Part shown: positions 1 through 64,000 of the stretch, piece by piece | Layout of the letters: every line of letters starts with the position of its first letter | Numbering within the stretch: position 1 is the stretch's first letter | Assembly (NCBI GenBank): GCA_945860275.1 | Contig: CAMAPN010000003.1 | Span: 30,703-94,702 of the forward strand | DNA from: Bifidobacterium breve | GTDB taxonomy: Bacteria; Actinomycetota; Actinomycetes; Nanopelagicales; Nanopelagicaceae | DNA: 64,000 nucleotides | Reading direction: 5' to 3' | Notes under the pieces: generated by a model | Database searches by the model: none | What the model was told of the DNA's origin: nothing | Seen by the model: only the letters and a program-made list of their open reading frames with translations | Position numbers and translations under genes: made by a program

Positions 1-963
1 CGCGCAAAGCATGCCTTCATCTATATTCGTGGTGAAGTTACACACGTGACGCGACGATTATTACAAGCTATTGATGATGCGTATAAAGCAGGATTCCTTG
101 GTAAGAACATTTTGGGAACTGGATTTGATCTCGAACTGACGCTCCACATTGGTGCGGGCGCATATATCTGCGGTGAAGAGACGGCGCTTCTTGATTCACT
201 CGAAGGTTTCCGCGGTCAACCACGACTTCGCCCACCTTTCCCTGCAATTGCAGGTCTTTATGCCAGACCAACAGTGGTTAATAACGTCGAGTCAATCGCC
301 TCCGTTCCTGCAATCATTGAAAAAGGTGCAGAGTGGTTCGCATCCCTTGGCACAGAAAAGAGCAAAGGCTTCACTCTCTATTCGCTATCAGGCCACGTAA
401 ATAACCCGGGGCAATTTGAAGCGCCACTTGGCATCACACTTCGTGAGCTTCTTGATCTTGCAGGTGGAATTCGAACAGGTCACACTTTGAAATTCTGGAC
501 ACCAGGTGGATCGTCCACGCCTATTTTCACCGACGCACATCTAGATACACCCCTTGATTACGAATCAGTGAGCGCGGCAGGTTCGATGCTCGGTACCAAA
601 GCGCTACAAATCTTCGATGAAACTACTTGCGTGCTTCGTGCGGTACTTCGATGGACCGAGTTCTACAAGCATGAATCGTGTGGCAAGTGCACCCCTTGCC
701 GAGAAGGCACCTGGTGGTTGGTTCAGATTCTTCGCGACCTCGAGAATGGCAAAGGTAGTGAGGCAGATCTTGCCAAGCTGCTTGACCTTTGCGACAACCT
801 TTTGGGTCGTTCGTTCTGCGCTCTTGGTGATGGCGCAGCAAGTCCGATTATGTCCTCCATCAAATACTTCAGGGACGAGTACCTAGCGCATCTCACTCAC
901 GGTGGTTGTCCATTCGATCCAGTGGCATCAACGCTCTTCGCTTCAAGCAAGGTAGGTGCATAA
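1..963 (+). CDS. nuoF: NADH-quinone oxidoreductase subunit F (5' truncated)
   Basis: The reading frame is open from the first base of the window, so the 5' end lies upstream. The GTG at 46 proposed by the ORF track is internal. NuoF is the peripheral-arm subunit that binds FMN and the N3 [4Fe-4S] cluster and takes electrons from NADH. The fragment shows the glycine-rich [14 protein letters not shown] stretch, and near the C-terminus the cluster ligands [10 protein letters not shown] followed by a later Cys in [10 protein letters not shown]. It overlaps or abuts nuoG and heads an unbroken nuoF-G-H-I-J-K-L-M-N run, so it is part of the complex I operon. Identification is secure; only the N-terminal part is missing. 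Confidence 0.97.
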
Positions 964-967
964 CTCA

Positions 968-3304
968 ATGACTGCCGTACAACCCCAAACAGATCAAATA
1001 ACGTTGACGATTGATGGATTTGAAGTAACCGTTCCGAAAGGCACGCTCGTTATTCGTGCAGCCGAGCAGTTGGGAATCCAAGTTCCGCGTTTTTGCGACC
1101 ATCCATTGCTTTCACCAGTTGGCGCCTGTCGTCAATGTTTGGTTTATATCGAGATCAATGGTCGTGCATTTCCAAAGCCGCAAGCTTCGTGCACTATTCC
1201 CGTTGAAAATGGCATGGTTGTAAAGACGCAACTCACCTCTGACGTCGCCCAAAAAGCGCAAGAAGGTGTAATGGAATTTCTCTTGGTCAATCATCCACTT
1301 GATTGCCCGGTCTGCGATAAGGGTGGCGAGTGCCCATTGCAGAACCAAGCCATGAGCAATGGTCGTGGTGAAAGTCGTTTTGAAGGAAAAAAGCGAACAT
1401 TCGAAAAGCCAATTCATATCTCTTCCCAAGTTTTACTCGACCGCGAGCGATGCATCCTTTGTGCACGTTGCACTCGATTCTCAAAAGAGATTGCTGGCGA
1501 TCCATTCATTGACATGGGTGAACGTGGCGCGCTCCAACAAGTCTCAATCTATGAGAAAGATCCGTTTGATTCGTACTTCTCTGGAAATACTGTACAAATT
1601 TGTCCAGTAGGTGCGCTCACTGGATCTGCATATCGATTCCGATCTCGACCATTCGATTTGATATCCACACCATCTGTCTGCGAACACTGCGCGTCAGGAT
1701 GTTCAATGCGAACCGATGTCCGTCGGAATAAGACGCTCCGTCGACTCGCTGGAAACGATCCAGAGGTAAACGAAGAGTGGAATTGCGATAAAGGTCGATG
1801 GGCGTTCCAATACACGATGGCAAAAGATCGAATCGCTGTGCCATTGATTCGTGAAAACGGAGTATTACGTGAGGCATCCTGGCCAGAAGCGTTAGCTGCA
1901 GCAGCTGCAGGTCTAAAAGGTAAGAAAGCTGGCGTGCTCGTTGGTGGCCGTACAACCGTTGAAGATGCATATGCTTATGCGAAATTTTCTCGAGTTGCTC
2001 TAGGAACTAATGACATTGATTTCCGCTCCCGTCCTCATAGTGCAGAGGAGCGCAACTTCCTAGCCAGCCACGTTGTTGGTTCAGCGGTGCGCTACAGCGA
2101 TATCGATCAAGCCGATCATGTTGTGCTCGTTGGTATTGAGCCTGAAGAGGAATCGCCAATTGTTTTCTTGAGAATACGCAAGCAAGTTCGTCAACGTGGT
2201 TTGGTCGTTACCGCAATCGCACCTTGGCAGACTCGAGGTTTTAAGAAGCTAGATGCGAAATATGTTGGTGTGGTTCCAGGAACCGAAGCGAGTGCGATTG
2301 CGCAATTAGCTCTGACGAGCGCATCTGTAATCGTCGTAGGCGAGCGACTCTGCGAATCTGCTGGTGCGCTATCTGCTGTGGCAGAGCTTGCTAGCAAGAG
2401 TGGTGCAAAGATTGCATGGGTGCCTCGTCGCGCTGGCGAACGCGGCGCACTTGAAGCTGGTGCGATTGGAAATCTACTTCCTGGTGGGCGTCCGATTTCA
2501 GATGCTGCTGCTCGAGTAGATGTCGCTGCGGCATGGTCTGTTGAGTCGCTACCGAGCGCAATTGGTTTGGATAGCACAGCAATACTTGCTGGCGCAGCAA
2601 GCGGTGCAATTGAAGCGCTTGTTGTAGGTGGTGTTGATCCTTTCGATATGCATGCTCCAGAAATTGCTGGCCTTGATAAGGCGTTCGTACTTTCGTTAGA
2701 AATGCGACCAAGTGCGATCACTGAACGAGCCGATGTCGTTCTTCCAATTGCTGCGGTAGTTGAGAAATCTGGTTCGTTTATGTCGTGGGAGGGCAGAGTT
2801 CGCGCCTTTGAGCAATCTGTTCCAGAGACCCCACATCACAGCGATCTCTATGTTCTCTCGCTTGTAGCAGAAGCGCTAGGCGCTCCACTTGGTTTCAGTA
2901 CAGTGAAAGGCGCCGCGAAGGAGTTTGGCACTTTAGCGAAATGGGATGGCGCGCGCGAAAGCTTTACTGCAACTACAGCATCTACAGCAGCCAGCTCCAC
3001 TGCGCTTGCAACCTGGCGTCAACTTCTCGATAACGGAACACTTCAAATTAACGAACCGAATCTCGCTGGAACTGCGCGAGCCGCTGTTGCTCGCATCAAT
3101 GCAGCATTTGCGAAATCACTTGCAGTTGTCAATGGTGATCTCATCACCATTTCAACAGATCGAGGCGCGCTCTCTCTTAACGTGGAGATTAGCGATGTCG
3201 TAGACAATGTCGTCTGGTTGCCCAGAAATGGAGTCGGTTCGCAATCACTTCGGATGCTCGGCGCCCTAAACGGTGCAGAAGTAAAAGTACGTAAGGGGCT
3301 ATGA
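968..3304 (+). CDS. nuoG: NADH-quinone oxidoreductase subunit G
   Basis: This is the large iron-sulfur subunit of complex I, with an N-terminal ferredoxin-like region and a molybdopterin-oxidoreductase-like body. Numbering from the track's GTG, the [2Fe-2S] ligands are C47, C58, C61 and C79. They are followed by the [14 protein letters not shown] box and two further cysteine groups, CILCARC...CPVGALT and CEHCASGC. The track starts at GTG 956, inside nuoF. I prefer ATG 968, four bases after the nuoF stop, because GGTAGGT lies about 10 nt upstream and the first four track residues are not family-like. Length (about 778 aa) is normal for actinobacteria. The 3' end overlaps nuoH by 4 nt (ATGA). 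Confidence 0.96.
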
Positions 3305-4557
3305 GAGAGATGACGAATATGAAAGATGCGATTCTGGATGATCCAGGTTGGCTCATCGCCATCAAAGGCCTTTTAGTATTCGTATTTTGCGTCGTATGTA
3401 CGCTGCTTGCTATCTGGTTTGAACGTCGGATTGTTGCTCGAATGCAGCTTCGCCTCGGACCTAATCGAGTCGGTAAGTTTGGGTTGCTGCAGAGTCTTGC
3501 CGATGGTGTGAAATTAGCTTTGAAGGAAGATCTCATTCCTGCTGCCGCCGATAAGTTGGTCTTTATCATCGCACCAATTATCAGCGCGACCACATGTTTC
3601 ATGGCTTTTGCAGTGATACCAATGAGCGGCCCAGTAAAAATGTTTGGCCAGGAGACCGCATTCCAACTCACTGATATACCAGTGGGCGTGCTTTATATCC
3701 TCTCGGTTGCATCAGTTGGCGTATACGGCATCGTGCTTGCGGGTTGGTCATCAGGTTCAACCTATCCATTACTAGGCGGACTGCGCTCCAGTGCGCAAGT
3801 AATCTCTTATGAAATCGCAATGGGCCTCTCGCTCGTTGCGGTCTTCTTATATGCCGGATCAATGTCCACAATCGATATTGTCGATGCGCAAGATCAGTTC
3901 TGGTATGCAGTCGTGCTCTTCCCTTCATTCATTATTTATGCAATCTCTATGGTGGGTGAAACTAACCGCGCACCTTTTGATTTGGCAGAAGCCGAAGGTG
4001 AGTTAGTTGGCGGTTTCCACACCGAGTACTCCTCACTGAAATTCGCACTCTTCTTCCTTGCCGAATATGTAAATATCGTTGGTGTTTCAGCGCTGGCCAC
4101 CACGCTCTTCCTTGGCGGTTATCACGCACCACCAGGACTTGGTTTCACTGAAAGCTGGCTAGGTGGCTGGTTCACCTTTATCTGGTTCTTCATCAAAGTC
4201 GTGCTCTTCTTCTTTGTCTTCGTATGGCTACGCGGAACGCTGCCACGACTTCGTTACGACCAATTCATGCAATTCGGTTGGAAGCTGCTGATTCCAGCAA
4301 ATATTGCGTGGATCATGATCGTTGCGGTTTTGCGCTACTTCACCATTAATGGCGCATCGCGAACATCAATTCTCATCTTCGGCGGCGCAGTGTTGGCGTT
4401 ATTCCTTCTTGGAAGTTCGCTTTATGAGCGCGCCAAGAGCAAGCGAATCACCGTCGATCAATCCGCCGTAGATGCGCCGGCTCCATATCCAGTGCCCGAG
4501 CTACCTATGAAGATTTCAACCTTTACAGTTCCAAGAGCGGAGCGCGAACGTGAGTGA
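3301..4557 (+). CDS. nuoH: NADH-quinone oxidoreductase subunit H
   Basis: NuoH is the membrane subunit at the junction of the peripheral and membrane arms, lining the quinone pocket. Family marks are [12 protein letters not shown] near residue 50, the cytoplasmic [20 protein letters not shown] loop in mid-protein, and about eight hydrophobic segments. The ATG at 3301 overlaps the nuoG stop and has AAGGGG just upstream. The C-terminus carries a roughly 40-residue hydrophilic tail rich in Pro, Val and charged residues; such tails are known in actinobacterial NuoH. It overlaps nuoI by 8 nt, which suggests translational coupling. Confidence 0.97.
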
Positions 4558-5152
4558 GTTAGAGCCAAAGCGCGCCATTGATGGCGCCGCAGAAGAATCA
4601 ATCCACATTCCGATTGATGGTCCCGCACCACTTTTTACCCAACTCAAGGGTTTCTGGACGACCTTTGCTGCTCAATTCAAGAAGGTCACCACAGTTGAGT
4701 ACCCAGAAGTCAAAGAACCGACCGCGCCCAGGTTTCATGGTCGACATCAACTAAATCGCCATCCTGATGGACTTGAGAAGTGCATCGGTTGCGAGTTGTG
4801 CGCGTGGGCATGTCCTGCAGATGCAATTTATGTCGAAGGCGCCGAGAACACTGATGACCAGCGATATTCGCCGGGTGAGCGTTACGGCAAGGTTTATCAA
4901 ATCAATTATCTACGGTGCATCTTCTGTGGGTTATGTATCGAGGCGTGCCCAACTCGCGCGCTTACGATGACTAACGAGTATGAATTAGCGGATGACTCAC
5001 GTAAGAAATTGATTTTCGAGAAAGAAGATCTGCTCGCTCCGCTTCGTAGCGGAATGTTGCAGCCGCCGCATCCTTATTACCCAGGCACCGATGACCAGGA
5101 TTATTACCACGGACGAGTAACCGAGGCACATCCGTCACAGGAGCAAAAGTGA
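4550..5152 (+). CDS. nuoI: NADH-quinone oxidoreductase subunit I
   Basis: NuoI is the small ferredoxin-like subunit carrying clusters N6a and N6b, which pass electrons towards N2 and the quinone. Both CxxCxxCxxxCP motifs are intact: [12 protein letters not shown] and [12 protein letters not shown]. The start is GTG, inside the nuoH tail. The first ~60 residues form a poorly conserved N-terminal segment before the family core begins near [11 protein letters not shown]. It overlaps nuoJ by 4 nt (GTGA). Length (200 aa) is normal. Confidence 0.97.
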
Positions 5153-5949
5153 ATATCGCCGCAATCGTAAATAACCAAACGCAATCTCCCGAAGCGGTGC
5201 TCTTCTTCATTCTCGCGCCGATTATGGTTCTTGCAGCGCTAGGAATGCTGGTTGTGAAGAAAGCCGTGCACTCTGCGCTGTTGCTAGCGGTAGTGATGGT
5301 TGGGCTTGCAATCTTCTACATCGCAAATGAAGCGCCGTTCTTAGGCATTGTCCAAGTCGTTGTGTACACCGGCGCCGTGATGATGCTCTTCCTCTTTATT
5401 TTGATGTTAGTGGGCGTCGATTCTTCAGATTCAATTGAAGAGACCATCAAGGGCCAGCGTATTGGTGGCGTTCTCGGTTCAGTTGGTGTTGGTTTTCTGT
5501 TGATCTCGTTACTTAGTCGAGCTGAGTTGGGCCAAGATTATGTTGGCCTTGATTTGATTAATAGCGAAGGCAACGTTCAGTCTATCGCTAAGGTGCTCTT
5601 TACTCGCTACGTTTGGGCATTCGAAGTTATTTCTGCACTTTTGATTACCGCAGCGCTTGGCGCAATGGTGTTAGCTCATCGCGAGCGAATCTTGCCACGT
5701 AAGAGTCAGCGCGAATTAGCGGCAGAGCGGGTACGGCAAACCTCTATTCCGGTCGCAGGGCTTCCTGGGCCAGGTACGTACGCGCAACATAACGCGGTTG
5801 ATATTCCTGCGCTCCTACCTGATGGCTCTCCATCCGATGCATCTGTCTCGAAAGTCATTGCTGCTCGTGGTGAATTAGCTAATCCAGCAAACTTCCGAAT
5901 GAAAGAGAGCAATGGGAATAGCGCAAATGGCGAAGCAGGGGAGGAGTAG
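5149..5949 (+). CDS. nuoJ: NADH-quinone oxidoreductase subunit J
   Basis: NuoJ is a membrane-arm subunit with five expected transmembrane helices. The first ~170 residues are hydrophobic and contain the family segment [20 protein letters not shown], whose flexible helix takes part in coupling. The GTG start overlaps nuoI by 4 nt. Residues ~180-266 form a hydrophilic C-terminal extension (Pro, Ala and Ser rich, ending in Glu), longer than in E. coli but seen in actinobacterial NuoJ. Its function is unknown to me. Confidence 0.95.
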
Positions 5950-5955
5950 TCGAAC

Positions 5956-6255
5956 ATGTCACTAGATAACTACCTCTACCTCTCTGCGCTGCTTTTTACT
6001 ATTGGCGCCGCCGGAGTACTTATTCGACGTAACGCAATCGTTGTTTTCATGTGTATTGAATTAATGCTTAATGCGTCGAATCTAGCGTTTGTCACTTTCT
6101 CGCGAATGCATGGCAATATCGATGGCCAGCTCTTCGCTTTCTTCACGATGGTCGTTGCTGCTTGTGAAGTAGTTGTTGGCCTGGCAATTATCGTCACCAT
6201 CTACCGCTCTCGTCGCTCTGCTTCCGTTGACGATGCGAGATTGTTGAAGCTCTAA
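5956..6255 (+). CDS. nuoK: NADH-quinone oxidoreductase subunit K
   Basis: NuoK is a 99-residue, three-helix antiporter-like membrane subunit. The buried glutamates important for proton transfer are present: Glu in [12 protein letters not shown] and Glu in [14 protein letters not shown] strong GGGGAGGAG ribosome site precedes the ATG. Its stop overlaps the nuoL start (TAATG). Length and motifs match the family exactly. Confidence 0.97.
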
Positions 6256-8168
6256 TGAACGGAACCTCACAGATGCTCGTTTATCTCATCGCAATTCCGC
6301 TCTTCAGCGCGGCTTTCTTATTGCTAGGTGGCCGTGCGCTCGACAAGGTTGGTCACATCATTGGCACCCTTGCATCATCGGCAGCCTTTGTCATCGGCCT
6401 CCTTGAATTCTTTGCGATGCTCGGCCGAGCTCCTGAGAATCGGGGCGTAACCCAGCGCCTCTTCACCTGGATTGAAGTGGGAAATTTCAACGTTGGCGCA
6501 TCGCTCTTTCTCGATCAACTCTCCATGTGCTTTGTTCTGCTCATTACGGGCGTTGGCACGTTGATTCACATCTATTCAATCGCCTACATGTCGCACGATC
6601 ACGATCGTCGCCGCTTCTTCGCGTTTCTCAATCTCTTTATCGCCGCAATGTTGCTCTTGGTGCTCGGTGATTCCTACTTAAGTCTCTATGTAGGTTGGGA
6701 AGGCGTTGGCCTTGCCTCCTACCTACTTATCGGTTTCTGGAATCAGAAGCCGGCATATGCCACTGCCGCGAAGAAAGCATTCGTAGCCAATCGCGTCGGC
6801 GATGTCGGACTTTCACTCGCCGTCATGATCGCTTTCGTTCAATTCGGCTCGGTCTCATTTAGCGGAGTCGCTGAGGGAGTCGAAGCAGGAAAGGCAAGCT
6901 CATTAGCACTTAACTGTCTTGGTGCGGCGCTTTTGCTCGCAGCAGTTGGTAAGTCAGCGCAATTCCCGCTCCAAGCATGGCTTGGCGATGCGATGGCGGG
7001 ACCTACGCCCGTTTCGGCGCTCATTCACGCAGCAACGATGGTTACCGCAGGCGTTTACCTGATCTCTCGTTCACATTTTGTTTTCGATGTTGCCACCATT
7101 GCGCAGACGTTAGTTCTAATCGTCGGTGCAATCACGCTCCTCTTTGGCGCCATTATCGGTATGGCAAAAGATGACATCAAAAAAGCGCTCGCAGCATCAA
7201 CAATGTCCCAGATTGGCTACATGATTCTTGCAACAGGCCTTGGGCCAGTTGGATATGCATTCGCGATGATGCACTTGCTCACACACGGTTTCTTCAAAGC
7301 GGGAATGTTCCTCGGTGCAGGTTCAGTTATGCATGGCATGAATGATGAAGTGGATATGCGCAAATACGGCGCACTCCGAAAATACATGCCGATCACATTT
7401 GTAACTTTCGGACTTGGCTATCTAGCGATTATCGGCGTACCACCGTTCGCAGGCTTCTACTCGAAAGATAAAATTATTGAAATCGCTCTGGATGCGGGAG
7501 GCGCCAAGGGAATCATTCTTGGTTCCATCACACTCCTTGGTGCAGCAATAACAGCGTTTTATATGTCACGAGTGATGTTGATGACCTTCTTTGGAAGCAA
7601 GCGCTGGGATGCCGGAACGCACCCACATGAATCTCCGTCGTTGATGACTATTCCGATGATCATCCTTGCAATCGGATCAGTAACTGCAGGCTTTATCTTT
7701 AATATGGGCGATCGATTTGTGAAGTTCTTGGAACCGGTCTTTCATAGCGAACACGGTGGACACGGCGAGAAAGCGCATTTGCTCCCACCGATTGTTGTCT
7801 CTGCGTTAGCGCTAACTGCTGTGGCTATTGGTGTTTCGATTGCCATCGCAAAGTATGGTCGAGGAAAAGAGATTCCAACAGTGGCACCAAGTGACGTTTC
7901 AGTGTGGACGAAGGTTGCCCGTCGCGACCTTCTTCAAGATGATCTCAACGAAGCGCTCTTCATGCGCCCTGGCCAAGAACTGACAAAAGCGCTGGCCATC
8001 GTCGATGAGAAAGTCATTGATGGTGCGGTCCGAGGCGTGGGTTCACTTACCCTTGATGTGGCCAGTGGCGTGCGTAAGACACAAACTGGATTTGTTCGCT
8101 CGTATGCGCTCTGGATTGTTGTCGGCGCGCTGGCGATTCTCGCAGCGATTACGTTGGTGACGCTATGA
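6255..8168 (+). CDS. nuoL: NADH-quinone oxidoreductase subunit L
   Basis: NuoL is the distal antiporter-like proton-pumping subunit, 637 aa with about 16 helices. Recognisable family stretches include [39 protein letters not shown] and the [19 protein letters not shown] segment with its key lysine. The long C-terminal amphipathic helix followed by a last membrane anchor is also visible ([14 protein letters not shown] onwards). The start overlaps nuoK by one base and the stop overlaps nuoM by 4 nt. Confidence 0.97.
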
Positions 8169-9664
8169 GTTCGTTGACGATTCTTGGCTTACTCCCATTA
8201 ATTGGAAGCCTCGCGCTTTTCTTACTACCAAAAGAGCGTGAGTTGCTCGCGAAGCAAGTTGCCCTCGGCATATCAACGGTCGTTGCTATCGCAGGGCTTT
8301 TGCTGGCAACGTCATTCGATCGTGGCCAAGTTGGTTTCCAATTCGTCGAGAAGTATTCATGGATTCCCGCGTTCGGTATTAATTACGGCCTTGGTGTTGA
8401 TGGCATGGCGCTCTTACTTATTTTACTCGCGCTCATCCTTACGCCAATTGTCATTCTCGCTTGCTGGAATGAGGCAGAAGGTGGCCGTTGGAGCGTGAAG
8501 ACATTCTTCGCCCTCTTGCTCATTCTTGAGACGATGATGGTGGGCGTTTTCGCTGCAACCGACATCTTCCTCTTCTATCTCTTCTTCGAAGCGATGCTCA
8601 TTCCGGTTTATTTCTTAATTGGTGGATACGGTTCTGGCGAGCGCGCTGCAGCGGCAGTGAAGTTCCTGCTGTACTCGCTCTTTGGTGGCTTGCTGATGCT
8701 TGCATCAATAATCGGTCTGTACGTTGTCAGCGGTGATCAACTTGGGGCCTCAACCTTTGATGTCACTGAGCTCTCGAAACTCAGCCTCAATAATCAGACT
8801 GAAATTTTGCTATTCCTTGGCTTCTTCATCGCGTTCGCTATCAAAGCGCCGCTCTGGCCATTTCATACCTGGCTCCCTGATGCAGCGAAAGCTGCTACCC
8901 CAGGAACCTCTGTCCTTCTCCTTGGTGTGCTCGACAAGGTAGGCACCTACGGAATGATCCGCTTCTGTCTTACTCTCTTCCCAGACGCATCGAAGCAACT
9001 TGGGCCAACGATCATCGTGCTCTCATTGATTTCGATCTTCTATGGCGCTTTCCTTGCGATTTGGCAGAGTAATGGCGATATCAAACGATTGATTTCCTAC
9101 ACATCCATTTCGCACTTCGGTTTTATCACCCTAGGAATCTTTGCTTTCACCGCTCAAGGTCAATCCGGATCGATCCTTTATATGGTCAATCATGGGTTCT
9201 CGACTGCGGCGCTCTTCCTCATCGCTGGTTGGATGATTGCGCGTCGGAACTCCTCCAAAGTTCAAGATTTTGGTGGCTTGCAACGAGTCACACCACTTAT
9301 GGCGTGGTCGTTCTTCATCGCAGGCCTATCGAGTTTGGCCCTACCTGGGCTCTCCTCGTTTGTCAGTGAATTCTTAGTTCTTGTTGGGACATTCGTTCAC
9401 TATCCGGTGGCTGCAGTTATTGGAACGCTCGGCATCATTCTCGCTGCGCTATATATCTTGATTCCGGTGCAACGTGCTCTTCATGGCCCGACAACGCCAG
9501 GTAACGAGAATCTGAAAGATTTGAATGTGCGGGAGAAGATTGCGATAGCTCCGGTAATCGCGCTAATTATCTTCTTTGGTTTCTTTCCGCAGATTCTCTT
9601 GAATGTCATTAATCCTGGAGCGCAAGCCTCAGTTTCTGCTCTCAACATAGGAGGAGATAAGTGA
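8165..9664 (+). CDS. nuoM: NADH-quinone oxidoreductase subunit M
   Basis: NuoM is the middle antiporter-like proton-pumping subunit, 499 aa and strongly hydrophobic. Family segments are [20 protein letters not shown] (with the conserved Glu), [24 protein letters not shown] and [19 protein letters not shown]. The ATGA overlap with nuoL and the 4-nt overlap with nuoN support one transcript. Confidence 0.97.
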
Positions 9665-11181
9665 TAACCGCTCCGAAGATTGAATATGGGGCGCTCGCCC
9701 CAGTACTCATCGTTCTCGCTTGTGCCGTCCTTGCTGTCTTAGTTGAAGCGTTTGTATCTCGTCGCCAGCGATATGTCGTGCAAACTTCTCTGAGCTTTGC
9801 TGCAATCGCGCTAGGTTTCCTTGCAGTTCTACTCAATAAAGATGTTTCTGGTCGATTTGCTGAAGGAGCAGTTGCAGTCGATGGCGTAACGGTCATCCTG
9901 CAGGGCACAATCTTGATTTTTGCGCTCCTTGGATTGTTATTGATTGCCGAGCGTGGCTTCCAATCTTTCACCGCACAAGCCTCTGCGCTTCCTGGCTCTG
10001 CAGACGAGCAACGCGCGTTAGCGTCTGGTTTGCAACAGACTGAAGTCTTTCCATTAACGCTCTTTGCTGTAGGTGGAGCGTTACTCTTTCCTGCGGCAAA
10101 CGATCTCATCACGCTCTTTGTCGCGTTAGAAGTTCTCTCGCTTCCACTTTATTTAATGGCAGGTTTGTCGCAACGTCGCCGCTTGCTCTCGCAAGAAGCA
10201 GGGTTGAAGTACTTCCTCCTTGGCGCTTTCTCATCTGCCTTCTTTCTCTTTGGCTCCGCATTCCTCTATGGCTATGCCGGCACCACCACATTCGAAGGAA
10301 TTAAGAGCGTGATTCGAGCCTCGCCAGGAAATGACATGTACCTGATGGTGGGGCTATCAATGCTTACCGTTGGTTTACTCTTCAAAGTTTCCGCTGCTCC
10401 ATTCCACTCATGGACTCCAGATGTCTATCAAGGAGCGCCAACGCCAATTACAGCATTTATGGCTGCGGTAACGAAGGTGGCTGCCTTCGGAGCTATCCTG
10501 CGGATCTTTTACTCAACCATTGGTGGCATGGTCTGGACATGGCGCCCAGTGTTCGTGGTCGTCTCGATTCTCACGATGGCTGTTGGAACAATCATCGCGA
10601 TTGCCCAGAAGGATGTGAAGCGCGTCCTTGCCTACTCTGCGATTGCACACTCTGGATTCTTACTTACTGGAATTGTGGCCTTCAACAAATCTGGTCTAGA
10701 TGCAACGTTGCTTTATCTTGCGACCTATGGCTTCACAACGCTTGGAACTTTCGCGGTAGTGACGCTTGTTCGTGATGCTGGCGGAGAGGTGACCGACCTC
10801 AATCGCTGGAGCGGCCTTGGAAAACGCTCTCCGTTAATTGCGGGAATCTTTACCCTTTTCTTGCTTGCACTCGCTGGTATCCCACTTACCTCAGGCTTTA
10901 TTGGAAAGTTTGCGATTTTCTCAGCAGCCTACGAGAGCGGCAATATCTCAGTGGTAATTGCTGGCGTGCTTGCATCAGCAGTCGCCGCGTTCTTCTACAT
11001 TCGAATTGTGGTCTTGATGTACTTCAACGATCCGCAAGAAGATGGCACATCGGTTGTCATTCCATCGCCAGTGACCGCGTTGACCATTGGTATTTGTGCG
11101 GTCGCTACCTTGGTACTTGGCATCTTCCCGCAGCCAGTGATCAATATGATCAACTCTCTGGCAACTTTCGTTGCTGGATAG
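9661..11181 (+). CDS. nuoN: NADH-quinone oxidoreductase subunit N
   Basis: NuoN is the proximal antiporter-like subunit of the membrane arm, 506 aa. Diagnostic segments are FVALEVLSLPLYLMAGL (conserved Glu), KVSAAPFHSWTPDVYQGAPTP and QKDVKRVLAYSAIAHSGFLL. The GTG start is preceded by a near-perfect AGGAGGAG ribosome site inside the nuoM tail. It is the last nuo gene, and a polyprenyl synthase starts 9 nt later on the same strand. Confidence 0.97.
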   Translation: MITAPKIEYGALAPVLIVLACAVLAVLVEAFVSRRQRYVVQTSLSFAAIALGFLAVLLNKDVSGRFAEGAVAVDGVTVILQGTILIFALLGLLLIAERGFQSFTAQASALPGSADEQRALASGLQQTEVFPLTLFAVGGALLFPAANDLITLFVALEVLSLPLYLMAGLSQRRRLLSQEAGLKYFLLGAFSSAFFLFGSAFLYGYAGTTTFEGIKSVIRASPGNDMYLMVGLSMLTVGLLFKVSAAPFHSWTPDVYQGAPTPITAFMAAVTKVAAFGAILRIFYSTIGGMVWTWRPVFVVVSILTMAVGTIIAIAQKDVKRVLAYSAIAHSGFLLTGIVAFNKSGLDATLLYLATYGFTTLGTFAVVTLVRDAGGEVTDLNRWSGLGKRSPLIAGIFTLFLLALAGIPLTSGFIGKFAIFSAAYESGNISVVIAGVLASAVAAFFYIRIVVLMYFNDPQEDGTSVVIPSPVTALTIGICAVATLVLGIFPQPVINMINSLATFVAG

Positions 11182-11190
11182 CGACTACTA

Positions 11191-12174
11191 GTGGTTAGCC
11201 TGCCATCGCTCTCACCAGAGGTTGAGCGCGAATTAAGTGCGCGTATGGATGCGGTGGAGCGCTTCTTATTCGATCATGCAGCGGGTGAATTTCCTTTTGC
11301 CACGGAAACATCGCGCCACCTGATCTCTGCAGGTGGAAAGCGCTTTCGTCCGATGCTCACGCTGCTTGCCTCAAATTATGGTGATCCGACCCGAGAAGAA
11401 ATCATCAAAGCAGCTGTCGTAGTTGAACTTACCCATCTAGCAACGCTCTATCACGACGATGTGATGGATGAAGCGCCCCTGCGTCGCGGTGTAGAGAGTG
11501 CGAATAAGCGATGGGGAAATTCGGTTGCTATTCTCACCGGTGATTACCTCTTTGCAAAGTCTTCACTACTACTTGCTGATCTAGGTCCTGATGCTGTTCG
11601 TCATCAGGCAATGACTTTTGAGCGTCTAGTAGTTGGTCAGATTATGGAGACGCAAGGGCCGCAAGGTGGCATGGATCGCTTGGCGCATTACATCAAAGTG
11701 GTTACTGAGAAGACTGGTTCGCTCTTTGGCCTCTGTGCTCGGTATGGCGGGTATCTCTCCGGAGCGAAGCCTGAGATTGTGGAGACGTTAGTTCGATTTA
11801 GCGAAGAACTCGGCATCGCCTTCCAACTTGCTGATGATGTGATCGATATTGAAAGCTCATCGAATCAATCAGGTAAGACACCAGGAACTGATCTTCGAGA
11901 GGGCGTCCCAACGCTTGTTACTTTATTAGTGCAACAGATGGGGCTAGCAAGCGATACGCGATTACTTGAATTGTTATCGGGTCCAATCCTTGATGAGAGC
12001 GATGTCGAGTTCGCACTCCAAGCCCTTCGCGAGCATGAAGCGTTACACGAGGCAAAGCGAATCACAATGCAATATGCCGAAAGTGCGCGGAAGATGCTTT
12101 CGACGCTACCTCTTAATGGCACTACAGAGGGGCTGTTAGGCCTGTGTGATGCCCTGGTCTCCAGGTCTGCCTGA
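11191..12174 (+). CDS. Polyprenyl diphosphate synthase (trans-isoprenyl, FPP/GGPP/HepPP type)
   Basis: This 327-aa enzyme condenses isopentenyl diphosphate units into a long trans-polyprenyl diphosphate. Both aspartate-rich motifs are present: DDVMD at residues 89-93 and DDVID in the second half, followed by the lysine of SGKTPGTDL. Chain length cannot be read from the sequence. The position right behind nuoN, as in other actinobacteria, suggests it makes the side chain of the quinone used by complex I, probably menaquinone; this is inference. The start is GTG, 9 nt after nuoN and without a convincing ribosome site. The gene ends tail to tail with rarD, with a 39-nt overlap. Confidence 0.9.
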   Translation: MVSLPSLSPEVERELSARMDAVERFLFDHAAGEFPFATETSRHLISAGGKRFRPMLTLLASNYGDPTREEIIKAAVVVELTHLATLYHDDVMDEAPLRRGVESANKRWGNSVAILTGDYLFAKSSLLLADLGPDAVRHQAMTFERLVVGQIMETQGPQGGMDRLAHYIKVVTEKTGSLFGLCARYGGYLSGAKPEIVETLVRFSEELGIAFQLADDVIDIESSSNQSGKTPGTDLREGVPTLVTLLVQQMGLASDTRLLELLSGPILDESDVEFALQALREHEALHEAKRITMQYAESARKMLSTLPLNGTTEGLLGLCDALVSRSA

Positions 12175-13032
12175 TCGCACCATATCGGTGGCCAGGACGC
12201 TCAACGCTAGCCAAATCGTAAGAAAACCAATCCACCGTGAGCCAGACATCTGCTCATGATTGATGAAGACTCCCACAAGGAACATAACAGTTGGCGTGAT
12301 GTACTGCATCAATCCCAAAGTCGTAAGTGGCAGACGGACTGCTGCGTTATTAAAAGCGAGCAGCGGTAATACAGTTGCAAATCCTGCAGTTGCCAGCCCA
12401 AGTGAGATCCATAAGCCGTTACCAAATTGCGCATCGCCTTGTATTTCAAGACGTGTTAAATAAAAGATGGTGGGAAGTGAGGCAAAAATTGTTTCGATAG
12501 CAAGACCGATTAACGGATCAACTTTCAATTTCTTTTTGATAACGCTGTAGAGACCCCAGGTACATGCAAGGCCAAGTGCAATAAGTGGCAACTGGCCATA
12601 GTCGTAGGTGAGCGCGATGACTCCAATAGTTGCGATTGCAACAGCAAGCCATTGAAGTTTTCGCATCTTCTCCCGAAGGATGATGACGCCGAACGCAACA
12701 TTCATCAAAGGGGTTATGTAGTACCCCAGAGAAGATTCGACAATTCGATCGACCGTCACAGACCAGATATAAATCGCCCAGTTACCAGAGACCAATCCTG
12801 CGGTAAGTGCAAGCAACAAGAACATTCGTGGGTTGCGGAGAATTCGTAGTGCTTCTTTGAGTTCATGTCGGAATGCAAGTGCTGCCCAACAGACGACAAG
12901 TGACCAGATGGCGCGGTGCGAGATGATCTCGAAGGCGCTGGCTTGGCGCATCCAGCCCCAATAGATTGGTAGCGCTCCCCAGATGATGTATGCGAACAAG
13001 CCATAGAGCAACCCACTCTGTTGTTTGTTCAC
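12136..13032 (-). CDS. rarD: EamA/RarD family permease
   Basis: This is a 298-aa inner-membrane protein of the drug/metabolite transporter superfamily, with about ten hydrophobic segments in two EamA repeats. The N-terminus (GLLYGLFAYIIWGALPIYW) and the LMQYITPTVMFLVGVF segment are typical of RarD. The substrate of RarD proteins is not established. The start is GTG with GAAGG about 9 nt upstream, and it follows yajQ by 15 nt, so the two are probably co-transcribed. The 3' end overlaps the convergent polyprenyl synthase gene by 39 nt. Confidence 0.88.
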   Translation of the reverse strand: MNKQQSGLLYGLFAYIIWGALPIYWGWMRQASAFEIISHRAIWSLVVCWAALAFRHELKEALRILRNPRMFLLLALTAGLVSGNWAIYIWSVTVDRIVESSLGYYITPLMNVAFGVIILREKMRKLQWLAVAIATIGVIALTYDYGQLPLIALGLACTWGLYSVIKKKLKVDPLIGLAIETIFASLPTIFYLTRLEIQGDAQFGNGLWISLGLATAGFATVLPLLAFNNAAVRLPLTTLGLMQYITPTVMFLVGVFINHEQMSGSRWIGFLTIWLALSVLATDMVRSGRPGDQGITQA

Positions 13033-13047
13033 AAGGGCAACCTTCGG

Positions 13048-13539
13048 TTATCGGTAGTTGGTGAATTGCGGGGCGAAGTCCCAGGTCTCTGCTTTGACCA
13101 GCGCAATTGCATCCTGCAAGTCATCGCGGCTCTTTGAGGAGACGCGCAGCTCTTCTCCTTGGATTTGGGTCTTCAGAGATTTTGGACCGCTATCGCGGAG
13201 GAATTTAGCGAGCTTCTTGGCATTCTCTGTTGAGATGCCCTCTTTGATTTTGACATTGATCTTAAATAATTTACCTGATGCTTGTGGCTCACTAGCATCA
13301 AGATGCTTTAGCGAGACGCCACGCTTTACACATTTCTCTTTAAATACATCAAGAGCGGCTTTTGCGCGCTCTTCGCTGCCTGATTCGATAGCCACAATAT
13401 CGGGCCCGCTCATCGCGATCTTGGTCTCGGTGCCGCGAAAATCGAAGCGGGTACCTAACTCGCGGTCTGCTTGATTGAACGCGTTATCAAGCTCCATTCG
13501 GTCTACCTTTGAAACAATGTCAAAACTTGAATCAGCCAT
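13048..13539 (-). CDS. YajQ family nucleotide-binding protein
   Basis: The start is chosen at ATG 13539 (protein begins MADSSFDIV), 4 codons inside the track ORF. A GGAGGAAG ribosome site lies 4-5 nt upstream, and the track's TTG start would put that site inside the coding region. The 163-aa protein matches the YajQ family in length and in the segments SFDIVSKVD, SRELxxRFDFRG-like and [18 protein letters not shown]. YajQ proteins bind nucleotides or nucleic acids, and some bind c-di-GMP. That is of interest because a GGDEF protein lies in the same window, but no link is shown. Confidence 0.92.
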
Positions 13540-13565
13540 CTCTTCCTCCAATAAAGCGAATTCTA

Positions 13566-13571
13566 TAGGGT
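13566..13571 (+). promoter_or_regulatory. -10 hexamer of leaderless kynU promoter
   Basis: TAGGGT ends exactly six bases before the kynU ATG, so transcription should begin at or next to the A of ATG. There is no good ribosome site. No strong -35 is visible. Confidence 0.55.
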
Positions 13572-13577
13572 CAGGAT

Positions 13578-14849
13578 ATGGCCTTTACCCGCGACGATGC
13601 GCTCGCACTCGATGCTCAAGATGGCCTTGCTCACTACAAATCGCAATTTCTCGTCACAGATCCCAGCATGTGCTATCTCGACGGAAATTCGCTTGGGAGA
13701 ATTCCTAAGGCAACAATCGAGAGAATCAACGCATTCATGGTCGACGAGTGGGGAGCGAAAGTCGTTGATGGTTGGGCAGATTGGATTGATGAAGCAGCCC
13801 GCACCGGTGACTTGATTGGTAAGAGCGCGCTAGGTGCCGCTTCTGGTCAAACACTCGCCTGTGATACAACCTCGGTGAATTTCTATCAACTCTGCAGCGC
13901 AGCGCTAAAAGCTCGACCTGGACGAAAGAAAATTATTACCGATCTAGCAAATTTTCCGACCGACAGATATATCTTGCAAGGCTTAGCGAGAGATCATGGT
14001 TGTGAATTGATCATGATTGATAATGAATCTAGCGAAATAGCAGAGCATGAGCGAATCACTCCGGACGTTCTTGCGCAATACCTTGATGACAATGTGGCTT
14101 TAGTGTCGTTGCAAGTAATTCAATATCGTTCAGGCGCTCGCTCAGATATTAAGGCGCTTACGGATTTGGTCCGCGCGCACGGTGCGCTAATGGTTTGGGA
14201 CGCATCACATGCTATCGGTGCGATTGAGTTGGATTTCGATAAGAATGGCGTGGACCTAGCAGTTGGTTGTACCTATAAATATGGCAACTCAGGCCCCGGC
14301 GCACCCGCCTGGCTTTATGTACGCAGTGAGCGACAACGCGAATTCAGCGTTCCAATTCAAGGCTGGTTTGCGCAGCGAGATCAATTTGAGATGGGGCCGT
14401 ACTTTGAGCGGAGCGAGGATATGCGCGGCTTTCAAATTGCCAGTCCATCAATCATCGGCTTGCGCGCAATCAACTGCGGTTTCGAGATGATTGGTCAGGC
14501 AGGTATCGCCGCCATCGAAACGAAGGCGCGAATGGGAACATCGATGATGATTGAACTATTTGATCAATGGTTGGTAGCCCTAGGTTTTGAAATGAATACG
14601 CCAAGAAACCCGATTGAGCGCGGTGGGCACATTTCGCTCAGACACGAAGAAGCAAAGCGAATCAGCGCAGCGCTGCGCACCTATCAGAAGGTCATTCCCG
14701 ACTATCGAGCGCCAAACCAGATCCGGGTTGCAATCTCACCGCTAGCAACTTCTTATGTAGAGGTCTTTGACGGCTTTGAACGGATTCGAAAGAGCGTGGC
14801 AGGTAAGGAGTATTTAAAGATCAATCCAGGTGCAGGAAGGGTTACATAA
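13578..14849 (+). CDS. kynU: Kynureninase
   Basis: This 423-aa PLP enzyme is the right size for kynureninase, which cleaves kynurenine to anthranilate and alanine. It shows the N-terminal YLDGNSLGR motif (residues ~33-41), the PLP-region DASHAIGA (~208) and the PLP-lysine context [15 protein letters not shown] (Lys ~234). A weakly canonical [10 protein letters not shown] follows. No tryptophan dioxygenase, formamidase or anthranilate gene is adjacent, so its pathway cannot be inferred from context. It is transcribed away from yajQ, apparently as a leaderless mRNA. A related aminotransferase-fold lyase is the main alternative. Confidence 0.87.
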
Positions 14850-14926
14850 TCTTTTTTTAGGCATCACTAATTCTGCTGGCGTGTCACTACTTAGCTCATC
14901 GAGAAATTCTTGCCAGAATATGAGTT

Positions 14927-14955
14927 GGCCCCTGGAAGTATCAGTTCCAGGGGCC
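14927..14955. repeat. Perfect 11-bp inverted repeat downstream of kynU
   Basis: GGCCCCTGGAA, 7-nt loop GTATCAG, then TTCCAGGGGCC. Flanking AGTT and ACT extend the pairing with a two-base bulge. It lies 78 nt after the kynU stop and is not followed by a T run on the + strand, so it is not a textbook terminator. It could end or attenuate kynU transcription, or be a protein-binding site. Confidence 0.6.
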
Positions 14956-15117
14956 TTAACTCTTCGCCGGCGCGCATCTCCTTCGGCATTCACCACGCGA
15001 TGTGAGCTGATCCTTACATCACACCTGCGGTGCAACTAGTTTCCTAGCTACGCACAATGGGCGCCTTCTACGGCTCGAACCTTACGTGTACCAACTCCGC
15101 GATGATCAGTTGCGTTT

Positions 15118-15141
15118 TACATAAATATTGCTATTTATGTA
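15118..15141. repeat. AT-rich perfect 10-bp palindrome, candidate operator
   Basis: TACATAAATA, TTGC spacer, TATTTATGTA. The arms are perfectly complementary and AT-rich, and they sit about 245 bp upstream of the AceE-like gene. The composition fits a dimeric regulator site better than a stable RNA hairpin. No regulator gene is adjacent. Confidence 0.5.
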
Positions 15142-15360
15142 GTTGTTATCCGATCCGACACTTCATCGATTTCCTTTTGTCTACTCTCGGTGAAGTTAGT
15201 CAATTTCTACTCTTGTGCAGAAAGGGGCGCAAGGGGGATTGGCTCACTTTTTTCTGAAGGTTTACTTGAGGTTTCCAGTTGGATCTGGCCCGTTTTTCCA
15301 GCCAGCTAGCCGTGTTTGAGCTCACAGGGCCATATTTCTCACCTTTGTGAAGTGGCGATA

Positions 15361-15366
15361 TACCCT
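15361..15366 (+). promoter_or_regulatory. Putative -10 of the AceE-like gene
   Basis: TACCCT lies 20 nt before the ATG. A following AGGAGGT ribosome site implies a short leader. No clear -35 is visible, so confidence is low. Confidence 0.3.
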
Positions 15367-15386
15367 TAGGAAACTAGGAGGTAGCC

Positions 15387-17801
15387 ATGAGCCACGCGCA
15401 CGGAATTACTAGTGAGCACGAATCAGTTGTGAAGTTGCCGCTTGATGAACGAAAAACCTTAGAGCGAATCCAAGATCGAGTCCTCTGGTTATCAACCCGC
15501 ATGATTGATCACGCTAATCGTGAGCGCGAAAATGTAGATGGCTTAAAAGTTGGCGGACACCAAGCCTCGAGCGCCTCGATGGTTTCTTTAATGACTGCGC
15601 TTTATTTCAATTATCTTGATGGTGAAGATCGAGTCAGCGTGAAGCCACATGCATCACCGGTCTTCCACTCAATTCAATACTTGTTAGGGAACCTAGATAA
15701 GAAATATCTGACACAACTTCGCACAGCTGGTGGGTTGCAAAGTTACCCCTCACGCACCAAAGATCCTGACACCGTAGATTTCTCAACTGGTTCTGTGGGG
15801 TTGGGTGCCGTCGCACCGCTATTCGCTGCGACCACGCGTCGTTATATCGACGCGCATTTTGGCGCGCGACCGCACTCTCGATTTATCGCAATCATCGGTG
15901 ATGCCGAGCTAGATGAAGGCAATATTTGGGAGGCGCTGGCTGATCCGGCAACAGATGGTCTTGGCAACGTAATGTGGATTGTCGATTTTAATCGCCAATC
16001 ACTTGACCGTGTTATTCCAGGAATTCGAATCGCGCAATGGCGCGCACAATTTGAAGCAGCCGGCTGGCATGTTCGAGAGATTAAGTATGGCTCGCGTCTT
16101 GAAGAGACATTTGCGCAAAGCGGGAGCGAGCCTTTTAAGCAATGGTTTGATGATATTCCTAACGAGCAATATCAATCGCTTTTCGGACTCATTCCGGCAG
16201 AGGCAAGAGCGCGATTCCTCGAAGGTGCACCGCAGGGCGCAGCTGAATTTCTCGCTAACTTTGATGATGAAGAGTTATTTGAAATCCTTACCGACCTAGG
16301 TGGGCACAACGTCGATTCTCTGTTAAATGCATTTGCAGAATGCGATGGCGTAACCGATCGACCAAGCGTTGTCTTTGCTTACACCATCAAGGGTTGGCAC
16401 CTACCAATTGCAGGTGATCCTAGAAATCACTCTGCTCAAATTTCAGAGACACAGATTGCTGATTTACGAGCAAAGGTCGGTCTCACTACTGAGAATGAAT
16501 GGGAGCGATTCGAACCAGGAAGTGTGGAGGATGCGCTCTGTCAGGCACGTCGGGTTGCCCTGACTCGACCTGAGCCTGCAATCGAAGAGAAAATTTCGAT
16601 TCCGATTACTACTGGAATAAAGGGAAGTGGGAAATCCTCCACCCAAGAGATTTTCGGCAGAGTACTTAGTGAAATTAGTCGCGACGAAAAGATTCGTCCG
16701 TATTTGGTGACCACAGCCCCTGATGTGGCAACCTCCACCAACCTCGGAGGATTTATCAATCGAACGGGGGTCTTTCACCCGGAACAACTGCGCCGCTGGA
16801 ACGAAGATCCAATCTTGAAGTGGGCTGAAGGGCCAACCGGACAACATATCGAGCTAGGCATTAGCGAGATGAATCTGTTTAGCCTCCTTGGACAGCTAGG
16901 TATCTCTAAAGATCTTCATGACCAATCGCTGATTCCGATCGGCACTGTGTACGACCCATTCGTTTTGCGCGGCCTTGATGCGTTTATCTATAGCGTCTAC
17001 TCGGGGGCAAAGTTCATCGTCACTGGTACGCCATCGGGAATCACACTGGCGCCAGAAGGTGGTGCGCATCAATCCACCATCACGCCGTCGGTTGGAATTG
17101 AACTTCCTGGCGTGGTTCTTATTGAACCAGCGTATGGCCAAGCGCTCGATTGGCTCTTCTGTGATGCGCTCGCGCACGTTGCAGGAAGTAAAATTGACAC
17201 CACGCCAGATCTGCGACCAAATGAATTGGCATTCTATTTCCGTCTTACTACGCGTTCGATTGACCAGAGTCCTTTTGCAAACGCACGCGAACGCCTCGGC
17301 GAAGCAACGCTTCGTTCACAAGTTCTTGCAGGCGCCTATCGTTTAGTAGATGGCAGGCAAGCGTTAGCAAAGAGCGATGATTTCAATGCGCCAACTGTCC
17401 ATCTCGTTGGTTGCGGAGCGGTTATGCCAGAAGTTCTCGAAGCGGCAGCAGAACTTGCAACTGAAGGAGTGATTGCACACGTTATTGATGTCACCTCGCC
17501 GGGACGACTTTATGGAAGTTGGCAGCGCACGTTGAAACAGGGAATTCGAACGGCAAACACTCCATCCTTCCCTGGTGCGATGCGTCCAATCTTCTCTGAG
17601 CGCGCGCCAATTGTTTCAATTCACGATAGCTCTTCACACGCGCTTGCTTGGTTGGGCTCTGCACTTGGCGCGCCTCAAGTTGCGATGGGCGTGGATAGCT
17701 TTGGCCAATCCGGAAACATTCCAGATCTTTACAAGATTCATGATCTTGATTCCGGGTCAATCGTCAATGGAGCGCTCGCAGCGCTCAGCCTGAATAGTTG
17801 A
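15387..17801 (+). CDS. Pyruvate dehydrogenase E1-like (AceE/transketolase family) thiamine-diphosphate enzyme
   Basis: This 804-aa protein has the three-domain architecture of homodimeric AceE and transketolase. The N-terminal GLKVGGHQASSASM and the HASP motif (residues ~88-91) resemble AceE. The ThDP motif reads GDAELDEGN at 171-179, followed by DFNRQ at 200-204, so the usual GDG is GDA. It is about 80-120 residues shorter than standard AceE (885-930 aa). No E2, E3 or lipoate gene is adjacent. It may be a true pyruvate dehydrogenase E1, an E1 for another 2-oxo acid, or a stand-alone transketolase-like enzyme. AGGAGGT lies 6 nt before the ATG. The long upstream gap suggests its own regulation. 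Confidence 0.8.
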   Translation: MSHAHGITSEHESVVKLPLDERKTLERIQDRVLWLSTRMIDHANRERENVDGLKVGGHQASSASMVSLMTALYFNYLDGEDRVSVKPHASPVFHSIQYLLGNLDKKYLTQLRTAGGLQSYPSRTKDPDTVDFSTGSVGLGAVAPLFAATTRRYIDAHFGARPHSRFIAIIGDAELDEGNIWEALADPATDGLGNVMWIVDFNRQSLDRVIPGIRIAQWRAQFEAAGWHVREIKYGSRLEETFAQSGSEPFKQWFDDIPNEQYQSLFGLIPAEARARFLEGAPQGAAEFLANFDDEELFEILTDLGGHNVDSLLNAFAECDGVTDRPSVVFAYTIKGWHLPIAGDPRNHSAQISETQIADLRAKVGLTTENEWERFEPGSVEDALCQARRVALTRPEPAIEEKISIPITTGIKGSGKSSTQEIFGRVLSEISRDEKIRPYLVTTAPDVATSTNLGGFINRTGVFHPEQLRRWNEDPILKWAEGPTGQHIELGISEMNLFSLLGQLGISKDLHDQSLIPIGTVYDPFVLRGLDAFIYSVYSGAKFIVTGTPSGITLAPEGGAHQSTITPSVGIELPGVVLIEPAYGQALDWLFCDALAHVAGSKIDTTPDLRPNELAFYFRLTTRSIDQSPFANARERLGEATLRSQVLAGAYRLVDGRQALAKSDDFNAPTVHLVGCGAVMPEVLEAAAELATEGVIAHVIDVTSPGRLYGSWQRTLKQGIRTANTPSFPGAMRPIFSERAPIVSIHDSSSHALAWLGSALGAPQVAMGVDSFGQSGNIPDLYKIHDLDSGSIVNGALAALSLNS

Positions 17802-17805
17802 AAAG

Positions 17806-17821
17806 CCCAGCTTTTTCTGGG
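17806..17821 (+). terminator. Weak hairpin after the AceE-like gene
   Basis: CCCAG, CTTTTT loop, CTGGG, starting 5 nt after the stop codon. The stem is short and the T run is in the loop rather than after it, so termination here is only possible, not clear. Confidence 0.3.
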
Positions 17822-17848
17822 AATTACTGAGGCTTACTCAATCCGGGG

Positions 17849-17854
17849 TATAGT
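17849..17854 (+). promoter_or_regulatory. -10 of tRNA-Tyr promoter
   Basis: TATAGT lies 20 nt upstream of the mature tRNA 5' end, which puts initiation about 14 nt before it. TTACTG at 17824 is a possible -35, though the 19-nt spacing is long. Confidence 0.5.
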
Positions 17855-17874
17855 TTCGCTACTCAATAGCCAAT

Positions 17875-17959
17875 GGCGGGTTGCCCGAGCGGCCAATGGG
17901 AGCGGACTGTAAATCCGCCGGCTCTGCCTTCAGAGGTTCAAATCCTCTACCCGCCACCA
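17875..17959 (+). tRNA. tRNA-Tyr (GTA)
   Basis: The cloverleaf is complete with a long variable arm. Acceptor stem GGCGGGT pairs with ACCCGCC, the anticodon loop reads CTGTAAA (anticodon GTA), and the T loop is TTCAAAT. Discriminator A is followed by an encoded CCA. The type II structure and GTA anticodon identify tyrosine. Confidence 0.97.
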
Positions 17960-18013
17960 TTGCTATGATGGAAGTTGAGCTAGTACAGAAAACCGTTAGA
18001 GAAAAGGTCTCGC

Positions 18014-18568
18014 ATGAAAAAAATTGCATTAGTCGTAGCCCCCCTACTCGCACTCTCTCTAGTAGTCACCGGTTGCGGTGCCAAGAAAGACGCTGGTAGC
18101 GAATCCGCTTCAGAGCAAGTCAACGACACTCAAGCAAATAAGTTGACCGAAGATCAAACTGATGGCGCTCTAGTTTCTCTTAAAGGAGTATTTGGCGAGA
18201 CCACCGCTGTTGAAGGCGGCATCGAGGTAACCGTGTCACAACCGATGAACTTTATGCCAAGTGCCGATGCGCAGAATTACACCGAAGAGCTAACGGTGAA
18301 CACGATGGAAATTACCATCAAGAATGGTGCGTCTGAGGATCTTGATACATCATCAATCGTCTTCTCGGCAGATTCTGGTGTGAACACTTGCCTTGAAATT
18401 GTTGACACAGCAAATGGTTACGAAGGTGTGCCAGTTGTGATTCTCCCAGTTGGTGAGACCATCTCGTTCAAGTACGCAACTGGTTGCGTTGGAAAGCCTG
18501 GCGAGAATCTTGTTGTGAAGACCTGGTTCTCCGCAGCAAAGGTGAACTTCGAAGGCACTATCGCATAA
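18014..18568 (+). CDS. Predicted lipoprotein of unknown function
   Basis: A 184-aa exported protein. The signal peptide (MKKIALVVAPLLALSLVV) ends in the lipobox VVTGC with the lipidated Cys at about residue 21. A short Ser/Glu/Asp-rich linker follows, and then a ~120-residue beta-type domain with two cysteines (NTCLEIVD and ATGCVG) that could form a disulfide. The spacing of strands and the late Cys resemble DUF4352-like lipoproteins, but I do not recognise it firmly. AAAGG precedes the ATG. It is followed by a clear terminator, so it is probably monocistronic. Confidence 0.8.
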   Translation: MKKIALVVAPLLALSLVVTGCGAKKDAGSESASEQVNDTQANKLTEDQTDGALVSLKGVFGETTAVEGGIEVTVSQPMNFMPSADAQNYTEELTVNTMEITIKNGASEDLDTSSIVFSADSGVNTCLEIVDTANGYEGVPVVILPVGETISFKYATGCVGKPGENLVVKTWFSAAKVNFEGTIA

Positions 18569-18586
18569 CTATAAGCGAAGTAGAGA

Positions 18587-18620
18587 GGGCGGGTGGCGAG
18601 AGCTACTCGCCCTTTTCTTT
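18587..18620 (+). terminator. Rho-independent terminator
   Basis: Stem GGGCGGGTGGC / GCTACTCGCCC (11 bp with two G-T pairs) with loop GAGA, then TTTTCTTT. It ends the lipoprotein transcript. The right arm overlaps the stop codon of the convergent K+ channel gene. The minus strand lacks a T run. Confidence 0.8.
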
Positions 18621-18992
18621 GAGTTGACGCTCTTCGATTTCTACAATCTTTCGCAATAAATTCTTCATATCTTCTTGTTCTTCGTGAGTGAATGCATCAC
18701 GGTTGACAATGAGTTTGGAGGCGAACGACGCTGTGATCATCGGAATAAGAAAGAGAATCATGACGAGCAATAAGACAATTGCTGTCACTCGCCCACCTAG
18801 GCTTGCCGGATAGAAATCTCCATACCCCACCGTAGTAGAGGTAATCAGCGCCCACCACAAGGAATCCAGTAAGTTCTTCTTTTCGAAGAGCGCGTAGGAG
18901 ATGGAGGCGAGAAATAACAAAACCAGAGAGGTCAGGACCAACAACCTGGGGGAGTTGGCTACCTTCACAAAGAGGTTCGAGAGAGATTTCAT
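18603..18992 (-). CDS. Two-helix potassium channel (Ion_trans_2 family)
   Basis: A 129-aa membrane protein with two hydrophobic helices (residues ~17-36 and ~68-92) flanking a pore loop that carries the K+ selectivity filter TTVGYGD. The C-terminal ~30 residues are charged (Glu/Lys) and too short for an RCK gating domain. This makes it a KcsA-like minimal channel subunit, expected to act as a tetramer. Its ATG is six bases after TAAATT, so the mRNA is probably leaderless. It is divergent from lldD2, with which it shares a 66-bp intergenic region. Confidence 0.9.
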   Translation of the reverse strand: MKSLSNLFVKVANSPRLLVLTSLVLLFLASISYALFEKKNLLDSLWWALITSTTVGYGDFYPASLGGRVTAIVLLLVMILFLIPMITASFASKLIVNRDAFTHEEQEDMKNLLRKIVEIEERQLKEKGE

Positions 18993-18998
18993 GGCGGG

Positions 18999-19004
18999 AA
19001 TTTA
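18999..19004 (-). promoter_or_regulatory. -10 of leaderless K+ channel promoter
   Basis: TAAATT (minus strand) ends six bases before the ATG. TGGACA (19023-19028 on the minus strand) is a plausible -35 at 18-nt spacing. Confidence 0.6.
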
Positions 19005-19046
19005 ACCCCAGCCTTCCTTGGATGTCCATTAGCTTTTCCCCGCCGG

Positions 19047-19052
19047 TATGCT
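19047..19052 (+). promoter_or_regulatory. -10 of leaderless lldD2 promoter
   Basis: TATGCT ends six bases before the lldD2 ATG, and there is no ribosome site. It faces the divergent K+ channel promoter in the same 66-bp gap. Confidence 0.55.
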
Positions 19053-19058
19053 TCGGGT

Positions 19059-20303
19059 ATGGCAAGTAAGTTGGCGAAGACGAAAGTGAAGCGACGTTTT
19101 CCCGGTTTTGCCGAGCTGGCAAGTCTCATGCGTTTTCGCAAGCCCATCCTCAGTCCAAAGCGCCGGCGATTAGCGCGTGCGCTGACTATTTGGGATTTAC
19201 GAAAGATTGCCAAGCGGAGAACTCCGCAGGCGCCATTTGATTACACCGATGGATCAGCAGAGACGGAAAGCTCGCTCGTGCGTGCACGCGCGACATTTGA
19301 AAGTCTCCAATTTCATCCAAAAGTCCTAATCGATGTATCAAAAGTTGATCTCTCAGTGGAGATGTTAGGCCAACGCCATTCGATGCCGTTGGGAATTGCT
19401 CCAACCGGTTTTGCTCGAATGATGCAACACGAAGGTGAGCGCGCGGGTGCTGCAGCAGCACAGGCTGCGGGAATCCCTTTTTGTCTTTCAACGCTAGGCA
19501 CCACTTCAATAGAAGAAGTTGTCAAGGCTGCACCAGAAGGAAGAAACGCTTTCCAGTTATACATGTGGAAAGACCGCGAGCGCTCCATGGAATTGGTTCA
19601 TCGCGCTGCAAACGTTGGCGTTGACACGTTGATACTCACAGTCGATGTGCCAGTAGCTGGAGCGCGCCTTCGCGATACCCGCAATGGAATGACTATTCCA
19701 CCTTCAATTTCTACCAAGACAATTCTTAACGCGATTCCGCGCCCTGCTTGGTGGATGAACTTCCTTACGACAGAGCCTTTGAAATTCGCTTCGTTAGATT
19801 CATGGAAGGGCACCGTCGCCGAACTTATGGATTTCGTCTTCGACCCCACGATTAGCTATGAAGATCTTCGTTGGATTCGAACGCAATGGAGTGGGCACCT
19901 TGTTGTGAAGGGCGTTCAACGAGTAGATGATGCGATCGCTGCTGTTGATGCCGGAGCAGATGCCATCATCCTTTCTAATCACGGCGGACGTCAGATCGAT
20001 CGTGCAGTGGTTCCCTACACCTTGATTCCCGATGTGGTCGCCGCGGTAGGTAAGCGAGCTGAAGTGCACATGGATACCGGAATCATGCATGGCGCAGATG
20101 TCATCGCAGCAATCGCGTCAGGAGCTAATTTCACGTGGGCAGGTCGCGCATATTTGTATGGCTTAATGGCAGGCGGACGAGCTGGCGTTGATCGATCGCT
20201 TGAAATTTTACGTTCTCAGATGCTTCGCACCATGAAATTGCTTGGCGCTCGTGATCTCTCTGAGCTCAATCCAGATCACGTTTCTTATCTACGAAAGATG
20301 TGA
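19059..20303 (+). CDS. lldD2: FMN-dependent L-lactate dehydrogenase (quinone), LldD2 type
   Basis: A 414-aa FMN alpha-hydroxyacid dehydrogenase that oxidises L-lactate to pyruvate and passes electrons to the quinone pool. It matches mycobacterial LldD2 almost collinearly: ALTIWDLRKIAKRRTPxAxFDYxDG at the N-terminus, GIAPTGFARMMQHEGE, DVPVAGARLRDTRNGM, and the catalytic-His motif SNHGGRQ near residue 305. The basic N-terminal leader of ~35 residues is also typical. The product pyruvate could feed the AceE-like enzyme nearby, though the two are not co-transcribed. The 3' end overlaps the convergent GNAT gene by 15 nt. Confidence 0.92.
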   Translation: MASKLAKTKVKRRFPGFAELASLMRFRKPILSPKRRRLARALTIWDLRKIAKRRTPQAPFDYTDGSAETESSLVRARATFESLQFHPKVLIDVSKVDLSVEMLGQRHSMPLGIAPTGFARMMQHEGERAGAAAAQAAGIPFCLSTLGTTSIEEVVKAAPEGRNAFQLYMWKDRERSMELVHRAANVGVDTLILTVDVPVAGARLRDTRNGMTIPPSISTKTILNAIPRPAWWMNFLTTEPLKFASLDSWKGTVAELMDFVFDPTISYEDLRWIRTQWSGHLVVKGVQRVDDAIAAVDAGADAIILSNHGGRQIDRAVVPYTLIPDVVAAVGKRAEVHMDTGIMHGADVIAAIASGANFTWAGRAYLYGLMAGGRAGVDRSLEILRSQMLRTMKLLGARDLSELNPDHVSYLRKM

Positions 20304-20753
20304 CCAAACCTGTAAATCGTGTAAACCATCTGCTCGTCCCTGCGCTTTTCGTAACGTACCTTCGAAAAGAAACCCGGCTTTCTCTAGCGCTCGTTGCTCT
20401 GCAATGTTTGTGACATCTGTTGAGGCCTCCACTCGTACATAACCCTGGCGGTGGAGCTCTTCAGCCAGTAGCCGTTGGGCGAGTGAACCAATTCCTTTGT
20501 TGCGAAACTCTTCAATCAGAGTGATGCCAATGTTCATCGCCTTTGAGCCCTGAGTTGGTCCGTACCACGCTGCGTGCGCCGAGAGATTGCCAACTTCAAT
20601 CCATGCGCCAGAAATCTTTGCTTCAATCAGCCAACGAAAAATCTCCATCGCTTGAGCATCTGCGGCGGTTTCACCCCAGTTGTCGTATTCACTCCGCGCG
20701 CGCTGTAAGGGATAGTCTCGCGCAATCTCACGGATGGTCACCTCTAGCGTCAT
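20289..20753 (-). CDS. GNAT family N-acetyltransferase
   Basis: A 154-aa protein with the GNAT acetyl-CoA site: the beta4 stretch NIGITLIEEFRNKGIGSLAQRLL carries an RxxGxG-like loop (RNKGIG). The family NxxAxxxxxKxGF element follows (NIAEQRALEKAGF). The substrate is unknown; the pattern resembles RimJ/RimL-type enzymes. A GAGGTG ribosome site lies 4 nt before the ATG. It is the third unit of a likely serC - 26-aa ORF - GNAT transcript. Confidence 0.87.
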   Translation of the reverse strand: MTLEVTIREIARDYPLQRARSEYDNWGETAADAQAMEIFRWLIEAKISGAWIEVGNLSAHAAWYGPTQGSKAMNIGITLIEEFRNKGIGSLAQRLLAEELHRQGYVRVEASTDVTNIAEQRALEKAGFLFEGTLRKAQGRADGLHDLQVWSHLS

Positions 20754-20782
20754 CTCACACCTCGAGCTCTTTAGAGCAAACT

Positions 20783-20863
20783 TTAGATACCGCTGATCGC
20801 AATCATCGCTACCAGGCCAATGAGTATGACGAGTGTGACGATGCGCCGCGTCCGATTACTCAT
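20783..20863 (-). CDS. Candidate 26-aa single-pass membrane peptide
   Basis: This ORF is too short for the track. It starts two bases after the serC stop and reads MSNRTRRIVTLVILIGLVAM followed by IAISGI. That gives a basic N-terminus followed by one hydrophobic helix of about 17 residues. The tight spacing behind serC suggests translational coupling, and no other feature explains the 112-bp gap. I do not recognise a family. It could be a genuine small membrane protein or chance coding. Confidence 0.42.
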   Translation of the reverse strand: MSNRTRRIVTLVILIGLVAMIAISGI

Positions 20864-20865
20864 CT

Positions 20866-22008
<1,143 letters not shown>

Positions 22009-22031
22009 CCGAAGTTTGGTCGGCGCCTGCC

Positions 22032-22697
22032 TCACGGTGCTAAGCGCTGACGAAGCCAGGTGCCATCGTTCGAGCGGATGAATCGGATGCGATCATGTAA
22101 GCGCGAATACCTACCTTGCCAGAATTCGATTGAGTGAGGTATTGCACAGAACCCTCCCCAATTTTCTGGAAGCGGAACTACGCTCCCCTCCGGATAGCGC
22201 TCCGATATTTCTTGCCATCTCTTCTCGAGAACTTCACGGCCGGTAATTTCCATTGATTGATCACTAGCCCATGCGCCAATTTGACTCGACCATGGCCGGG
22301 AAGCGAAGTACTCCTCGGATTCGCCACGAGGGACCTTTTCTGCGCGCGCAGTGATAATTACTTGTCGCTCCATCGCATACCAAGGAAAGAGGAGCGAAAC
22401 TTCAGCGTTCGCATCTATCGCTCGCGCCTTGGCGGAGTTGTAATTGGTGAAGAAGGTGCAGCCACCGCTCTCCGGGTCGAAACCTTTGAGAAGCACTGTT
22501 CGAGAGGCGGGGAGGTTGTCGGCGAAGGTGCTGAGCACCATCGCATTTGCCTCGACGATGTACGGGTTGGCGCTGGCCTGCGCTAACCAACGGGCAAAGA
22601 GCGCGATGGGGTCGTCACCTGCAGCGCTCTCGGAGAGGCCCTCGTCGCCGTAGGAACGGCGCATAGCCCGGATAGCGGCATTTATCTCGTCACTCAT
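22032..22697 (-). CDS. pdxH: Pyridoxamine 5'-phosphate oxidase
   Basis: A 221-aa FMN enzyme that oxidises pyridoxamine or pyridoxine 5'-phosphate to PLP. Family segments are ASRTVLLKGFD (FMN/substrate site), FFTNYNSAKARAI, LLFPWYAMERQV, RPWSSQIGAWASDQS and the C-terminal RLHDRIRF...WLRQRLAP. The length is standard. The ATG follows TAGATT by six bases. The intervening AAGGAC could also serve as a weak ribosome site. It is divergent from the citrate synthase gene. Confidence 0.95.
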   Translation of the reverse strand: MSDEINAAIRAMRRSYGDEGLSESAAGDDPIALFARWLAQASANPYIVEANAMVLSTFADNLPASRTVLLKGFDPESGGCTFFTNYNSAKARAIDANAEVSLLFPWYAMERQVIITARAEKVPRGESEEYFASRPWSSQIGAWASDQSMEITGREVLEKRWQEISERYPEGSVVPLPENWGGFCAIPHSIEFWQGRYSRLHDRIRFIRSNDGTWLRQRLAP

Positions 22698-22703
22698 GTC
22701 CTT

Positions 22704-22709
22704 AATCTA
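22704..22709 (-). promoter_or_regulatory. -10 of pdxH promoter
   Basis: TAGATT (minus strand) ends six bases before the pdxH ATG, matching the leaderless pattern. Confidence 0.55.
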
Positions 22710-22730
22710 GACCTCGCTGGTGGAGCTTTG

Positions 22731-22749
22731 GCCACGTGGCGTGCGCCAC
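22731..22749. repeat. Overlapping palindromes between pdxH and citrate synthase
   Basis: GCCACGTGGC is a perfect 10-bp palindrome. Its right half is reused in GTGGC-GTGC-GCCAC, giving three GCCAC/GTGGC half-sites in 19 bp. A TATTTTT stretch follows on the + strand, but no + strand gene ends here. A regulator site just upstream of the citrate synthase -35 is more likely than a terminator. Confidence 0.45.
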
Positions 22750-22754
22750 TATTT

Positions 22755-22783
22755 TTGACGCTCCTTCTGGTTTGCCTTAGGTC
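22755..22783 (+). promoter_or_regulatory. Candidate promoter for citrate synthase
   Basis: TTGACG, 17-nt spacer, TAGGTC. Transcription would start near 22790 and give a ~65-nt leader with an AGGAG site before the ATG. The -35 abuts the palindromes at 22731-22749. Confidence 0.45.
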
Positions 22784-22854
22784 AAAGCAGGAGCAGAATA
22801 CGGGGAGGATTTTCGCCTACCCAGGCTACCGAAACCGAACAGGAGCAGCGCCCC

Positions 22855-23967
22855 ATGGATGACTTTAAGCCCGGCCTTGAAGGTGTCATCGCTTTCGAAT
22901 CAGAGATTGCTGAGCCGGATAAAGAGGGAAGTGCGCTTCGTTACCGCGGCGTAGATATCGAAGATCTCGTTGGTCGTGTGACATTTGGAAATGTCTGGGG
23001 ACTTCTTGTCGATAATGAATTTAATCCAGGACTTCCAGGTGCAGAGCAATTTCCACTTCCAGTGCACTCGGGTGATGTGCGCGTTGATGTGCAATCCGCG
23101 ATTGCAATGCTTGCTCCAGCGTGGGGATTGAAACCTCTTTTAGATATTTCCGACGAAGAGGCGCGAAGTAATCTTGCTCGTGTTTCGGTGATGGCGCTCT
23201 CATATGTAGCGCAATCCGCACGTGGCACTTGGCAGCCAATGGTTCCGCAAAATGAAGTTGATAAAGCCCACACTGTTGTAGAGCGCATGATGATTCGTTG
23301 GCGCGGTGAACCAGATCCACTTCATGTTCGCGCAATTGATGCATATTTTGTCTCTGCTGCAGAGCACGGCATGAACGCATCTACCTTTACTGGTCGAGTG
23401 ATTGCATCTACAGGTGCTGACGTAGCCGCTGCAATCTCTGGCGCAATTGGCGCTATGTCCGGTCCGCTACATGGTGGCGCTCCACTTCGCGTATTGCACA
23501 TGATTGAAGCGGTCGAGAAGAGCGGCGATGCCCGCAAGTATGTGAAAGATGTCATGGATCGTGGCGAGCGATTGATGGGCTTTGGTCACCGTGTTTATCG
23601 GGCAGAAGATCCACGCGCTCGCACCCTACGCCGTACTGCGAAAGAGCTTGGTGCCCCTCGTTATGAAATTGCGCTTGCGTTGGAGCAGGCTGCGCTCGCC
23701 GAGCTACAAGAGCGCTACCCAGATCGTGTCCTTGCAACCAACGTTGAGTTCTGGGCGGCAGTGGTCTTAGATTTCGCTCAAGTTCCAGCGCACCTTTTTA
23801 CCTCGATGTTCACTTCAGCGCGTACCGCCGGATGGGCAGCGCACATTCTTGAGCAGAAAAAGACTGGTCGCTTGATTCGTCCATCTGCCCGCTACATCGG
23901 CCCTGGCCCACGTAAACCAGAGGATGTCAAAGGTTGGGATAGCTCGATCCATTCGCTCCACAATTAA
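22855..23967 (+). CDS. Citrate synthase (type II-like, actinobacterial citrate synthase 2)
   Basis: A 370-aa enzyme condensing acetyl-CoA and oxaloacetate. It has the short form found as a second citrate synthase in actinobacteria. The conserved histidines lie in AEHGMNAST (H171), GPLHGG (H206) and GFGHRVYR (H245). The motif that normally supplies the catalytic aspartate reads NVEFWAAVVLD, with Glu at about 298. From memory this is common in this subfamily, but I cannot verify it here. A 2-methylcitrate synthase role is the main alternative, although no prp genes are near. AGGAG precedes the ATG. Confidence 0.88.
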   Translation: MDDFKPGLEGVIAFESEIAEPDKEGSALRYRGVDIEDLVGRVTFGNVWGLLVDNEFNPGLPGAEQFPLPVHSGDVRVDVQSAIAMLAPAWGLKPLLDISDEEARSNLARVSVMALSYVAQSARGTWQPMVPQNEVDKAHTVVERMMIRWRGEPDPLHVRAIDAYFVSAAEHGMNASTFTGRVIASTGADVAAAISGAIGAMSGPLHGGAPLRVLHMIEAVEKSGDARKYVKDVMDRGERLMGFGHRVYRAEDPRARTLRRTAKELGAPRYEIALALEQAALAELQERYPDRVLATNVEFWAAVVLDFAQVPAHLFTSMFTSARTAGWAAHILEQKKTGRLIRPSARYIGPGPRKPEDVKGWDSSIHSLHN

Positions 23968-23999
23968 TTGACGCACTCGCACCTGCGCTGGAGGTAGTT

Positions 24000-25388
24000 A
24001 TGGCTAACCATTCCAGTTCTGGCCCGTCTGGCTCAGTTGCGATCATGTGGTTTCGTCGAGATTTACGATTAATTGATCATCCAGCGCTGTCTGAAGCGGT
24101 TGCTAATTCTGATGCAGTCATTCCGCTTTTTATTCTCGATGAGAAGCTCATCTCGCATGCCGGTAGTAAGCGCCTTGCATACATGGCTAATTCGTTGCGT
24201 GCACTTGATGAGTCACTGGGAAATAAACTCCATATTCGTGTGGGCGATCAGGTTGAGGTCTTAAAAGCTTTGATGAGCGAGCACCACATCACTGGCGTGT
24301 ATGTGTCAGAGGAGTTTGAACCGTATGGTGTGGCGCGCGATAATCGTGTAGAGCAAGCGGGGATTCCACTGATCAAAGTAGGAAGCCCATATGCAGTCTC
24401 ACCAGGGCGAGTGCGCAAACCAGATGGCACGAATTATCGGGTCTATACCCCTTTCTACAAAGGTTGGGTTCTCCACGGTTGGCGGAAAGCAATCCCTGCA
24501 CCAAAAAATATCAATGCGATAACGCCAGGCGCCAATGCGCGAAATTTCCCGACGTGGAACAGCCCCGACGGCAGTGAAATTTTCGAAGCCGGTGAACTTG
24601 CCGCACATAAACGATGGAATGAGTTTAAAAAGGGTGCGCTTGCTTGTTACGACGAAGCGCGCAACATGGCCGGAATTGATGGCACGAGTAAGTTGAGCGC
24701 GCATCTCAAATGGGGCGAGATTCATCCGCGGACGTTGTTAGCTGAATTGGGCGAAAGTAAAGCTCATGAAGTATTTCGAAAAGAGATTGCTTGGCGCGAG
24801 TTCTATGCTGATGTACTTCATCACTATCCACACACTGAAAAAGATTATTACTCACCACAGTTTGCCGGGATGCGATATGACGAACCAGGCGAGAAATTTC
24901 AACTCTGGTGCGAAGGAAAGACTGGCTATCCATTCGTCGATGCCGCAATGCGTCAGATTGTCAAAGAAGGGTGGATGCACAACCGAACTCGAATGGTTGT
25001 TGCATCATTTCTCGTGAAGGATCTTCATATCGAATGGCAACATGGCGCTAATTTCTTCATGGAACATCTCGTGGATTTTGATGTGGCTTCAAATAGCCAT
25101 GGTTGGCAGTGGACTGCCGGATGTGGCACCGATGCTTCGCCGTACTACCGAGTCTTTAATCCCATTGAACAAGGGAAGAAATTCGATCCGGAAGGGGCGT
25201 ACATAAAGAAGTACGTTCCGGAGCTTCGCCACTTAGATAGCGATCAAATACATGAGCCCTGGCTCTATCTCGATGGATATAGCCAGGGCTATGTGGAGCG
25301 AATCGTCGATCACGCACAAGAGCGGATCGAATCCCTTGCTCGACTAGAGGAAATAAAGCAAGCTAAGGAAATCAAGCCAGGAAGTTAG
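24000..25388 (+). CDS. phrB: Deoxyribodipyrimidine photo-lyase (cryptochrome/photolyase family)
   Basis: A 462-aa flavoprotein that repairs UV-induced cyclobutane pyrimidine dimers with blue light. The N-terminal antenna domain starts IMWFRRDLRLIDHPAL. The C-terminal FAD domain shows TSKLSAHLKWGEIHPR, WREFYADVLHH, GYPFVDAAMRQ, WMHNRTRMVVASFLVKDL and the ASPYYRVFNP segment, including the tryptophans of the electron-transfer chain. A GGAGGT ribosome site lies 5 nt before the ATG. It fits a sunlit surface-water habitat. The last 17 nt overlap the convergent homospermidine synthase gene. Confidence 0.94.
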   Translation: MANHSSSGPSGSVAIMWFRRDLRLIDHPALSEAVANSDAVIPLFILDEKLISHAGSKRLAYMANSLRALDESLGNKLHIRVGDQVEVLKALMSEHHITGVYVSEEFEPYGVARDNRVEQAGIPLIKVGSPYAVSPGRVRKPDGTNYRVYTPFYKGWVLHGWRKAIPAPKNINAITPGANARNFPTWNSPDGSEIFEAGELAAHKRWNEFKKGALACYDEARNMAGIDGTSKLSAHLKWGEIHPRTLLAELGESKAHEVFRKEIAWREFYADVLHHYPHTEKDYYSPQFAGMRYDEPGEKFQLWCEGKTGYPFVDAAMRQIVKEGWMHNRTRMVVASFLVKDLHIEWQHGANFFMEHLVDFDVASNSHGWQWTAGCGTDASPYYRVFNPIEQGKKFDPEGAYIKKYVPELRHLDSDQIHEPWLYLDGYSQGYVERIVDHAQERIESLARLEEIKQAKEIKPGS

Positions 25389-26817
25389 TGAACTGCCAAG
25401 GATCGCTCTCGTCGTACTCACGTTGATTCCATCCTTTGAATGGATCGAACCGAGTAGCCAACGGATCCCAATCGACGGCATCTGACCAAATCGTGCCAAG
25501 GTATGGCTCAATCAGCGGGAGTACTTCGCGCCACGGCAGCTCATCGGGAACCAAGAGCCCGGCATCAGGGTTGGCCATCGCCCACGCAACAGCTGCATAG
25601 ACAGAGGCAGCAACTTGAACCGTTGTCGCTGATTGCCCTGGAGCGAGAACGCGAGCTTGATCAATCGACAGGAGCGAGCCACACCACCACGATTTGAATG
25701 GATGACCCATGAGAAGAACTCCCAAGCGATCTTCGCCGCTAATGATCTCTTCATTCATGATTCGTTGATCGCTTTGTAAGTTCCATTGGCGCATCTCTGT
25801 TTCGCGCATGGAGGCAATTGCCGCATCAGTTGGGCAATATGCATAGTGCACAGTTGGGCGGTAGATGGCTTTGCTGCCATCCCACACGGTTAGATGATCT
25901 GAAAGTGTGAATGCCTCACCATGGCGGATGACCATGCCGGTTGTCTCGCATGAGGGAACCCAGGAGCGTACCCATGTCGTTGCGCCAGGTTGCGCTAACG
26001 CAATCTGGTTCTGCGGCCCAACTTTGTGGGTGTATGCAGTAGGCGGCAACTTCTTCTCGTGGGTACCCCAACCAAGTTCTGCTGGCGCAATACCTTCTTC
26101 GTAGAAGCCTTCAACGCTCCAGGTATTCACAAATTCATCGACGCGCTTTGGTTTATCTGAAATCTGGGTGTCTCGTTCTGCAATATGAATGACGCGTACA
26201 TCGAGCGCGTGGGCAAGGGCTGGATAGTCATCGTCGCTCATTGCCTTTTCCACGGCCCCGCTAGCTTTGCTCTCTTTTAATGCACGCGTGCCAACCTCAA
26301 TGAGCGCACGTTTAACAAGATGCGAAACCATGCCAGGGTTGGCGCCATGTTCGACAATAGCGGTCGCGCCCTTTTCGCTCCACGATGCTTTCATCTCACG
26401 AAGGCGCATATGTCGGTAATAGAGGGTGCGCTCGATGGGATCACGTGATGATCCTCCGGCGTACGGCTCCCATTCTTCTACTGAAGTATTGAGATATAGG
26501 ACGCCATGATCGTGCGCCCAGCCAATAATCGAATTGGCATCGATATTCCATGCCAAGTCAAGGAGGAAATCTCCGGCTTTCAAATATTTGCTAAGGAACT
26601 CATCCATATTTTCTTTGGTGAGTTTGTCGATGATGTACGTGGCACCGCGATTGATCGAAGAGGTAAAACGCTCTCGATTATCTTTGAAATCCACAATTGT
26701 CACTTGATGAGGTTCGACCAATTTGTCGAGAAGGATAGGAACTACACATTGCGATACGGATCCTGCACCGAGGACTAGAACTCGATTGTGAAATTTTGCG
26801 GCCAACGAACCTCCCAT
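25372..26817 (-). CDS. hss: Homospermidine synthase
   Basis: A 481-aa NAD-dependent enzyme that joins an aminobutyl group from putrescine or spermidine onto putrescine to make sym-homospermidine. It aligns along its length with bacterial Hss: Rossmann VLVLGAGSVSQ, HGANPGMVSHLVKRALI, HIAERDTQ, FVNTWSVEGF (its Trp corresponds, from memory, to the active-site Trp), PAELGWGTHEKK, PTVHYAYCPTD and a final DPWQFTNFL. The track ATG has no ribosome site. GGAGG lies just before an in-frame TTG at 26805 (protein MAAKFHNRV), which is a likely true start. Presence in an actinobacterium is less usual than in alphaproteobacteria. Confidence 0.9.
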   Translation of the reverse strand: MGGSLAAKFHNRVLVLGAGSVSQCVVPILLDKLVEPHQVTIVDFKDNRERFTSSINRGATYIIDKLTKENMDEFLSKYLKAGDFLLDLAWNIDANSIIGWAHDHGVLYLNTSVEEWEPYAGGSSRDPIERTLYYRHMRLREMKASWSEKGATAIVEHGANPGMVSHLVKRALIEVGTRALKESKASGAVEKAMSDDDYPALAHALDVRVIHIAERDTQISDKPKRVDEFVNTWSVEGFYEEGIAPAELGWGTHEKKLPPTAYTHKVGPQNQIALAQPGATTWVRSWVPSCETTGMVIRHGEAFTLSDHLTVWDGSKAIYRPTVHYAYCPTDAAIASMRETEMRQWNLQSDQRIMNEEIISGEDRLGVLLMGHPFKSWWCGSLLSIDQARVLAPGQSATTVQVAASVYAAVAWAMANPDAGLLVPDELPWREVLPLIEPYLGTIWSDAVDWDPLATRFDPFKGWNQREYDESDPWQFTNFLA

Positions 26818-26900
26818 TGAGTGCGTGAGAAATAAGAACGGACCGGCAAATCGTAGGGCATAAATTCACGCAGGAATTACATGTTCTAGCTCACCAGGAT

Positions 26901-28232
26901 TTAGCGTGCAGCGCGCTTGGCCTGGTACATCTGAGCATCGGCCTGCTCGAGCGGATTGTTAGAGGTCGAGATTTCGGCAATGCCGACGCTCGTTGTAAGT
27001 ACGAGCGCACGATCACCGCAGTAAATTGGCGTTGTTAGCGCTCTGTGTAGCCGTTGGGCGAGTTCTGGGGCGCTAACTATCTCTAGGTCAACCAAGATTG
27101 CAAACTCATCACCGCCGAGCCGAGCCAGGTAACAGCTAGCGGGCAAGACGGCGTGAAAGCGATGGGCAACTTCGCGGAGTACTTGATCTCCAGCGCTGTG
27201 GCCGTGGACGTCGTTGATTGCCTTGAAGTTATCGAGGTCAAGCAGGAGCAGCGACCACGAGCCATCGAGCGGTAGATTTTTTAGGCGAGCTAAGAATTCT
27301 CGCCGATTGCCTACCCCAGTTAATTCATCAGTGATCGAGAGCTCTTTGTGAATCTTTCCTTGTTCAGCTTCCTCGAGCGCAAGCGCCATTCGGGTGAAGG
27401 CAAGGAGCAGAGTAATAATTGAAGGAATGAGAGCCAGTTCTGAATTTTGATTGGGATGTAACGAGTGCCAACCAAGTATCGAGAGCGAAAGTCCGAGAGC
27501 GAGAAATATCGGAGGGTAAGTGTTCATTTCTCGAACTCGACTTTGATTAAGTTTTGGAGTTGTTGCGCAGAGTAGGAGCGCAAGTAGCCATCCTTCATCA
27601 ACAATGCCACCAACTGCGTATTGATTGTTGCTAAAGAGCCACAGATATCCAACATCGCTAGTCGTAAAAAGCACGATTGCGCTCATAAGTAAGAAGTACT
27701 CTTTCGATGTTCCACTACGGATGCCAATCAACGTGAGCGATGCGATAAGCATGAGATCGCCAATCGGATAAAGCGTGAGAAGGAAAAACTCTGCAGATGA
27801 GCGCGCATTGGATGTTGCAGAAAGCGCCAAGGTCGTCAGAAGGGCGGAGAGGCCGAGCGTAATAATCAAAGAATCAAGAATTTGTGACTTCGTGAGCGCC
27901 TTCAACTGCTGGCTTTTTACAATATAGAAGAAGAGCAATGGGTAGAGCATCAGATATCCCGCGCCACCCCATAGCGATGCAGCCACCGATAAGGTCATAA
28001 CTGCAGAATCTGCAATACTTGAAAAAATCGAACCAAGGGTCCAGGCGGCAATAGCGAATGCAATAAGCCGCTCTCTCTTAATGAGAAGCCAGAGTGCCGT
28101 AACAACCAAGAGGGCGTTATAGGTGAGTATGTCCCAGAAAAAAGAGCGTCCTGGTTGTGCCACGGCAATAACAAGGTGAACCACTCCAGCCAAAAAAGGG
28201 GTAAAACGTGCGAGCTGTGTGCGGCGCGGCAT
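26901..28232 (-). CDS. Membrane-bound diguanylate cyclase (GGDEF)
   Basis: 443 aa. About nine hydrophobic segments fill residues 1-275, a membrane sensor of MASE-like type that I cannot name. They are followed by a GGDEF domain that starts at ITDELTGVGNRREF and has an intact GGDEF signature (ARLGGDEFAILVD). It should make c-di-GMP from GTP. The residues before GGDEF read LPASCYLAR, so the RxxD inhibitory site is absent and product feedback is unlikely. No EAL domain is present. The ATG follows TACCGT by six bases, so the transcript is probably leaderless. It may be the same cell's source of ligand for YajQ-type binders, but nothing shows this. Confidence 0.92.
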   Translation of the reverse strand: MPRRTQLARFTPFLAGVVHLVIAVAQPGRSFFWDILTYNALLVVTALWLLIKRERLIAFAIAAWTLGSIFSSIADSAVMTLSVAASLWGGAGYLMLYPLLFFYIVKSQQLKALTKSQILDSLIITLGLSALLTTLALSATSNARSSAEFFLLTLYPIGDLMLIASLTLIGIRSGTSKEYFLLMSAIVLFTTSDVGYLWLFSNNQYAVGGIVDEGWLLALLLCATTPKLNQSRVREMNTYPPIFLALGLSLSILGWHSLHPNQNSELALIPSIITLLLAFTRMALALEEAEQGKIHKELSITDELTGVGNRREFLARLKNLPLDGSWSLLLLDLDNFKAINDVHGHSAGDQVLREVAHRFHAVLPASCYLARLGGDEFAILVDLEIVSAPELAQRLHRALTTPIYCGDRALVLTTSVGIAEISTSNNPLEQADAQMYQAKRAAR

Positions 28233-28238
28233 ACGTGA

Positions 28239-28244
28239 ACGGTA
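28239..28244 (-). promoter_or_regulatory. -10 of leaderless GGDEF gene promoter
   Basis: TACCGT (minus strand) ends six bases before the ATG at 28232. Confidence 0.5.
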
Positions 28245-28321
28245 GGGGAGTATTTGCTGAGAGTGAAGCGAAATCTTTTTAAATCTATCGATTGCTAGTA
28301 CAGATAGGGCAAACTGGGCGT

Positions 28322-28750
28322 ATGGAAATCAACAGACGTCATTTCTTATGTGGTTCATTGCTCACCGCTCTGGGCACAAGCACTGCAGTGGTCGAGAGCG
28401 CAGATGCTGCAACTGGAGTAAAAAAACTCTCAGATGGTTCAATCGAAGTGACGGTTGCTTCTGTGAAATCTCTAGCTAAGGTCGGGGGTATTGCCCTGAT
28501 CGGTGATGTCAATGGTGCACCAACTGCACTAGTTCGTACCGGTGCAAAGAAATACATTGCATTGGATCTTCGGTGCACACATGCTGACATCACGGTTAAA
28601 CCAAAAGCTGGTGGTTTCTATTGTGAACCAGCACAAGGTGGACATGGTTCAGCTTTTACGAAAGCGGGAGCCGTGAGTCAATCTCCAGCGGACGCGCCAC
28701 TTAATCGATTGACGGTGACCGTCAAGGGCAAGAAAGTTATTGTTAGTTAA
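28322..28750 (+). CDS. Tat-exported Rieske-like [2Fe-2S] protein with altered cluster motif
   Basis: The start is moved to ATG 28322. The track's TTG adds ten residues without a ribosome site. The 142-aa protein begins MEINRRHFLCG, a twin-arginine (RRxFL) signal followed by a hydrophobic stretch and an ADAA-like cleavage region. The body matches small Rieske proteins, with CTH (C85, H87) as the first ligand box and YCEPAQGGHGSAF as the second (C101, H108). In ordinary Rieske proteins the second box is CxxH; here four extra residues separate Cys and His. Whether a cluster still forms is open. No partner oxidoreductase is adjacent. The stop overlaps the convergent gene by 4 nt. Confidence 0.75.
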   Translation: MEINRRHFLCGSLLTALGTSTAVVESADAATGVKKLSDGSIEVTVASVKSLAKVGGIALIGDVNGAPTALVRTGAKKYIALDLRCTHADITVKPKAGGFYCEPAQGGHGSAFTKAGAVSQSPADAPLNRLTVTVKGKKVIVS

Positions 28751-29205
28751 ATTCCAACAGTGCAAGCAAGGTCGCGCACTGTCAAAGCCATCTCGTACAT
28801 ATCTTTCGATGTTCTAGATAACTTATCGAAAGTATCGAGCAGCGCCGCTTTCGAACGTGCGAGCTCTTCCTTATCGGCCTGAGTTAATGAAGTATCCGCC
28901 TCGGCAGCTGCAAATTGTGCAAGCAAGTCAGCTTTCTCTTGCAATTTTTTAGCGTAAGACTTCTTACCGGCGATGTATTGGTTATTGGAGTCGATACATT
29001 CTTTGATTAGCCACGTTAACTTAGCGCGCTTGACTGTCGGGTTCTTCTGACAGATGTAATCAAAGCCACCAATCTTCGCCTTTTGATTTGTCTTCTTGCA
29101 TGAACCGCCCGCCTTATTCGCTGCTTGCGCAGGGACGCTAACTAACCCAAGGAGAAGGAAAGCTGATGCCGCTATAGCGATAAGACGTTTGGTTATTCTG
29201 CTCAT
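28747..29205 (-). CDS. Secreted protein of unknown function
   Basis: 152 aa with a clear Sec signal peptide (LIAIAASAFLLLGLVSVPAQA, cleavage after AQA). The mature part opens with a small Cys-containing module, GGSCKKTNQ...GFDYICQK, of a kind that recurs in exported proteins of small actinobacteria. A ~80-residue charged helical region follows that could form a coiled coil (KKLQEKADLLAQFAAAEAD). There are four Cys in the mature protein. The ATG follows TAGGCT by six bases. I do not recognise a named family. Confidence 0.78.
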   Translation of the reverse strand: MSRITKRLIAIAASAFLLLGLVSVPAQAANKAGGSCKKTNQKAKIGGFDYICQKNPTVKRAKLTWLIKECIDSNNQYIAGKKSYAKKLQEKADLLAQFAAAEADTSLTQADKEELARSKAALLDTFDKLSRTSKDMYEMALTVRDLACTVGI

Positions 29206-29211
29206 AGGTAG

Positions 29212-29217
29212 AGCCTA
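29212..29217 (-). promoter_or_regulatory. -10 of leaderless secreted-protein gene
   Basis: TAGGCT (minus strand) ends six bases before the ATG at 29205. It is identical in sequence and spacing to the serC promoter. Confidence 0.55.
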
Positions 29218-29283
29218 ACTTTTCTTTCTGTGAAATCTCGGTATTTACCGCGACAATGCTTGGGTATTTCCTGTGAAAGCGGA

Positions 29284-30045
29284 CTATTTGCGCTGGTTTC
29301 GGCGCACTTTTATCCCGGTTTTTCGAACTAAAGAGCGAGGTAGATGGCGTAAGAGGAGATAAATCGTTCGATATTGCCGCCCCGGAATCGCCAAAGCATC
29401 ACCCCGAAGCACCGCCTCGATTCCATCGCTAACGACTCGATCTGCATCAAGCCAGAGCCACTTGGGCAGAGCAGACATATTCATCTTGCCCCGTTGGTGG
29501 AATTCGGTATGGGTAAAACCGGGAGCTAGTGCTGTGACATGAATACCTTCAGAAGCAAGATCTACAGCGAGATACTCAGAAAAGACTGTTACCCAAGATT
29601 TCGATGCGCTGTACGTGCTACCAGCGATCCAACCCGCAACGCTGCTGACATTAACTATGTACCCTCGTTTTTTCTCACGCATGAAGGCAAGTGCGGCATG
29701 AGTTGTGCGCATTACGGCGCTCACAAGAACTTCAAGGTTTTCGCTTTCGCGCTCGATATCTCCGTCAGCAAATCGCTTGTTAATACCAAAGCCTGCATTA
29801 TTAACAAGAAATTCCACCCCACCTTGGGCAAGGCGCGATTCAATGCGCTTTAACTCGTCTCTTTTTGATAAATCAGCAACTAATACTTCGCAGGTAATTC
29901 CATATCTATTCTGCAGGTGCGCGGCGCGCTCACGAAGGCGACGTTCATCACGCGCTACCAAAATAATGTCGTAACCTTTGCTAGCAAGTTGTTCGGCAAA
30001 TTCAGCACCAATTCCAGAACTTGCTCCGGTGATTAGTGCCCACAT
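29284..30045 (-). CDS. Short-chain dehydrogenase/reductase (SDR)
   Basis: A 253-aa classical SDR. The nucleotide-binding TGxxxGIG motif reads GASSGIGAEFAEQLA near the N-terminus, followed by NNAGFG, the catalytic Ser in VSSVAGW, and the YSASK catalytic Tyr-Lys pair. The basic residue after the second beta strand (VARDERRL) favours NADP(H). The C-terminal region RTIYLLLRHLPRSLVRK is hydrophobic-basic, as in DltE/YdfG-like or fatty-acyl/steroid-type SDRs. The substrate is unknown. It lies 29 nt downstream of the ChoD-like gene on the same strand with its own AGGAG site, so a common role in alcohol or sterol-like oxidation is possible. Confidence 0.9.
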   Translation of the reverse strand: MWALITGASSGIGAEFAEQLASKGYDIILVARDERRLRERAAHLQNRYGITCEVLVADLSKRDELKRIESRLAQGGVEFLVNNAGFGINKRFADGDIERESENLEVLVSAVMRTTHAALAFMREKKRGYIVNVSSVAGWIAGSTYSASKSWVTVFSEYLAVDLASEGIHVTALAPGFTHTEFHQRGKMNMSALPKWLWLDADRVVSDGIEAVLRGDALAIPGRQYRTIYLLLRHLPRSLVRKTGIKVRRNQRK

Positions 30046-30074
30046 TTTTCTACGCTCCTTTGGCTATCGATTGT

Positions 30075-31754
30075 TTAAAAAGTTTCGATTATTCGCAGAG
30101 CTGCAGGAGCATGAATTGGCACTACCGGATATCGCGGCGAAGTTGGTTTTAAGCGTCGGTATGGAGCACCTTGCAGCGGCCTGCCATCGACATCACCTTT
30201 ATTGGGCCAGAGTGAAATTGCACGCTCTGCTTGCGCTGTGATTGTCAAAGATGGATTAACGCCAAGGTTTGCAGTTATGGTGGAGCCGTCAATGATGTGC
30301 AAAGTCGGGTAATTCCATATTCGATGGTAGGGATCAATGACACCCTCGGCTTCGCTATTTCCGATTACACAACCACCAACAAAATGTGCAGTGAATGGAG
30401 CATTCACAAGATCACCGATATGCCCTCCGGCAATTCCACCATAACGATTTGCAATTCTCCGGGCAGTTTCATTCGCAGCAGGAATATACGTAGCATTTGG
30501 TCGCTCCGAATCATTCTCGGAAGTTAGTCGCCAACCAAAAATGCCATGTTTGCTTCGAACTTTGATTGCCGAATCCACATCCTGCATGACCAGGGCAATA
30601 ACAGTTCGTTCGCTCCATTTTTTTACATTGAAAATGGTCGCAATCAAACCTGGTTTACGGACCAAAGTTTTGAGCCATTGCTTCCTTCGCTCAGCAACGC
30701 TAGAGCCATCTGTCATAGCTGTTTGAAGTAATCCCATCAGATTACTTCCCTTTCCATAGCGAACCGGCTCTACGTGCGTATTCTCGTCGGGGAAGAATGA
30801 CGAGGTAATTGCTGCTCCTTGGCTGAAGTTAATGTCAGCGCTCGGCATAATTGCGCCCACTAGTGATTCGCTATTGGTGCGAGAGAGCTCGCCAAGTCTT
30901 TCGGAAATTTTCGGTAATTTTCCAGTTGCTTTCATCTTATGGAGAAGTTTTTGAGTGTTGTACGTTCCCGCAGCGAGGATTACTTGCTCGGTAGTAAATA
31001 CTTGCTTCTGTCGAAGCCAGCGATTGCTTTGTTTGGCGATTACTTGCCATCCATCGTTCGTTTTCTCGATTGAGAGCGCTGTTGTTAATGGAAAGACCGT
31101 TGCACCCGCGCCCTCTGCAAGTCCTAAATAGTTCTTAGGCAGCGTGTTCTTGGCATTGTGTCGGCAGCCAGTCATACAACTTCCGCACTGTAAGCAGCTG
31201 ATTCGATCTGGGCCAACGCCACCAAAATATGGATCGCTAATTAACTCACCAGGCTTGTTACCAAAGTGCACACCAAGTGGAGCCATCTTGAAGGTGTGAC
31301 CAACTCCCATCTCGTCAGCCACTTCTTGCATCGCCTTATCCGAATTAGTGAAGTATGGATTTGTCTGAACGCCCAACATCCGTTCGGCTTGGTCATACCA
31401 AGGGGTTAACTCTGATTTCCAATCTGTGATTTCACTCCACTGGGGATCATTGAAGTATTTTTCAGTTGGTCGGTACAAAGTATTTGCATACACAAGCGAA
31501 CCACCACCCACGCCAGCACCTGCAAGAATCAAAACGTTCGGTAGCGCATGAATTCTTTGAATGCCGGTCAACCCTAATTTTGGGAAGAACAGAAAACGCG
31601 AGAGCCGCCATGAAGTCTTCGGAAAATCCTTGTCAGAGAAGCGGCGACCTGCTTCGAGAATTCCTACTCGATATCCTTTTTCACTGAGTCGAAGAGCGCT
31701 AACGCTTCCACCAAAACCTGATCCAATGATTAGGACATCAAAGTGTTTGGTCAT
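30075..31754 (-). CDS. choD: GMC family oxidoreductase, ChoD (cholesterol oxidase-like)
   Basis: A 559-aa flavoprotein collinear with mycobacterial ChoD: FAD-binding IIGSGFGGSVSALRLSEKGYRVG at the N-terminus, LILAGAGVGGGSLVYANTLY, RTNSESLVGA, ITSSFFPDENTHVEPVRYGKGSN, AHFVGGCVIG and VDGSTITANLGVNPSLTI. The true substrate is uncertain, because ChoD homologues are not all cholesterol oxidases. A four-Cys string, CLQCGSCMTGC (C187, C190, C193, C197), is laid out like a ferredoxin motif. The gene overlaps the upstream saccharopine-dehydrogenase-family gene by 4 nt, so the two are translationally coupled. Confidence 0.88.
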   Translation of the reverse strand: MTKHFDVLIIGSGFGGSVSALRLSEKGYRVGILEAGRRFSDKDFPKTSWRLSRFLFFPKLGLTGIQRIHALPNVLILAGAGVGGGSLVYANTLYRPTEKYFNDPQWSEITDWKSELTPWYDQAERMLGVQTNPYFTNSDKAMQEVADEMGVGHTFKMAPLGVHFGNKPGELISDPYFGGVGPDRISCLQCGSCMTGCRHNAKNTLPKNYLGLAEGAGATVFPLTTALSIEKTNDGWQVIAKQSNRWLRQKQVFTTEQVILAAGTYNTQKLLHKMKATGKLPKISERLGELSRTNSESLVGAIMPSADINFSQGAAITSSFFPDENTHVEPVRYGKGSNLMGLLQTAMTDGSSVAERRKQWLKTLVRKPGLIATIFNVKKWSERTVIALVMQDVDSAIKVRSKHGIFGWRLTSENDSERPNATYIPAANETARRIANRYGGIAGGHIGDLVNAPFTAHFVGGCVIGNSEAEGVIDPYHRIWNYPTLHIIDGSTITANLGVNPSLTITAQAERAISLWPNKGDVDGRPLQGAPYRRLKPTSPRYPVVPIHAPAALRIIETF

Positions 31755-32977
31755 ACCGTTATATCGCTTGCATCCTCTTCACGTAGCCCCCAGCTGGTGC
31801 CGTATTGTTCTAATTTATCTAAATAAGGTTTGGCTGGGAACCATTCGGGCCCATTGACTCCCTCAGGTTTCCACGTGCCTTCGTGGATTAACTCCATAGC
31901 AATCACCGGATTGATGGCGGTCTGCCAGACCACAGCTTGGTCGCCGTAGTGCTCCATAGACCATGCGTTGTCGACGACGTGATAGAGATAGACCGCACGC
32001 GGCTTACCGTTCTTATCGAGCCCCTTGACCAGCGCGCCAGCGCAGGTCTTGCCCTTCATTCGCGAGCCAAGCGTTGCTGGATCAGGTAGCGAAGCGGAGA
32101 GAAGGTCGCGCGGGGAGACTGGAATACCTTGGACATCAACGCTCTCTTTGCGATCCATGCCGAGTAAATGAATGGTCTTGAGGATTGTGATGAACTGATC
32201 GCCAAGGCCATATTTGAAATTAACGCGCTTTGCATCAATTTTCTGCGGAATCAACACGACCTCTTCGTGCTCTACATTCACGCATTGGACTGGGCCAATA
32301 CCTTCAGGGAAATCAAAAGTCTCAATGCCGCTAAATGGTTCAGTAGTGAACCAGCCACGACCGTCTTCCCAAACTATTGGTGGATTTAAGCACTCCTCGA
32401 TTGTGGTCCAGATCGAAAAAGAAGGCGCAAATTCATATCCTTCAACAACAATATTCGAGCCATCCAGAATTGTGATCTGATCAATTCTTGAGAAAAGTTC
32501 TTCTGCTGCATATTTTGCAAACACATCGCTCAAGCCGGGTTCGATACCCATTCCAACAAGGGCATAGATGCCGCGTTCGGACCAATTCCAATCTCGTGCG
32601 AACTGTTCGTCGCCAAGTTTTACGCCTGTCTCACTGTAGGGATAGTGCGGATGTTGCCGTGATAGCGACATCGCCATATCCATGTAGTTGGTATTTTCGA
32701 TTTCACATGCCAGAAAGATGGGCATGACAAATCGTGGATCGACAGCATTAATAACTATGTCTGGCTTGGTCTTGCGGATTAACTCTCGGATATCTTCAAG
32801 TTCGGCCGCGTTTACCTGTGCAGCTGAAAAACGGGCATCTTTGACTCGAGTGACGGCTTCTTCCGCGCGCGCCAGAGTTCGATCTGCAATGACTGCGCTG
32901 GTGATAAAGGGGCGCTTTGATGCGATATTGGCTATTGCGCGCCCAACACCGCCGGCGCCAATAACTAAGGCTTTCAT
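31751..32977 (-). CDS. Saccharopine dehydrogenase family protein
   Basis: A 408-aa NAD(P)-dependent enzyme with an N-terminal Rossmann motif (ALVIGAGGVGRAIANIA) and the family mid-region VGMGIEPGLSDVFAKYAAEE. Members include saccharopine dehydrogenases, lysine dehydrogenases and carboxynorspermidine dehydrogenase. The C-terminal half (PIVWEDGRGWFTTEPFSG, PVQCVNVEHEEVV) resembles the lysine/saccharopine branch, but I cannot assign a substrate. A CAGGAG ribosome site lies 8 nt upstream, with TAGCCT as a possible -10. It overlaps choD by 4 nt, an unexpected pairing. It and Hss in this window belong to related Rossmann enzymes. Confidence 0.85.
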   Translation of the reverse strand: MKALVIGAGGVGRAIANIASKRPFITSAVIADRTLARAEEAVTRVKDARFSAAQVNAAELEDIRELIRKTKPDIVINAVDPRFVMPIFLACEIENTNYMDMAMSLSRQHPHYPYSETGVKLGDEQFARDWNWSERGIYALVGMGIEPGLSDVFAKYAAEELFSRIDQITILDGSNIVVEGYEFAPSFSIWTTIEECLNPPIVWEDGRGWFTTEPFSGIETFDFPEGIGPVQCVNVEHEEVVLIPQKIDAKRVNFKYGLGDQFITILKTIHLLGMDRKESVDVQGIPVSPRDLLSASLPDPATLGSRMKGKTCAGALVKGLDKNGKPRAVYLYHVVDNAWSMEHYGDQAVVWQTAINPVIAMELIHEGTWKPEGVNGPEWFPAKPYLDKLEQYGTSWGLREEDASDITV

Positions 32978-33040
32978 GAAAATGACTCCTGAACTTTGTC
33001 CCTAGGCTAACTCAAAAGGTAAAAGTCTGCAAAATTAGGG

Positions 33041-33046
33041 GATAAT
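33041..33046 (+). promoter_or_regulatory. -10 of tRNA-Arg promoter
   Basis: GATAAT lies 20 nt before the mature tRNA, the same distance as in the tRNA-Tyr promoter. The -35 region (GGTAAA) is weak. Confidence 0.45.
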
Positions 33047-33065
33047 TACCAAGAAGTCAGCACAA

Positions 33066-33139
33066 GTCCTCGTAGCTCAGTTGGATAGAGCGATCGCCTC
33101 CTAAGCGGTAGGTCACCAGTTCGATTCTGGTCGGGGACA
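33066..33139 (+). tRNA. tRNA-Arg (CCT)
   Basis: Acceptor GTCCTCG pairs with CGGGGAC (one T-G pair). D arm GCTC...GAGC, anticodon stem ATCGC/GCGGT with loop CTCCTAA (anticodon CCT), T arm ACCAG/CTGGT with TTCGATT. Discriminator A; no CCA is encoded. Confidence 0.96.
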
Positions 33140-33140
33140 C

Positions 33141-33160
33141 GTAATTTAAATAAAAATTAC
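33141..33160. repeat. AT-rich inverted repeat between tRNA-Arg and purU
   Basis: GTAATTT, AAATAA spacer, AAATTAC, overlapping the purU stop and 1 nt after the tRNA discriminator. It may help end one or both convergent transcripts. Confidence 0.35.
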
Positions 33161-33985
33161 TGTGCGATTGCCAAGTAAAAAGACTCTATCTTCTGCGTAA
33201 AGGCGAACTGCTTTTGCTAATACACGACGTTCAATATCACGACCAATGGAAATCAGATCGTCAGGGGTCGCTGAGTGCGTAACGTGAGCAATATCTTGTT
33301 CAATGATTGGGCCTTCATCGAGATCTTCAGTGACAAAGTGGGCCGTAGCGCCGATGATCTTGACGCCACGTTCGTATGCCTGGTGATAAGGACGGGCTCC
33401 TTTAAATCCTGGGAGGAAAGAGTGATGAATATTGATGATGTGCCCGGCGAATTCGTTGCAGAACTCCTTCGACAAGATTTGCATATATCGAGCGAGGACA
33501 ACAACATCAATATTTAATTCCTGGATACGAGCCATGATTTCACTCTCTTGGCTCTTTTTATTCTGCGCGTTGACTGGAAGATGCTCGAAGGCAATGCCAT
33601 GTGATTCGACAAGGCCACGAAGTTCATCGTGGTTAGAGATGACTAGAGGAATTTCCACTGGTAGCTCACCGAGTTCGCGGAGATAGAGCAGATCGCGCAG
33701 ACAGTGGCTCTCTTTAGTCACCATGATCAAAGCACGGGGGCGGTTGGTGATTTCACGAATCTTCAGTTCCGGTGCGAAGCGGGCGAGCTCGCGCTGCAAG
33801 ATCTGCTCGGCATCGTCTCGAGAAGCATTAGTAGTGAACCGAGTTCGCATACAGAACATCCCAGTGATGGGATCGGTGAACTGTTGGTTCTCGATGATAT
33901 TGCCATCGCATTTGAGCACCGCATCGGTCATCGTATGCACGATTCCTGAGGTGTCTTTACATGTGAAGGTAGCGAGCAAATCCAT
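33146..33985 (-). CDS. purU: Formyltetrahydrofolate deformylase
   Basis: A 279-aa enzyme that hydrolyses 10-formyl-THF to formate and THF. It has an N-terminal ACT domain (TFTCKDTSGIVHTMTDAVLKCDGNI) and a formyltransferase-like catalytic domain from about residue 85. The catalytic region reads NIHHSFLPGFKGARPYHQAYERGVK and IIGATAHFVTEDLDEGPII, with the conserved His and Asp. The ATG follows TAGACT by six bases (leaderless). The end faces tRNA-Arg, and an AT-rich inverted repeat (GTAATTT...AAATTAC, 33141-33160) covers the stop codon and may aid termination. Confidence 0.95.
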   Translation of the reverse strand: MDLLATFTCKDTSGIVHTMTDAVLKCDGNIIENQQFTDPITGMFCMRTRFTTNASRDDAEQILQRELARFAPELKIREITNRPRALIMVTKESHCLRDLLYLRELGELPVEIPLVISNHDELRGLVESHGIAFEHLPVNAQNKKSQESEIMARIQELNIDVVVLARYMQILSKEFCNEFAGHIINIHHSFLPGFKGARPYHQAYERGVKIIGATAHFVTEDLDEGPIIEQDIAHVTHSATPDDLISIGRDIERRVLAKAVRLYAEDRVFLLGNRTVIFI

Positions 33986-33991
33986 TTGAAC

Positions 33992-33997
33992 AGTCTA
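33992..33997 (-). promoter_or_regulatory. -10 of leaderless purU promoter
   Basis: TAGACT (minus strand) ends six bases before the purU ATG. Confidence 0.55.
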
Positions 33998-34005
33998 GTT
34001 GATGG

Positions 34006-36111
34006 CTAGTGGGAGATGGAGAAGCGTTTGAGCGCTGCCGGGGCCCACCAGTTAGCCTTGCCGAACAAGCGCATCAGGGCAGGAACCAGGAGTGCGCGAA
34101 CGACAGTTGCATCAAGCACGATTGCAAATGCGACGCCAAGCCCAAGAATCTTGATGGATGTGACTCCGCTGAGCACAAATGCGGCGAAGACTACAGAGAG
34201 AATCATCGCTGCGGCGGTGACGATTCGTGCCGATTTCTGCAGACCATACGCAACAGCTTCCGTGTTATCTCCTCGACGGTCGTACTCTTCTTTGATTCTT
34301 GAAAGTAAGAAGACTTCATAATCCATTGACAGGCCGAAAGTAGTAAGCAACATTAAGATGATCATTCCGGTATCGACTGTTCCGGTTATCGTGAAATCAC
34401 CGAAGAACTTTGCAAGATTGCCTTCGATGAAAATCCACGTGATGACTCCGAGCGTTGCGCTCAAGGAGAGCACATTGAGCAGGATTGCCTTAATGGGCAG
34501 AATGATGGAACCAGTGAACGCAAAGAGCAGAATTAACACGCTCACGAAGACCCAACCCAACGCCCACGGAAGCGCCCGTGCGATTCCATTTTGGGTGTCG
34601 GTGTAGTCGGCAGCAACGCCACCGATGAGTAAGCCTTTTGGCGCAGCTATCTCACGAATTTGCGTGATTAAAGTCTGGGCATCGGAGGTACGAGGACTCA
34701 TTTTATGAATCGCTTGAAACTTTATGATCCCATTTGCTGATGTATTTGCCGTTACCTCGATGATTCCTGGTACTGCTTTCACCTTGCTCTTATAGGCTTC
34801 TATTTCTTGAACTGATAAAGATTTCTCGCCATTGATAAATAGGAATTCGACAGGCGTTGCTTCTCGGCCGGGAAAACGTTCGTCAATTAACTTCGAGGTC
34901 ATCGCAACTGGATGCGTCTTGGGTAGCACTGTCACATCGGTCTGTCCGAAGGCAATATTTCGAATCGGTGCAGCGAGTATTCCCAAGATGATGAGCGTGA
35001 GAATGGTGATAGTAAGTGGTTTGCGCATCACAAAACGCGCCAGGTCAGCCCAGCGACCATCCTCTTTAGGCGTGATCGAGGATTTTCTGATGGCAAAAGA
35101 GTCAATTCGCTTTCCAAGTAGCGCCAAGGTCGCCGGCAATGGAATGAGTGCTCCAATAACCGCAAGCGCTACAACTGCGATGCCTGCATAGCCAAATGAC
35201 TTGAGGAAGTTAAGCGGGAAGAGCAGAAGCGACGCGAGCGTCACCAAGACAGTAAGGCCAGAGAAGAAAACCGTACGACCGGCTGTAGCGACCGTTCTGA
35301 TCACGGCATCGTGAATGCTTTTTCCTTGGTGGAATTCCTCCCGAAAACGATTGACGATGAGGAGCGAATAATCAATCCCGAGCCCTAGACCAAGTCCGGT
35401 GATCAGGTTCATCGCGTAAATACTCACATCAGTGATGAGCGTTAGAAGATAGATGATGAAAAATGAGCCCAAGATTGCGCTAATACCTACTACTAGTGGC
35501 ATGCCAGATGCAATTAAACCGCCAAAAACGAAGAGCAAGAGTAAGAACGTCAAAGGTATTGCAATCGCCTCAGATTTCTTGAGGTCTTCGCTAATCTTGG
35601 TGTTGATAGCGTCGCCAACTGCGCCAGTTCCAGTGTAATAAATTGATAGACCTTTATATTCACTACCAATTCGATCCTCGACCAACTTTGCAACGTTACT
35701 AAGTCCGTCGAATGACTCATCATTGCTGTAGACGAAGAGATATCCAGCTTTTCTATCAGCGCTTAACAATTGGGGTGCACCAGTCGACCAATACGAAACC
35801 AAGTTAGTCACACCTGTAACTGCAGAGATTTCGTTCGCGATAGAAGTTACGCTTTCTCTGACTGTTGGATCATCTGCTGTGGTATTCGGTGAATCAATCA
35901 CAAGGAGCACCGCAGGATCTTTTACCTTAAAGTCAGTTTTGAGATATTCAAATGCGCGCGATGATTCACTCTTCGGGTCGTTATACCCACCGCCATCTAA
36001 TTTTCCGAATGCCTGAAACCCAACCGCACCTGCTGTAATCAGGGTGAGTAGCGATATTACGAGGACGATTTTGCTTCGTCGTGCCACAAGGCGGCCGAGC
36101 TTTTCGAACAT
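34006..36111 (-). CDS. MMPL family RND transporter
   Basis: A 701-aa membrane protein with the duplicated RND/MMPL layout. One N-terminal helix is followed by a ~150-residue extracytoplasmic loop (FKVKDPAVLLVIDSP region) and a block of helices with GLGLGIDYSLLIVNRFREE. A second loop, and a second helix block with TTFGLSMDYEVFLLSRIKEEYDRRG, complete the repeat. The intramembrane Asp/Tyr pairs (GIDYS, SMDYE) are the proton-relay residues of MMPL proteins. The substrate is unknown; relatives export lipids or hydrophobic compounds. It is divergent from a TetR gene 54 bp away, which is its probable regulator. Confidence 0.92.
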   Translation of the reverse strand: MFEKLGRLVARRSKIVLVISLLTLITAGAVGFQAFGKLDGGGYNDPKSESSRAFEYLKTDFKVKDPAVLLVIDSPNTTADDPTVRESVTSIANEISAVTGVTNLVSYWSTGAPQLLSADRKAGYLFVYSNDESFDGLSNVAKLVEDRIGSEYKGLSIYYTGTGAVGDAINTKISEDLKKSEAIAIPLTFLLLLFVFGGLIASGMPLVVGISAILGSFFIIYLLTLITDVSIYAMNLITGLGLGLGIDYSLLIVNRFREEFHQGKSIHDAVIRTVATAGRTVFFSGLTVLVTLASLLLFPLNFLKSFGYAGIAVVALAVIGALIPLPATLALLGKRIDSFAIRKSSITPKEDGRWADLARFVMRKPLTITILTLIILGILAAPIRNIAFGQTDVTVLPKTHPVAMTSKLIDERFPGREATPVEFLFINGEKSLSVQEIEAYKSKVKAVPGIIEVTANTSANGIIKFQAIHKMSPRTSDAQTLITQIREIAAPKGLLIGGVAADYTDTQNGIARALPWALGWVFVSVLILLFAFTGSIILPIKAILLNVLSLSATLGVITWIFIEGNLAKFFGDFTITGTVDTGMIILMLLTTFGLSMDYEVFLLSRIKEEYDRRGDNTEAVAYGLQKSARIVTAAAMILSVVFAAFVLSGVTSIKILGLGVAFAIVLDATVVRALLVPALMRLFGKANWWAPAALKRFSISH

Positions 36112-36129
36112 GGCAATCCATTCTTCTAG

Positions 36130-36158
36130 TTGACGAGATAGGTGGTTTCGAAGATAAT
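36130..36158 (+). promoter_or_regulatory. Strong promoter for TetR gene, near-leaderless
   Basis: TTGACG, 17-nt spacer, GATAAT, with the ATG seven bases later at 36166. This is the best consensus promoter seen in the window. It leaves essentially no 5' leader. Confidence 0.7.
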
Positions 36159-36174
36159 GTAAACAATGTTAACA
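36158..36174. promoter_or_regulatory. Candidate TetR operator spanning the start codon
   Basis: TGTAAACAATGTTAACA is a 17-bp imperfect palindrome (7 of 8 pairs, central A). It covers the end of the -10, the presumed start point and the ATG of the TetR gene. Autorepression, and repression of the divergent MMPL gene, is the simple reading. Confidence 0.55.
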
Positions 36175-36783
36175 CCCAAGCGCAAAGGCTCTGATTATCA
36201 CCATGGCGATCTAAAGAGCGCCGCAGTCCTTGCTGCTCGTAATCTCATCGAGAGTGGCGGGCAGCAAGCGCTCGGTATCCGCCGGGTCGCAGAGAAGTTG
36301 GGCGTAACAGCCCCAGCGTTATATCGTCACTTCACCTCTCTAGATGAGTTGCTTTATGAAGTCTCGTGTGACGTTCGAGCAGAACTAGGGGAGTTAATGG
36401 TGACTCGACGCAGCGAAGTTCATCCAAGCAGGGACAAGCGAAAATATGAAATAGATAAATTTCGCGCGATTGGGGATGCCTATGTCGATTACGCGCAGAA
36501 GTTTCCGAAGCTCTTTGAGATTGCTTTCATTCAGCATGGTGAAGAGAAGGTTGGGGAATATAGTGAATTGGCATGGAACATTCTGAATGAGAGCGTCGAG
36601 AATTTCGTTACCCTGGGAATTACACCGAAAAGTAAGCGTGCAACTGCACCATTAGTAGCGTGGAGCGCAGTTCATGGCCTTGCTACCCTGGTCGCGAATC
36701 AATCGATAGCCTCCTCAGATGTCCCTTTTTTCCGAGAGAGTGTGATGGCTGGCATTGAAGACTCATTATTGAAGAAGAATTGA
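36166..36783 (+). CDS. TetR/AcrR family regulator with WHG-type ligand domain
   Basis: 205 aa. The N-terminal helix-turn-helix reads LGIRRVAEKLGVTAPALYRHFTSLDELLYEV. The C-terminal half carries PLVAWSAVHGLATLVANQ, the W..xHG signature of the WHG ligand-binding domain. It is divergent from the MMPL transporter gene and very likely controls it and itself. There is no ribosome site; the promoter places transcription start at or next to the ATG. A 17-bp palindrome lies across that point. Confidence 0.92.
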   Translation: MLTPKRKGSDYHHGDLKSAAVLAARNLIESGGQQALGIRRVAEKLGVTAPALYRHFTSLDELLYEVSCDVRAELGELMVTRRSEVHPSRDKRKYEIDKFRAIGDAYVDYAQKFPKLFEIAFIQHGEEKVGEYSELAWNILNESVENFVTLGITPKSKRATAPLVAWSAVHGLATLVANQSIASSDVPFFRESVMAGIEDSLLKKN

Positions 36784-36823
36784 TCTTTGGCGTGCGAGCG
36801 CATGTACCGTGCGCGTCCAGATG

Positions 36824-36829
36824 TAAAGT
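36824..36829 (+). promoter_or_regulatory. -10 upstream of candidate 38-aa gene
   Basis: TAAAGT ends six bases before ATG 36836, the same geometry as the well-supported leaderless genes in this window. No -35 is clear. Confidence 0.4.
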
Positions 36830-36835
36830 AGTGAG

Positions 36836-36952
36836 ATGAGCGATTCATCTGTAGGTCCTGAAGAATCTGAGAGCCAGATAGATCAAGAAGAGAGCCAAAA
36901 AGGTTCCGATCGCGATGCGGAAATTCTTCGCGAAAAACCTCCGCATCACTAA
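36836..36952 (+). CDS. Candidate 38-aa acidic protein
   Basis: Below the track threshold. Reads MSDSSVGPEESESQIDQEES and continues to a KPPHH end: acidic, Ser/Glu/Gln-rich, with no hydrophobic core and probably disordered. Codon choice (GAA, GAT, CGC, GCG) resembles neighbours. TAAAGT sits exactly six bases before the ATG. It overlaps the antisense track ORF 36845-37078, whose hydrophobic tail is what one expects from the reverse complement of Glu-rich codons. I do not recognise a family. Confidence 0.4.
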   Translation: MSDSSVGPEESESQIDQEESQKGSDRDAEILREKPPHH

Positions 36953-37078
36953 ATGTTTAGTGAACTCTCGAGCCGAAATCGCATAGGTAATCAAAGCTCC
37001 AATTGATTGCAAAATTAAATGGCGATCAGCAGGAGTGGTGATTCGAAGAAATGCTCGTTCAATATTTTTTGTCGGCAT
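36845..37078 (-). CDS. Doubtful 77-aa membrane ORF
   Basis: Reads MPTKNIERAFLRITTPADRH and onwards, ending in a hydrophobic stretch (IAIGTFLALFLIYLAL) and a basic tail. A GGGAG lies 10 nt before the ATG and the gene would follow fmdB in the same direction. However, the hydrophobic half lies opposite a Glu-rich + strand ORF and ends in AGA/AGG codons that are rare here. It is probably a shadow, but I cannot exclude a small membrane protein. Confidence 0.2.
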   Translation of the reverse strand: MPTKNIERAFLRITTPADRHLILQSIGALITYAISAREFTKHLVMRRFFAKNFRIAIGTFLALFLIYLALRFFRTYR

Positions 37079-37087
37079 TGCGCCAGG

Positions 37088-37104
37088 CTCCCATAATGTG
37101 GGAG
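37088..37104 (-). terminator. Hairpin downstream of fmdB
   Basis: CTCCCA, 5-nt loop, TGGGAG, 13 nt past the fmdB stop in the direction of transcription. No T run follows, so this is a weak terminator candidate. Confidence 0.3.
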
Positions 37105-37117
37105 TACCGAAGCAGAG

Positions 37118-37351
37118 CTAATCCTTAGCTGTGGAAGAGGGCGCACTGCTATCAGATCCGCCGCTTGAGCCACCTTTACGTGAGTCGGTTCGATAGAAGC
37201 CAGACCCTTTGAAGTGAACGCCAACGGGGGCAAATACTTTCCGCGCAGCGGCAGCGCATGTGGGGCATGGTTGATCTGAGGAATCGGTGAAGGAACGGCT
37301 TGCTTCGAAATCTAATTCGCAGCTATCGCAGTAGTACTGATAGGTCGGCAC
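37118..37351 (-). CDS. FmdB family zinc-ribbon protein
   Basis: A 77-aa protein with the FmdB zinc ribbon: YYCDSCELDFEASRSF near the N-terminus and PCPTCAAAARKVFAPVGVHFKGSGFYRTD after it, giving two CxxC knuckles for one Zn. The Ser/Gly-rich tail is usual. The role of FmdB-type proteins is unclear (regulatory or metal-handling). GTG start with GAAGGGG upstream. Located before a CopC-like gene on the opposite strand. Confidence 0.9.
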   Translation of the reverse strand: MPTYQYYCDSCELDFEASRSFTDSSDQPCPTCAAAARKVFAPVGVHFKGSGFYRTDSRKGGSSGGSDSSAPSSTAKD

Positions 37352-37425
37352 TTGGCGCCCCTTCCGTTAAATCATCGAGAATCTCTCACAATCTGCAACC
37401 CACTTAGTTTAGAACCGTGGGACGA

Positions 37426-37431
37426 TAGGGT
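37426..37431 (+). promoter_or_regulatory. Putative -10 for copC-like/copD-ctaG operon
   Basis: TAGGGT with TTAGTT as a possible -35 at 16 nt. It would give a leader of ~26 nt that contains the GGAGGTG ribosome site. Confidence 0.35.
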
Positions 37432-37463
37432 CTAATCGAAGAAGAACTGGGGGAGGTGTACCC

Positions 37464-38057
37464 ATGAGGCGAGTGCAAACCATGAAAATTCCGCGCGTTA
37501 GCGTGGCGATACTTCTTGTGGTGTTGGGCGTACTTACCTCCAGTCCCGCTCAAGCGCTGGAGTTGGTTGGCGCTGACCCCGCTGCAAACTCGACCATCAA
37601 AAGCGCGCCAGGTGCGATTACTTTGACGCTCTCTAGTGAAATCATCGAGACTGGAAGCTCAATGAGCGTTCGCGCTCCAAGTGGCAGCGCAGTTGATGAT
37701 GGCTCACTTTTAATTGATGGAGTGCAGGCCCTAATAGGACTTGCGAAGTTAACTGAAAGTGGCCGTTACACCGTTGATTATCAGTTCATGAGCACCGATG
37801 GCGAACTTCTTTCAGGGTCATACACTTTTACATTTGATGCACCAGCGGTGGTAACAACACCTACTATTAACCCAACGCAATCGCCAATCCCAAATGAGAG
37901 CGAAGAGAGCGAAGAGAGTCAGGCAGAAGCAACTGGCAAAAGTTCACTAGCCACTGACATCTTTATGATTTCGCTTCTTGTTATCTCCTTATTAGTTTTA
38001 ATCTTCATTGCGCGATCTCTACGGAATACAAAACCAAAAAGACGTAAGAAGAAATGA
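37464..38057 (+). CDS. CopC-domain protein lacking the usual copper ligands
   Basis: 197 aa: signal peptide ending in PAQA, a ~95-residue CopC-like beta domain (VGADPAANSTIKSAPGAITLTLSSEI...YQFMSTDGELLSGSYTFTF), a Ser/Glu/Pro linker and a C-terminal membrane helix (DIFMISLLVISLLVLIFIA) with a basic tail. Classical CopC has an N-terminal His after signal cleavage and a DGHP-type His late in the domain. Here the mature protein starts LELVGADP and the late motif reads DGELLSG, so both are missing. A periplasmic-face role without Cu(II) binding, or copper binding by other residues, is possible. It overlaps copD-ctaG by 4 nt. GGAGGTG precedes ATG 37464. Confidence 0.8.
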   Translation: MRRVQTMKIPRVSVAILLVVLGVLTSSPAQALELVGADPAANSTIKSAPGAITLTLSSEIIETGSSMSVRAPSGSAVDDGSLLIDGVQALIGLAKLTESGRYTVDYQFMSTDGELLSGSYTFTFDAPAVVTTPTINPTQSPIPNESEESEESQAEATGKSSLATDIFMISLLVISLLVLIFIARSLRNTKPKRRKKK

Positions 38058-39880
38058 TCTCCCTTTTTAAGTTTCTCTCACTTGCAAGCGCCTTTTCTTT
38101 AGTCGGAATCTTCCTCGCTCTGGCTTTTCTGTTAGATGAAATCGAAGGTTATTTTCAAGGCTCGGGGACCAAGTTAAAGCGATTACTGCCACCAATTGCT
38201 GCACTATGGTCGATCTCAACTATCGGCACCTTCCTAGCTGACCTCGCTGAGATTGTCGATCGACCAATTCTGGAAGTCTTCAGTGGCAATCTCATCAGAT
38301 CTTTCGCGTTACAAGTTATTTTAGGAAAAGTTCTTCTCATCAACATCATCGCAGCGCTCATAGTTCTGTTTTGTGTTCCGTTCATCAAACGCACTGGTGG
38401 AGCTGTTGCGCTGCTACTGATCACGTTGATTGGCTTGCTCGCACCATATCTTGAAAATCACAACGCTTCTTCAGGCCACCACATGCTTGCGGTAGGACTA
38501 GTTATCGTGCACGTGCTTGCATTGTCGTTCTGGATTGGCGGTCTCATAGCGCTGACGCTGATGAGCGCAAGCGCTCGAAAGCTAGCCCACGGACGTTTTC
38601 ACCACATTGCGCTCTGGTCGCTTGCCACCGTCGCCCTCACTGGCATTGTCAATGGTTGGGTTCGACTTGGATCATTAAGTCAGATTGGCAGCAACTACGG
38701 ATTACTACTTCTGGGAAAATCTCTTTTACTAGGGCTGATATTTACTATTGCCTTCAAGGGGTACAAGAGAAATCTAGAGAGCGTTAATGAGCAATCGCTA
38801 GTTCGCCAGCTCACAATAGAGGGTCTTCTCTTCGCGCTAACGATGGCTATGGCGATAATTCTCGGGAGGACATCGCCACCGGAATTGAAGAACAGCGCTG
38901 CGCTTGACCCAATCTTGGGTTCAGTAATGCCGCAGCCGCCCACACTCTCGAGACTTCTACTCGGCTATGAGCCGAATGGGCTCTTCTTAGCGTTTCTCGT
39001 TCTCCTTGTGGCGCTCTATATAAAGGGTGTAGTTGTTCTAACTCGCCGCGGAGATAAATGGCCAATTAACCGAACAATATTCTTTGCGCTAGGAATAAGC
39101 GTTGCAGATTTCGCCGTGAATGGTGGCTTGGGTGTCTATTCCCATGTTGCTTTCTCATTCCATATGGTTGCACATATGGCGCTTGCAACTTTAGCGCCAA
39201 TAGGAATTGTCTTAGGTGCGCCGATCACCCTCGCGCTACGCACGCTCCCAATCGGTCGAACTTCTCAAGAGAGAGGTGTGCGTGGCTTCGCGCTCGCTTT
39301 ACTTCACTCTCGATATTCCCGGTTCTTAACCAATCCGATTGTTGCCATGTTAATTTTTGATGTATCGATGTTCGCGCTGTATTTCACAGACCTGTTCCAA
39401 TGGTTGATGAGTTACCACTTTGGACATTTCTTTATGGAGATGCATTTCTTTATCGCAGGATTTCTCTTCTTCGCCGCGCTCATTGGAATCGATCCGGTCC
39501 CGAACAAATTCCCATTTGTTGCTCGCATTGTGGTGATACTCGCTGCGATGAGCATCCATGCGTTTTTCTCCATTTCGCTAATGTCATCGAGCGTTCTTGT
39601 GGATGGCGGATACTTCGCTGGACTTGATCGACCGTGGTGGCCAGATCTATTGGGTGATCAGAAGACTGGCGCAGCTTTTGGTTGGGCGTTTGGAGAGGTC
39701 CCAATTCTCTTGGCCCTTGCGGCGACGTTCGTGCAATGGGTGCGCTCGGATTCTCATGAAGCAGCGCGTCTGGAACGTAGTTCCGAGCGAGCCCGAGCAG
39801 CAGGAGTTCCCGATGAGGTCGATCGCTACAACGAATATCTCAAATCACTAGAACAGCGAGACCAGCGAGACCAGCGCTAG
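38054..39880 (+). CDS. CopD-CtaG fusion membrane protein
   Basis: 608 aa. Residues ~1-280 are a CopD-like copper-resistance membrane domain of about eight helices (HMLAVGLVIVHVLALSFWIGGLIAL is typical). Residues ~300-560 are a caa3-type CtaG domain (SFHMVAHMALATLAPIGIVLGAP, FGHFFMEMHFFIAGFLFF, SIHAFFSISLMSSSVLVDGGYF), which in other bacteria aids copper delivery to cytochrome c oxidase. The domain order CopD-CtaG is known in actinobacteria. The tail ends in a 9-bp tandem repeat encoding repeated RDQ. Coupled to the CopC-like gene by ATGA, so the two probably act together at the membrane in oxidase assembly. Confidence 0.9.
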   Translation: MISLFKFLSLASAFSLVGIFLALAFLLDEIEGYFQGSGTKLKRLLPPIAALWSISTIGTFLADLAEIVDRPILEVFSGNLIRSFALQVILGKVLLINIIAALIVLFCVPFIKRTGGAVALLLITLIGLLAPYLENHNASSGHHMLAVGLVIVHVLALSFWIGGLIALTLMSASARKLAHGRFHHIALWSLATVALTGIVNGWVRLGSLSQIGSNYGLLLLGKSLLLGLIFTIAFKGYKRNLESVNEQSLVRQLTIEGLLFALTMAMAIILGRTSPPELKNSAALDPILGSVMPQPPTLSRLLLGYEPNGLFLAFLVLLVALYIKGVVVLTRRGDKWPINRTIFFALGISVADFAVNGGLGVYSHVAFSFHMVAHMALATLAPIGIVLGAPITLALRTLPIGRTSQERGVRGFALALLHSRYSRFLTNPIVAMLIFDVSMFALYFTDLFQWLMSYHFGHFFMEMHFFIAGFLFFAALIGIDPVPNKFPFVARIVVILAAMSIHAFFSISLMSSSVLVDGGYFAGLDRPWWPDLLGDQKTGAAFGWAFGEVPILLALAATFVQWVRSDSHEAARLERSSERARAAGVPDEVDRYNEYLKSLEQRDQRDQR

Positions 39881-39912
39881 CAAACTCGGCCAACTTCTGC
39901 CTTAATTAGGGG

Positions 39913-41055
39913 ATGGAACCGCTCTTTTTGTTACCACCTGAGTATCAAGCGCTCCGTGAATCCGTTCGCGCGCTCGCCGAATCAAAAATCGCGCCCGCAG
40001 CGCGAGAGGTGGATGAGCAAGCCCGTTTCCCGCAGGAGGCTGCTCTTGCATTACAAAACGCAGGACTTGCAGCAGCGCACGTTCCTGAGGAATTCGGTGG
40101 CCAGGGAGCAGATGCCCTTGGCGTAGTAATCATCATCGAAGAGGTCGCTCGAGTATGCGGTTCGTCTTCATTGATTCCCGCGGTCAATAAATTGGGCTCC
40201 TTGCCACTAATACTTGCCGGCACCGCCGAGCAGAAGCAACGTTGGCTCACCCCTCTCGCCCAGGGAAAAGGTTTCTCGTACTGTCTTTCTGAATCAGAAG
40301 CAGGCTCAGATGCCGCTGCAATGCGAACGAAAGCAGTCAAAAAAGATGGCGGTTGGGTGCTCAGCGGTAGCAAGAAGTGGATTTCGAACGCTGGTGAATC
40401 TGAGTTCTACACCGTGCTCGCAAGCACAGATAGCTCTAAGGGTTCGAAAGGAATTTCGGCATTCGTAGTCGAAAAAAGTGATCCTGGGGTTTCATTTGGG
40501 GCGCATGAGAAGAAGATGGGTTTCCGCGGTTCACCAACTCGAGAGGTGTACTTTGATGACGTACACCTGAGCGCCGATCGAATGCTCGGTGCTGAAGGAA
40601 CTGGATTCGCTCTTGCGATGAAGACTCTGGATCACACCCGAATCACAATTGCAGCTCAAGCGCTTGGAATTGCGCAAGGAGCATTCGAAGTGGCGATGAA
40701 CTATTCGCATCAACGAAAGCAATTCGGAAAAGAAATCTTTGATTTTCAGGCGATTCAGTTCATGCTCGCGGATATGGCGATGAAAATCGAAGCAGCGCGA
40801 CAATTAACTTACGCCGCTGCAGTAAAGAGTGAGAATTCCGAAGCAGACTTGACCTTTTTCTCAGCCGCAAGCAAGTGTTATGCGACAGATGTCGCGATGG
40901 AAGTTACGACTAATGCGGTACAAGTTCTCGGTGGATATGGATATGTTTCTGATTATCCGGTCGAGCGAATGATGCGTGATGCAAAGCTCACTCAGATTTA
41001 CGAAGGCACCAATCAGGTGCAACGAATTGTGATGGCGCGTAACCTTCCGCAATAA
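39913..41055 (+). CDS. Acyl-CoA dehydrogenase
   Basis: A 380-aa FAD enzyme introducing the 2,3 double bond into an acyl-CoA. N-terminal helical domain, the YCLSESEAGSDAAAMRTKA signature in the middle, and the C-terminal GGYGYVSDYPVERMMRDAKLTQIYEGTNQVQRI with the catalytic Glu in YEGTNQ. This layout is closest to short/medium-chain or isovaleryl/butyryl types; chain length is not decided by sequence. AGGGG lies directly before the ATG. No ETF or other beta-oxidation gene is adjacent. Confidence 0.94.
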   Translation: MEPLFLLPPEYQALRESVRALAESKIAPAAREVDEQARFPQEAALALQNAGLAAAHVPEEFGGQGADALGVVIIIEEVARVCGSSSLIPAVNKLGSLPLILAGTAEQKQRWLTPLAQGKGFSYCLSESEAGSDAAAMRTKAVKKDGGWVLSGSKKWISNAGESEFYTVLASTDSSKGSKGISAFVVEKSDPGVSFGAHEKKMGFRGSPTREVYFDDVHLSADRMLGAEGTGFALAMKTLDHTRITIAAQALGIAQGAFEVAMNYSHQRKQFGKEIFDFQAIQFMLADMAMKIEAARQLTYAAAVKSENSEADLTFFSAASKCYATDVAMEVTTNAVQVLGGYGYVSDYPVERMMRDAKLTQIYEGTNQVQRIVMARNLPQ

Positions 41056-41062
41056 ATCTGCT

Positions 41063-41566
41063 CTATATAAATCGGGTAATCCCTCGTTCAGTAGCGACCG
41101 CATCGACTCGTACATCGTGCGCTTCTTCTGGTAAATCGTCCTGCGTAAAACAGATGCTATCTATCAGGGCAACCTTCCACCCCGGAAGTTGCGGCAGCGA
41201 TCGGTCGAACGAACCACCACCCTGCCCAAGACGAACCCCACGTGAATCAATTGCAAGCGCCGGCACAATCACCATATCTATTGCAGCGAGGTCAGATGCG
41301 CTCACTTCAGCTCCATCACGGAGCCAGGTGAGTGATTTATCAGGATTCATCCGGGGAAGAAGAAGCTCTTTACCGAGTGCGCGTAATGCATCATGGAGCA
41401 CGAAAGTATCGGGTTCATCTCCGTATGACTGAAAGGATGCAATCATCTGCGCAGTTGCCAGTTCAGGTGCGCGAAGGAGCTGTTGGCCTGGGGCAGTTCG
41501 ATCGAGTGACTGTACTTTCATCCGAAGTTCACGAAAGCGCCCACGCGCCTCTTTCTTAGTCTCCAT
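41063..41566 (-). CDS. 5-formyltetrahydrofolate cyclo-ligase
   Basis: The start is set at ATG 41566 (METKKEARGRFREL), not the track's upstream start. TACGCT lies six bases before this ATG, and the first 34 track residues run into galU. The 167-aa enzyme converts 5-formyl-THF to 5,10-methenyl-THF with ATP. Seen: basic N-terminus KKEARGRFRELR, LLLPRM, and VPALAIDSRGVRLGQGGGSFDRSL, where the usual GGGYYD reads GGGSFD. It is divergent from galU with overlapping -10 elements. It complements purU in one-carbon metabolism. Confidence 0.9.
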   Translation of the reverse strand: METKKEARGRFRELRMKVQSLDRTAPGQQLLRAPELATAQMIASFQSYGDEPDTFVLHDALRALGKELLLPRMNPDKSLTWLRDGAEVSASDLAAIDMVIVPALAIDSRGVRLGQGGGSFDRSLPQLPGWKVALIDSICFTQDDLPEEAHDVRVDAVATERGITRFI

Positions 41567-41572
41567 GCGAGC

Positions 41573-41582
41573 AGCGTAAGGT
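41573..41582. promoter_or_regulatory. Overlapping divergent -10 elements (5-FCL / galU)
   Basis: Minus-strand TACGCT (41573-41578) ends six bases before the 5-FCL ATG. Plus-strand TAAGGT (41577-41582) lies nine bases before the galU ATG. The two hexamers share two base pairs, so the promoters cannot be used at once. Confidence 0.45.
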
Positions 41583-41591
41583 GTAACCACT

Positions 41592-42485
41592 ATGAACAAG
41601 CAAGCCGGTATCAAACACGCGGTCATTCCTGCCGCCGGACTTGGCACTCGTTTCCTCCCTGCGACCAAAGCAATCCCGAAAGAGATGCTTCCGGTCGTCG
41701 ATAAACCTGCGATTCAGTATGTTGTCGAAGAGGCCTACTTGGCAGGCTTTACCGACGTACTGTTAATTACCGGGCATAACAAGGGAGCTCTTGTTGATCA
41801 TTTCGCACAAGCTCCCGAATTGGAACAGACTCTGCATGCACGAGGTGATGCAGAACGATTAACCGCATTGAGACACCTCAACACGCTCCCTCCGCTGCAC
41901 ACAGTTAGGCAAGAGAGCGCACGCGGTCTAGGTGATGCCGTTCTAAGCGCGGCTGAGCATGTTGGTGATTCACCATTTGCGGTCCTACTTGGTGATGACC
42001 TCATCGAACCCAGTGATCTGCTGTGGCAGAAGATGCTTGATGTGCATGCGCGTTATGGTGGCTCGGTCCTGGCTTTGATGGAAGTTTCCGATGACGATGT
42101 TTCAAAGTATGGAATTGCAGCCATTTCAGGAACTGACCCTGCTCGAGTGCTCGATTTGGTAGAGAAACCATCAAAAGCGGAGGCACCAAGCAACTACGCA
42201 ATCATCGGTCGATACATTTTATCTCCAGCTATTTTCTCCGTTCTTCGCCATACTTCCGCAGGTAAAGGTGGCGAAGTTCAACTCACTGATGCGATAGCTG
42301 CGCTCGCTCGTGACGAACAAATCGGCGGGCCGGTCCATGCGGTGGTCGTTAATGTCCGTCGCTTTGATACTGGGGATCGATTGAGTTACCTCAAGACAGT
42401 TGTGGAGTTTGCGACTCGTCGTGAAGACCTAGGTCCCGATTTTGCGAAATGGTTGAAAGGATACGTGCGAGAACTCAATGATTAG
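41592..42485 (+). CDS. galU: UTP-glucose-1-phosphate uridylyltransferase
   Basis: A 297-aa nucleotidyltransferase making UDP-glucose. The N-terminal signature AVIPAAGLGTRFLPATKAIPKEMLPVVDKPAIQYVVEEA is textbook GalU, and the VVNVRRFDTGDRLSYLKTVVEFA end is also typical. It heads the galU-glp-GNAT-glpR cluster and overlaps glp by 8 nt. The cluster is conserved in actinobacteria and joins envelope precursor synthesis with division proteins. Confidence 0.96.
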   Translation: MNKQAGIKHAVIPAAGLGTRFLPATKAIPKEMLPVVDKPAIQYVVEEAYLAGFTDVLLITGHNKGALVDHFAQAPELEQTLHARGDAERLTALRHLNTLPPLHTVRQESARGLGDAVLSAAEHVGDSPFAVLLGDDLIEPSDLLWQKMLDVHARYGGSVLALMEVSDDDVSKYGIAAISGTDPARVLDLVEKPSKAEAPSNYAIIGRYILSPAIFSVLRHTSAGKGGEVQLTDAIAALARDEQIGGPVHAVVVNVRRFDTGDRLSYLKTVVEFATRREDLGPDFAKWLKGYVRELND

Positions 42486-43368
42486 CGTTGACACATATTT
42501 ACAAGAGGTACTCGCCATCGCGCACCCATTAGCGCCACTTGATATGCCGTTATTAGATGCGCATAACGCGACGCTATCGAGTGATGTGTATGCAGGGGAT
42601 CGATTAGTGCTGCGCGCAGGACGAAGGATTCGCTCCACACATATTGGACTTGCCGCTTCGATCGGCTTGGATCATCTACCCACTCGCCCACACCCACGAG
42701 TAGTTGTCATTTCTGCTGGTGAAGATCTCACCGAACCAGGTCATACGATTGATGAGCGCCACTCGTACGAAGCGAACTCTTGGTTGTTAACGACTGCTGT
42801 TCGTGAGGCTGAAGCGATTGGTTACCGAGTCCACACGATTCCGGATACGACAGAAGAGCTCAAGGACCTCATTGAAGATCAGTTGGTGCGGGCAGATTTA
42901 GTCGTCATCTCAAGTGGACCACGCTCGGTTGCGATGATGCGAGAATCGCTGAGCGCGCTAGGTGAGATGCATGAGCGAGAGGTGGCTATGGAGCCCAGTG
43001 GGCATCATAGTTATGGGCTAATTGGGCCGGATCGAACTCCGGTTATCACATTGCCTTCAGATTCGAGGGGCGCATACATTGCTTTTGAATTATTTGTGCG
43101 TCCGATGATTCGACAGATGTTAGGAAGAAAGAGCCTGACACATCGAACGCTAAGCGCAACGTTAGTAGGAGAGATTTCTGGATCGAAAGAGGTGCGATCC
43201 TTTCATGAAGCGATCATTAGCCACGAAAACGAAGTCTTGCGCGCACAGCCGGTGCTTGCGAATGAACGTGGCGAGGCAAACGGTCTCGTAGTTATTGATG
43301 AACAACATTCAGCATTGAGTAGTGGTAGTGAAGTTTCGGTAATTCTCTTTGATAGACAGTCTGAATAA
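42478..43368 (+). CDS. glp: Gephyrin-like protein Glp (MoeA homologue), reduced and probably non-catalytic
   Basis: 296 aa, whereas MoeA and Glp are about 400. The N-terminus (ISVDTYLQEVLAIAHPLAPL...ATLSSDVYA) matches MoeA domain I, then the sequence jumps directly to the equivalent of [23 protein letters not shown] (here GDRLVLRAGRRIRSTHIGLAASIG). About 110 residues are missing, which is domain II with its DNSAMDGYA motif. In domain III the SGGVS.GxxD motif reads SSGPRSVAMM, KPGKPF reads EPSGHHS and GLPGNP reads TLPSDSR. Domain IV seems present (~210-296). It is probably a scaffold, not a molybdotransferase. In actinobacteria Glp binds the division machinery and the membrane protein GlpR, encoded two genes on. 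Confidence 0.85.
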   Translation: MISVDTYLQEVLAIAHPLAPLDMPLLDAHNATLSSDVYAGDRLVLRAGRRIRSTHIGLAASIGLDHLPTRPHPRVVVISAGEDLTEPGHTIDERHSYEANSWLLTTAVREAEAIGYRVHTIPDTTEELKDLIEDQLVRADLVVISSGPRSVAMMRESLSALGEMHEREVAMEPSGHHSYGLIGPDRTPVITLPSDSRGAYIAFELFVRPMIRQMLGRKSLTHRTLSATLVGEISGSKEVRSFHEAIISHENEVLRAQPVLANERGEANGLVVIDEQHSALSSGSEVSVILFDRQSE

Positions 43369-43386
43369 TCTGAGGAGCCTGATTGC

Positions 43387-43917
43387 ATGGAGCTCTCCGA
43401 CGGAGTAGTTCACCTTCGCCCAATTAATTATCGTGATGCCAAGTGGTGGAAGTTGGTGCACCAAGAGAATCGCGCATGGTTAAAACCTTGGGAGGTCAGC
43501 TACCCGGAGGGAGGCGGTGCGCCGCCGAACTTTCGGAAGATGGTGCGCGCCTTCAAAAAAGATGGTCGATGGGGTCGGTCGGAGAATCTCATCATTATGC
43601 ATGGCCCAGAGCGCGTGGGCTTTATCGCCCTTGGCGGTATCGCTTACGGTCCCTCACGGAGCGCGTTCATCGGCTATTGGGTTGTTGAGAAGTTTGCCAA
43701 TCGGGGTTTCGTCACCAGGGCCGTCGATCTCTTACGTGACCACGCCTTCGATGACCTGCGATTACATCGAATCGAAATCAATATCCGACCTGAGAACCAA
43801 CCATCGATTCGAGTGGCGATGAAAGCTGGATTCGAATTAGAAGGCAAACGTTCGAAGTATCTGCATATCGATGGTGAGTGGCGCGACCACCTCTGCTTCG
43901 TAGCAACACGAGATTAA
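43387..43917 (+). CDS. rimJ: GNAT family acetyltransferase (RimJ/RimL type)
   Basis: 176 aa. Starts with VVHLRPINYRDAKWW, the usual opening of RimJ/RimL-like enzymes that acetylate protein N-termini. The acetyl-CoA loop FANRGFVTRAVDLL and the INIRPENQPSIRVAMKAGF element are clear. GAGGAG lies about 10 nt before the ATG and the gene follows glp by 18 bp. It occupies its conserved place between glp and glpR, but its target is unknown. Confidence 0.9.
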   Translation: MELSDGVVHLRPINYRDAKWWKLVHQENRAWLKPWEVSYPEGGGAPPNFRKMVRAFKKDGRWGRSENLIIMHGPERVGFIALGGIAYGPSRSAFIGYWVVEKFANRGFVTRAVDLLRDHAFDDLRLHRIEINIRPENQPSIRVAMKAGFELEGKRSKYLHIDGEWRDHLCFVATRD

Positions 43918-43970
43918 GCGCGTTCAACATCCCTAATTTCTCAGCGCTACCCTTCTATTCTTAGCTCATC

Positions 43971-44669
43971 ATGAGCTCAGGTTTGATCTACTTCGCCGTT
44001 ATCGCGCTCTGGGTAGCATATTTTCTACCGCGCTGGCTTCGATCGCATGACGAAGTCTCTGAAAGTAAAAGCCTTGAGCGATATCGCAGTGCGATGCATG
44101 TTGTATCAATTGGTTCGTCACCCAATACCTATATGACTAGCGCCGAGATTGCAGAGCGCGAAGCATATGCGCTTCGGAAACGACAGATCTCACTTGTGAC
44201 GCTCACTCTTTTCTTCTTCGGAACAATTATCGCGGCAATTGCTAACGCAGTACCTTTCAAATCCATATTGCTCCCACTGTCGCTATTAATTATTTTTGTT
44301 GTTCATGTCAGACGTCAAAAAGTTCAAGAAGATGTGAGACGTCGTCGTCGTGCAGCAACTATGAAGAGCAAGGGATCAAGCTTTAATTTCTCTGAGATAA
44401 CGTATCGAAACCCTGAAGGTCAAGCCAGCCAGTGGATTCCTATTAATCATTCACGTACCGTGACGGTGATTCCTAACGATTCCTGGCAACCAAGCGATAT
44501 GCCGCTGCCGACGTATGTGAACGCTCCAAAAGCTCCCGCTAGGCCAGTTGTTGGACGAAACAGTTCCGAGCTCCTTGAAGCCGTCGATGGAGTGGAGATA
44601 AAGAGCGCAGAACTCCAGGTGGATCAAGTCTTTGACCAAGAAGTGGAACGTAGAGCGTCTAACGGTTAA
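43971..44669 (+). CDS. glpR: Divisome membrane protein SepX/GlpR
   Basis: 232 aa. The N-terminus SSGLIYFAVIALWVAYFLPRWLRSHDEVSES is diagnostic for the actinobacterial SepX/GlpR family: one helix followed by PRWLRxHDE and the SLERYRSAMHVVS region. Two further hydrophobic segments (residues ~78-115) are followed by a basic stretch (HVRRQKVQEDVRRRRRA) and a ~110-residue hydrophilic tail likely to be disordered. In Streptomyces (SepX) and corynebacteria (GLPR) it takes part in division and binds Glp. Position galU-glp-GNAT-glpR is conserved. TATTCT nine bases before the ATG suggests its own promoter. Confidence 0.88.
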   Translation: MSSGLIYFAVIALWVAYFLPRWLRSHDEVSESKSLERYRSAMHVVSIGSSPNTYMTSAEIAEREAYALRKRQISLVTLTLFFFGTIIAAIANAVPFKSILLPLSLLIIFVVHVRRQKVQEDVRRRRRAATMKSKGSSFNFSEITYRNPEGQASQWIPINHSRTVTVIPNDSWQPSDMPLPTYVNAPKAPARPVVGRNSSELLEAVDGVEIKSAELQVDQVFDQEVERRASNG

Positions 44670-44676
44670 TTTCCAG

Positions 44677-46017
44677 TTAAATCCACGACTGTAGCCACAT
44701 CAAACTTCGCCAGTGATCATAAGTAATCGTAACGCCAAGAAATATCGGCGAGTGATAAATGAAGTTCGCACCAATTACCGTGATGAAAAGAGCGAGCGCA
44801 CCTTTTCGCGCCCTTCGGGAAAAACGTTCCGGGAGCCTTTCATTTACCTCTTTGATTGCCGCGACAATTGCAAGGATGATCCACGGTTCAAAAGCGATGG
44901 AATAGAAGGAAAAAGTAGTCCGCTCGGGAAACGCGAACCAGGGGAGCCAGCCTGCAGCGATTCCCAACAGAATAAGCGAGTGGTTCCGCTTTTTCACCCA
45001 GAGAGTTAGGAGTAGAAGTACTGCCAGCGCGCCGCTCCACCAAAGAAGAGGTGTGCCAATGGCAAGAATTTCCTGCGAGCAATCAGTTGATTCACATTTT
45101 GGTGATTCGTAATAGAAAGATGTTGGGCGAATCTGTAATAGCCACTGCCAAGCAGATGAGCGATAGTTATGTCCAGAGTCAAGTCCCTTATGGAAGTTAA
45201 GAATCTCAAATTGATAATGGATGAAAGAGCGAAATGGTGCCAGGAAACTTCCACCATTATCTGCCGACCAGAACCTACTCCAGCCGCGCGGAGAGAGAAA
45301 CCAGCCAATCCAGCTCGCTGTGTAGATAACCAGCGGTACCAGAAATAATTGCGCCTTTCGGAGCGCAATCAAAGATAAGAAATCCTTTCGATGGAATTGC
45401 TGCACCTCTGCTGCAGATTGCTTACTTGCTATCTCTCTGACCTCTCTGATCTCTCTGGTAACAAAATAAAGAGAGAAAGCGATGATGTAAAAAATTGCGT
45501 TCCATTTAGTGCCAAGTGCCAAGCCGAAGAAAACTCCTGCAAGCAAGTATCGTCGATCAATCAGAAACCACGCTGCAATCAACAGGAAAGTCGTAAGAGT
45601 CATATCTAGGAGCGCAGTTCGAGACATCACCAAGTTCAATCCATCGAAAAACGCGAGCAGCGCAGCAATCAGTCCATAGCCCAAGGCCCCAAAGATGCGT
45701 GCGGCAATTTTGGCAATTAGCAGGATGGAGAGCGTGCCGAGCAGGGCAACCGCTACTCGCCAACCGAAAGGGTTGTCACCAAATATTTGGATGCCCGCAC
45801 CAATCACCCATTTGCCGATGGGTGGATGGACGATGAACTCAGGTTTATTCGCACTGACTTCAACCCCAAAGTTGAGAAGGTCGCGGGCGCCATCGACGTA
45901 GTAGATCTCATCGAAAATCAATTTAGGGGGAGTGCTCAATCGAAAGAGGCGAAGGAAGAGCGCTGCTGCAACAAGAGACCAAATCGCAACAGTCCGGTTC
46001 CCCAGGGCGCGAATCAT
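44677..46017 (-). CDS. pmt: Protein O-mannosyltransferase (PMT family)
   Basis: A 446-aa integral membrane GT-C glycosyltransferase with about ten or more helices. Catalytic acidic motif FDEIYYVDGARDLL lies in the first extracytoplasmic loop, followed by HPPIGKWVIGAGIQIFG. The FYYESPKCESTDCSQEILAIG region and the C-terminal HSPIFLGVTITYDHWRSLMWLQSWI are typical of actinobacterial PMT. It mannosylates secreted proteins using polyprenyl-phosphate-mannose. Divergent from rsmI, as in mycobacteria. A 9-bp unit repeated three times (45431-45457) encodes EIREVREI in a cytoplasmic loop. Confidence 0.92.
   Translation of the reverse strand: MIRALGNRTVAIWSLVAAALFLRLFRLSTPPKLIFDEIYYVDGARDLLNFGVEVSANKPEFIVHPPIGKWVIGAGIQIFGDNPFGWRVAVALLGTLSILLIAKIAARIFGALGYGLIAALLAFFDGLNLVMSRTALLDMTLTTFLLIAAWFLIDRRYLLAGVFFGLALGTKWNAIFYIIAFSLYFVTREIREVREIASKQSAAEVQQFHRKDFLSLIALRKAQLFLVPLVIYTASWIGWFLSPRGWSRFWSADNGGSFLAPFRSFIHYQFEILNFHKGLDSGHNYRSSAWQWLLQIRPTSFYYESPKCESTDCSQEILAIGTPLLWWSGALAVLLLLTLWVKKRNHSLILLGIAAGWLPWFAFPERTTFSFYSIAFEPWIILAIVAAIKEVNERLPERFSRRARKGALALFITVIGANFIYHSPIFLGVTITYDHWRSLMWLQSWI
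45431..45457. repeat. Three 9-bp tandem repeats inside pmt
   Basis: ATCTCTCTG, ACCTCTCTG, ATCTCTCTG. The repeat is in frame (9 = 3 codons), so slippage would add or remove three residues without a frameshift. Confidence 0.6.
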
Positions 46018-46050
46018 GTCTACCAGCGTAGAACCTGGGAGGATAAGAGT

Positions 46051-46902
46051 GTGAATAACGGGCGATTGATTCTTGCGGGGGCGCCGTTGGGCAACCCAGA
46101 CGACGCGTCACCGCGACTGCGCACAGCGCTGACTGAATGTGATGTCATTTTCGCTGAAGACACCCGTCGCTTTCGACACCTCGCTACTGACCTTGGGCTC
46201 TCCCTCCGGGCACACGTGCACTCTTTTTTTGCCGGCAATGAACAAGAGCGCGTGGTTGAACTTCGAGATTTGCTCCTCGCCGGGAAATCAGTTCTCTTGA
46301 TTACAGATGGCGGGATGCCTGGCGTGAGTGATCCAGGATATCTCGCGGTAAAAGTCGCTCTCGAGAGTGGTGTCCACATCGAGGTCGTTCCCGGGCCAAG
46401 TGCGGTGACAACGGCGCTCGCACTTTCGGGATTACCGATGGAGCGTTTCCTCTTTGATGGATTTACCCCACGCAGCGCTAAAGCGCGCGCAGATTACCTG
46501 CACTCCATCAAGAATGAAGAGCGCGCCATCGTGCTCTTTGAAGCACCACATCGCACCAAAGAGTTGGTCGCAGATTTACTCGAGATTATGGGTGGCGAGC
46601 GCAAGGTTGCGCTCTGTCGCGAGATGACTAAGCGGTATGAAGAAGTATTTCGTGGCACGTTAGGTGAACTCAATGCGTGGGTCAACGAGCGCGAGATTCT
46701 TGGCGAGGTAACAGTGGTCATCGAAGGTGCACAGCCAAGTGAGGTTGCCGCTCGGACTCCGCAGGAGATCGCAGCGCAGGTGGCGCTTCGGGAATCGACA
46801 GGAATGGAGCGGCGCGAGGCAATCACCGCAGTTGCGGAGGAATTTCGGCTCCGTAAGCGGGAAGTTTTCGATGCCCTTGTCGCCTCTAAGATAGAGCAGT
46901 GA
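46051..46902 (+). CDS. rsmI: 16S rRNA (cytidine(1402)-2'-O)-methyltransferase
   Basis: The track ORF is extended into pmt. The start is chosen at GTG 46051 (VNNGRLILAGAPLGNP) because GGGAGG lies 8 nt upstream and family similarity begins there, giving 283 aa. RsmI 2'-O-methylates C1402 of 16S rRNA using SAM. Seen: LAGAPLGNPDDASPRLRTAL, FAEDTRR, ITDGGMPGVSDPGYLAV, VPGPSAVTTALALSGLP and FEAPHRTKELVADL. It overlaps metG by 1-4 nt, so the two are co-expressed. Confidence 0.94.
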   Translation: MNNGRLILAGAPLGNPDDASPRLRTALTECDVIFAEDTRRFRHLATDLGLSLRAHVHSFFAGNEQERVVELRDLLLAGKSVLLITDGGMPGVSDPGYLAVKVALESGVHIEVVPGPSAVTTALALSGLPMERFLFDGFTPRSAKARADYLHSIKNEERAIVLFEAPHRTKELVADLLEIMGGERKVALCREMTKRYEEVFRGTLGELNAWVNEREILGEVTVVIEGAQPSEVAARTPQEIAAQVALRESTGMERREAITAVAEEFRLRKREVFDALVASKIEQ

Positions 46903-48500
46903 TGTCGCAGGCCAACGGTAAGAGCTTTTATCTCACGACGCCGATTTACTATGTAAATGATGCGCCGCATATCGGCCATGCGTACACGACGGTTGCTGGC
47001 GATGTATTAACTAGGTGGCATCGACAACGTGGCGAGGGCGTGTGGTTTCTCACTGGCACGGATGAGCATGGTCAAAAGGTTTTGCGCACAGCAGAAGCAA
47101 ACGGTAGCGATCCGCAAAGTTGGGCAGACAAGCTCGTTGAGAATTCTTGGAAACCAACATGGCAAGCGCTGAATATCGCTAACGATGATTTCATTCGCAC
47201 GACCGAACCTCGACATATGGAGCGAGTGCAGAGATTCCTGCAAGGCCTTAAAGATACGGGCCATATCTATGAAGGAAAATACGAAGGCCCATATTGCGTT
47301 GGTTGCGAAGAGTTCAAGCTCCCAGGGGATCTACTGCCGGGTGCAACAGAGGATGAAAAACTCTGCCCAATTCACTCAAGACCAGTTGAGCTTGTGAGTG
47401 AAACAAATTGGTTCTTCCGATTATCGGCATTTGTAGAACCACTACTCGAGCATTATCGAAAGAATCCCGACGCATGCGAACCTGCCAGCGCCCGTAATGA
47501 AGTCGTATCTTTCCTTGAAGGTGGCGTCTCAGATCTTTCAATCTCGCGCTCTTCATTCTCATGGGGAATTCCTGTTCCGTGGGATACCAAACAAGTGGTG
47601 TACGTATGGTTTGATGCGCTCCTTAATTATGCAACAGCGGTCGGGCTCGGCGATGAAGTAGGCACTCCTGGTGCGAAAGAATTCGCTGAAAAATGGCCGG
47701 CTGATGTACACCTTGTTGGTAAAGATATCCTCCGCTTCCATGCGGTGATTTGGCCTGCAATGTTGATGGCTGCGGGGCTGCCAGTGCCACGAAAAGTATT
47801 TGCACACGGTTGGCTTCTTGTTGGCGGTGAGAAGATGAGCAAGAGCAAGCTCACCGGTATCGCCCCTGCTGATATCACTGATTTCTTCGGCGTAGATGCC
47901 TTCCGTTATTACTTCCTACGTGCGATTCCATTTGGCACCGATGGCTCCTTCTCTTGGGAGGACATGGTCGCTCGCTACACAAGCGAGCTCGCAAATGATT
48001 TTGGAAATCTTGCATCGCGAGCCATTGCAATGATTGAGAAATATTGTGACGGCAAGATTCCATCCATCGCCCAAGAGCCTGCTTTGGCAAGCGCTGCCGC
48101 GGCGGCGGTGGACGCGGCTGATGAAAAGATCACCGCTCTAGATTTCCAAGGTGGCATTCTTGCAATTCTTGAATTCTGCAAGAGCGTCAACGGTTATGTC
48201 ACTGAAAAAGCGCCATGGGTGCTCGCCAAAGATCCTGCGAATAAGAGCGAACTTGATCGCGTTCTTTATGCAACGTGCGAGTCGTTACGAATTCTTGCTG
48301 TCCTCTTTCATCCAGTAATGCCTGAGACCAGCCAGAAACTATGGCGAGCTCTTGGGGCGACAACTTTGGGCGAACTATCCACCCAGCGAATCGATGATGT
48401 TGCCAGATGGGGCCAACTGCCGGCAGGTGCACAGACCTCGCGCGGTGAAGTGTTATTCCCACGTCTACCTGATAACGCAAGCGAGGAGCAGCGCGGGTGA
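46902..48500 (+). CDS. metG: Methionyl-tRNA synthetase
   Basis: Class I aminoacyl-tRNA synthetase, about 532 aa. HIGH motif as HIGHAY in TTPIYYVNDAPHIGHAYTTV, zinc-knuckle region (CVGCEEFKLPG...CPIHSRP) and KMSKS motif in GGEKMSKSKLTG. It lacks the C-terminal tRNA-binding domain found in E. coli MetG, as usual in actinobacteria. GTG 46899 is an alternative start; I use ATG 46902, which overlaps the rsmI stop. It overlaps tatD by 4 nt. Confidence 0.96.
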   Translation: MSQANGKSFYLTTPIYYVNDAPHIGHAYTTVAGDVLTRWHRQRGEGVWFLTGTDEHGQKVLRTAEANGSDPQSWADKLVENSWKPTWQALNIANDDFIRTTEPRHMERVQRFLQGLKDTGHIYEGKYEGPYCVGCEEFKLPGDLLPGATEDEKLCPIHSRPVELVSETNWFFRLSAFVEPLLEHYRKNPDACEPASARNEVVSFLEGGVSDLSISRSSFSWGIPVPWDTKQVVYVWFDALLNYATAVGLGDEVGTPGAKEFAEKWPADVHLVGKDILRFHAVIWPAMLMAAGLPVPRKVFAHGWLLVGGEKMSKSKLTGIAPADITDFFGVDAFRYYFLRAIPFGTDGSFSWEDMVARYTSELANDFGNLASRAIAMIEKYCDGKIPSIAQEPALASAAAAAVDAADEKITALDFQGGILAILEFCKSVNGYVTEKAPWVLAKDPANKSELDRVLYATCESLRILAVLFHPVMPETSQKLWRALGATTLGELSTQRIDDVARWGQLPAGAQTSRGEVLFPRLPDNASEEQRG

Positions 48501-49354
48501 GCGATCGCCATAATCGGGATATTGATCGCATCCCAGCGCCACTACCAGAGCCCCTTCCATTCCCCACGATTGATTCCCATTGCCATATCGAACTGATTGC
48601 AAAATCCGCACCTGATTCTCCAGAGGTGAAAGCGGTCTTGGATGAGGCTGCATCAGTAGGAATCGAACATGTCGTTCAGATTGGTTATGACCTAGAACAA
48701 TCTCGATGGTCGGTTGGCGTTGCCCAAGCATGGGTTGGACGAGCGCTTGCTGCTGTTGCGCTCCATCCAAACGAAGCGCCCGTAGTGGAAAATCTTGATG
48801 AACAACTCCGTGAAATTGAAGCATTGGCAGCACATTCGCGCGTGCGCGGCATTGGTGAGACCGGGCTGGATTATTTTCGTACACCTGAAGAGTTACGTGC
48901 GAAGCAGGAGCACTCCTTTCGGGCGCATATTGCCATTGCCAAGCGAACTGACAAAGCGCTCATCATTCATGACCGCGATGCGCATGAAGATATCCTCCGA
49001 GTCTTAAAAGAAGAGGGCGCTCCCGAGAAAGTCATCTTTCATTGTTATTCAGGAGATGCGCAGATGGCAAAAGAGTGCGTGCGTTCAGGATATTTTCTCT
49101 CCTTTTCGGGAACCGTCACTTTCAAGAATGCTCCAGGCTTGCGCGAAGCGCTAGCCATCACGCCGCTGACAAATCTACTTGTGGAGACGGATGCGCCATT
49201 TCTTGCGCCGGCTCCGTATCGAGGAGCGCTCAATTCTCCGGCTCAGATTGCGCGCACGATTCGATTTATGGCTGAGGTGCTCAATCGCCCGGTTGAAGAG
49301 TTATGTCATGCAACGCGCGAGAATGCTCTGGCGCTATTTGGAGATTTCTCTTGA
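48497..49354 (+). CDS. tatD: TatD family metal-dependent hydrolase
   Basis: A 285-aa TIM-barrel hydrolase. Metal ligands lie in TIDSHCHIEL (HxH), GIGETGLDYF, FHCYSG and VETDAPFLAP. TatD enzymes act as 3'-5' DNA exonucleases and D-aminoacyl-tRNA deacylase-like proteins in various bacteria; the exact role here is not shown. The GTG start overlaps metG by 4 nt, and the stop overlaps rsmA by 4 nt (TTGA). The metG-tatD-rsmA order is widely conserved. Confidence 0.93.
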   Translation: MSDRHNRDIDRIPAPLPEPLPFPTIDSHCHIELIAKSAPDSPEVKAVLDEAASVGIEHVVQIGYDLEQSRWSVGVAQAWVGRALAAVALHPNEAPVVENLDEQLREIEALAAHSRVRGIGETGLDYFRTPEELRAKQEHSFRAHIAIAKRTDKALIIHDRDAHEDILRVLKEEGAPEKVIFHCYSGDAQMAKECVRSGYFLSFSGTVTFKNAPGLREALAITPLTNLLVETDAPFLAPAPYRGALNSPAQIARTIRFMAEVLNRPVEELCHATRENALALFGDFS

Positions 49355-50229
49355 CCAGTGCATCCGATCAGCCTCTCTCGCCAACGCTAGGCGCAGGAGA
49401 AATCAGAGAGCTCGCTCAACGCTTAGAGCTCCGACCATCCAAATCTTTAGGTCAGAACTTTGTGATCGATGGCAATACTTGTCGGAAGATTGTGCGATTA
49501 GCAAATGTTCAAAGCTCTGATGTGGTTTTGGAAATTGGCCCTGGGCTTGGATCGTTAACACTTGCGATACTCGCTGAAGCTAAAACATTGGTAGCTATCG
49601 AAATTGATCGCAGATTGGCAAAGCAGCTTCCCGACACAGTTTTGCAGCATCTCCCAAAGAAGGTCTCTGATTTACAGGTAATTAATGATGACGCGCTAAA
49701 CATCACCGACCTTACCCCTGTACAGGCGCCAACAATTCTGGTGGCAAACCTTCCTTACAATGTTTCCGTTCCAGTGCTCTTGCATCTGCTGGAGTATTTC
49801 CCCTCGATCACACGCGGGATAGTTATGGTCCAAGCAGAGGTAGCTGAGCGACTAGCAGCAAAGCCTGGGTCCAAGGTCTACGGAGTTCCCAGCGTGAAGT
49901 TACGGTGGTGGGCCGATGCCTCGGTGGCGAGCTCAATCTCGCGCGAGGTCTTCTGGCCTGTTCCCCGCGTTGATTCGCTCTTACTCTCCTTTGCTCGCAG
50001 GAGCCATCCAGCGGCTAACGATGAAGCGCTACGTAAACGCACCTTCGAATTGATAGATACTGCATTTGCACAACGACGGAAGATGCTCCGCTCTGCATTG
50101 GCTACTTTCCTAGGGTCGAGTGAACAAGCATCTGCGCGATTGATGGAGTTGGGAATAGACCCAACTGCCCGAGCAGAAAATCTGACACTTGATGACTTCA
50201 TCGTTATTGCGCGAGGCATTTATAGCTAA
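49351..50229 (+). CDS. rsmA: 16S rRNA (adenine(1518)-N6/adenine(1519)-N6)-dimethyltransferase
   Basis: The start is chosen at TTG 49351, overlapping the tatD stop and preceded by GGAGA; the track adds 16 residues that belong to the tatD frame shadow. The 292-aa KsgA-type enzyme dimethylates two adenines in helix 45 of 16S rRNA. Seen: RPSKSLGQNFVID, SAM motif VLEIGPGLGSLT, catalytic NLPYNVSVPV and VQAEVAERLAAKPGSKVYG. It is the last gene of the metG-tatD-rsmA unit; ispE follows with its own promoter. Confidence 0.95.
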   Translation: MTSASDQPLSPTLGAGEIRELAQRLELRPSKSLGQNFVIDGNTCRKIVRLANVQSSDVVLEIGPGLGSLTLAILAEAKTLVAIEIDRRLAKQLPDTVLQHLPKKVSDLQVINDDALNITDLTPVQAPTILVANLPYNVSVPVLLHLLEYFPSITRGIVMVQAEVAERLAAKPGSKVYGVPSVKLRWWADASVASSISREVFWPVPRVDSLLLSFARRSHPAANDEALRKRTFELIDTAFAQRRKMLRSALATFLGSSEQASARLMELGIDPTARAENLTLDDFIVIARGIYS

Positions 50230-50236
50230 ATGTCAT

Positions 50237-50242
50237 TAGGGT
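50237..50242 (+). promoter_or_regulatory. -10 of leaderless ispE promoter
   Basis: TAGGGT ends six bases before the ispE ATG, with no ribosome site in between. Confidence 0.55.
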
Positions 50243-50248
50243 AGAACC

Positions 50249-51160
50249 ATGACAGTTGTGAAAGCCCCTGCAAAAATCAATTTGCAGTTATCAGTTGGCG
50301 CCAAGGGAGATGATGGCTATCACGACCTTGCAACTGTTTTCCAAGCGGTCTCGCTTTATGATGAGATAAGTGTTCGTCCGGGGGAAAGTGGCTCAGGAAT
50401 CACCCTTCGATTCACTGGTGATAACCCCCACATCGCGAATCTGCCAACGAACAACAAAAACCTTGCATACAAAGCAGCGCAATTATTTGCACAACGGAAG
50501 AAAGTTTCACTCGATTTAATTATCGAGATCAAAAAACAAATTCCGATAGCTGGCGGCATGGCAGGTGGTAGCGCCAATGCGGCAGGAGTTTTGGTAGCGC
50601 TGGACTCGTTATACGAAACAAGAATGAGCAAAGAAGATTTGATTGCACTAGCTCGACAATTAGGTAGCGATGTTCCCTTCTCATTAACGGGTGGCACTGC
50701 AGTTGGCACAGGTCGTGGCGATCGACTTACTCCAGCCCTAGCTCGTGGAACTTTCCATTGGGTTTTGGCGTACTCATCTCAAGGCCTTTCCACTCCATCG
50801 GTTTATGAGGAGTGCGATCGCCTTCGACAAGGTTTTGCGCAACGTCAACCGCGGGTTAGCGAAGAGTTGATGCATGCATTGAGTAGCGGCGATCCCATTG
50901 CTCTTGGCAAATCGCTCGTCAATGATTTACAGCCAGCTGCGTGTTCTCTAAAGCCTGCCCTGAAATTAGCCCTCTCTGCCGGGATGGAATCAGGCGCGAT
51001 TGGCGCTCTCGTCTCAGGCTCTGGTCCGACCGTAGCCTTCCTTGCTAAGAGCGAAGAGGCATCTATCGACTTAGCAGTCGCGCTCTCATCTACAGGTGCG
51101 GTTTCGCAATTAGGTCGAGCGCATAGCCCAGTGGGTGGCCCTCGAGTAATTGAAAACTAA
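50249..51160 (+). CDS. ispE: 4-diphosphocytidyl-2-C-methyl-D-erythritol kinase
   Basis: A 303-aa GHMP kinase of the non-mevalonate isoprenoid pathway, phosphorylating the 2-hydroxyl of CDP-methylerythritol. Seen: PAKINLQLSVGAKGDDGYHDLATVFQAVSLYDE, the ATP loop PIAGGMAGGSANAAGVLVAL, and the C-terminal ALVSGSGPTVAFL. It supplies precursors for the polyprenyl synthase at 11.2 kb. The stop abuts the convergent MarR gene with no gap. Confidence 0.95.
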   Translation: MTVVKAPAKINLQLSVGAKGDDGYHDLATVFQAVSLYDEISVRPGESGSGITLRFTGDNPHIANLPTNNKNLAYKAAQLFAQRKKVSLDLIIEIKKQIPIAGGMAGGSANAAGVLVALDSLYETRMSKEDLIALARQLGSDVPFSLTGGTAVGTGRGDRLTPALARGTFHWVLAYSSQGLSTPSVYEECDRLRQGFAQRQPRVSEELMHALSSGDPIALGKSLVNDLQPAACSLKPALKLALSAGMESGAIGALVSGSGPTVAFLAKSEEASIDLAVALSSTGAVSQLGRAHSPVGGPRVIEN

Positions 51161-51670
51161 TTACTCGCCGCTCTCGCTTTCAAATTGCGTCAACATTCGA
51201 CTGAGGTAGAGGGCCAATTCGTCTCGCTCAGCGCTCTTGAGTGATTGTAATAGCTCCTTCTCGCGATTAAGTAGATCAACGAGCGCAGCATCAACTACTG
51301 AAATACCTTTGTTCGTGATTCGCACCAACGTGCCACGCCCGTCAGATGGATCAGGATGACGCGAAAGCAAACCATCGCTCTCCAATCGATCAAGGCGATT
51401 GGTAATCGTGCCACTGGTCACGAGATTCTCATGGATTAATTGCCCTGGCGTGAGTTGATACGGCGTGCCCGCTCTTCGCAGCGCAGCGAGTACATCAAAG
51501 CCCCACGTCTCGAGTCCATGTTTGGCGAAGGCTGCGCGCCGTGCAATATCCAATTGCCGAGCTAGGCGAGTGACGCGACTTAAAACTTCTAGCGGCGCAA
51601 CATCTAAGTCAGGTCGTTCCCGTCGCCACGCTGCAACTAAAGCATCGACCTCATCGCGATTATCGCTCAT
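51161..51670 (-). CDS. MarR family transcriptional regulator
   Basis: 169 aa with the winged-helix MarR fold: GFDVLAALRRAGTPYQLTPGQLI, recognition helix region VTSGTITNRLDRLESDGLLSRHPDPSDGRGTLVRIT, with the wing motif DPSDGR intact. The N-terminal ~35 residues form a helix used in dimers. The start lies inside the 3' end of the upstream TetR gene (11-nt overlap), so the two regulators are translationally coupled. Targets and ligand are unknown. Confidence 0.92.
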   Translation of the reverse strand: MSDNRDEVDALVAAWRRERPDLDVAPLEVLSRVTRLARQLDIARRAAFAKHGLETWGFDVLAALRRAGTPYQLTPGQLIHENLVTSGTITNRLDRLESDGLLSRHPDPSDGRGTLVRITNKGISVVDAALVDLLNREKELLQSLKSAERDELALYLSRMLTQFESESGE

Positions 51671-52328
51671 GTTTGATGCGACCTTCGAAGGAGAGGCGTG
51701 GACGAGCTTCTAATCCACTCAATCCATTCCAGGATAAGTTCACAATGTGCGCTGCAACTTCTTCGCGCGTGAATGTGCGTGCATCGAGCCACCATTGTCC
51801 GGTGAGTGCAACCATGCCAACAAGCATTGATGCGTACATGGGCGCCATTTCGCGATCGAATCCACGTGAACTCAACTCGTCGATGAAGATATGTTCGACT
51901 TGCGCAGCCACTTCACTTAAGAGGGTGGCAAAGGAGCCGCTCTGTCCGCCGACAGGTGAGTTACGTACCAATAATCGAAATCCATTACTGCGAGTTTCGA
52001 TATACGTGAGGAAGGCAAGGGCTGCGCGCTCGGCGCGAACACGCGGTCGACCCGCCTCCAACGTATTCGAGATCATTTCAAGGAGCGCTCGCATTTCGCG
52101 GTCGACCACAACCGCATAGAGCCCCTCTTTACTTCCAAAGTGTTCATAGATCAGAGGTTTGGAGACGCCAGCGCTCGCCGCCAATTCTTCGACGCTGGTT
52201 CCCTCAACGCCGCTCTCGGCAAAAGTCGTGACGGCCATCTCAATAATCTGCTCGCGCCGTGCGGCGCTGCTCATGCGAGTGCGAACCCCCCCAGATCCGG
52301 GCGAGGTCGCGGAGGTTGGCGTATTCAT
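51660..52328 (-). CDS. TetR family transcriptional regulator
   Basis: The track start at 52808 is wrong: it runs through tRNA-Gln on the opposite strand. I choose ATG 52328 (MNTPTSATSPGSGG), 222 aa, with TACCCT eight bases upstream as a likely -10. HTH: VEELAASAGVSKPLIYEHFGSKEGLYAVVV. The ligand domain contains LAFLTYIETRSNGFRLLVRNSPV and ALTGQWWLDA. A TetR gene next to glmU is common in actinobacteria. A later start (MSSAARREQ) cannot be excluded. It overlaps marR by 11 nt. Confidence 0.9.
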   Translation of the reverse strand: MNTPTSATSPGSGGVRTRMSSAARREQIIEMAVTTFAESGVEGTSVEELAASAGVSKPLIYEHFGSKEGLYAVVVDREMRALLEMISNTLEAGRPRVRAERAALAFLTYIETRSNGFRLLVRNSPVGGQSGSFATLLSEVAAQVEHIFIDELSSRGFDREMAPMYASMLVGMVALTGQWWLDARTFTREEVAAHIVNLSWNGLSGLEARPRLSFEGRIKHER

Positions 52329-52405
52329 ACCCGCCAAGGGTAGCGCCGAGCCTGGTCGAATCCGGCGTGGTCGAAAAGGGGGAGAAGATACGAGAGAATA
52401 CGGGT

Positions 52406-52477
52406 TCCGCCATGGTGTAGTGGCTAGCACATGGGCCTTTGAAGCCCAGGGTCCTGGATCGATACCAGGTGGCGGAG
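52406..52477 (+). tRNA. tRNA-Gln (TTG)
   Basis: Acceptor TCCGCCA pairs with TGGCGGA, anticodon stem TGGGC/GCCCA with loop CTTTGAA (anticodon TTG), T arm CCTGG/CCAGG. Discriminator G; no CCA is encoded. Its place just before glmU is conserved in actinobacteria. Confidence 0.95.
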
Positions 52478-52544
52478 CGCACGCCACGGTGTCGAGGAGA
52501 GCTCGCGCGAAGTGGTGGATGAGGTGAAGGAGGGCAGGCCTTCC

Positions 52545-53999
52545 ATGACGAGCCATCGCGATAGGCGAGTTGCGATTCTTCTTGCCGCTGGCGAAGGAAC
52601 GCGAATGCGTTCTGATGTTCCTAAAGTTCTGCACACAATTCTTGGTCGTACCTTGATTCGACATGTACTTGTTGCGACCGAAGCTCTTAATGCAGATGAG
52701 CGCATCGTTGTTGTCGGCGCGAAAAGTGAAGAAGTGGGCAAAGAAATTTCGAACTATGACGCGCAGATTAAAACAGTGCTGCAAGAGCGTAGAGGTGGAA
52801 CTGGACATGCAGTTCGCTTAGCTTTGGAAAGCGCCCTAATCCAAAGCAGCGGGGAAAATTCTGATAGCACCGTTGTCATAGTCGTCGCTGGTGATGTCCC
52901 GCTACTTTCCGGAGAAACGCTCAATCGATTGATTAGCGCATGCGATAGCGTGGAAGTTGGCGCTGCAGTTTTGACTGCGGATGTTGATGATCCTCACGGG
53001 TTTGGCCGAGTGATTCGCGATAGCAATAATGGAATCCTCAAGATTGTTGAAGAGAAAGATGCGGATAGCGACGAACGAGAAGTTCACGAAGTGAATTCCA
53101 GCGTCTATGCATTTCGGCTCGGGCCATTGCAGCAAGCGCTCGCCGCAATTACTCCAAACAATGCTCAAGGTGAAGAGTATTTAACGGATGCTATTGAATT
53201 GATTCGACAGCAAGGAAAGAAAGTAGTCCCGGTTGTTGCTGAAGAATATTTTGAAATCTTGGGCGTGAATGATCGAATTCAATTAGCAGAGGCCACTGCA
53301 ATCATGCGCGATCGCATAAATCTTCGTCTGATGTCTGAAGGTGTCACTCTCATTGATCCACCAACAACATTTATTGACATAACGGTGGCGATCGAACCAG
53401 ATGTCACCATCAAACCTGGCTGCCAAATTGAGGGCGAGACGACGATTGCCAGGGGCGCTCTTATTGGCCCCGATGCGCGGCTGTTCAACTGCGTCGTTGG
53501 CCCAGCGGCGGTGATCACCAAATCCGAGTGTGATGGCGCGACTATTGGTCGCCATGCTCATGTTGGCCCCTATTCATTCCTGCGCCCTGGAGCCCATTTA
53601 GGCGATGGCGCAAAGGTTGGCTCCTTCGTCGAGGTGAAAAACTCCACGATTGGAGCTGGCTCCAAGGTCCCGCATCTCTCTTATATCGGCGATGCCACCA
53701 TTGGGATCGAGAGCAATATTGGCGCCGGGACGATCACTGCCAACTATGACGGCGTGGCTAAGCACGAGACCGTGATCGGCGATTATGTCCGCATCGGCAG
53801 CGACAATATTCTCGTCGCGCCAGTGGAGGTAGGCGATGGCGCCTATACCGCTGCAGGTTCGGCAATAACAGAAAATGTGCCACCCGGGGCAATGGGCGTG
53901 GGAAGAGGGCAACAACGGAATATTCTCGGCTGGGTAACCCGCAAGAGATCAGGGAGCGATTCTGCGAAAGCCGCAGAACGAGCGAGTAAGAATAACTAG
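52545..53999 (+). CDS. glmU: Bifunctional UDP-N-acetylglucosamine pyrophosphorylase / glucosamine-1-phosphate N-acetyltransferase
   Basis: Makes UDP-GlcNAc for peptidoglycan. The N-terminal uridyltransferase domain starts VAILLAAGEGTRMRSDVPKVLH. The C-terminal left-handed beta-helix acetyltransferase starts around residue 250 with hexapeptide repeats (IGRHAHVGPYSFLRPGA, IGAGTITANYDGVAKHET) and ends GRGQQRNILGW. I use ATG 52545 (484 aa) with GGAGGG about 10 nt upstream. The track's GTG 52512 would add 11 residues. A Ser/Lys/Ala-rich tail follows the last repeat. prs follows after 7 nt. Confidence 0.95.
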   Translation: MTSHRDRRVAILLAAGEGTRMRSDVPKVLHTILGRTLIRHVLVATEALNADERIVVVGAKSEEVGKEISNYDAQIKTVLQERRGGTGHAVRLALESALIQSSGENSDSTVVIVVAGDVPLLSGETLNRLISACDSVEVGAAVLTADVDDPHGFGRVIRDSNNGILKIVEEKDADSDEREVHEVNSSVYAFRLGPLQQALAAITPNNAQGEEYLTDAIELIRQQGKKVVPVVAEEYFEILGVNDRIQLAEATAIMRDRINLRLMSEGVTLIDPPTTFIDITVAIEPDVTIKPGCQIEGETTIARGALIGPDARLFNCVVGPAAVITKSECDGATIGRHAHVGPYSFLRPGAHLGDGAKVGSFVEVKNSTIGAGSKVPHLSYIGDATIGIESNIGAGTITANYDGVAKHETVIGDYVRIGSDNILVAPVEVGDGAYTAAGSAITENVPPGAMGVGRGQQRNILGWVTRKRSGSDSAKAAERASKNN

Positions 54000-54006
54000 G
54001 AGCGAA

Positions 54007-54987
54007 GTGAGCGAAATCCGACTTTCCTCTGAGAAGCGCCTGCGACTTTTTACTGGTCGCGCATTCCCTGAGCTAGCGCAAGAGGTCGGTGATGAATTAG
54101 GAATTCCACTCACTCCAACTTCTGCATACGATTTTGCCAACGGTGAGATTTTTGTTCGCTTCGAAGAGAGCGTTCGCGGTTGCGATGCCTTTGTTCTGCA
54201 GAGCCATGCAACGCCAGTTAATAAGCACATCATGGAACAGCTCATCATGGTCGATGCACTTAAGCGCGCATCCGCAAAAAGAATCACAGTAATTGCACCG
54301 TTCTATGGATACGCCCGACAAGATAAAAAACATCGTGGGCGCGAACCAATTTCAGCTCGTCTGATGGCTGATCTCTTTAAGACTGCAGGTGCGGATCGTT
54401 TAATGGTGGTTGACCTGCATACCTCGCAGATTCAAGGGTTCTTTGATGGACCGGTCGATCATTTATTTGCACTTCCACTATTAGCGAACTACGTCGGAAG
54501 TAAGGTCGACCGTACGCGTTTGACCATCGTTTCCCCAGATTCTGGTCGAGTGCGAGTAGCCGAGCGCTGGTCTGATCTTCTTGGCGGGTGCCCAATCGCA
54601 TTCATTCACAAAACCCGTGATCCTCGTATTCCTAATGAGTCAAAGACTGGGCGCGTTGTTGGCGATGTCACTGGACAGACCTGCGTAGTCATTGACGACA
54701 TGATCGACACCGCTGGAACGATTACAAAAGCGGTGGATGCGTTGTTCGAAGAGGGCGCGCGCGAAGTCATTGTTGCTTCTACGCATGCTGTGCTCTCAGG
54801 TCCTGCAATCGATCGTTTAAAGAACTCTCGAGTAAGTGAAGTTGTCGTCACTAATACACTTCCAATTCCCGAAGAATCGAAGTTCGACCGATTAACGATT
54901 CTCTCGATCGCACCGCTTCTTGCCCGGGCTATCAAGGAAGTTTTCGAAGACGGCTCAGTCACCAGCCTCTTCGACGGCCACTCCTAA
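54007..54987 (+). CDS. prs: Ribose-phosphate pyrophosphokinase
   Basis: A 326-aa class I PRPP synthetase making PRPP from ribose 5-phosphate and ATP. Seen: RLFTGRAFPELAQEVGDELG, FANGEIFVRFEESVRG, the ATP/metal region YARQDKKHRGREPISARLMADL, DLHTSQIQGFFDGPVDHLFA, and the PRPP loop VVIDDMIDTAGTI. GTG start with AGGAG 6 nt upstream. The glmU-prs pair is conserved in Gram-positives, and PRPP links it to nucleotide and one-carbon genes. Confidence 0.96.
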   Translation: MSEIRLSSEKRLRLFTGRAFPELAQEVGDELGIPLTPTSAYDFANGEIFVRFEESVRGCDAFVLQSHATPVNKHIMEQLIMVDALKRASAKRITVIAPFYGYARQDKKHRGREPISARLMADLFKTAGADRLMVVDLHTSQIQGFFDGPVDHLFALPLLANYVGSKVDRTRLTIVSPDSGRVRVAERWSDLLGGCPIAFIHKTRDPRIPNESKTGRVVGDVTGQTCVVIDDMIDTAGTITKAVDALFEEGAREVIVASTHAVLSGPAIDRLKNSRVSEVVVTNTLPIPEESKFDRLTILSIAPLLARAIKEVFEDGSVTSLFDGHS

Positions 54988-55016
54988 CGATTAATTAGCC
55001 AGATTTTTCAAACTCA

Positions 55017-55076
55017 CCCCTCCTGGGTTACTCTTCAACCCTTCCGGCGAGGGGATGAACGTCCCGTCATCGACGG
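55017..55076 (+). ncRNA. Structured leader upstream of rplY (candidate)
   Basis: A nested hairpin: outer stem CCCCTC/GAGGGG and inner stem GGGTT/AACCC around loop ACTCTTC (55017-55054). A second hairpin, CCGTC-ATC-GACGG (55064-55076), follows. It sits between prs and rplY in a 150-bp gap with no T run, so it is not a plain terminator. It could be an autoregulatory leader for L25, which binds 5S rRNA, but this is inference. Confidence 0.4.
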
Positions 55077-55137
55077 CTAGCTCTAGGGCCCGCCTCGTAA
55101 TCTCGCTGGTAATGAGTAGACAACAACGGGGGATCAG

Positions 55138-55767
55138 ATGGCCGAAATCAAGATTGCAGCGAAGGTTCGCTCTGAATTTGGAAAGGGCGCCGCTCGCCGT
55201 GCACGTCGCGACGGATTGGTTCCAGCAGTCATCTATGGCCATGGCGAGAAGCCCATTCACATCGCGCTCCCTGCCCGCGAGGTAGGCGTTGCATTGAAAA
55301 CTTCAAACGTCCTTCTTGATATTGATCTTGGTTCACAAGTTGAGCTCACGCTGCCTAAGTCTGTTGTGCGCGATCCCATCAAGGGCACCTTGGAACACAT
55401 CGATCTAATCCTTGTCCGCCGTGGTGAGCGCGTAGTTGTCTCAGTACCTATTCACACCTTTGGTAAGTATGACCAAGATGGAATTTTGGAACACGTTAAC
55501 AACGCTGTTGAAGTTGAAGTTGAAGCTACTTCCATTCCTTCACACCTCGAGCTCGACATGGAAGGTCTTGCAGCTGGTGCGTCTCTCTACGCAGCAGATG
55601 TTAAGTTGCCAGAGGGCGTTACCTTGGCAAGCGATCCAAAGATGATCGTCGTTCACTTAAGCGTACGTGTCGCCGCCGAAGAGGTTGTTGCAGCTCCAGC
55701 TGCTACTGACGCTGCTGCTGGCGCTAGTGCTGATGCCGGCTCTGCCGGTGATGCCGCAAAGAGCTAA
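55138..55767 (+). CDS. rplY: 50S ribosomal protein L25/general stress protein Ctc
   Basis: 209 aa, the long CTC form. The L25 domain (residues ~1-90: KVRSEFGKGAARRARRDGLVPAVIYGHG) binds 5S rRNA. The TL5-type C-terminal beta domain follows (SVPIHTFGKYDQDGILEHVNNAVEVEVEA). An Ala/Asp/Gly-rich tail of ~30 residues closes it, as in other actinobacteria. GGGGGAT lies 5-6 nt before the ATG. A structured 5' leader is likely. Confidence 0.95.
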   Translation: MAEIKIAAKVRSEFGKGAARRARRDGLVPAVIYGHGEKPIHIALPAREVGVALKTSNVLLDIDLGSQVELTLPKSVVRDPIKGTLEHIDLILVRRGERVVVSVPIHTFGKYDQDGILEHVNNAVEVEVEATSIPSHLELDMEGLAAGASLYAADVKLPEGVTLASDPKMIVVHLSVRVAAEEVVAAPAATDAAAGASADAGSAGDAAKS

Positions 55768-55801
55768 CGCCTCACGCATTCTGCATACGCGCGAGAACGC
55801 C

Positions 55802-55825
55802 AGAGATTGTTAGAGATTGTTAGAG
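55802..55825. repeat. 10-bp tandem repeat before pth
   Basis: AGAGATTGTT occurs twice in tandem followed by AGAG. It occupies the place where a ribosome site would be for pth. Whether it has a function or is a recent slippage product cannot be told. Confidence 0.55.
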
Positions 55826-55827
55826 CA

Positions 55828-56424
55828 ATGATGAGTAGCCAATCGAAAAATACTTGGCTAGTAGTTGGGCTTGGCAATCCAGGTGACAAGTACAGCGCAA
55901 CTCGTCACAACATCGGCTTTGTCGTTGCTGACGAATTAGCAATCAGGTGTGGCGGTAAGTTCACATCCAGCAAATATCGAGCTTTAGTCTCAGAAGTTCG
56001 ATTAGGTATGGGAAGTCAAGCGCCCAAACTAGTCATCGTGAAACCGCAGACCTATATGAATGATTCAGGAGATGCGGTTTCTCCATTAGCCAAGTACTTC
56101 AATACCCCGGCGGAACAGATCATTGCGATTCATGATGAACTCGACATTCCATTTAACACAATCAGGGTGAAAATTGGCGGCGGGGATAACGGCCACAATG
56201 GACTTAAATCACTTACTCAATCATTAGGTACACCAGAGTACTTCCGAATTCGCGCGGGAATCGGAAGGCCTACTACTCAGCAAGATACCGCCGACTATGT
56301 GTTGAGTAATTTCGGCAAAAATGAGCGCACCGAGGTAACGGATTTAACGATGCGCGCATGCGATGCAATTGAATCGCTTATTGAAAAAGGCCTTGAAGTT
56401 ACCCAACAGAATTTCAACCAGTAA
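55828..56424 (+). CDS. pth: Peptidyl-tRNA hydrolase
   Basis: 198 aa from ATG 55828 (the track's TTG start lies inside a tandem repeat). It releases peptides from peptidyl-tRNA. Seen: VVGLGNPGDKYSATRHNIGF with the catalytic His and Asn, VKPQTYMNDSG, and AIHDELDIP. The motif usually GGGHGGHNGL reads GGGDNGHNGLKS; the second His is kept. The rplY-pth order is conserved. It ends 27 bp from the convergent ppc gene. Confidence 0.94.
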   Translation: MMSSQSKNTWLVVGLGNPGDKYSATRHNIGFVVADELAIRCGGKFTSSKYRALVSEVRLGMGSQAPKLVIVKPQTYMNDSGDAVSPLAKYFNTPAEQIIAIHDELDIPFNTIRVKIGGGDNGHNGLKSLTQSLGTPEYFRIRAGIGRPTTQQDTADYVLSNFGKNERTEVTDLTMRACDAIESLIEKGLEVTQQNFNQ

Positions 56425-56451
56425 CGCGTAGATATCCCGAGTTGCCCGGCG

Positions 56452-59190
56452 TCACCCAGTGTTTCGAAGTCCCGCTGCAATTCCATTTATCGTAAGTAGG
56501 AGCGCTCGGTTGAGAATTCCATCAACCTCTTCACCATTACGCACTTTTTGGAGGAGCGATACTTGGAGAAGTTGCATCGGACGTAAGTAGACATCTCGGA
56601 TTGCCAGAGTCTGCGCCAAAATCGGTTGGTCACCAAGGAGCTCTCGTTTTTGAGTAAGCAATAAGATCTCTGCCACGGTCAATTGGTACTCGGATTTGAT
56701 TTCGTCAAAGAAATGTCGAAGCTCTTCATCGACAAGAGTATTTACATAATGCTCGGCCGTATGTAAATCAGTTTTAGCTAGAGTCATTTCCACGTTACTG
56801 ATGAACGTTTTGAAGAAGTGCCACTCTTCGAACATTTGCTTCAGAATCTTGGTATCACCAGCTTCGCGAGCAGCCTTTAATCCGCTGCCAACGCCGAACC
56901 AACCGGGAACAATTTGTCGAGATTGAGTCCACCCAAAGACCCATGGAATGGCCCGTAGTCCCGAAAGTCCAGCATCTGATTCCGGACGTCGAGATGGTCG
57001 GGAACCCAAGTAAAGATTTCCAAGTTGCTCAACTGGCGTTGATTGGTAGAAGTACTTAGGAAGATCAGGGTGATCGACGAGGTTTCGATAGCAACTCATA
57101 GCCGCAGCGCTGACGGTATCCATGCATGAATCCCAATGAGCAAGATCGCGTGAGCTCTGTCGTGGCGCACGATTGAGCACAGTTGCCTCGAGAGCGGCTG
57201 CCAGAATCAATTCCACATTCTCACGAGCAAGTGAGGGAAGTGAGTATTTATCGGAGATTACTTCACCCTGCTCTGTCATCTTTATCTCTCCAGCTAGGGA
57301 ACCCCACGGCAGCGCAAGAATTGCGTCATACGTGGGTCCCCCACCGCGACCGACCGAACCGCCTCGACCGTGGAAGATTCGCAGATGGATGCCAGCTTTA
57401 CCCGCAAGATCCCGGAGTTTTCGTTGCGCTCGATGAATTTCCCATTGACTCGTCGTAATTCCCGCATCTTTATTTGAATCGGAATATCCCAACATCACTT
57501 CTTGAATCTCTCCGCGAAGTTCAACAAGTTCTCGATATTCTGGAATAGCGAGCAAACGTCCCACAATCGCATCTGCACTTTGCAATTCGGCAACGGTCTC
57601 AAGGAGCGGAACAAAACCGATAAGGGCCTTACCTTCGTGTAACGAAACTAAGCCTGCTTTTACACCAAGAACTACGGCAGCGAGCAGATCACTAGCAGAT
57701 TTGGTCATTGAAACGATGTAACTTTCAATCGCTTCATCACCGAATGTTTCGATGACCTCTCCGATAGTCACAAAAGTGTCGAAGGTTTGTTTGCCTCGCG
57801 TATCAAGGCTGTCTCTATCGAGAGTGCGGCCATTAGTGATTTCTTCTATCAGTAATGTTAATCGCTCTTCGTCACCAAGTGTCAGGTAATCCTGAATTCC
57901 AAAAGATGAGAAATATTGATTTAACACGTGATGATGTTGGATAGAGTGTTCGCGGACATCAAGAGTTGCATGAGTTATTCCAAAAGCGCTAGCGGTGCGA
58001 ATGAGCTGTTCTAACTCTCCCGCGGCGATTAATTCCCCTCTATGCTCAAGGAGAGATTCACGCATCAGAATTAAGTCATCGAGTAATTCTTGCGTATTCG
58101 CGTAATCGCGCCCTGGTTGATGGGGAGCCTTAGTTGCATGACGTCGCTGAGTAAGAACTAATTTGTGTCGAATAGCCGTTGCTTTCAATCGATATGGCTC
58201 TTCTACATTCAACCGTTTAAATCGATCTTCAAACTCTGGAATGTTTATTAGGTCTACCTCGATAGATTTCAATAATTCATCACTTGCGCCAGCAAGACGA
58301 GCAGAAACCGAGAGTGATTGTCGAAGCGCATCGAGTTTCTCAATCAATACCCGGACGCCATGGCCGACATGCAGCGTTACAGTTTCGGAAGTGATTGCAG
58401 GAGTCACATTTGGATTTCCATCACGGTCTCCGCCTATCCAACTTCCAAAGGAGAGCGGGCGCGCTAGTACATCGAGGTCAATTCCGTATTGGGAGAGCTC
58501 ATATGCGAAGTCATCCAAGACTTGCGGAACTGTATAGCGATGAAGATCATCGAGATAGTAAAGCGCGTTTGTCGCTTCATCCAAGGGTTCAGGTTGTTCT
58601 AATCGCAGCTCGTCAGTCTGCCACAGTAGCTCTATTGCCTCTGCAAGTCGTTTATCGCGTTCACGAATATTCTTCTCATTGAGTAATTGTGCAACCGTTC
58701 CCAGTTTGCTGAGGACGGAACGACGAGCTGCTTCGGTGGGATGAGCGGTGAACACAGGGCGGACAGACAACATCGCAACCGAGCGAGCCAGCTCGTCCTT
58801 ACTTATTTTTGCTTCGGCAATTTTGTGGAAAGTTTGTTGTAGCCAGGAATCCCCGTTGACGCGCTCCTCATAAAGTGCGTGTGCGCGATGCACTTGTTCC
58901 GCGATATTAGCTAGATGAAAGTAAGTGCTAAAGGCACGTACTAGTTTGATGCTATCTACAACTTCCACTTTCTCAAGGATTGATGAGCCCAGAGGTGAAT
59001 CCTCTCGAACTGCCAAGCGCACTGATTCAACGAGATCCAAAAGCGCCTGACCCTCTTGTCGTACGAGAGTTTGGCCTAGTAATTCACCAAGTCGACGAAC
59101 ATCCGCTCGAAGGGATGATCCAGCGTTTACTCCCAGCGCTGTCCCGCTATCGCCGGAGAGGTCGCCTCCGGAGTGGCCCTGAGTTTGCAT
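56452..59190 (-). CDS. ppc: Phosphoenolpyruvate carboxylase
   Basis: About 912 aa, a full-length enzyme that carboxylates PEP to oxaloacetate, feeding the TCA cycle. Seen: catalytic His in VFTAHPTEAARRS, FGSWIGGDRDGNPNVTP, LGYSDSNKDAGITTS, the mobile loop FHGRGGSVGRGGGPTYDAI, AIPWVFGWTQSRQIVPGW and the C-terminal GLRNTG. The start is uncertain among ATGs at 59223, 59196 and 59190. I use 59190, where CAAGAT lies six bases upstream. It is divergent from mfd, with ~143 bp between the chosen starts. Anaplerosis supports the citrate synthase at 22.9 kb. Confidence 0.95.
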   Translation of the reverse strand: MQTQGHSGGDLSGDSGTALGVNAGSSLRADVRRLGELLGQTLVRQEGQALLDLVESVRLAVREDSPLGSSILEKVEVVDSIKLVRAFSTYFHLANIAEQVHRAHALYEERVNGDSWLQQTFHKIAEAKISKDELARSVAMLSVRPVFTAHPTEAARRSVLSKLGTVAQLLNEKNIRERDKRLAEAIELLWQTDELRLEQPEPLDEATNALYYLDDLHRYTVPQVLDDFAYELSQYGIDLDVLARPLSFGSWIGGDRDGNPNVTPAITSETVTLHVGHGVRVLIEKLDALRQSLSVSARLAGASDELLKSIEVDLINIPEFEDRFKRLNVEEPYRLKATAIRHKLVLTQRRHATKAPHQPGRDYANTQELLDDLILMRESLLEHRGELIAAGELEQLIRTASAFGITHATLDVREHSIQHHHVLNQYFSSFGIQDYLTLGDEERLTLLIEEITNGRTLDRDSLDTRGKQTFDTFVTIGEVIETFGDEAIESYIVSMTKSASDLLAAVVLGVKAGLVSLHEGKALIGFVPLLETVAELQSADAIVGRLLAIPEYRELVELRGEIQEVMLGYSDSNKDAGITTSQWEIHRAQRKLRDLAGKAGIHLRIFHGRGGSVGRGGGPTYDAILALPWGSLAGEIKMTEQGEVISDKYSLPSLARENVELILAAALEATVLNRAPRQSSRDLAHWDSCMDTVSAAAMSCYRNLVDHPDLPKYFYQSTPVEQLGNLYLGSRPSRRPESDAGLSGLRAIPWVFGWTQSRQIVPGWFGVGSGLKAAREAGDTKILKQMFEEWHFFKTFISNVEMTLAKTDLHTAEHYVNTLVDEELRHFFDEIKSEYQLTVAEILLLTQKRELLGDQPILAQTLAIRDVYLRPMQLLQVSLLQKVRNGEEVDGILNRALLLTINGIAAGLRNTG

Positions 59191-59266
59191 GGTCATATCT
59201 TGGCAGAGCAAGAGAGGTACCATTCACGCGGGTTAGTCCTGAAAGAACTTTTCACGACAACTCATC

Positions 59267-59293
59267 AGCCCCCCGCCGTGGCGGAATGGGGCT
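59267..59293 (+). other. Hairpin in the mfd leader
   Basis: Nested stem AGCCCC/GGGGCT around CCGC-CGTG-GCGG, 40 nt upstream of the mfd ATG and outside the ribosome site. It may stabilise or attenuate the mfd mRNA; no T run follows. Confidence 0.35.
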
Positions 59294-59333
59294 ATTGGGC
59301 TATTTCCTGAAAGATCGAAGGAGGGGGTATCTG

Positions 59334-62300
59334 ATGGCAGCCGAGTCAGGCGGACCAAAGAAGGTCACAGCGATTGCATCGCTAGTCGACCAACTCGATT
59401 TGAGTACATCGAGCGCTGCGCTACGTTCCGGCTCAACGCTTAACGCGCCTATCTCCGCAGCATCTTTCGCGATTGCTGCTACGGCAAATAGCGCAAAGGA
59501 ATTCCCGCTGATTGTGGCGCTCACGGCAAACAATGGTGAGGAACTAGTTGAGGAACTCAAAGCGTTACTCCCAGAGAAAAGAGTGTTGCGCTTTCCGCAC
59601 TGGGAAACGTTGCCACATGAACGGTTAAGTCCGCAGAGCGACACCATCGCAGAACGATTCACGACTTTACAAGCCATCCGCTCGCATTCATGTGAGGTTG
59701 TCGTCATTCCGGTGCGCTCTTTATTGCAACCATTCATCAAAGGTTTTGGTACTGCAAAAGTTCCATTATTAAAAGTTGGAGAGCAAAAAGAAATAGCAGA
59801 GGTAATCAAAGAGTTGCTTGCTCTAGGGTACGAGCGAACGGATTTAGTAGAAAAACGAGGAGAGTTTGCTCAACGAGGCGGCATACTCGACATTTTCCCA
59901 CCCCATGCACAACATCCGATTCGGGTTGAGTTCTTCGATGATGTCATAGATGAAGTTCGATTTTTCTCAGTCGCAGATCAGCGCTCACTCGAAATTTGCA
60001 GTGATGGGTTATTTGCCCTGCCTGCTCGTGAAATTCTCATCACCGATGCAATCAAAGATCGAGCGGAAGTGTTGGTGCAGGAGATTCCGACATTATCGGA
60101 GATGTTCTCACGCATCAGCGAAGGTGTACCCGTTGAGGGCATGGAGTCATTAATGCCTGCCTTGGTGCATGAAATGGAGACTTTGGTAGAAATCCTGCCA
60201 GCCAAATCGCTTCTGGTTTCGCTTGCGCCAGAGTTAATTCGAAGTCGCGCTGAAGAGTTAAGAAAAACTGGAGAGGAATTTCTCAATGCTTCATGGCTTA
60301 ATGCTGCAGCCGGGAATGTCACTCCGATCGACATGCAAGAGCTCGAACTTCATTCGTTCCGTACGCTAGAAGAAGAAATTACAGCAGCAAGAGAGCGCGG
60401 ATTTACCCTCTCATCCATTGCACCATTTGGTGGTGGATCAGAGGCTGTTGAATCAGCTTTGCGTACCATTGAACCTTTCCGTGGTAACGCAGAGAGATTG
60501 ATTGATTATCTACGTGAAAAGATCAAGAATCAGTGGCTATTAGCTATTACCGCACCTGGCCATGGCACTGCGCAGCGCTATGAGGAACTCCTCCGAAGTT
60601 ATGGCATATCTACTGCGAACTCTTTAGTACCAGGCGCAGTTTTTATCCTCAATTCTGGAATTCGTCACGGCTTCACTTTTGAAGACGAGAAATTTGCCCT
60701 TATTACCGAACGTGATTTCGCTGGAAGTAAAGCGCAAGATGGCGAGAAACTTTCATTGGCATCAAGGCGAAAGAATCGGATTGATCCACTCTCCCTCAAA
60801 GAAGGTGACTTTGTGGTACATAAGGTGCATGGCATTGGGCGATTCATCGAAATGGCCGAACGAGTTGTCAATGGTACTAAACGAGAATATTTAGTCATCG
60901 AATATGCATCGAGCAAGCGAGGACAATCTGGAGATCGATTGTACTTGCCAACGGACTCGTTAGATCAAGTCACGAAATATGTTGGTGGTGAGGCGCCAAC
61001 AGTGCATCACATGGGTGGTGCAGATTGGCAGAAGGCGAAAGGTAAAGCAAGAAAGGCCGTAAAACAGATTGCGGCGGAGTTAATACAACTATACGCAGCA
61101 CGAACTAGCTCTCCAGGTTTCGCTTTTTCACCTGATACGCCGTGGCAACGTGAGCTAGAAGATGCCTTCCCGTACGTTGAGACACTTGATCAGCTATCAA
61201 CAATCACTGAAGTTAAGAAAGATATGGAAGCAAGTTACCCAATGGATCGAATCGTATGCGGCGATGTTGGGTTTGGAAAAACTGAGATTGCCATTAGGGC
61301 AGCGTTCAAAGCAGTGCAAGATGGAAAGCAAGTTGCCGTTTTAGTACCCACGACCTTGTTGGTGCAACAACATCTGACCACCTTTGGCGAACGATTCGCA
61401 GGATTTCCCGTCAATCTCGCGGGATTATCGAGATTTGCCACTCCTAGCGAGATAAAGAAGACGCTAGAAAAGCTGGCAATTGGTGAAGTCGACGTTGTTA
61501 TCGGCACACATCGCTTGCTTTCCTCGGATGTTAGTTTTAAGGATTTAGGGCTTGTGATCATTGATGAGGAGCAACGATTCGGCGTCGAACATAAGGAAAA
61601 ACTCAAGAGATTTCGAGCGTACGTTGATGTTCTTTCGATGTCCGCGACCCCGATTCCGCGAACATTAGAGATGTCAATCACGGGCATTCGAGAGATGTCG
61701 ATCATGGCAACGCCTCCAGAAGAGCGACATCCAGTTCTTACCTATGTGGGTGGATATGAAGAGCGGCAGATTGCAGCGGCAATTCGACGCGAGTTACTCC
61801 GCGACGGGCAAGTTTTTTACATTCATAACAGAGTCAACTCGATTGATAGGTGTGCCACCAGCATTGCTGCCTTGATACCTGAAGCGCGAATTCGTGTGGC
61901 GCACGGCCAAATGAGTGAGAGCGCGCTAGAAGAGGTAATTCTTGCCTTCTGGGAGAAGGAGTTCGATGTATTGGTATGCACCACGATTATCGAGAGTGGA
62001 ATTGATATTCCAAATTCAAACACATTGATTGTCGAGCAAGCAGACAAGATGGGACTATCGCAACTTCATCAACTTCGCGGTCGGGTGGGAAGAGGGCGGG
62101 AGCGTGGCTATGCGTATTTTCTTTACGATATCGATAAGCCGCTTACTGACACTGCACATGATCGACTTGAAACTATCGCCGCAAATACTGAATTAGGTTC
62201 TGGCATGCAGGTAGCTCTCAAAGATCTCGAAATTCGAGGCGCTGGGAATCTTTTAGGTGGCGAGCAGTCTGGGCACATCGCCGATGTTGGATTTGATTTA

Positions 62301-62837
62301 TACATGCGGATGATTGGCGAAGCTGTCGCGGATTTCAAAGGGGAGCGACATCAGGAGCAAGAATGTAAGTTAGAACTTCCCATAGATGCTTATCTGCCAC
62401 ATGATTACGTTGACAGCGAGCGGGTGCGTTTAGACATTTATCGTCGCCTTGCCGCAGCGCAGTCATTTGAAAATGTAGACCAAGTGGATGAGGAGTTAAT
62501 TGATCGTTTTGGCTCCTATCCCGAAGTTGTTGCAAACCTGTTGGAGATTGCGAAGGTTCGAGTGCGTGCGAAGGAGTTGAACCTGACAGAGGTGATAGTT
62601 CAAGGCAAGTATCTACGCCTGGCCCCAGTGACCCTCAGCGACTCTTTATCTGTGCGGATGACACGTCTCTACCCAGGACATATATATAAGTCAGCCCTCT
62701 CTACTGTGCTTCTGCCATTGCCCAGCAACAAAGGCGTGGCATTTGAGGCAGAGAAACTAGGGAATACTTCTCTCTTGAACTGGGTAGCGCAGGCATTTGA
62801 TGCGACTACCAATCGAGCCCCGATACCGATGAGTTGA
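59334..62837 (+). CDS. mfd: Transcription-repair coupling factor
   Basis: The start is set at ATG 59334 (MAAESGGPKKVTAIASLV) with GGAGGGGG 8 nt upstream. The track's extra 118 residues overlap ppc and do not look like Mfd. 1167 aa, a normal length. Order: UvrB-like N-terminal region (LRFPHWETLPHERLSPQSD; QRGGILDIFPPHAQHPIRVEFFDD), RNAP-interaction domain (FVVHKVHGIGRF), then the superfamily 2 translocase with Walker A CGDVGFGKTEIA, DEEQRFG box, SMSATPIPRTLEMS and the RGRVGRGRERGYAYF motif VI, and the C-terminal TRCF domain. It removes stalled RNA polymerase and recruits UvrA, complementing the photolyase. Confidence 0.96.
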   Translation: MAAESGGPKKVTAIASLVDQLDLSTSSAALRSGSTLNAPISAASFAIAATANSAKEFPLIVALTANNGEELVEELKALLPEKRVLRFPHWETLPHERLSPQSDTIAERFTTLQAIRSHSCEVVVIPVRSLLQPFIKGFGTAKVPLLKVGEQKEIAEVIKELLALGYERTDLVEKRGEFAQRGGILDIFPPHAQHPIRVEFFDDVIDEVRFFSVADQRSLEICSDGLFALPAREILITDAIKDRAEVLVQEIPTLSEMFSRISEGVPVEGMESLMPALVHEMETLVEILPAKSLLVSLAPELIRSRAEELRKTGEEFLNASWLNAAAGNVTPIDMQELELHSFRTLEEEITAARERGFTLSSIAPFGGGSEAVESALRTIEPFRGNAERLIDYLREKIKNQWLLAITAPGHGTAQRYEELLRSYGISTANSLVPGAVFILNSGIRHGFTFEDEKFALITERDFAGSKAQDGEKLSLASRRKNRIDPLSLKEGDFVVHKVHGIGRFIEMAERVVNGTKREYLVIEYASSKRGQSGDRLYLPTDSLDQVTKYVGGEAPTVHHMGGADWQKAKGKARKAVKQIAAELIQLYAARTSSPGFAFSPDTPWQRELEDAFPYVETLDQLSTITEVKKDMEASYPMDRIVCGDVGFGKTEIAIRAAFKAVQDGKQVAVLVPTTLLVQQHLTTFGERFAGFPVNLAGLSRFATPSEIKKTLEKLAIGEVDVVIGTHRLLSSDVSFKDLGLVIIDEEQRFGVEHKEKLKRFRAYVDVLSMSATPIPRTLEMSITGIREMSIMATPPEERHPVLTYVGGYEERQIAAAIRRELLRDGQVFYIHNRVNSIDRCATSIAALIPEARIRVAHGQMSESALEEVILAFWEKEFDVLVCTTIIESGIDIPNSNTLIVEQADKMGLSQLHQLRGRVGRGRERGYAYFLYDIDKPLTDTAHDRLETIAANTELGSGMQVALKDLEIRGAGNLLGGEQSGHIADVGFDLYMRMIGEAVADFKGERHQEQECKLELPIDAYLPHDYVDSERVRLDIYRRLAAAQSFENVDQVDEELIDRFGSYPEVVANLLEIAKVRVRAKELNLTEVIVQGKYLRLAPVTLSDSLSVRMTRLYPGHIYKSALSTVLLPLPSNKGVAFEAEKLGNTSLLNWVAQAFDATTNRAPIPMS

Positions 62838-62864
62838 GTCAGACAAGAAGGAGTTTTGATTTTC

Positions 62865-63476
62865 GTGGTAAAAAGTAAAGTTGCAATCCTCTTGTTAGCC
62901 CTGACTGCATTGGTGCTCTCAGGATGCAGTGATCCTTCGGATGCTGCGAACTACAAAGGTGGAAAAATCACAATCGAACGTCTCCAAGAGAGCGTTTCAT
63001 CCATTCTGGATGAGCGCGTGAAGTTCGAGACAACTCCACAAGATGCCTTGACTGGTGAAGCCCTCACTTTGAATCAACTTGAATTTCACATCTTTACTGC
63101 GTTGCTTACACAAGCGGCAAAGGAGCGAAAAATTGCTGCCACTGCTGCAGAAATTTCTGCACAACGAGCAGAAATTGTAAAAAATGTTGGTAGCGAAGAG
63201 GAACTCTCGCTTGCGCTAGTCAACGCGGGAATCGCATCAATCGATCTTGACCAATATCTATCGTTAATTATTCTCCAAGATAAATTACGGTTAGTTATTG
63301 CTCCAACTGCGACTGAAGATGGACAGATTATTCAGGCGCTACAGAAAATGCTTGAAGAAACTGCGACAAAAGAGGCGCTAACTGTCAATCCTCGCTACGG
63401 AGTATGGAACACAACTACTAACAAGATCGATCCTGCCGACCCAACTGGCGGGGCGCAACCAAACTCCAAGAATTAG
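62865..63476 (+). CDS. SurA N-terminal-like lipoprotein
   Basis: About 203 aa. Signal peptide KVAILLLALTALVLSGC with lipobox LSGC, then a helical region resembling the SurA/trigger-factor-like chaperone N-domain (YKGGKITIERLQESVSSILDERVK, ALTLNQLEFHIFTALLTQAAKERKI). No PPIase domain follows; the C-terminus is NPRYGVWN...DPTGGAQPNSKN. Likely an extracytoplasmic chaperone-like protein. I use GTG 62865 (AAGGAG 11 nt upstream); TTG 62856 is too close to that site. The place between mfd and mazG is conserved in actinobacteria. The stop overlaps mazG by 1 nt. Confidence 0.86.
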   Translation: MVKSKVAILLLALTALVLSGCSDPSDAANYKGGKITIERLQESVSSILDERVKFETTPQDALTGEALTLNQLEFHIFTALLTQAAKERKIAATAAEISAQRAEIVKNVGSEEELSLALVNAGIASIDLDQYLSLIILQDKLRLVIAPTATEDGQIIQALQKMLEETATKEALTVNPRYGVWNTTTNKIDPADPTGGAQPNSKN

Positions 63477-64000
63477 TGAACGCGAACAGCAACCTTCTGC
63501 GCCTGGTTGAGGTGATGGATACCCTCAGGTCGCCTGGCGGTTGTCCGTGGGATGCAGAGCAAACTCACCACTCACTTTTAACGTATTTATTGGAAGAGAC
63601 GTACGAGTTTATCGATGCAGTCGAACGAGCTGAGCGCAACGACATGGTTGAAGAGTTGGGCGATGTCCTGCTTCAGGTTTATTTCCACTCACGAATTGGC
63701 CAAGAGCGAAACGAGGGCGCATTCTCAATCGAAGATGTAGCGGGAGCAATCTGCGAAAAACTCATCCGACGACACCCGCATGTCTTCCAGTCAGCAGAAA
63801 ATCTGACTTCAGCAGAGGTCGAAGGGAACTGGGAGCGATTGAAGGCAGCTGAAAAATCCCGGAAATCACCCGTTGACGGTGTGCCACTTAATCAGCCAGC
63901 TCTTGCACTGGCATCCAAATTGCTCCATCGCGCCGAACAACATGGCCAGCTTGCTATTTTGGACGAGCGTTTCACCGAACTAGCAAACGTTTCGGAAGAA
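63476..64000 (+). CDS. mazG: Nucleoside triphosphate pyrophosphohydrolase MazG (3' truncated by window end)
   Basis: Not in the ORF track because no stop falls inside the window. GTG 63476 overlaps the TAG of the SurA-like gene. 175 codons are open to the last base. The translation contains LRSPGGCPWDAEQTHHSLLTYL, EETYEFIDAVERAE, the metal-binding ELGDVLLQVYFHSRIGQE and KLIRRHPHVF, all MazG marks. It hydrolyses non-canonical or excess NTPs. The C-terminal part lies outside the window. Confidence 0.93.
   Translation, partial: MNANSNLLRLVEVMDTLRSPGGCPWDAEQTHHSLLTYLLEETYEFIDAVERAERNDMVEELGDVLLQVYFHSRIGQERNEGAFSIEDVAGAICEKLIRRHPHVFQSAENLTSAEVEGNWERLKAAEKSRKSPVDGVPLNQPALALASKLLHRAEQHGQLAILDERFTELANVSEE

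Follow-up and report, generated by a model that had tools for sequence, protein, structure and literature searches.

A short gene in the window (the whole stretch of 64,000 nucleotides that was analysed) encodes a Rieske-type protein whose second ligand box has the form C-x6-H, where the canonical form is C-x2-H. We consider it likely that the product is a Tat-exported, soluble, extracytoplasmic and disulfide-free Rieske-type [2Fe-2S] electron carrier, in which loop 2 bulges beside the exposed histidine ligand. The host group are abundant freshwater bacteria, the protein is small and predicted to be exported, and its x6 insertion appears as one step of a natural series from x2 to x6 that arose several times.

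Table 1. Features of the Rieske-type gene and its product (positions in the window)
Feature	Position	Strand	Support
Gene for a 142-aa Rieske-type protein, Tat export predicted	28322..28750	+	ORF and translation; present in 5/5 genus genomes
Twin-arginine signal peptide (MEINRRHFLCGSLLTALGTSTAVVESADA, followed by A)	28322..28411	+	Sequence; RR invariant in A2; TatC in genome
Loop 1 ligand box C85-T86-H87 (codons: C85 28574-28576, H87 28580-28582)	28574..28582	+	Invariant in 96/96 relatives
Loop 2 ligand box C101-EPAQGG-H108, C-x6-H; canonical C-x2-H (codons: C101 28622-28624, H108 28643-28645)	28622..28645	+	Both ligands invariant in 96/96; x6 confined to the genus
Rieske tail G-S-x-F ... G-A-V ... 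P-A-x-x-x-L (third, Pro-containing loop)	28646..28711	+	Column conservation

Domain assignment and export signal

The reading frame opens with an ATG at 28322, closes with a stop codon that ends at 28750, and translates into MEINRRHFLCGSLLTALGTSTAVVESADAATGVKK...LDLRCTHADITVKPKAGGFYCEPAQGGHGSAFTKAGAVSQSPADAPL..., with the full ligand pattern C-x-H-x13-C-x6-H. The only cysteine besides C85 and C101 is C10, which lies inside the signal peptide, and therefore no alternative C-x2-H can be drawn. The Pfam Rieske model PF00355 matched residues 61-128 (E=1.6e-5; 25.2 bits, with a curated cut-off of 20.3), and the two cysteines and two histidines of that family, in the order C-x-H...C..H, are supplied by C85, H87, C101 and H108. 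The nearest NCBIfam models were those of the cytochrome b6f Rieske subunits, with scores far under their cut-offs. The tail is well conserved in the alignment of 89 rows: F112 in 85/89, P122 in 87/89, and G116, A123 and L127 in 89/89. The motif as published in a review is Cys-X-His-X15-47-Cys-X2-His (PMC11138216); the first spacing is x13 here and in the C-x2-H relatives alike, and the second departs from the strict C-x2-H, for which reason the protein was filed as a Rieske variant and not as a standard member. Profile match, ligands and relatives together mark it as Rieske-type, and binding of a cluster is predicted from them.

The signal peptide follows the pattern NRRHFLCG...ADA-A, that is, a twin-arginine motif, a hydrophobic stretch and an A-x-A site, with cleavage predicted after A29 or A30. 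Together with the TatC encoded in the same genome, these are the features by which a Tat substrate is recognised from sequence, and such a combination is expected for a protein that takes up its cofactor and folds in the cytoplasm prior to export.

The observation of an earlier, sequence-only reading, and the cautious core of its interpretation, are upheld by these data. The canonical C85-x-H87 and the stretched second box follow from the reading frame and from the lack of a spare cysteine in the mature protein; the alignment with canonical relatives places the four-residue insertion inside the cluster-binding loop, and it matches GGHGSAF and GAV...PADAPL, which had been said to fit the Rieske fold, to the HGSxF and G.(V/L)..GPA..L of those relatives. 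The Tat signal, finally, has its twin arginines in 15/15 sequences of A2 and in 88/89 family rows, the one exception being a protein cut by a contig edge.

AlphaFold2 models, made with an alignment of five sequences only, reached a pLDDT of 61-67.5 overall and below 50 at the cluster loops. Submitted to Foldseek, they retrieved Rieske folds as all of the top matches (best probability 0.98-1.00, with a best E of only 0.0023-0.015), NirD-type 3c0d being among the matches. The subfamily profile matched solved b6f-type Rieske proteins, and the solved relatives aligned to it have C-x2-H.

Rarity and variation of the loop length

A DNA pattern, C-[T/P/N/H]-H-x13-C-x6-H-G, was scanned in 397 genomes of the phylum, and for this pattern, which covers the first spacing x13 only, the window's own gene was the single genuine C-x6-H Rieske. 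Five of the 17 other matches were ordinary C-x2-H Rieske motifs with an extra upstream cysteine; the remaining matches did not resemble Rieske domains where they were translated, and occurred at a rate similar to that of a reversed-pattern control. A profile search in 297 genomes of the class left a sharp gap between the subfamily (E of 1e-33 or better) and other Rieskes (1e-16 or worse), and those of the class's other Rieske proteins that were read have C-x2-H, as do two further Rieske domains that this genome was found to encode. A literature search, with subscription journals outside its coverage and its negative outcome accordingly weak, returned no report of a Rieske loop-2 spacing besides C-x2-H.

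Each of the five genomes of the genus carries the C-x6-H box; one of them is closed and belongs to IMCC26077 (CP015606.1), which was the first acI-C1 isolate (PMC5301498). Loops of the CEPAQGGHGS type, which the sequence-only reading had proposed to look for in other genomes, occur throughout the genus (CEPAQGGHG, CEPSQGGHG, CAPNQGGHG, CEPGAGGHG, CKPQAGGHG): the cysteine, P103, G106, G107 and the histidine are fixed, and three positions (102, 104 and 105) vary. As all five genomes share x6 and pairwise dN/dS, where computable, was 0.046-0.124, the stretched box is neither an artefact nor a product of chance.

We gathered 96 relatives, of which 89 are distinct sequences of the same family and the other 7 belong to a second family within the class. 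The loop-1 cysteine and histidine were counted on the 89 and read directly in the 7, and those of loop 2 were counted on all 96; the four ligands C, H, C and H proved invariant throughout, with many flanking residues varying. For the 89 family members, loop 2 has the following Cys-His spacings: x2 in 64 (CPAHGS), x3 in 3 (CVNGHGA, CALGHQA), x4 in 5 (CSPPGHGS), x5 in 12 (CPGPRGHGS, CPAPPGHGS) and x6 in 5 (CEPAQGGHGS). All seven members of the second family have x2. A glycine directly precedes the loop-2 histidine (column 107) in 25/25 expanded loops, compared with 0/64 x2 loops. The glycine that commonly follows this histidine is replaced in six sequences (L032, L041, L055, L061, L081 and L083; HRAEF, HLANF, HNSQF, HQATF), in which the ligands are kept.

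When the loop columns were left out of the tree, the x6 sequences form a single clade (99/97) with a C-x2-H genus as sister (99/91), and at least six changes in loop length are required. Once the second family had been added, parsimony placed one change 2->6, one 2->5, two 2->3 and two 5->4, which is best understood as at least four independent lengthenings of x2 loops and two shortenings from 5 to 4; because the outgroup was non-monophyletic in this quick tree and the alignment offers only 108 columns, the total count of changes is more trustworthy than single branches.

Two alternatives bear on this variation. One is that the spacings 2 to 6 are near-neutral indels of a surface loop, all serving the same cluster and function, for which it speaks that several lengths coexist in orthologues at the same chromosomal position and that genus g2 holds both x4 and x5. 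The constancy of x6 within the window's genus (g1), where species differ by up to 29% of residues, and the distribution of the glycine before the histidine do not favour this explanation; it is compatible with the exported electron carrier, and we rate it as quite possible, if doubtful on balance. The other is that the protein is a degenerate, metal-free Rieske fold resembling NirD, the loop drifting for want of anything to bind. Loop length does drift in several lineages, and cluster-free Rieske-like folds are known, the NirD type among them (cf. 3c0d above), but four ligands held in 96/96 relatives amid so many variable flanking residues, at a dN/dS of 0.05-0.12, make such degeneration very improbable. 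It was on the conservation of C101 and H108 that the earlier reading had staked its case beforehand, and their retention in 96/96 disfavours the degenerate form; absence of a cluster from the C-x6-H protein is, likewise, unlikely.

Known relatives and genomic neighbourhood

The closest solved relatives by profile are cyanobacterial PetC3 and the cytochrome b6f Rieske proteins (PDB 5cxm, 2zt9 and 3azc; PetC3 5cxm best, E=2e-12). They share the order C-x-H...C..H-G-S/A and the GPA loop, but have C-x2-H and a disulfide cysteine pair, whereas the protein studied here has C-x6-H, is short and soluble, and carries a Tat signal. In the terms that define a bc1 or b6f subunit, the disulfide cysteine pair is absent from the mature protein, the signal is of the cleavable type instead of a transmembrane anchor, and no cytochrome b gene was recognised among the neighbouring ORFs. 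Rieske ferredoxins without the disulfide (CarAc, 1vck; T4moC) are likewise small soluble domains (phmmer to 1vck, E=0.007); they are, however, cytoplasmic C-x2-H proteins with oxygenase partners, while the present protein is predicted to be exported and has no oxygenase nearby. Actinobacterial QcrA has three transmembrane helices, follows a dual Sec/Tat route and depends on Tat for export of its Rieske domain (PMC5449189), the point in which the present protein is predicted to resemble it. A 343-aa ORF in the same genome (L001), likely of the QcrA type, differs in its canonical C-x2-H with disulfide cysteines (CSHMGC...CPCHQ), and most outgroup actinobacterial Rieskes that were read also carry these cysteines (CTHQGC...CPCH), unlike the present protein. 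The bishistidinyl [2Fe-2S] proteins Apd1 and Aim32 have two Cys and two His ligands as well, the histidines in an H-x-G-G-H motif (PMC11138216) that recalls QGGHG, but their thioredoxin-like fold and their ligand order are different, and the resemblance in GGH is probably coincidental.

The gene is divergent from an upstream gene for a GGDEF protein, which, judging from the hydrophobic nature of its N-terminal half, is likely anchored in the membrane; downstream, it converges with a gene for a small secreted protein (window 28747-29205, minus strand). The latter has a CKKTNQKAKIGGFDYIC motif and no Pfam match, and its place next to the Rieske gene is kept in other genera, where the corresponding ORF has a greater length and aligns only in part. 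Both neighbours are conserved in this position, but we do not take this as evidence of a functional link, as the surrounding block of some 20-25 genes is largely conserved and reflects general synteny. A GMC-type flavoprotein (window 30075-31754, minus strand) carries a ferredoxin-like Cys motif, CLQCGSCMTGCRHNAKNT. No redox partner specific to the Rieske-type protein is encoded nearby. The same actinobacterial gene block occurs in a record titled Candidatus Fonsibacter lacus (L094, RFXN01000008.1); the name is an alphaproteobacterial one, and a wrong label or contamination probably accounts for this.

A second paralogue clade of the same family, all x2 in our sample, is located elsewhere. In three loci (L154, L158 and L166; about 8.3-12 kb in each) it directly adjoins a conserved secreted protein of ~205 aa and no recognised family, and nearby are a DUF305 protein (L154, L158), a DUF2231 membrane protein (L154) and a cytochrome b5-domain secreted protein (L166). 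This gene content could represent an extracytoplasmic redox operon, and it points to a redox function of the subfamily outside the cytoplasm, without assigning a partner to the C-x6-H protein. It also bears on a further alternative, namely that the stretched 2Cys-2His site binds a mononuclear metal (Zn, Fe or Cu) in a structural or metal-binding secreted protein. Such ligand sets do bind mononuclear metals, DUF305 proteins are often found near copper-homeostasis genes, and the second clade adjoins a DUF305 protein in two loci. That neighbourhood is, however, the other paralogue's, and the ligand spacing and the columns CTH.., HGS.F and GPA..L are those of a Rieske and common to the C-x2-H orthologues, so that we hold a mononuclear site to be unlikely.

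Proposed role of the stretched loop

In known Rieske structures, two cysteines bind the buried iron and two histidines the exposed one, loop 2 supplying one of each. For the electron carrier that we favour, the inner iron would accordingly be bound by C85 and C101 and the outer iron by H87 and H108. Loop 2 would be lengthened by four residues, x-P-x-x-G-G replacing the two residues between C101 and H108, and this extra flexible Pro/Gly turn would bulge beside the solvent-exposed histidine on the docking face, the cluster being retained. From the glycine before the histidine, it seems that a tight turn of the chain is needed to bring the imidazole back into place, and its occurrence in all expanded loops has the look of a structural answer found repeatedly, by which the histidine ligand is retained. 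The bulge would most likely reshape partner docking and shift the reduction potential without abolishing the cluster, and probably tunes docking or potential; changed cluster properties are possible. A point against the favoured carrier is that the insertion takes the place of residues which, in known structures, normally donate hydrogen bonds to the cluster from their backbone amides. The missing disulfide pair, and a phenylalanine where high-potential Rieskes have tyrosine, suggest a potential lower than that of the bc1 Rieskes.

The Rieske fold is known and no new system is described; what is new is a natural series of loop-2 lengths from x2 to x6 with invariant ligands. Rieske clusters are searched for by means of the C-x2-H box, and therefore stretched forms may be missed or dismissed as degenerate. 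More tentatively, and with somewhat less than even confidence, we propose that in this freshwater actinobacterial clade the loop-2 spacing of a functional Rieske [2Fe-2S] protein, which is described as an invariant C-x2-H, evolved to x3, x4, x5 and x6 through insertions that occurred separately and all arrived at a glycine before the histidine, and that loop-2 length would thereby serve as an evolvable dial on reduction potential or partner docking.

Follow-up and report, generated by a model that had tools for sequence, protein, structure and literature searches.

A Glp/MoeA homologue lacking domain II, encoded beside glpR in Nanopelagicaceae

Freshwater actinobacteria of the Nanopelagicaceae type are an abundant lineage. 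In MoeA, domain II carries the DNSAMDGYA motif and helps to complete the active site of the partner subunit in the dimer. The stretch of DNA analysed here (64,000 nucleotides, referred to as the window) contains a gene for a Glp/MoeA homologue from which this domain is missing. How was the domain lost, and what was the rest of the protein kept for?

Re-translation reproduced exactly the reading frame, strand and length of 296 aa given in an earlier note on this DNA, and the frame had no internal stops (Table 1). Pfam MoeA_N, which spans domains I and II, matched only with its last 27 positions (134-160 of 160), whereas MoCF_biosynth (domain III) was complete; MoeA_C (domain IV) was partial. 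The best NCBIfam family was Glp (NF045515), with a match beginning at profile position 138. The score of 235 bits lies below the equivalog cut-off of 475, largely because a quarter of the protein is missing. The nearest solved structure was C. glutamicum Glp (8bve/8bvf). An AlphaFold2 model built with 37 sequences had a pLDDT of 87.6 and a pTM of 0.87, and its top PDB match in Foldseek was the C. glutamicum Glp–FtsZ complex 8bvf (TM 0.84 by query). One E. coli MoeA chain, of which just 322 residues are modelled, matched at 3.1 Å across 320 columns, consistent with a reduced core that retains the MoeA fold.

Table 1. Features of the glp locus (window positions) and short-Glp loci of family f38
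Feature	Position	Strand	Basis
galU	41592..42485	+	8-base overlap with glp start
glp, domain-II-less Glp/MoeA homologue, 296 aa	42478..43368	+	translation, Pfam, NCBIfam, structure match
N-terminal segment of domain III (Glp residues 1-19), leading into Pro-rich hinge 1 (AHPLAPLD)	42478..42534	+	alignment to 8bve; domain limits from the defining passages of PMC10522489
Glp residues 20-66, domain I, two halves directly joined	42535..42675	+	model, alignment
Deletion junction, residues 39/40 (C. glutamicum Glp 45/146), without domain II (46-145)	42592..42597	+	alignment
Glp residues 67-216, Pro-rich hinge 2 (LPTRPHPRV) and domain III (MoCF_biosynth fold)	42676..43125	+	Pfam, model, alignment
SSGPRS, relic of the SGGVS catalytic motif	42910..42927	+	alignment
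EPSGHHS, relic of QPG[MK]PQG	42991..43011	+	alignment
LPSDS, relic of LPGNP	43051..43065	+	alignment
Glp residues 217-296, domain IV; hairpin equivalent to the FtsZ/GlpR-binding loop, without its pocket residues; GSH loop shortened	43126..43365	+	alignment
rimJ-type GNAT acetyltransferase, conserved glp neighbour	43387..43917	+	Pfam, NCBIfam, locus comparison
sepX/glpR, putative membrane partner of Glp	43971..44669	+	NF050099, locus comparison
Short-Glp loci of f38 genus g85	L177, L257, L258, L260-L274

Domains I, III and IV, three of the four MoeA domains, were present. In the pairwise alignment with C. glutamicum Glp (8bve), window residues 39 and 40 fell at positions 45 and 146, and no window residue aligned within positions 46-145, the limits of domain II in the passages of PMC10522489 that define it. 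The loss is therefore exactly one structural domain. The earlier note had described a clean jump from domain I to domain III that removes DNSAMDGYA; both the alignment and Pfam bore this out, but the deletion is about 100 residues long by alignment, not ~110. The note had also read SSGPRS, EPSGHH and LPSDS as replacements of MoeA motifs, and they stand as described against T[ST]GGVS, QPG[MK]PQG and LPGNP in the full-length proteins of the family. The window Glp thus has neither the catalytic motifs nor the domain II of a MoeA insertase. Most other short-Glp genera retain LPGDP, so that by its motif sequences the window's genus is among the most eroded. Both Pro-rich hinges that link domains I and III were present, a pair described as a Glp signature in the relevant passages of PMC10522489, and their prolines (P17, P24, P68, P71 and P73) are invariant or nearly so in short Glps. 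A literature search outside subscription papers found no MoeA or Glp that lacks domain II, and the matching passages of PMC10522489 and PMC11733289 do not mention such a loss.

The window genome (1.30 Mb) is an assembly of 61 contigs and 92% complete, which leaves room for an artefact, a frameshift or a split gene whose domain II lies at another site. The probability of this is practically nil, as several closed genomes of the family carry the same short protein and no domain II match at E<=1 was found in the window genome or in complete relatives. A frameshift or assembly error and a second Glp had been named in the earlier note as evidence that would count against its reading; the closed genomes rule out the former, and no second Glp or MoeA was found in the window genome.

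The short form, whose occurrence in relatives had been left as a check, was found throughout Nanopelagicaceae. It was present in each of the genus's four other genomes (78-81% identity). Glp was found in 192 of 201 Nanopelagicaceae genomes, and the matches listed had open frames near 300 aa, many of them in single-contig genomes. For those close pairs in which synonymous sites were unsaturated, dN/dS was ~0.05-0.11; in most pairs these sites were nearly saturated. The short Glp evolves under purifying selection. Mean column identity among short Nanopelagicaceae Glps was 70%, with many invariant columns. It is very improbable that the protein is a decaying pseudogene remnant, retained by chance or through operon coupling. 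Its motifs are gone, a quarter of it is deleted, its branches in the Glp tree are long, and Glp was not detected in a few genomes of the family and several genera of f38. Against decay stand its presence in all but a few of the 201 genomes, the low dN/dS, the column conservation and the fold, which is predicted with confidence and best matches C. glutamicum Glp, the comparison that the earlier note had pointed to.

Full-length Glps also occur in the family. In genera g6 (G009, G023 and G034) and g14 (G017), Glp was 404-409 aa long, with DNSAMDG, GGVS, QPG[MK]PQG and LPGNP all intact. In both genera moaC directly follows glp, and Glp is the sole MoeA_N protein of the genome. One of these proteins (L113) scored 507 bits against NF045515. 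A tree of concatenated Nuo proteins (3251 columns; a spurious, mostly empty outgroup row, G043, was ignored) grouped g6 with g14 and placed the pair as the sister group of all short-Glp genera, with SH-aLRT values of 98 and 100, which indicates one loss of domain II within Nanopelagicaceae. The free Glp tree set g6 and g14 apart from the rest of the family, a split that we attribute to incomplete search and long branches. Transfer of their full-length Glp from outside the family was rejected, because holding the family together gave a higher likelihood (+69.5, p 0.975), and vertical descent is preferred.

Locus comparison gave two further observations. A galU gene adjoins glp in G015, in the genus of the window and in the full-length sister genera g6 and g14; it was not found around glp in the family's other short-Glp genera (L134-L141 and L143-L152). 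Six loci (L033, L055, L063, L068, L074 and L097) come from genomes titled Fonsibacter lacus, Bifidobacterium breve or Streptomyces griseus; their glp loci are of the Nanopelagicaceae type, and the titles look wrong.

A second group of short Glps was found in family f38, another actinobacterial family with small genomes. G317 from the class sample had a short Glp, and a search of the family added about 17 genomes of its genus (g85) with frames of 308-341 aa, whereas the Glps of genera g93 and g86 were full-length and motif-degraded. The f38 junction differs from that of Nanopelagicaceae in retaining about four more residues. The AlphaFold2 model of an f38 short Glp had a pLDDT of 87.9, and its best match by E-value was again 8bvf. 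In a tree of the neighbour genes (GalU, RimJ and GlpR) the two families lay apart, and joining the short-Glp groups was rejected (AU p 3e-6). The Glp tree alone allowed the joining (p 0.40), being undecided because of long branches. Both families also hold full-length members, and a single origin was rejected: domain II was lost at least twice, independently. In f38 genera g91, g92, g94 and g95, we found no Glp or only a weak MoeA match, and Glp may have been lost there altogether.

The Moco pathway was then sought in the window genome. It contained no MoaC and no PF00994 protein other than Glp, that is, no other MoeA or MogA-type protein, and no MoeA_N domain was found. A single protein matched PF00384. 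Its Nuo neighbours identify it as NuoG (window 956-3301), and it was rejected as a molybdoenzyme. The search for other moa/moe genes and molybdoenzymes, proposed in the earlier note, thus left only NuoG, and the window genome has no Moco pathway. The window genome is 92% complete, but MoaC and MoeA_N were both absent from the rest of its genus too, including the closed genome G003. Some other short-Glp genomes do have MoaC, and then also a separate MoeA of ~384-401 aa away from glp. One of them (L131, G007:C2:179500-192000) has a separate moaC and a 390-aa MoeA, close to a gene for a molybdopterin oxidoreductase (PF00384), as if Moco synthesis had been regained, or kept apart from Glp.

Is the state of Glp linked to moaC beyond this family? 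We scored four catalytic motifs in 135 Glp-locus proteins from 35 families of the class, taking motif intactness as a proxy for activity and moaC within ~4 kb as adjacent (some contigs end early). All four motifs were intact at 67 of 68 loci with adjacent moaC versus 0 of 67 without it, and short Glps were confined to the latter. The sole exception among the moaC-linked loci (G340) had a second MoeA. The relatedness of the genomes makes a raw Fisher value for this link meaningless, and independent contrasts were counted on the Glp tree instead: there were 3 when only strongly supported branches were used and 6 over all branches. For the former, nearly every draw followed the expected direction and none ran against it, the contrasts being too few for significance in a sign test. 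The same pattern was seen within families f1, f14 and f26 (in the last case within genus g42, G289 versus G227/G298).

By hand reading of the tables, Glp was the only MoeA_N protein in 42 of the 68 moaC-linked genomes. In the motif-degraded genomes checked for both proteins, MoaC was absent or encoded elsewhere, and in the latter case another MoeA was present. Domain II loss is not an automatic outcome of Moco loss, as Glp is full-length, though motif-degraded, in the MoaC-less sampled members of f5, f11, f12, f16, f29 and part of f14. Class-wide loci (L117-L256) point to galU-glp-moaC-rimJ-glpR as the ancestral operon. In its matching passages, PMC11733289 infers that Glps as a group are no longer enzymes and that bacteria with a Glp possess two or more copies of MoeA; the corresponding passages of PMC10522489 state that most actinobacterial genomes carry at least two MoeA. 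Our survey of sequences suggests that this view fits Corynebacteriales-like lineages, with their degraded motifs and extra MoeA, but not the majority of the sampled families.

Compared with known systems, the window Glp most resembles C. glutamicum Glp (8bve/8bvf, NF045515), which gave the best sequence and fold match and shares the glpR neighbourhood, the Pro-rich hinges and degraded motifs. The C. glutamicum protein differs in keeping all four domains including domain II, in its FtsZ-pocket residues and in loop length, and its host, unlike the window genome, keeps other MoeA paralogues. The insertases MoeA, gephyrin E domain and Cnx1E share domains I, III and IV and the overall fold, but the window Glp lacks their domain II, DNSAMDGYA, SGGVS, PGxPQG and GNP, and its genome lacks the Moco pathway. 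Motif-intact, moaC-linked Glps (for example L113, L117 and L120) have galU-glp-rimJ-glpR in common with the window. Unlike the window protein, they pass the NCBIfam Glp cut-off, are full-length with intact motifs, have moaC between glp and rimJ, and are often the only MoeA. The neighbouring SepX/GlpR, a putative partner of Glp and not Glp itself, reached 108 bits against NF050099 (cut-off 150) and fell under every NCBIfam SepX/GlpR cut-off, 108 of 150 bits being its best score. It is a divergent form, and annotation pipelines could overlook such proteins.

The division partners were examined next to the conservation of Glp itself. The order galU-glp-rimJ-glpR is conserved around the window Glp; glpR adjoins glp in every short Nanopelagicaceae locus examined, rimJ is also kept, and the window genome retains the FtsZ tail DELDVPDFLK. 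As described in the relevant passages of PMC10522489, domain IV of C. glutamicum Glp binds FtsZ and GlpR. Mean pairwise identities of short Nanopelagicaceae Glps were 69% in domain I, 62% in domain III and 33% in domain IV, versus 56%, 68% and 47% in motif-intact Glps, indicating that domain I became relatively more constrained and domain IV less. The FtsZ-pocket residues of the corynebacterial protein (L343, M361, R362, A364 and L370) are not conserved in short Glps, and most of them are missing from the examined motif-intact Glps as well. The hairpin position of the FtsZ-binding loop (M361-Y369) is retained in the short Glp; its residues are not. To judge from these sequences, the binding surface of the short Glp may have changed. 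The earlier note had concluded that selection kept only the scaffold. This agrees with the loss of domain II and the motifs, purifying selection, fixation across the family and the adjacent glpR. With domain IV the least conserved part, however, and the pocket residues gone, the scaffold cannot simply mean the corynebacterial binding surface.

These data bear on whether the short Glp was kept for a task outside division, such as serving the galU-rimJ operon as a metabolic or small-molecule partner through a new binding surface on domains I and III. Such a task would suit the identities of domains I and III, far above that of domain IV and the reverse of what binding through domain IV predicts, as well as the lost pocket residues and the invariance across the family of N100-S101-W102 and E133-D134-Q135-L136-V137-R138-A139-D140. 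We nevertheless consider it quite unlikely, as glpR is adjacent in every short Nanopelagicaceae locus examined and the prolines of the hinges, a mark of division Glps, hardly vary.

A reading that we find unlikely is that the motif-intact proteins are enzymes only and that Glp acts in division solely in lineages with degraded motifs; the decay of the motifs and the loss of domain II would then signal a switch to the division role, not the loss of one role out of two. In its favour, binding of FtsZ and GlpR has been demonstrated solely for C. glutamicum Glp, a degraded-motif protein, in the pertinent passages of PMC10522489. On the other hand, the three moaC-linked, motif-intact Glps tested all exceeded the NF045515 equivalog cut-off (507-600 bits), and motif-intact proteins carry both Pro-rich hinges and lie with glpR, whose counterpart SepX is a division protein in Streptomyces (PMC8748795).

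Our preferred account, which we consider probable, is that an ancestrally dual MoeA/Glp lost its enzyme half after Moco synthesis left, and that the core was kept for a division role linked to GlpR. At the start, Glp would have served both as molybdenum insertase (MoeA) and, together with the membrane protein GlpR/SepX, in division. moaC would have left the locus in the ancestor of most Nanopelagicaceae, and Moco synthesis would have been lost; the catalytic motifs would then have decayed, and domain II would have been precisely excised. With Moco synthesis gone from the locus, the enzyme half could be discarded and the rest kept. The remaining core (domains I, III and IV), with its Glp-type Pro-rich hinges and MoeA-like fold, probably dimerises, and it was most likely retained through continued work with GlpR at the division site, where it may bind GlpR, FtsZ or both. 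The fast evolution of domain IV counts against this account, being unexpected for a binding surface, and so do the loss of the FtsZ-pocket residues, though motif-intact Glps lack them too, and the NF045515 score below the cut-off.

The broader proposal, on which we are evenly divided, is that most Actinomycetes Glps are still dual, molybdenum insertase and divisome partner in one, encoded in the galU-glp-moaC-rimJ-glpR operon and often the cell's only MoeA, and that the enzyme half erodes whenever a lineage loses or relocates Moco synthesis, having twice been cut out as a whole domain. If this is true, actinobacterial Glp truly moonlights, as gephyrin does, and is not the dead enzyme accompanied by a second MoeA of published accounts. 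Two published generalisations, that Glp is catalytically dead and that it always occurs with a second MoeA, are called into question. Whether a Glp is an enzyme would be readable from gene order and can be tested experimentally. The short Glp allows a prediction of the regions that Glp requires beyond catalysis and, at ~300 aa, offers a minimal construct for structural work on FtsZ–Glp–GlpR. It amounts to a natural separation-of-function experiment, repeated twice, in which the domain expected to serve only molybdenum chemistry was deleted and the rest was kept beside the membrane partner.
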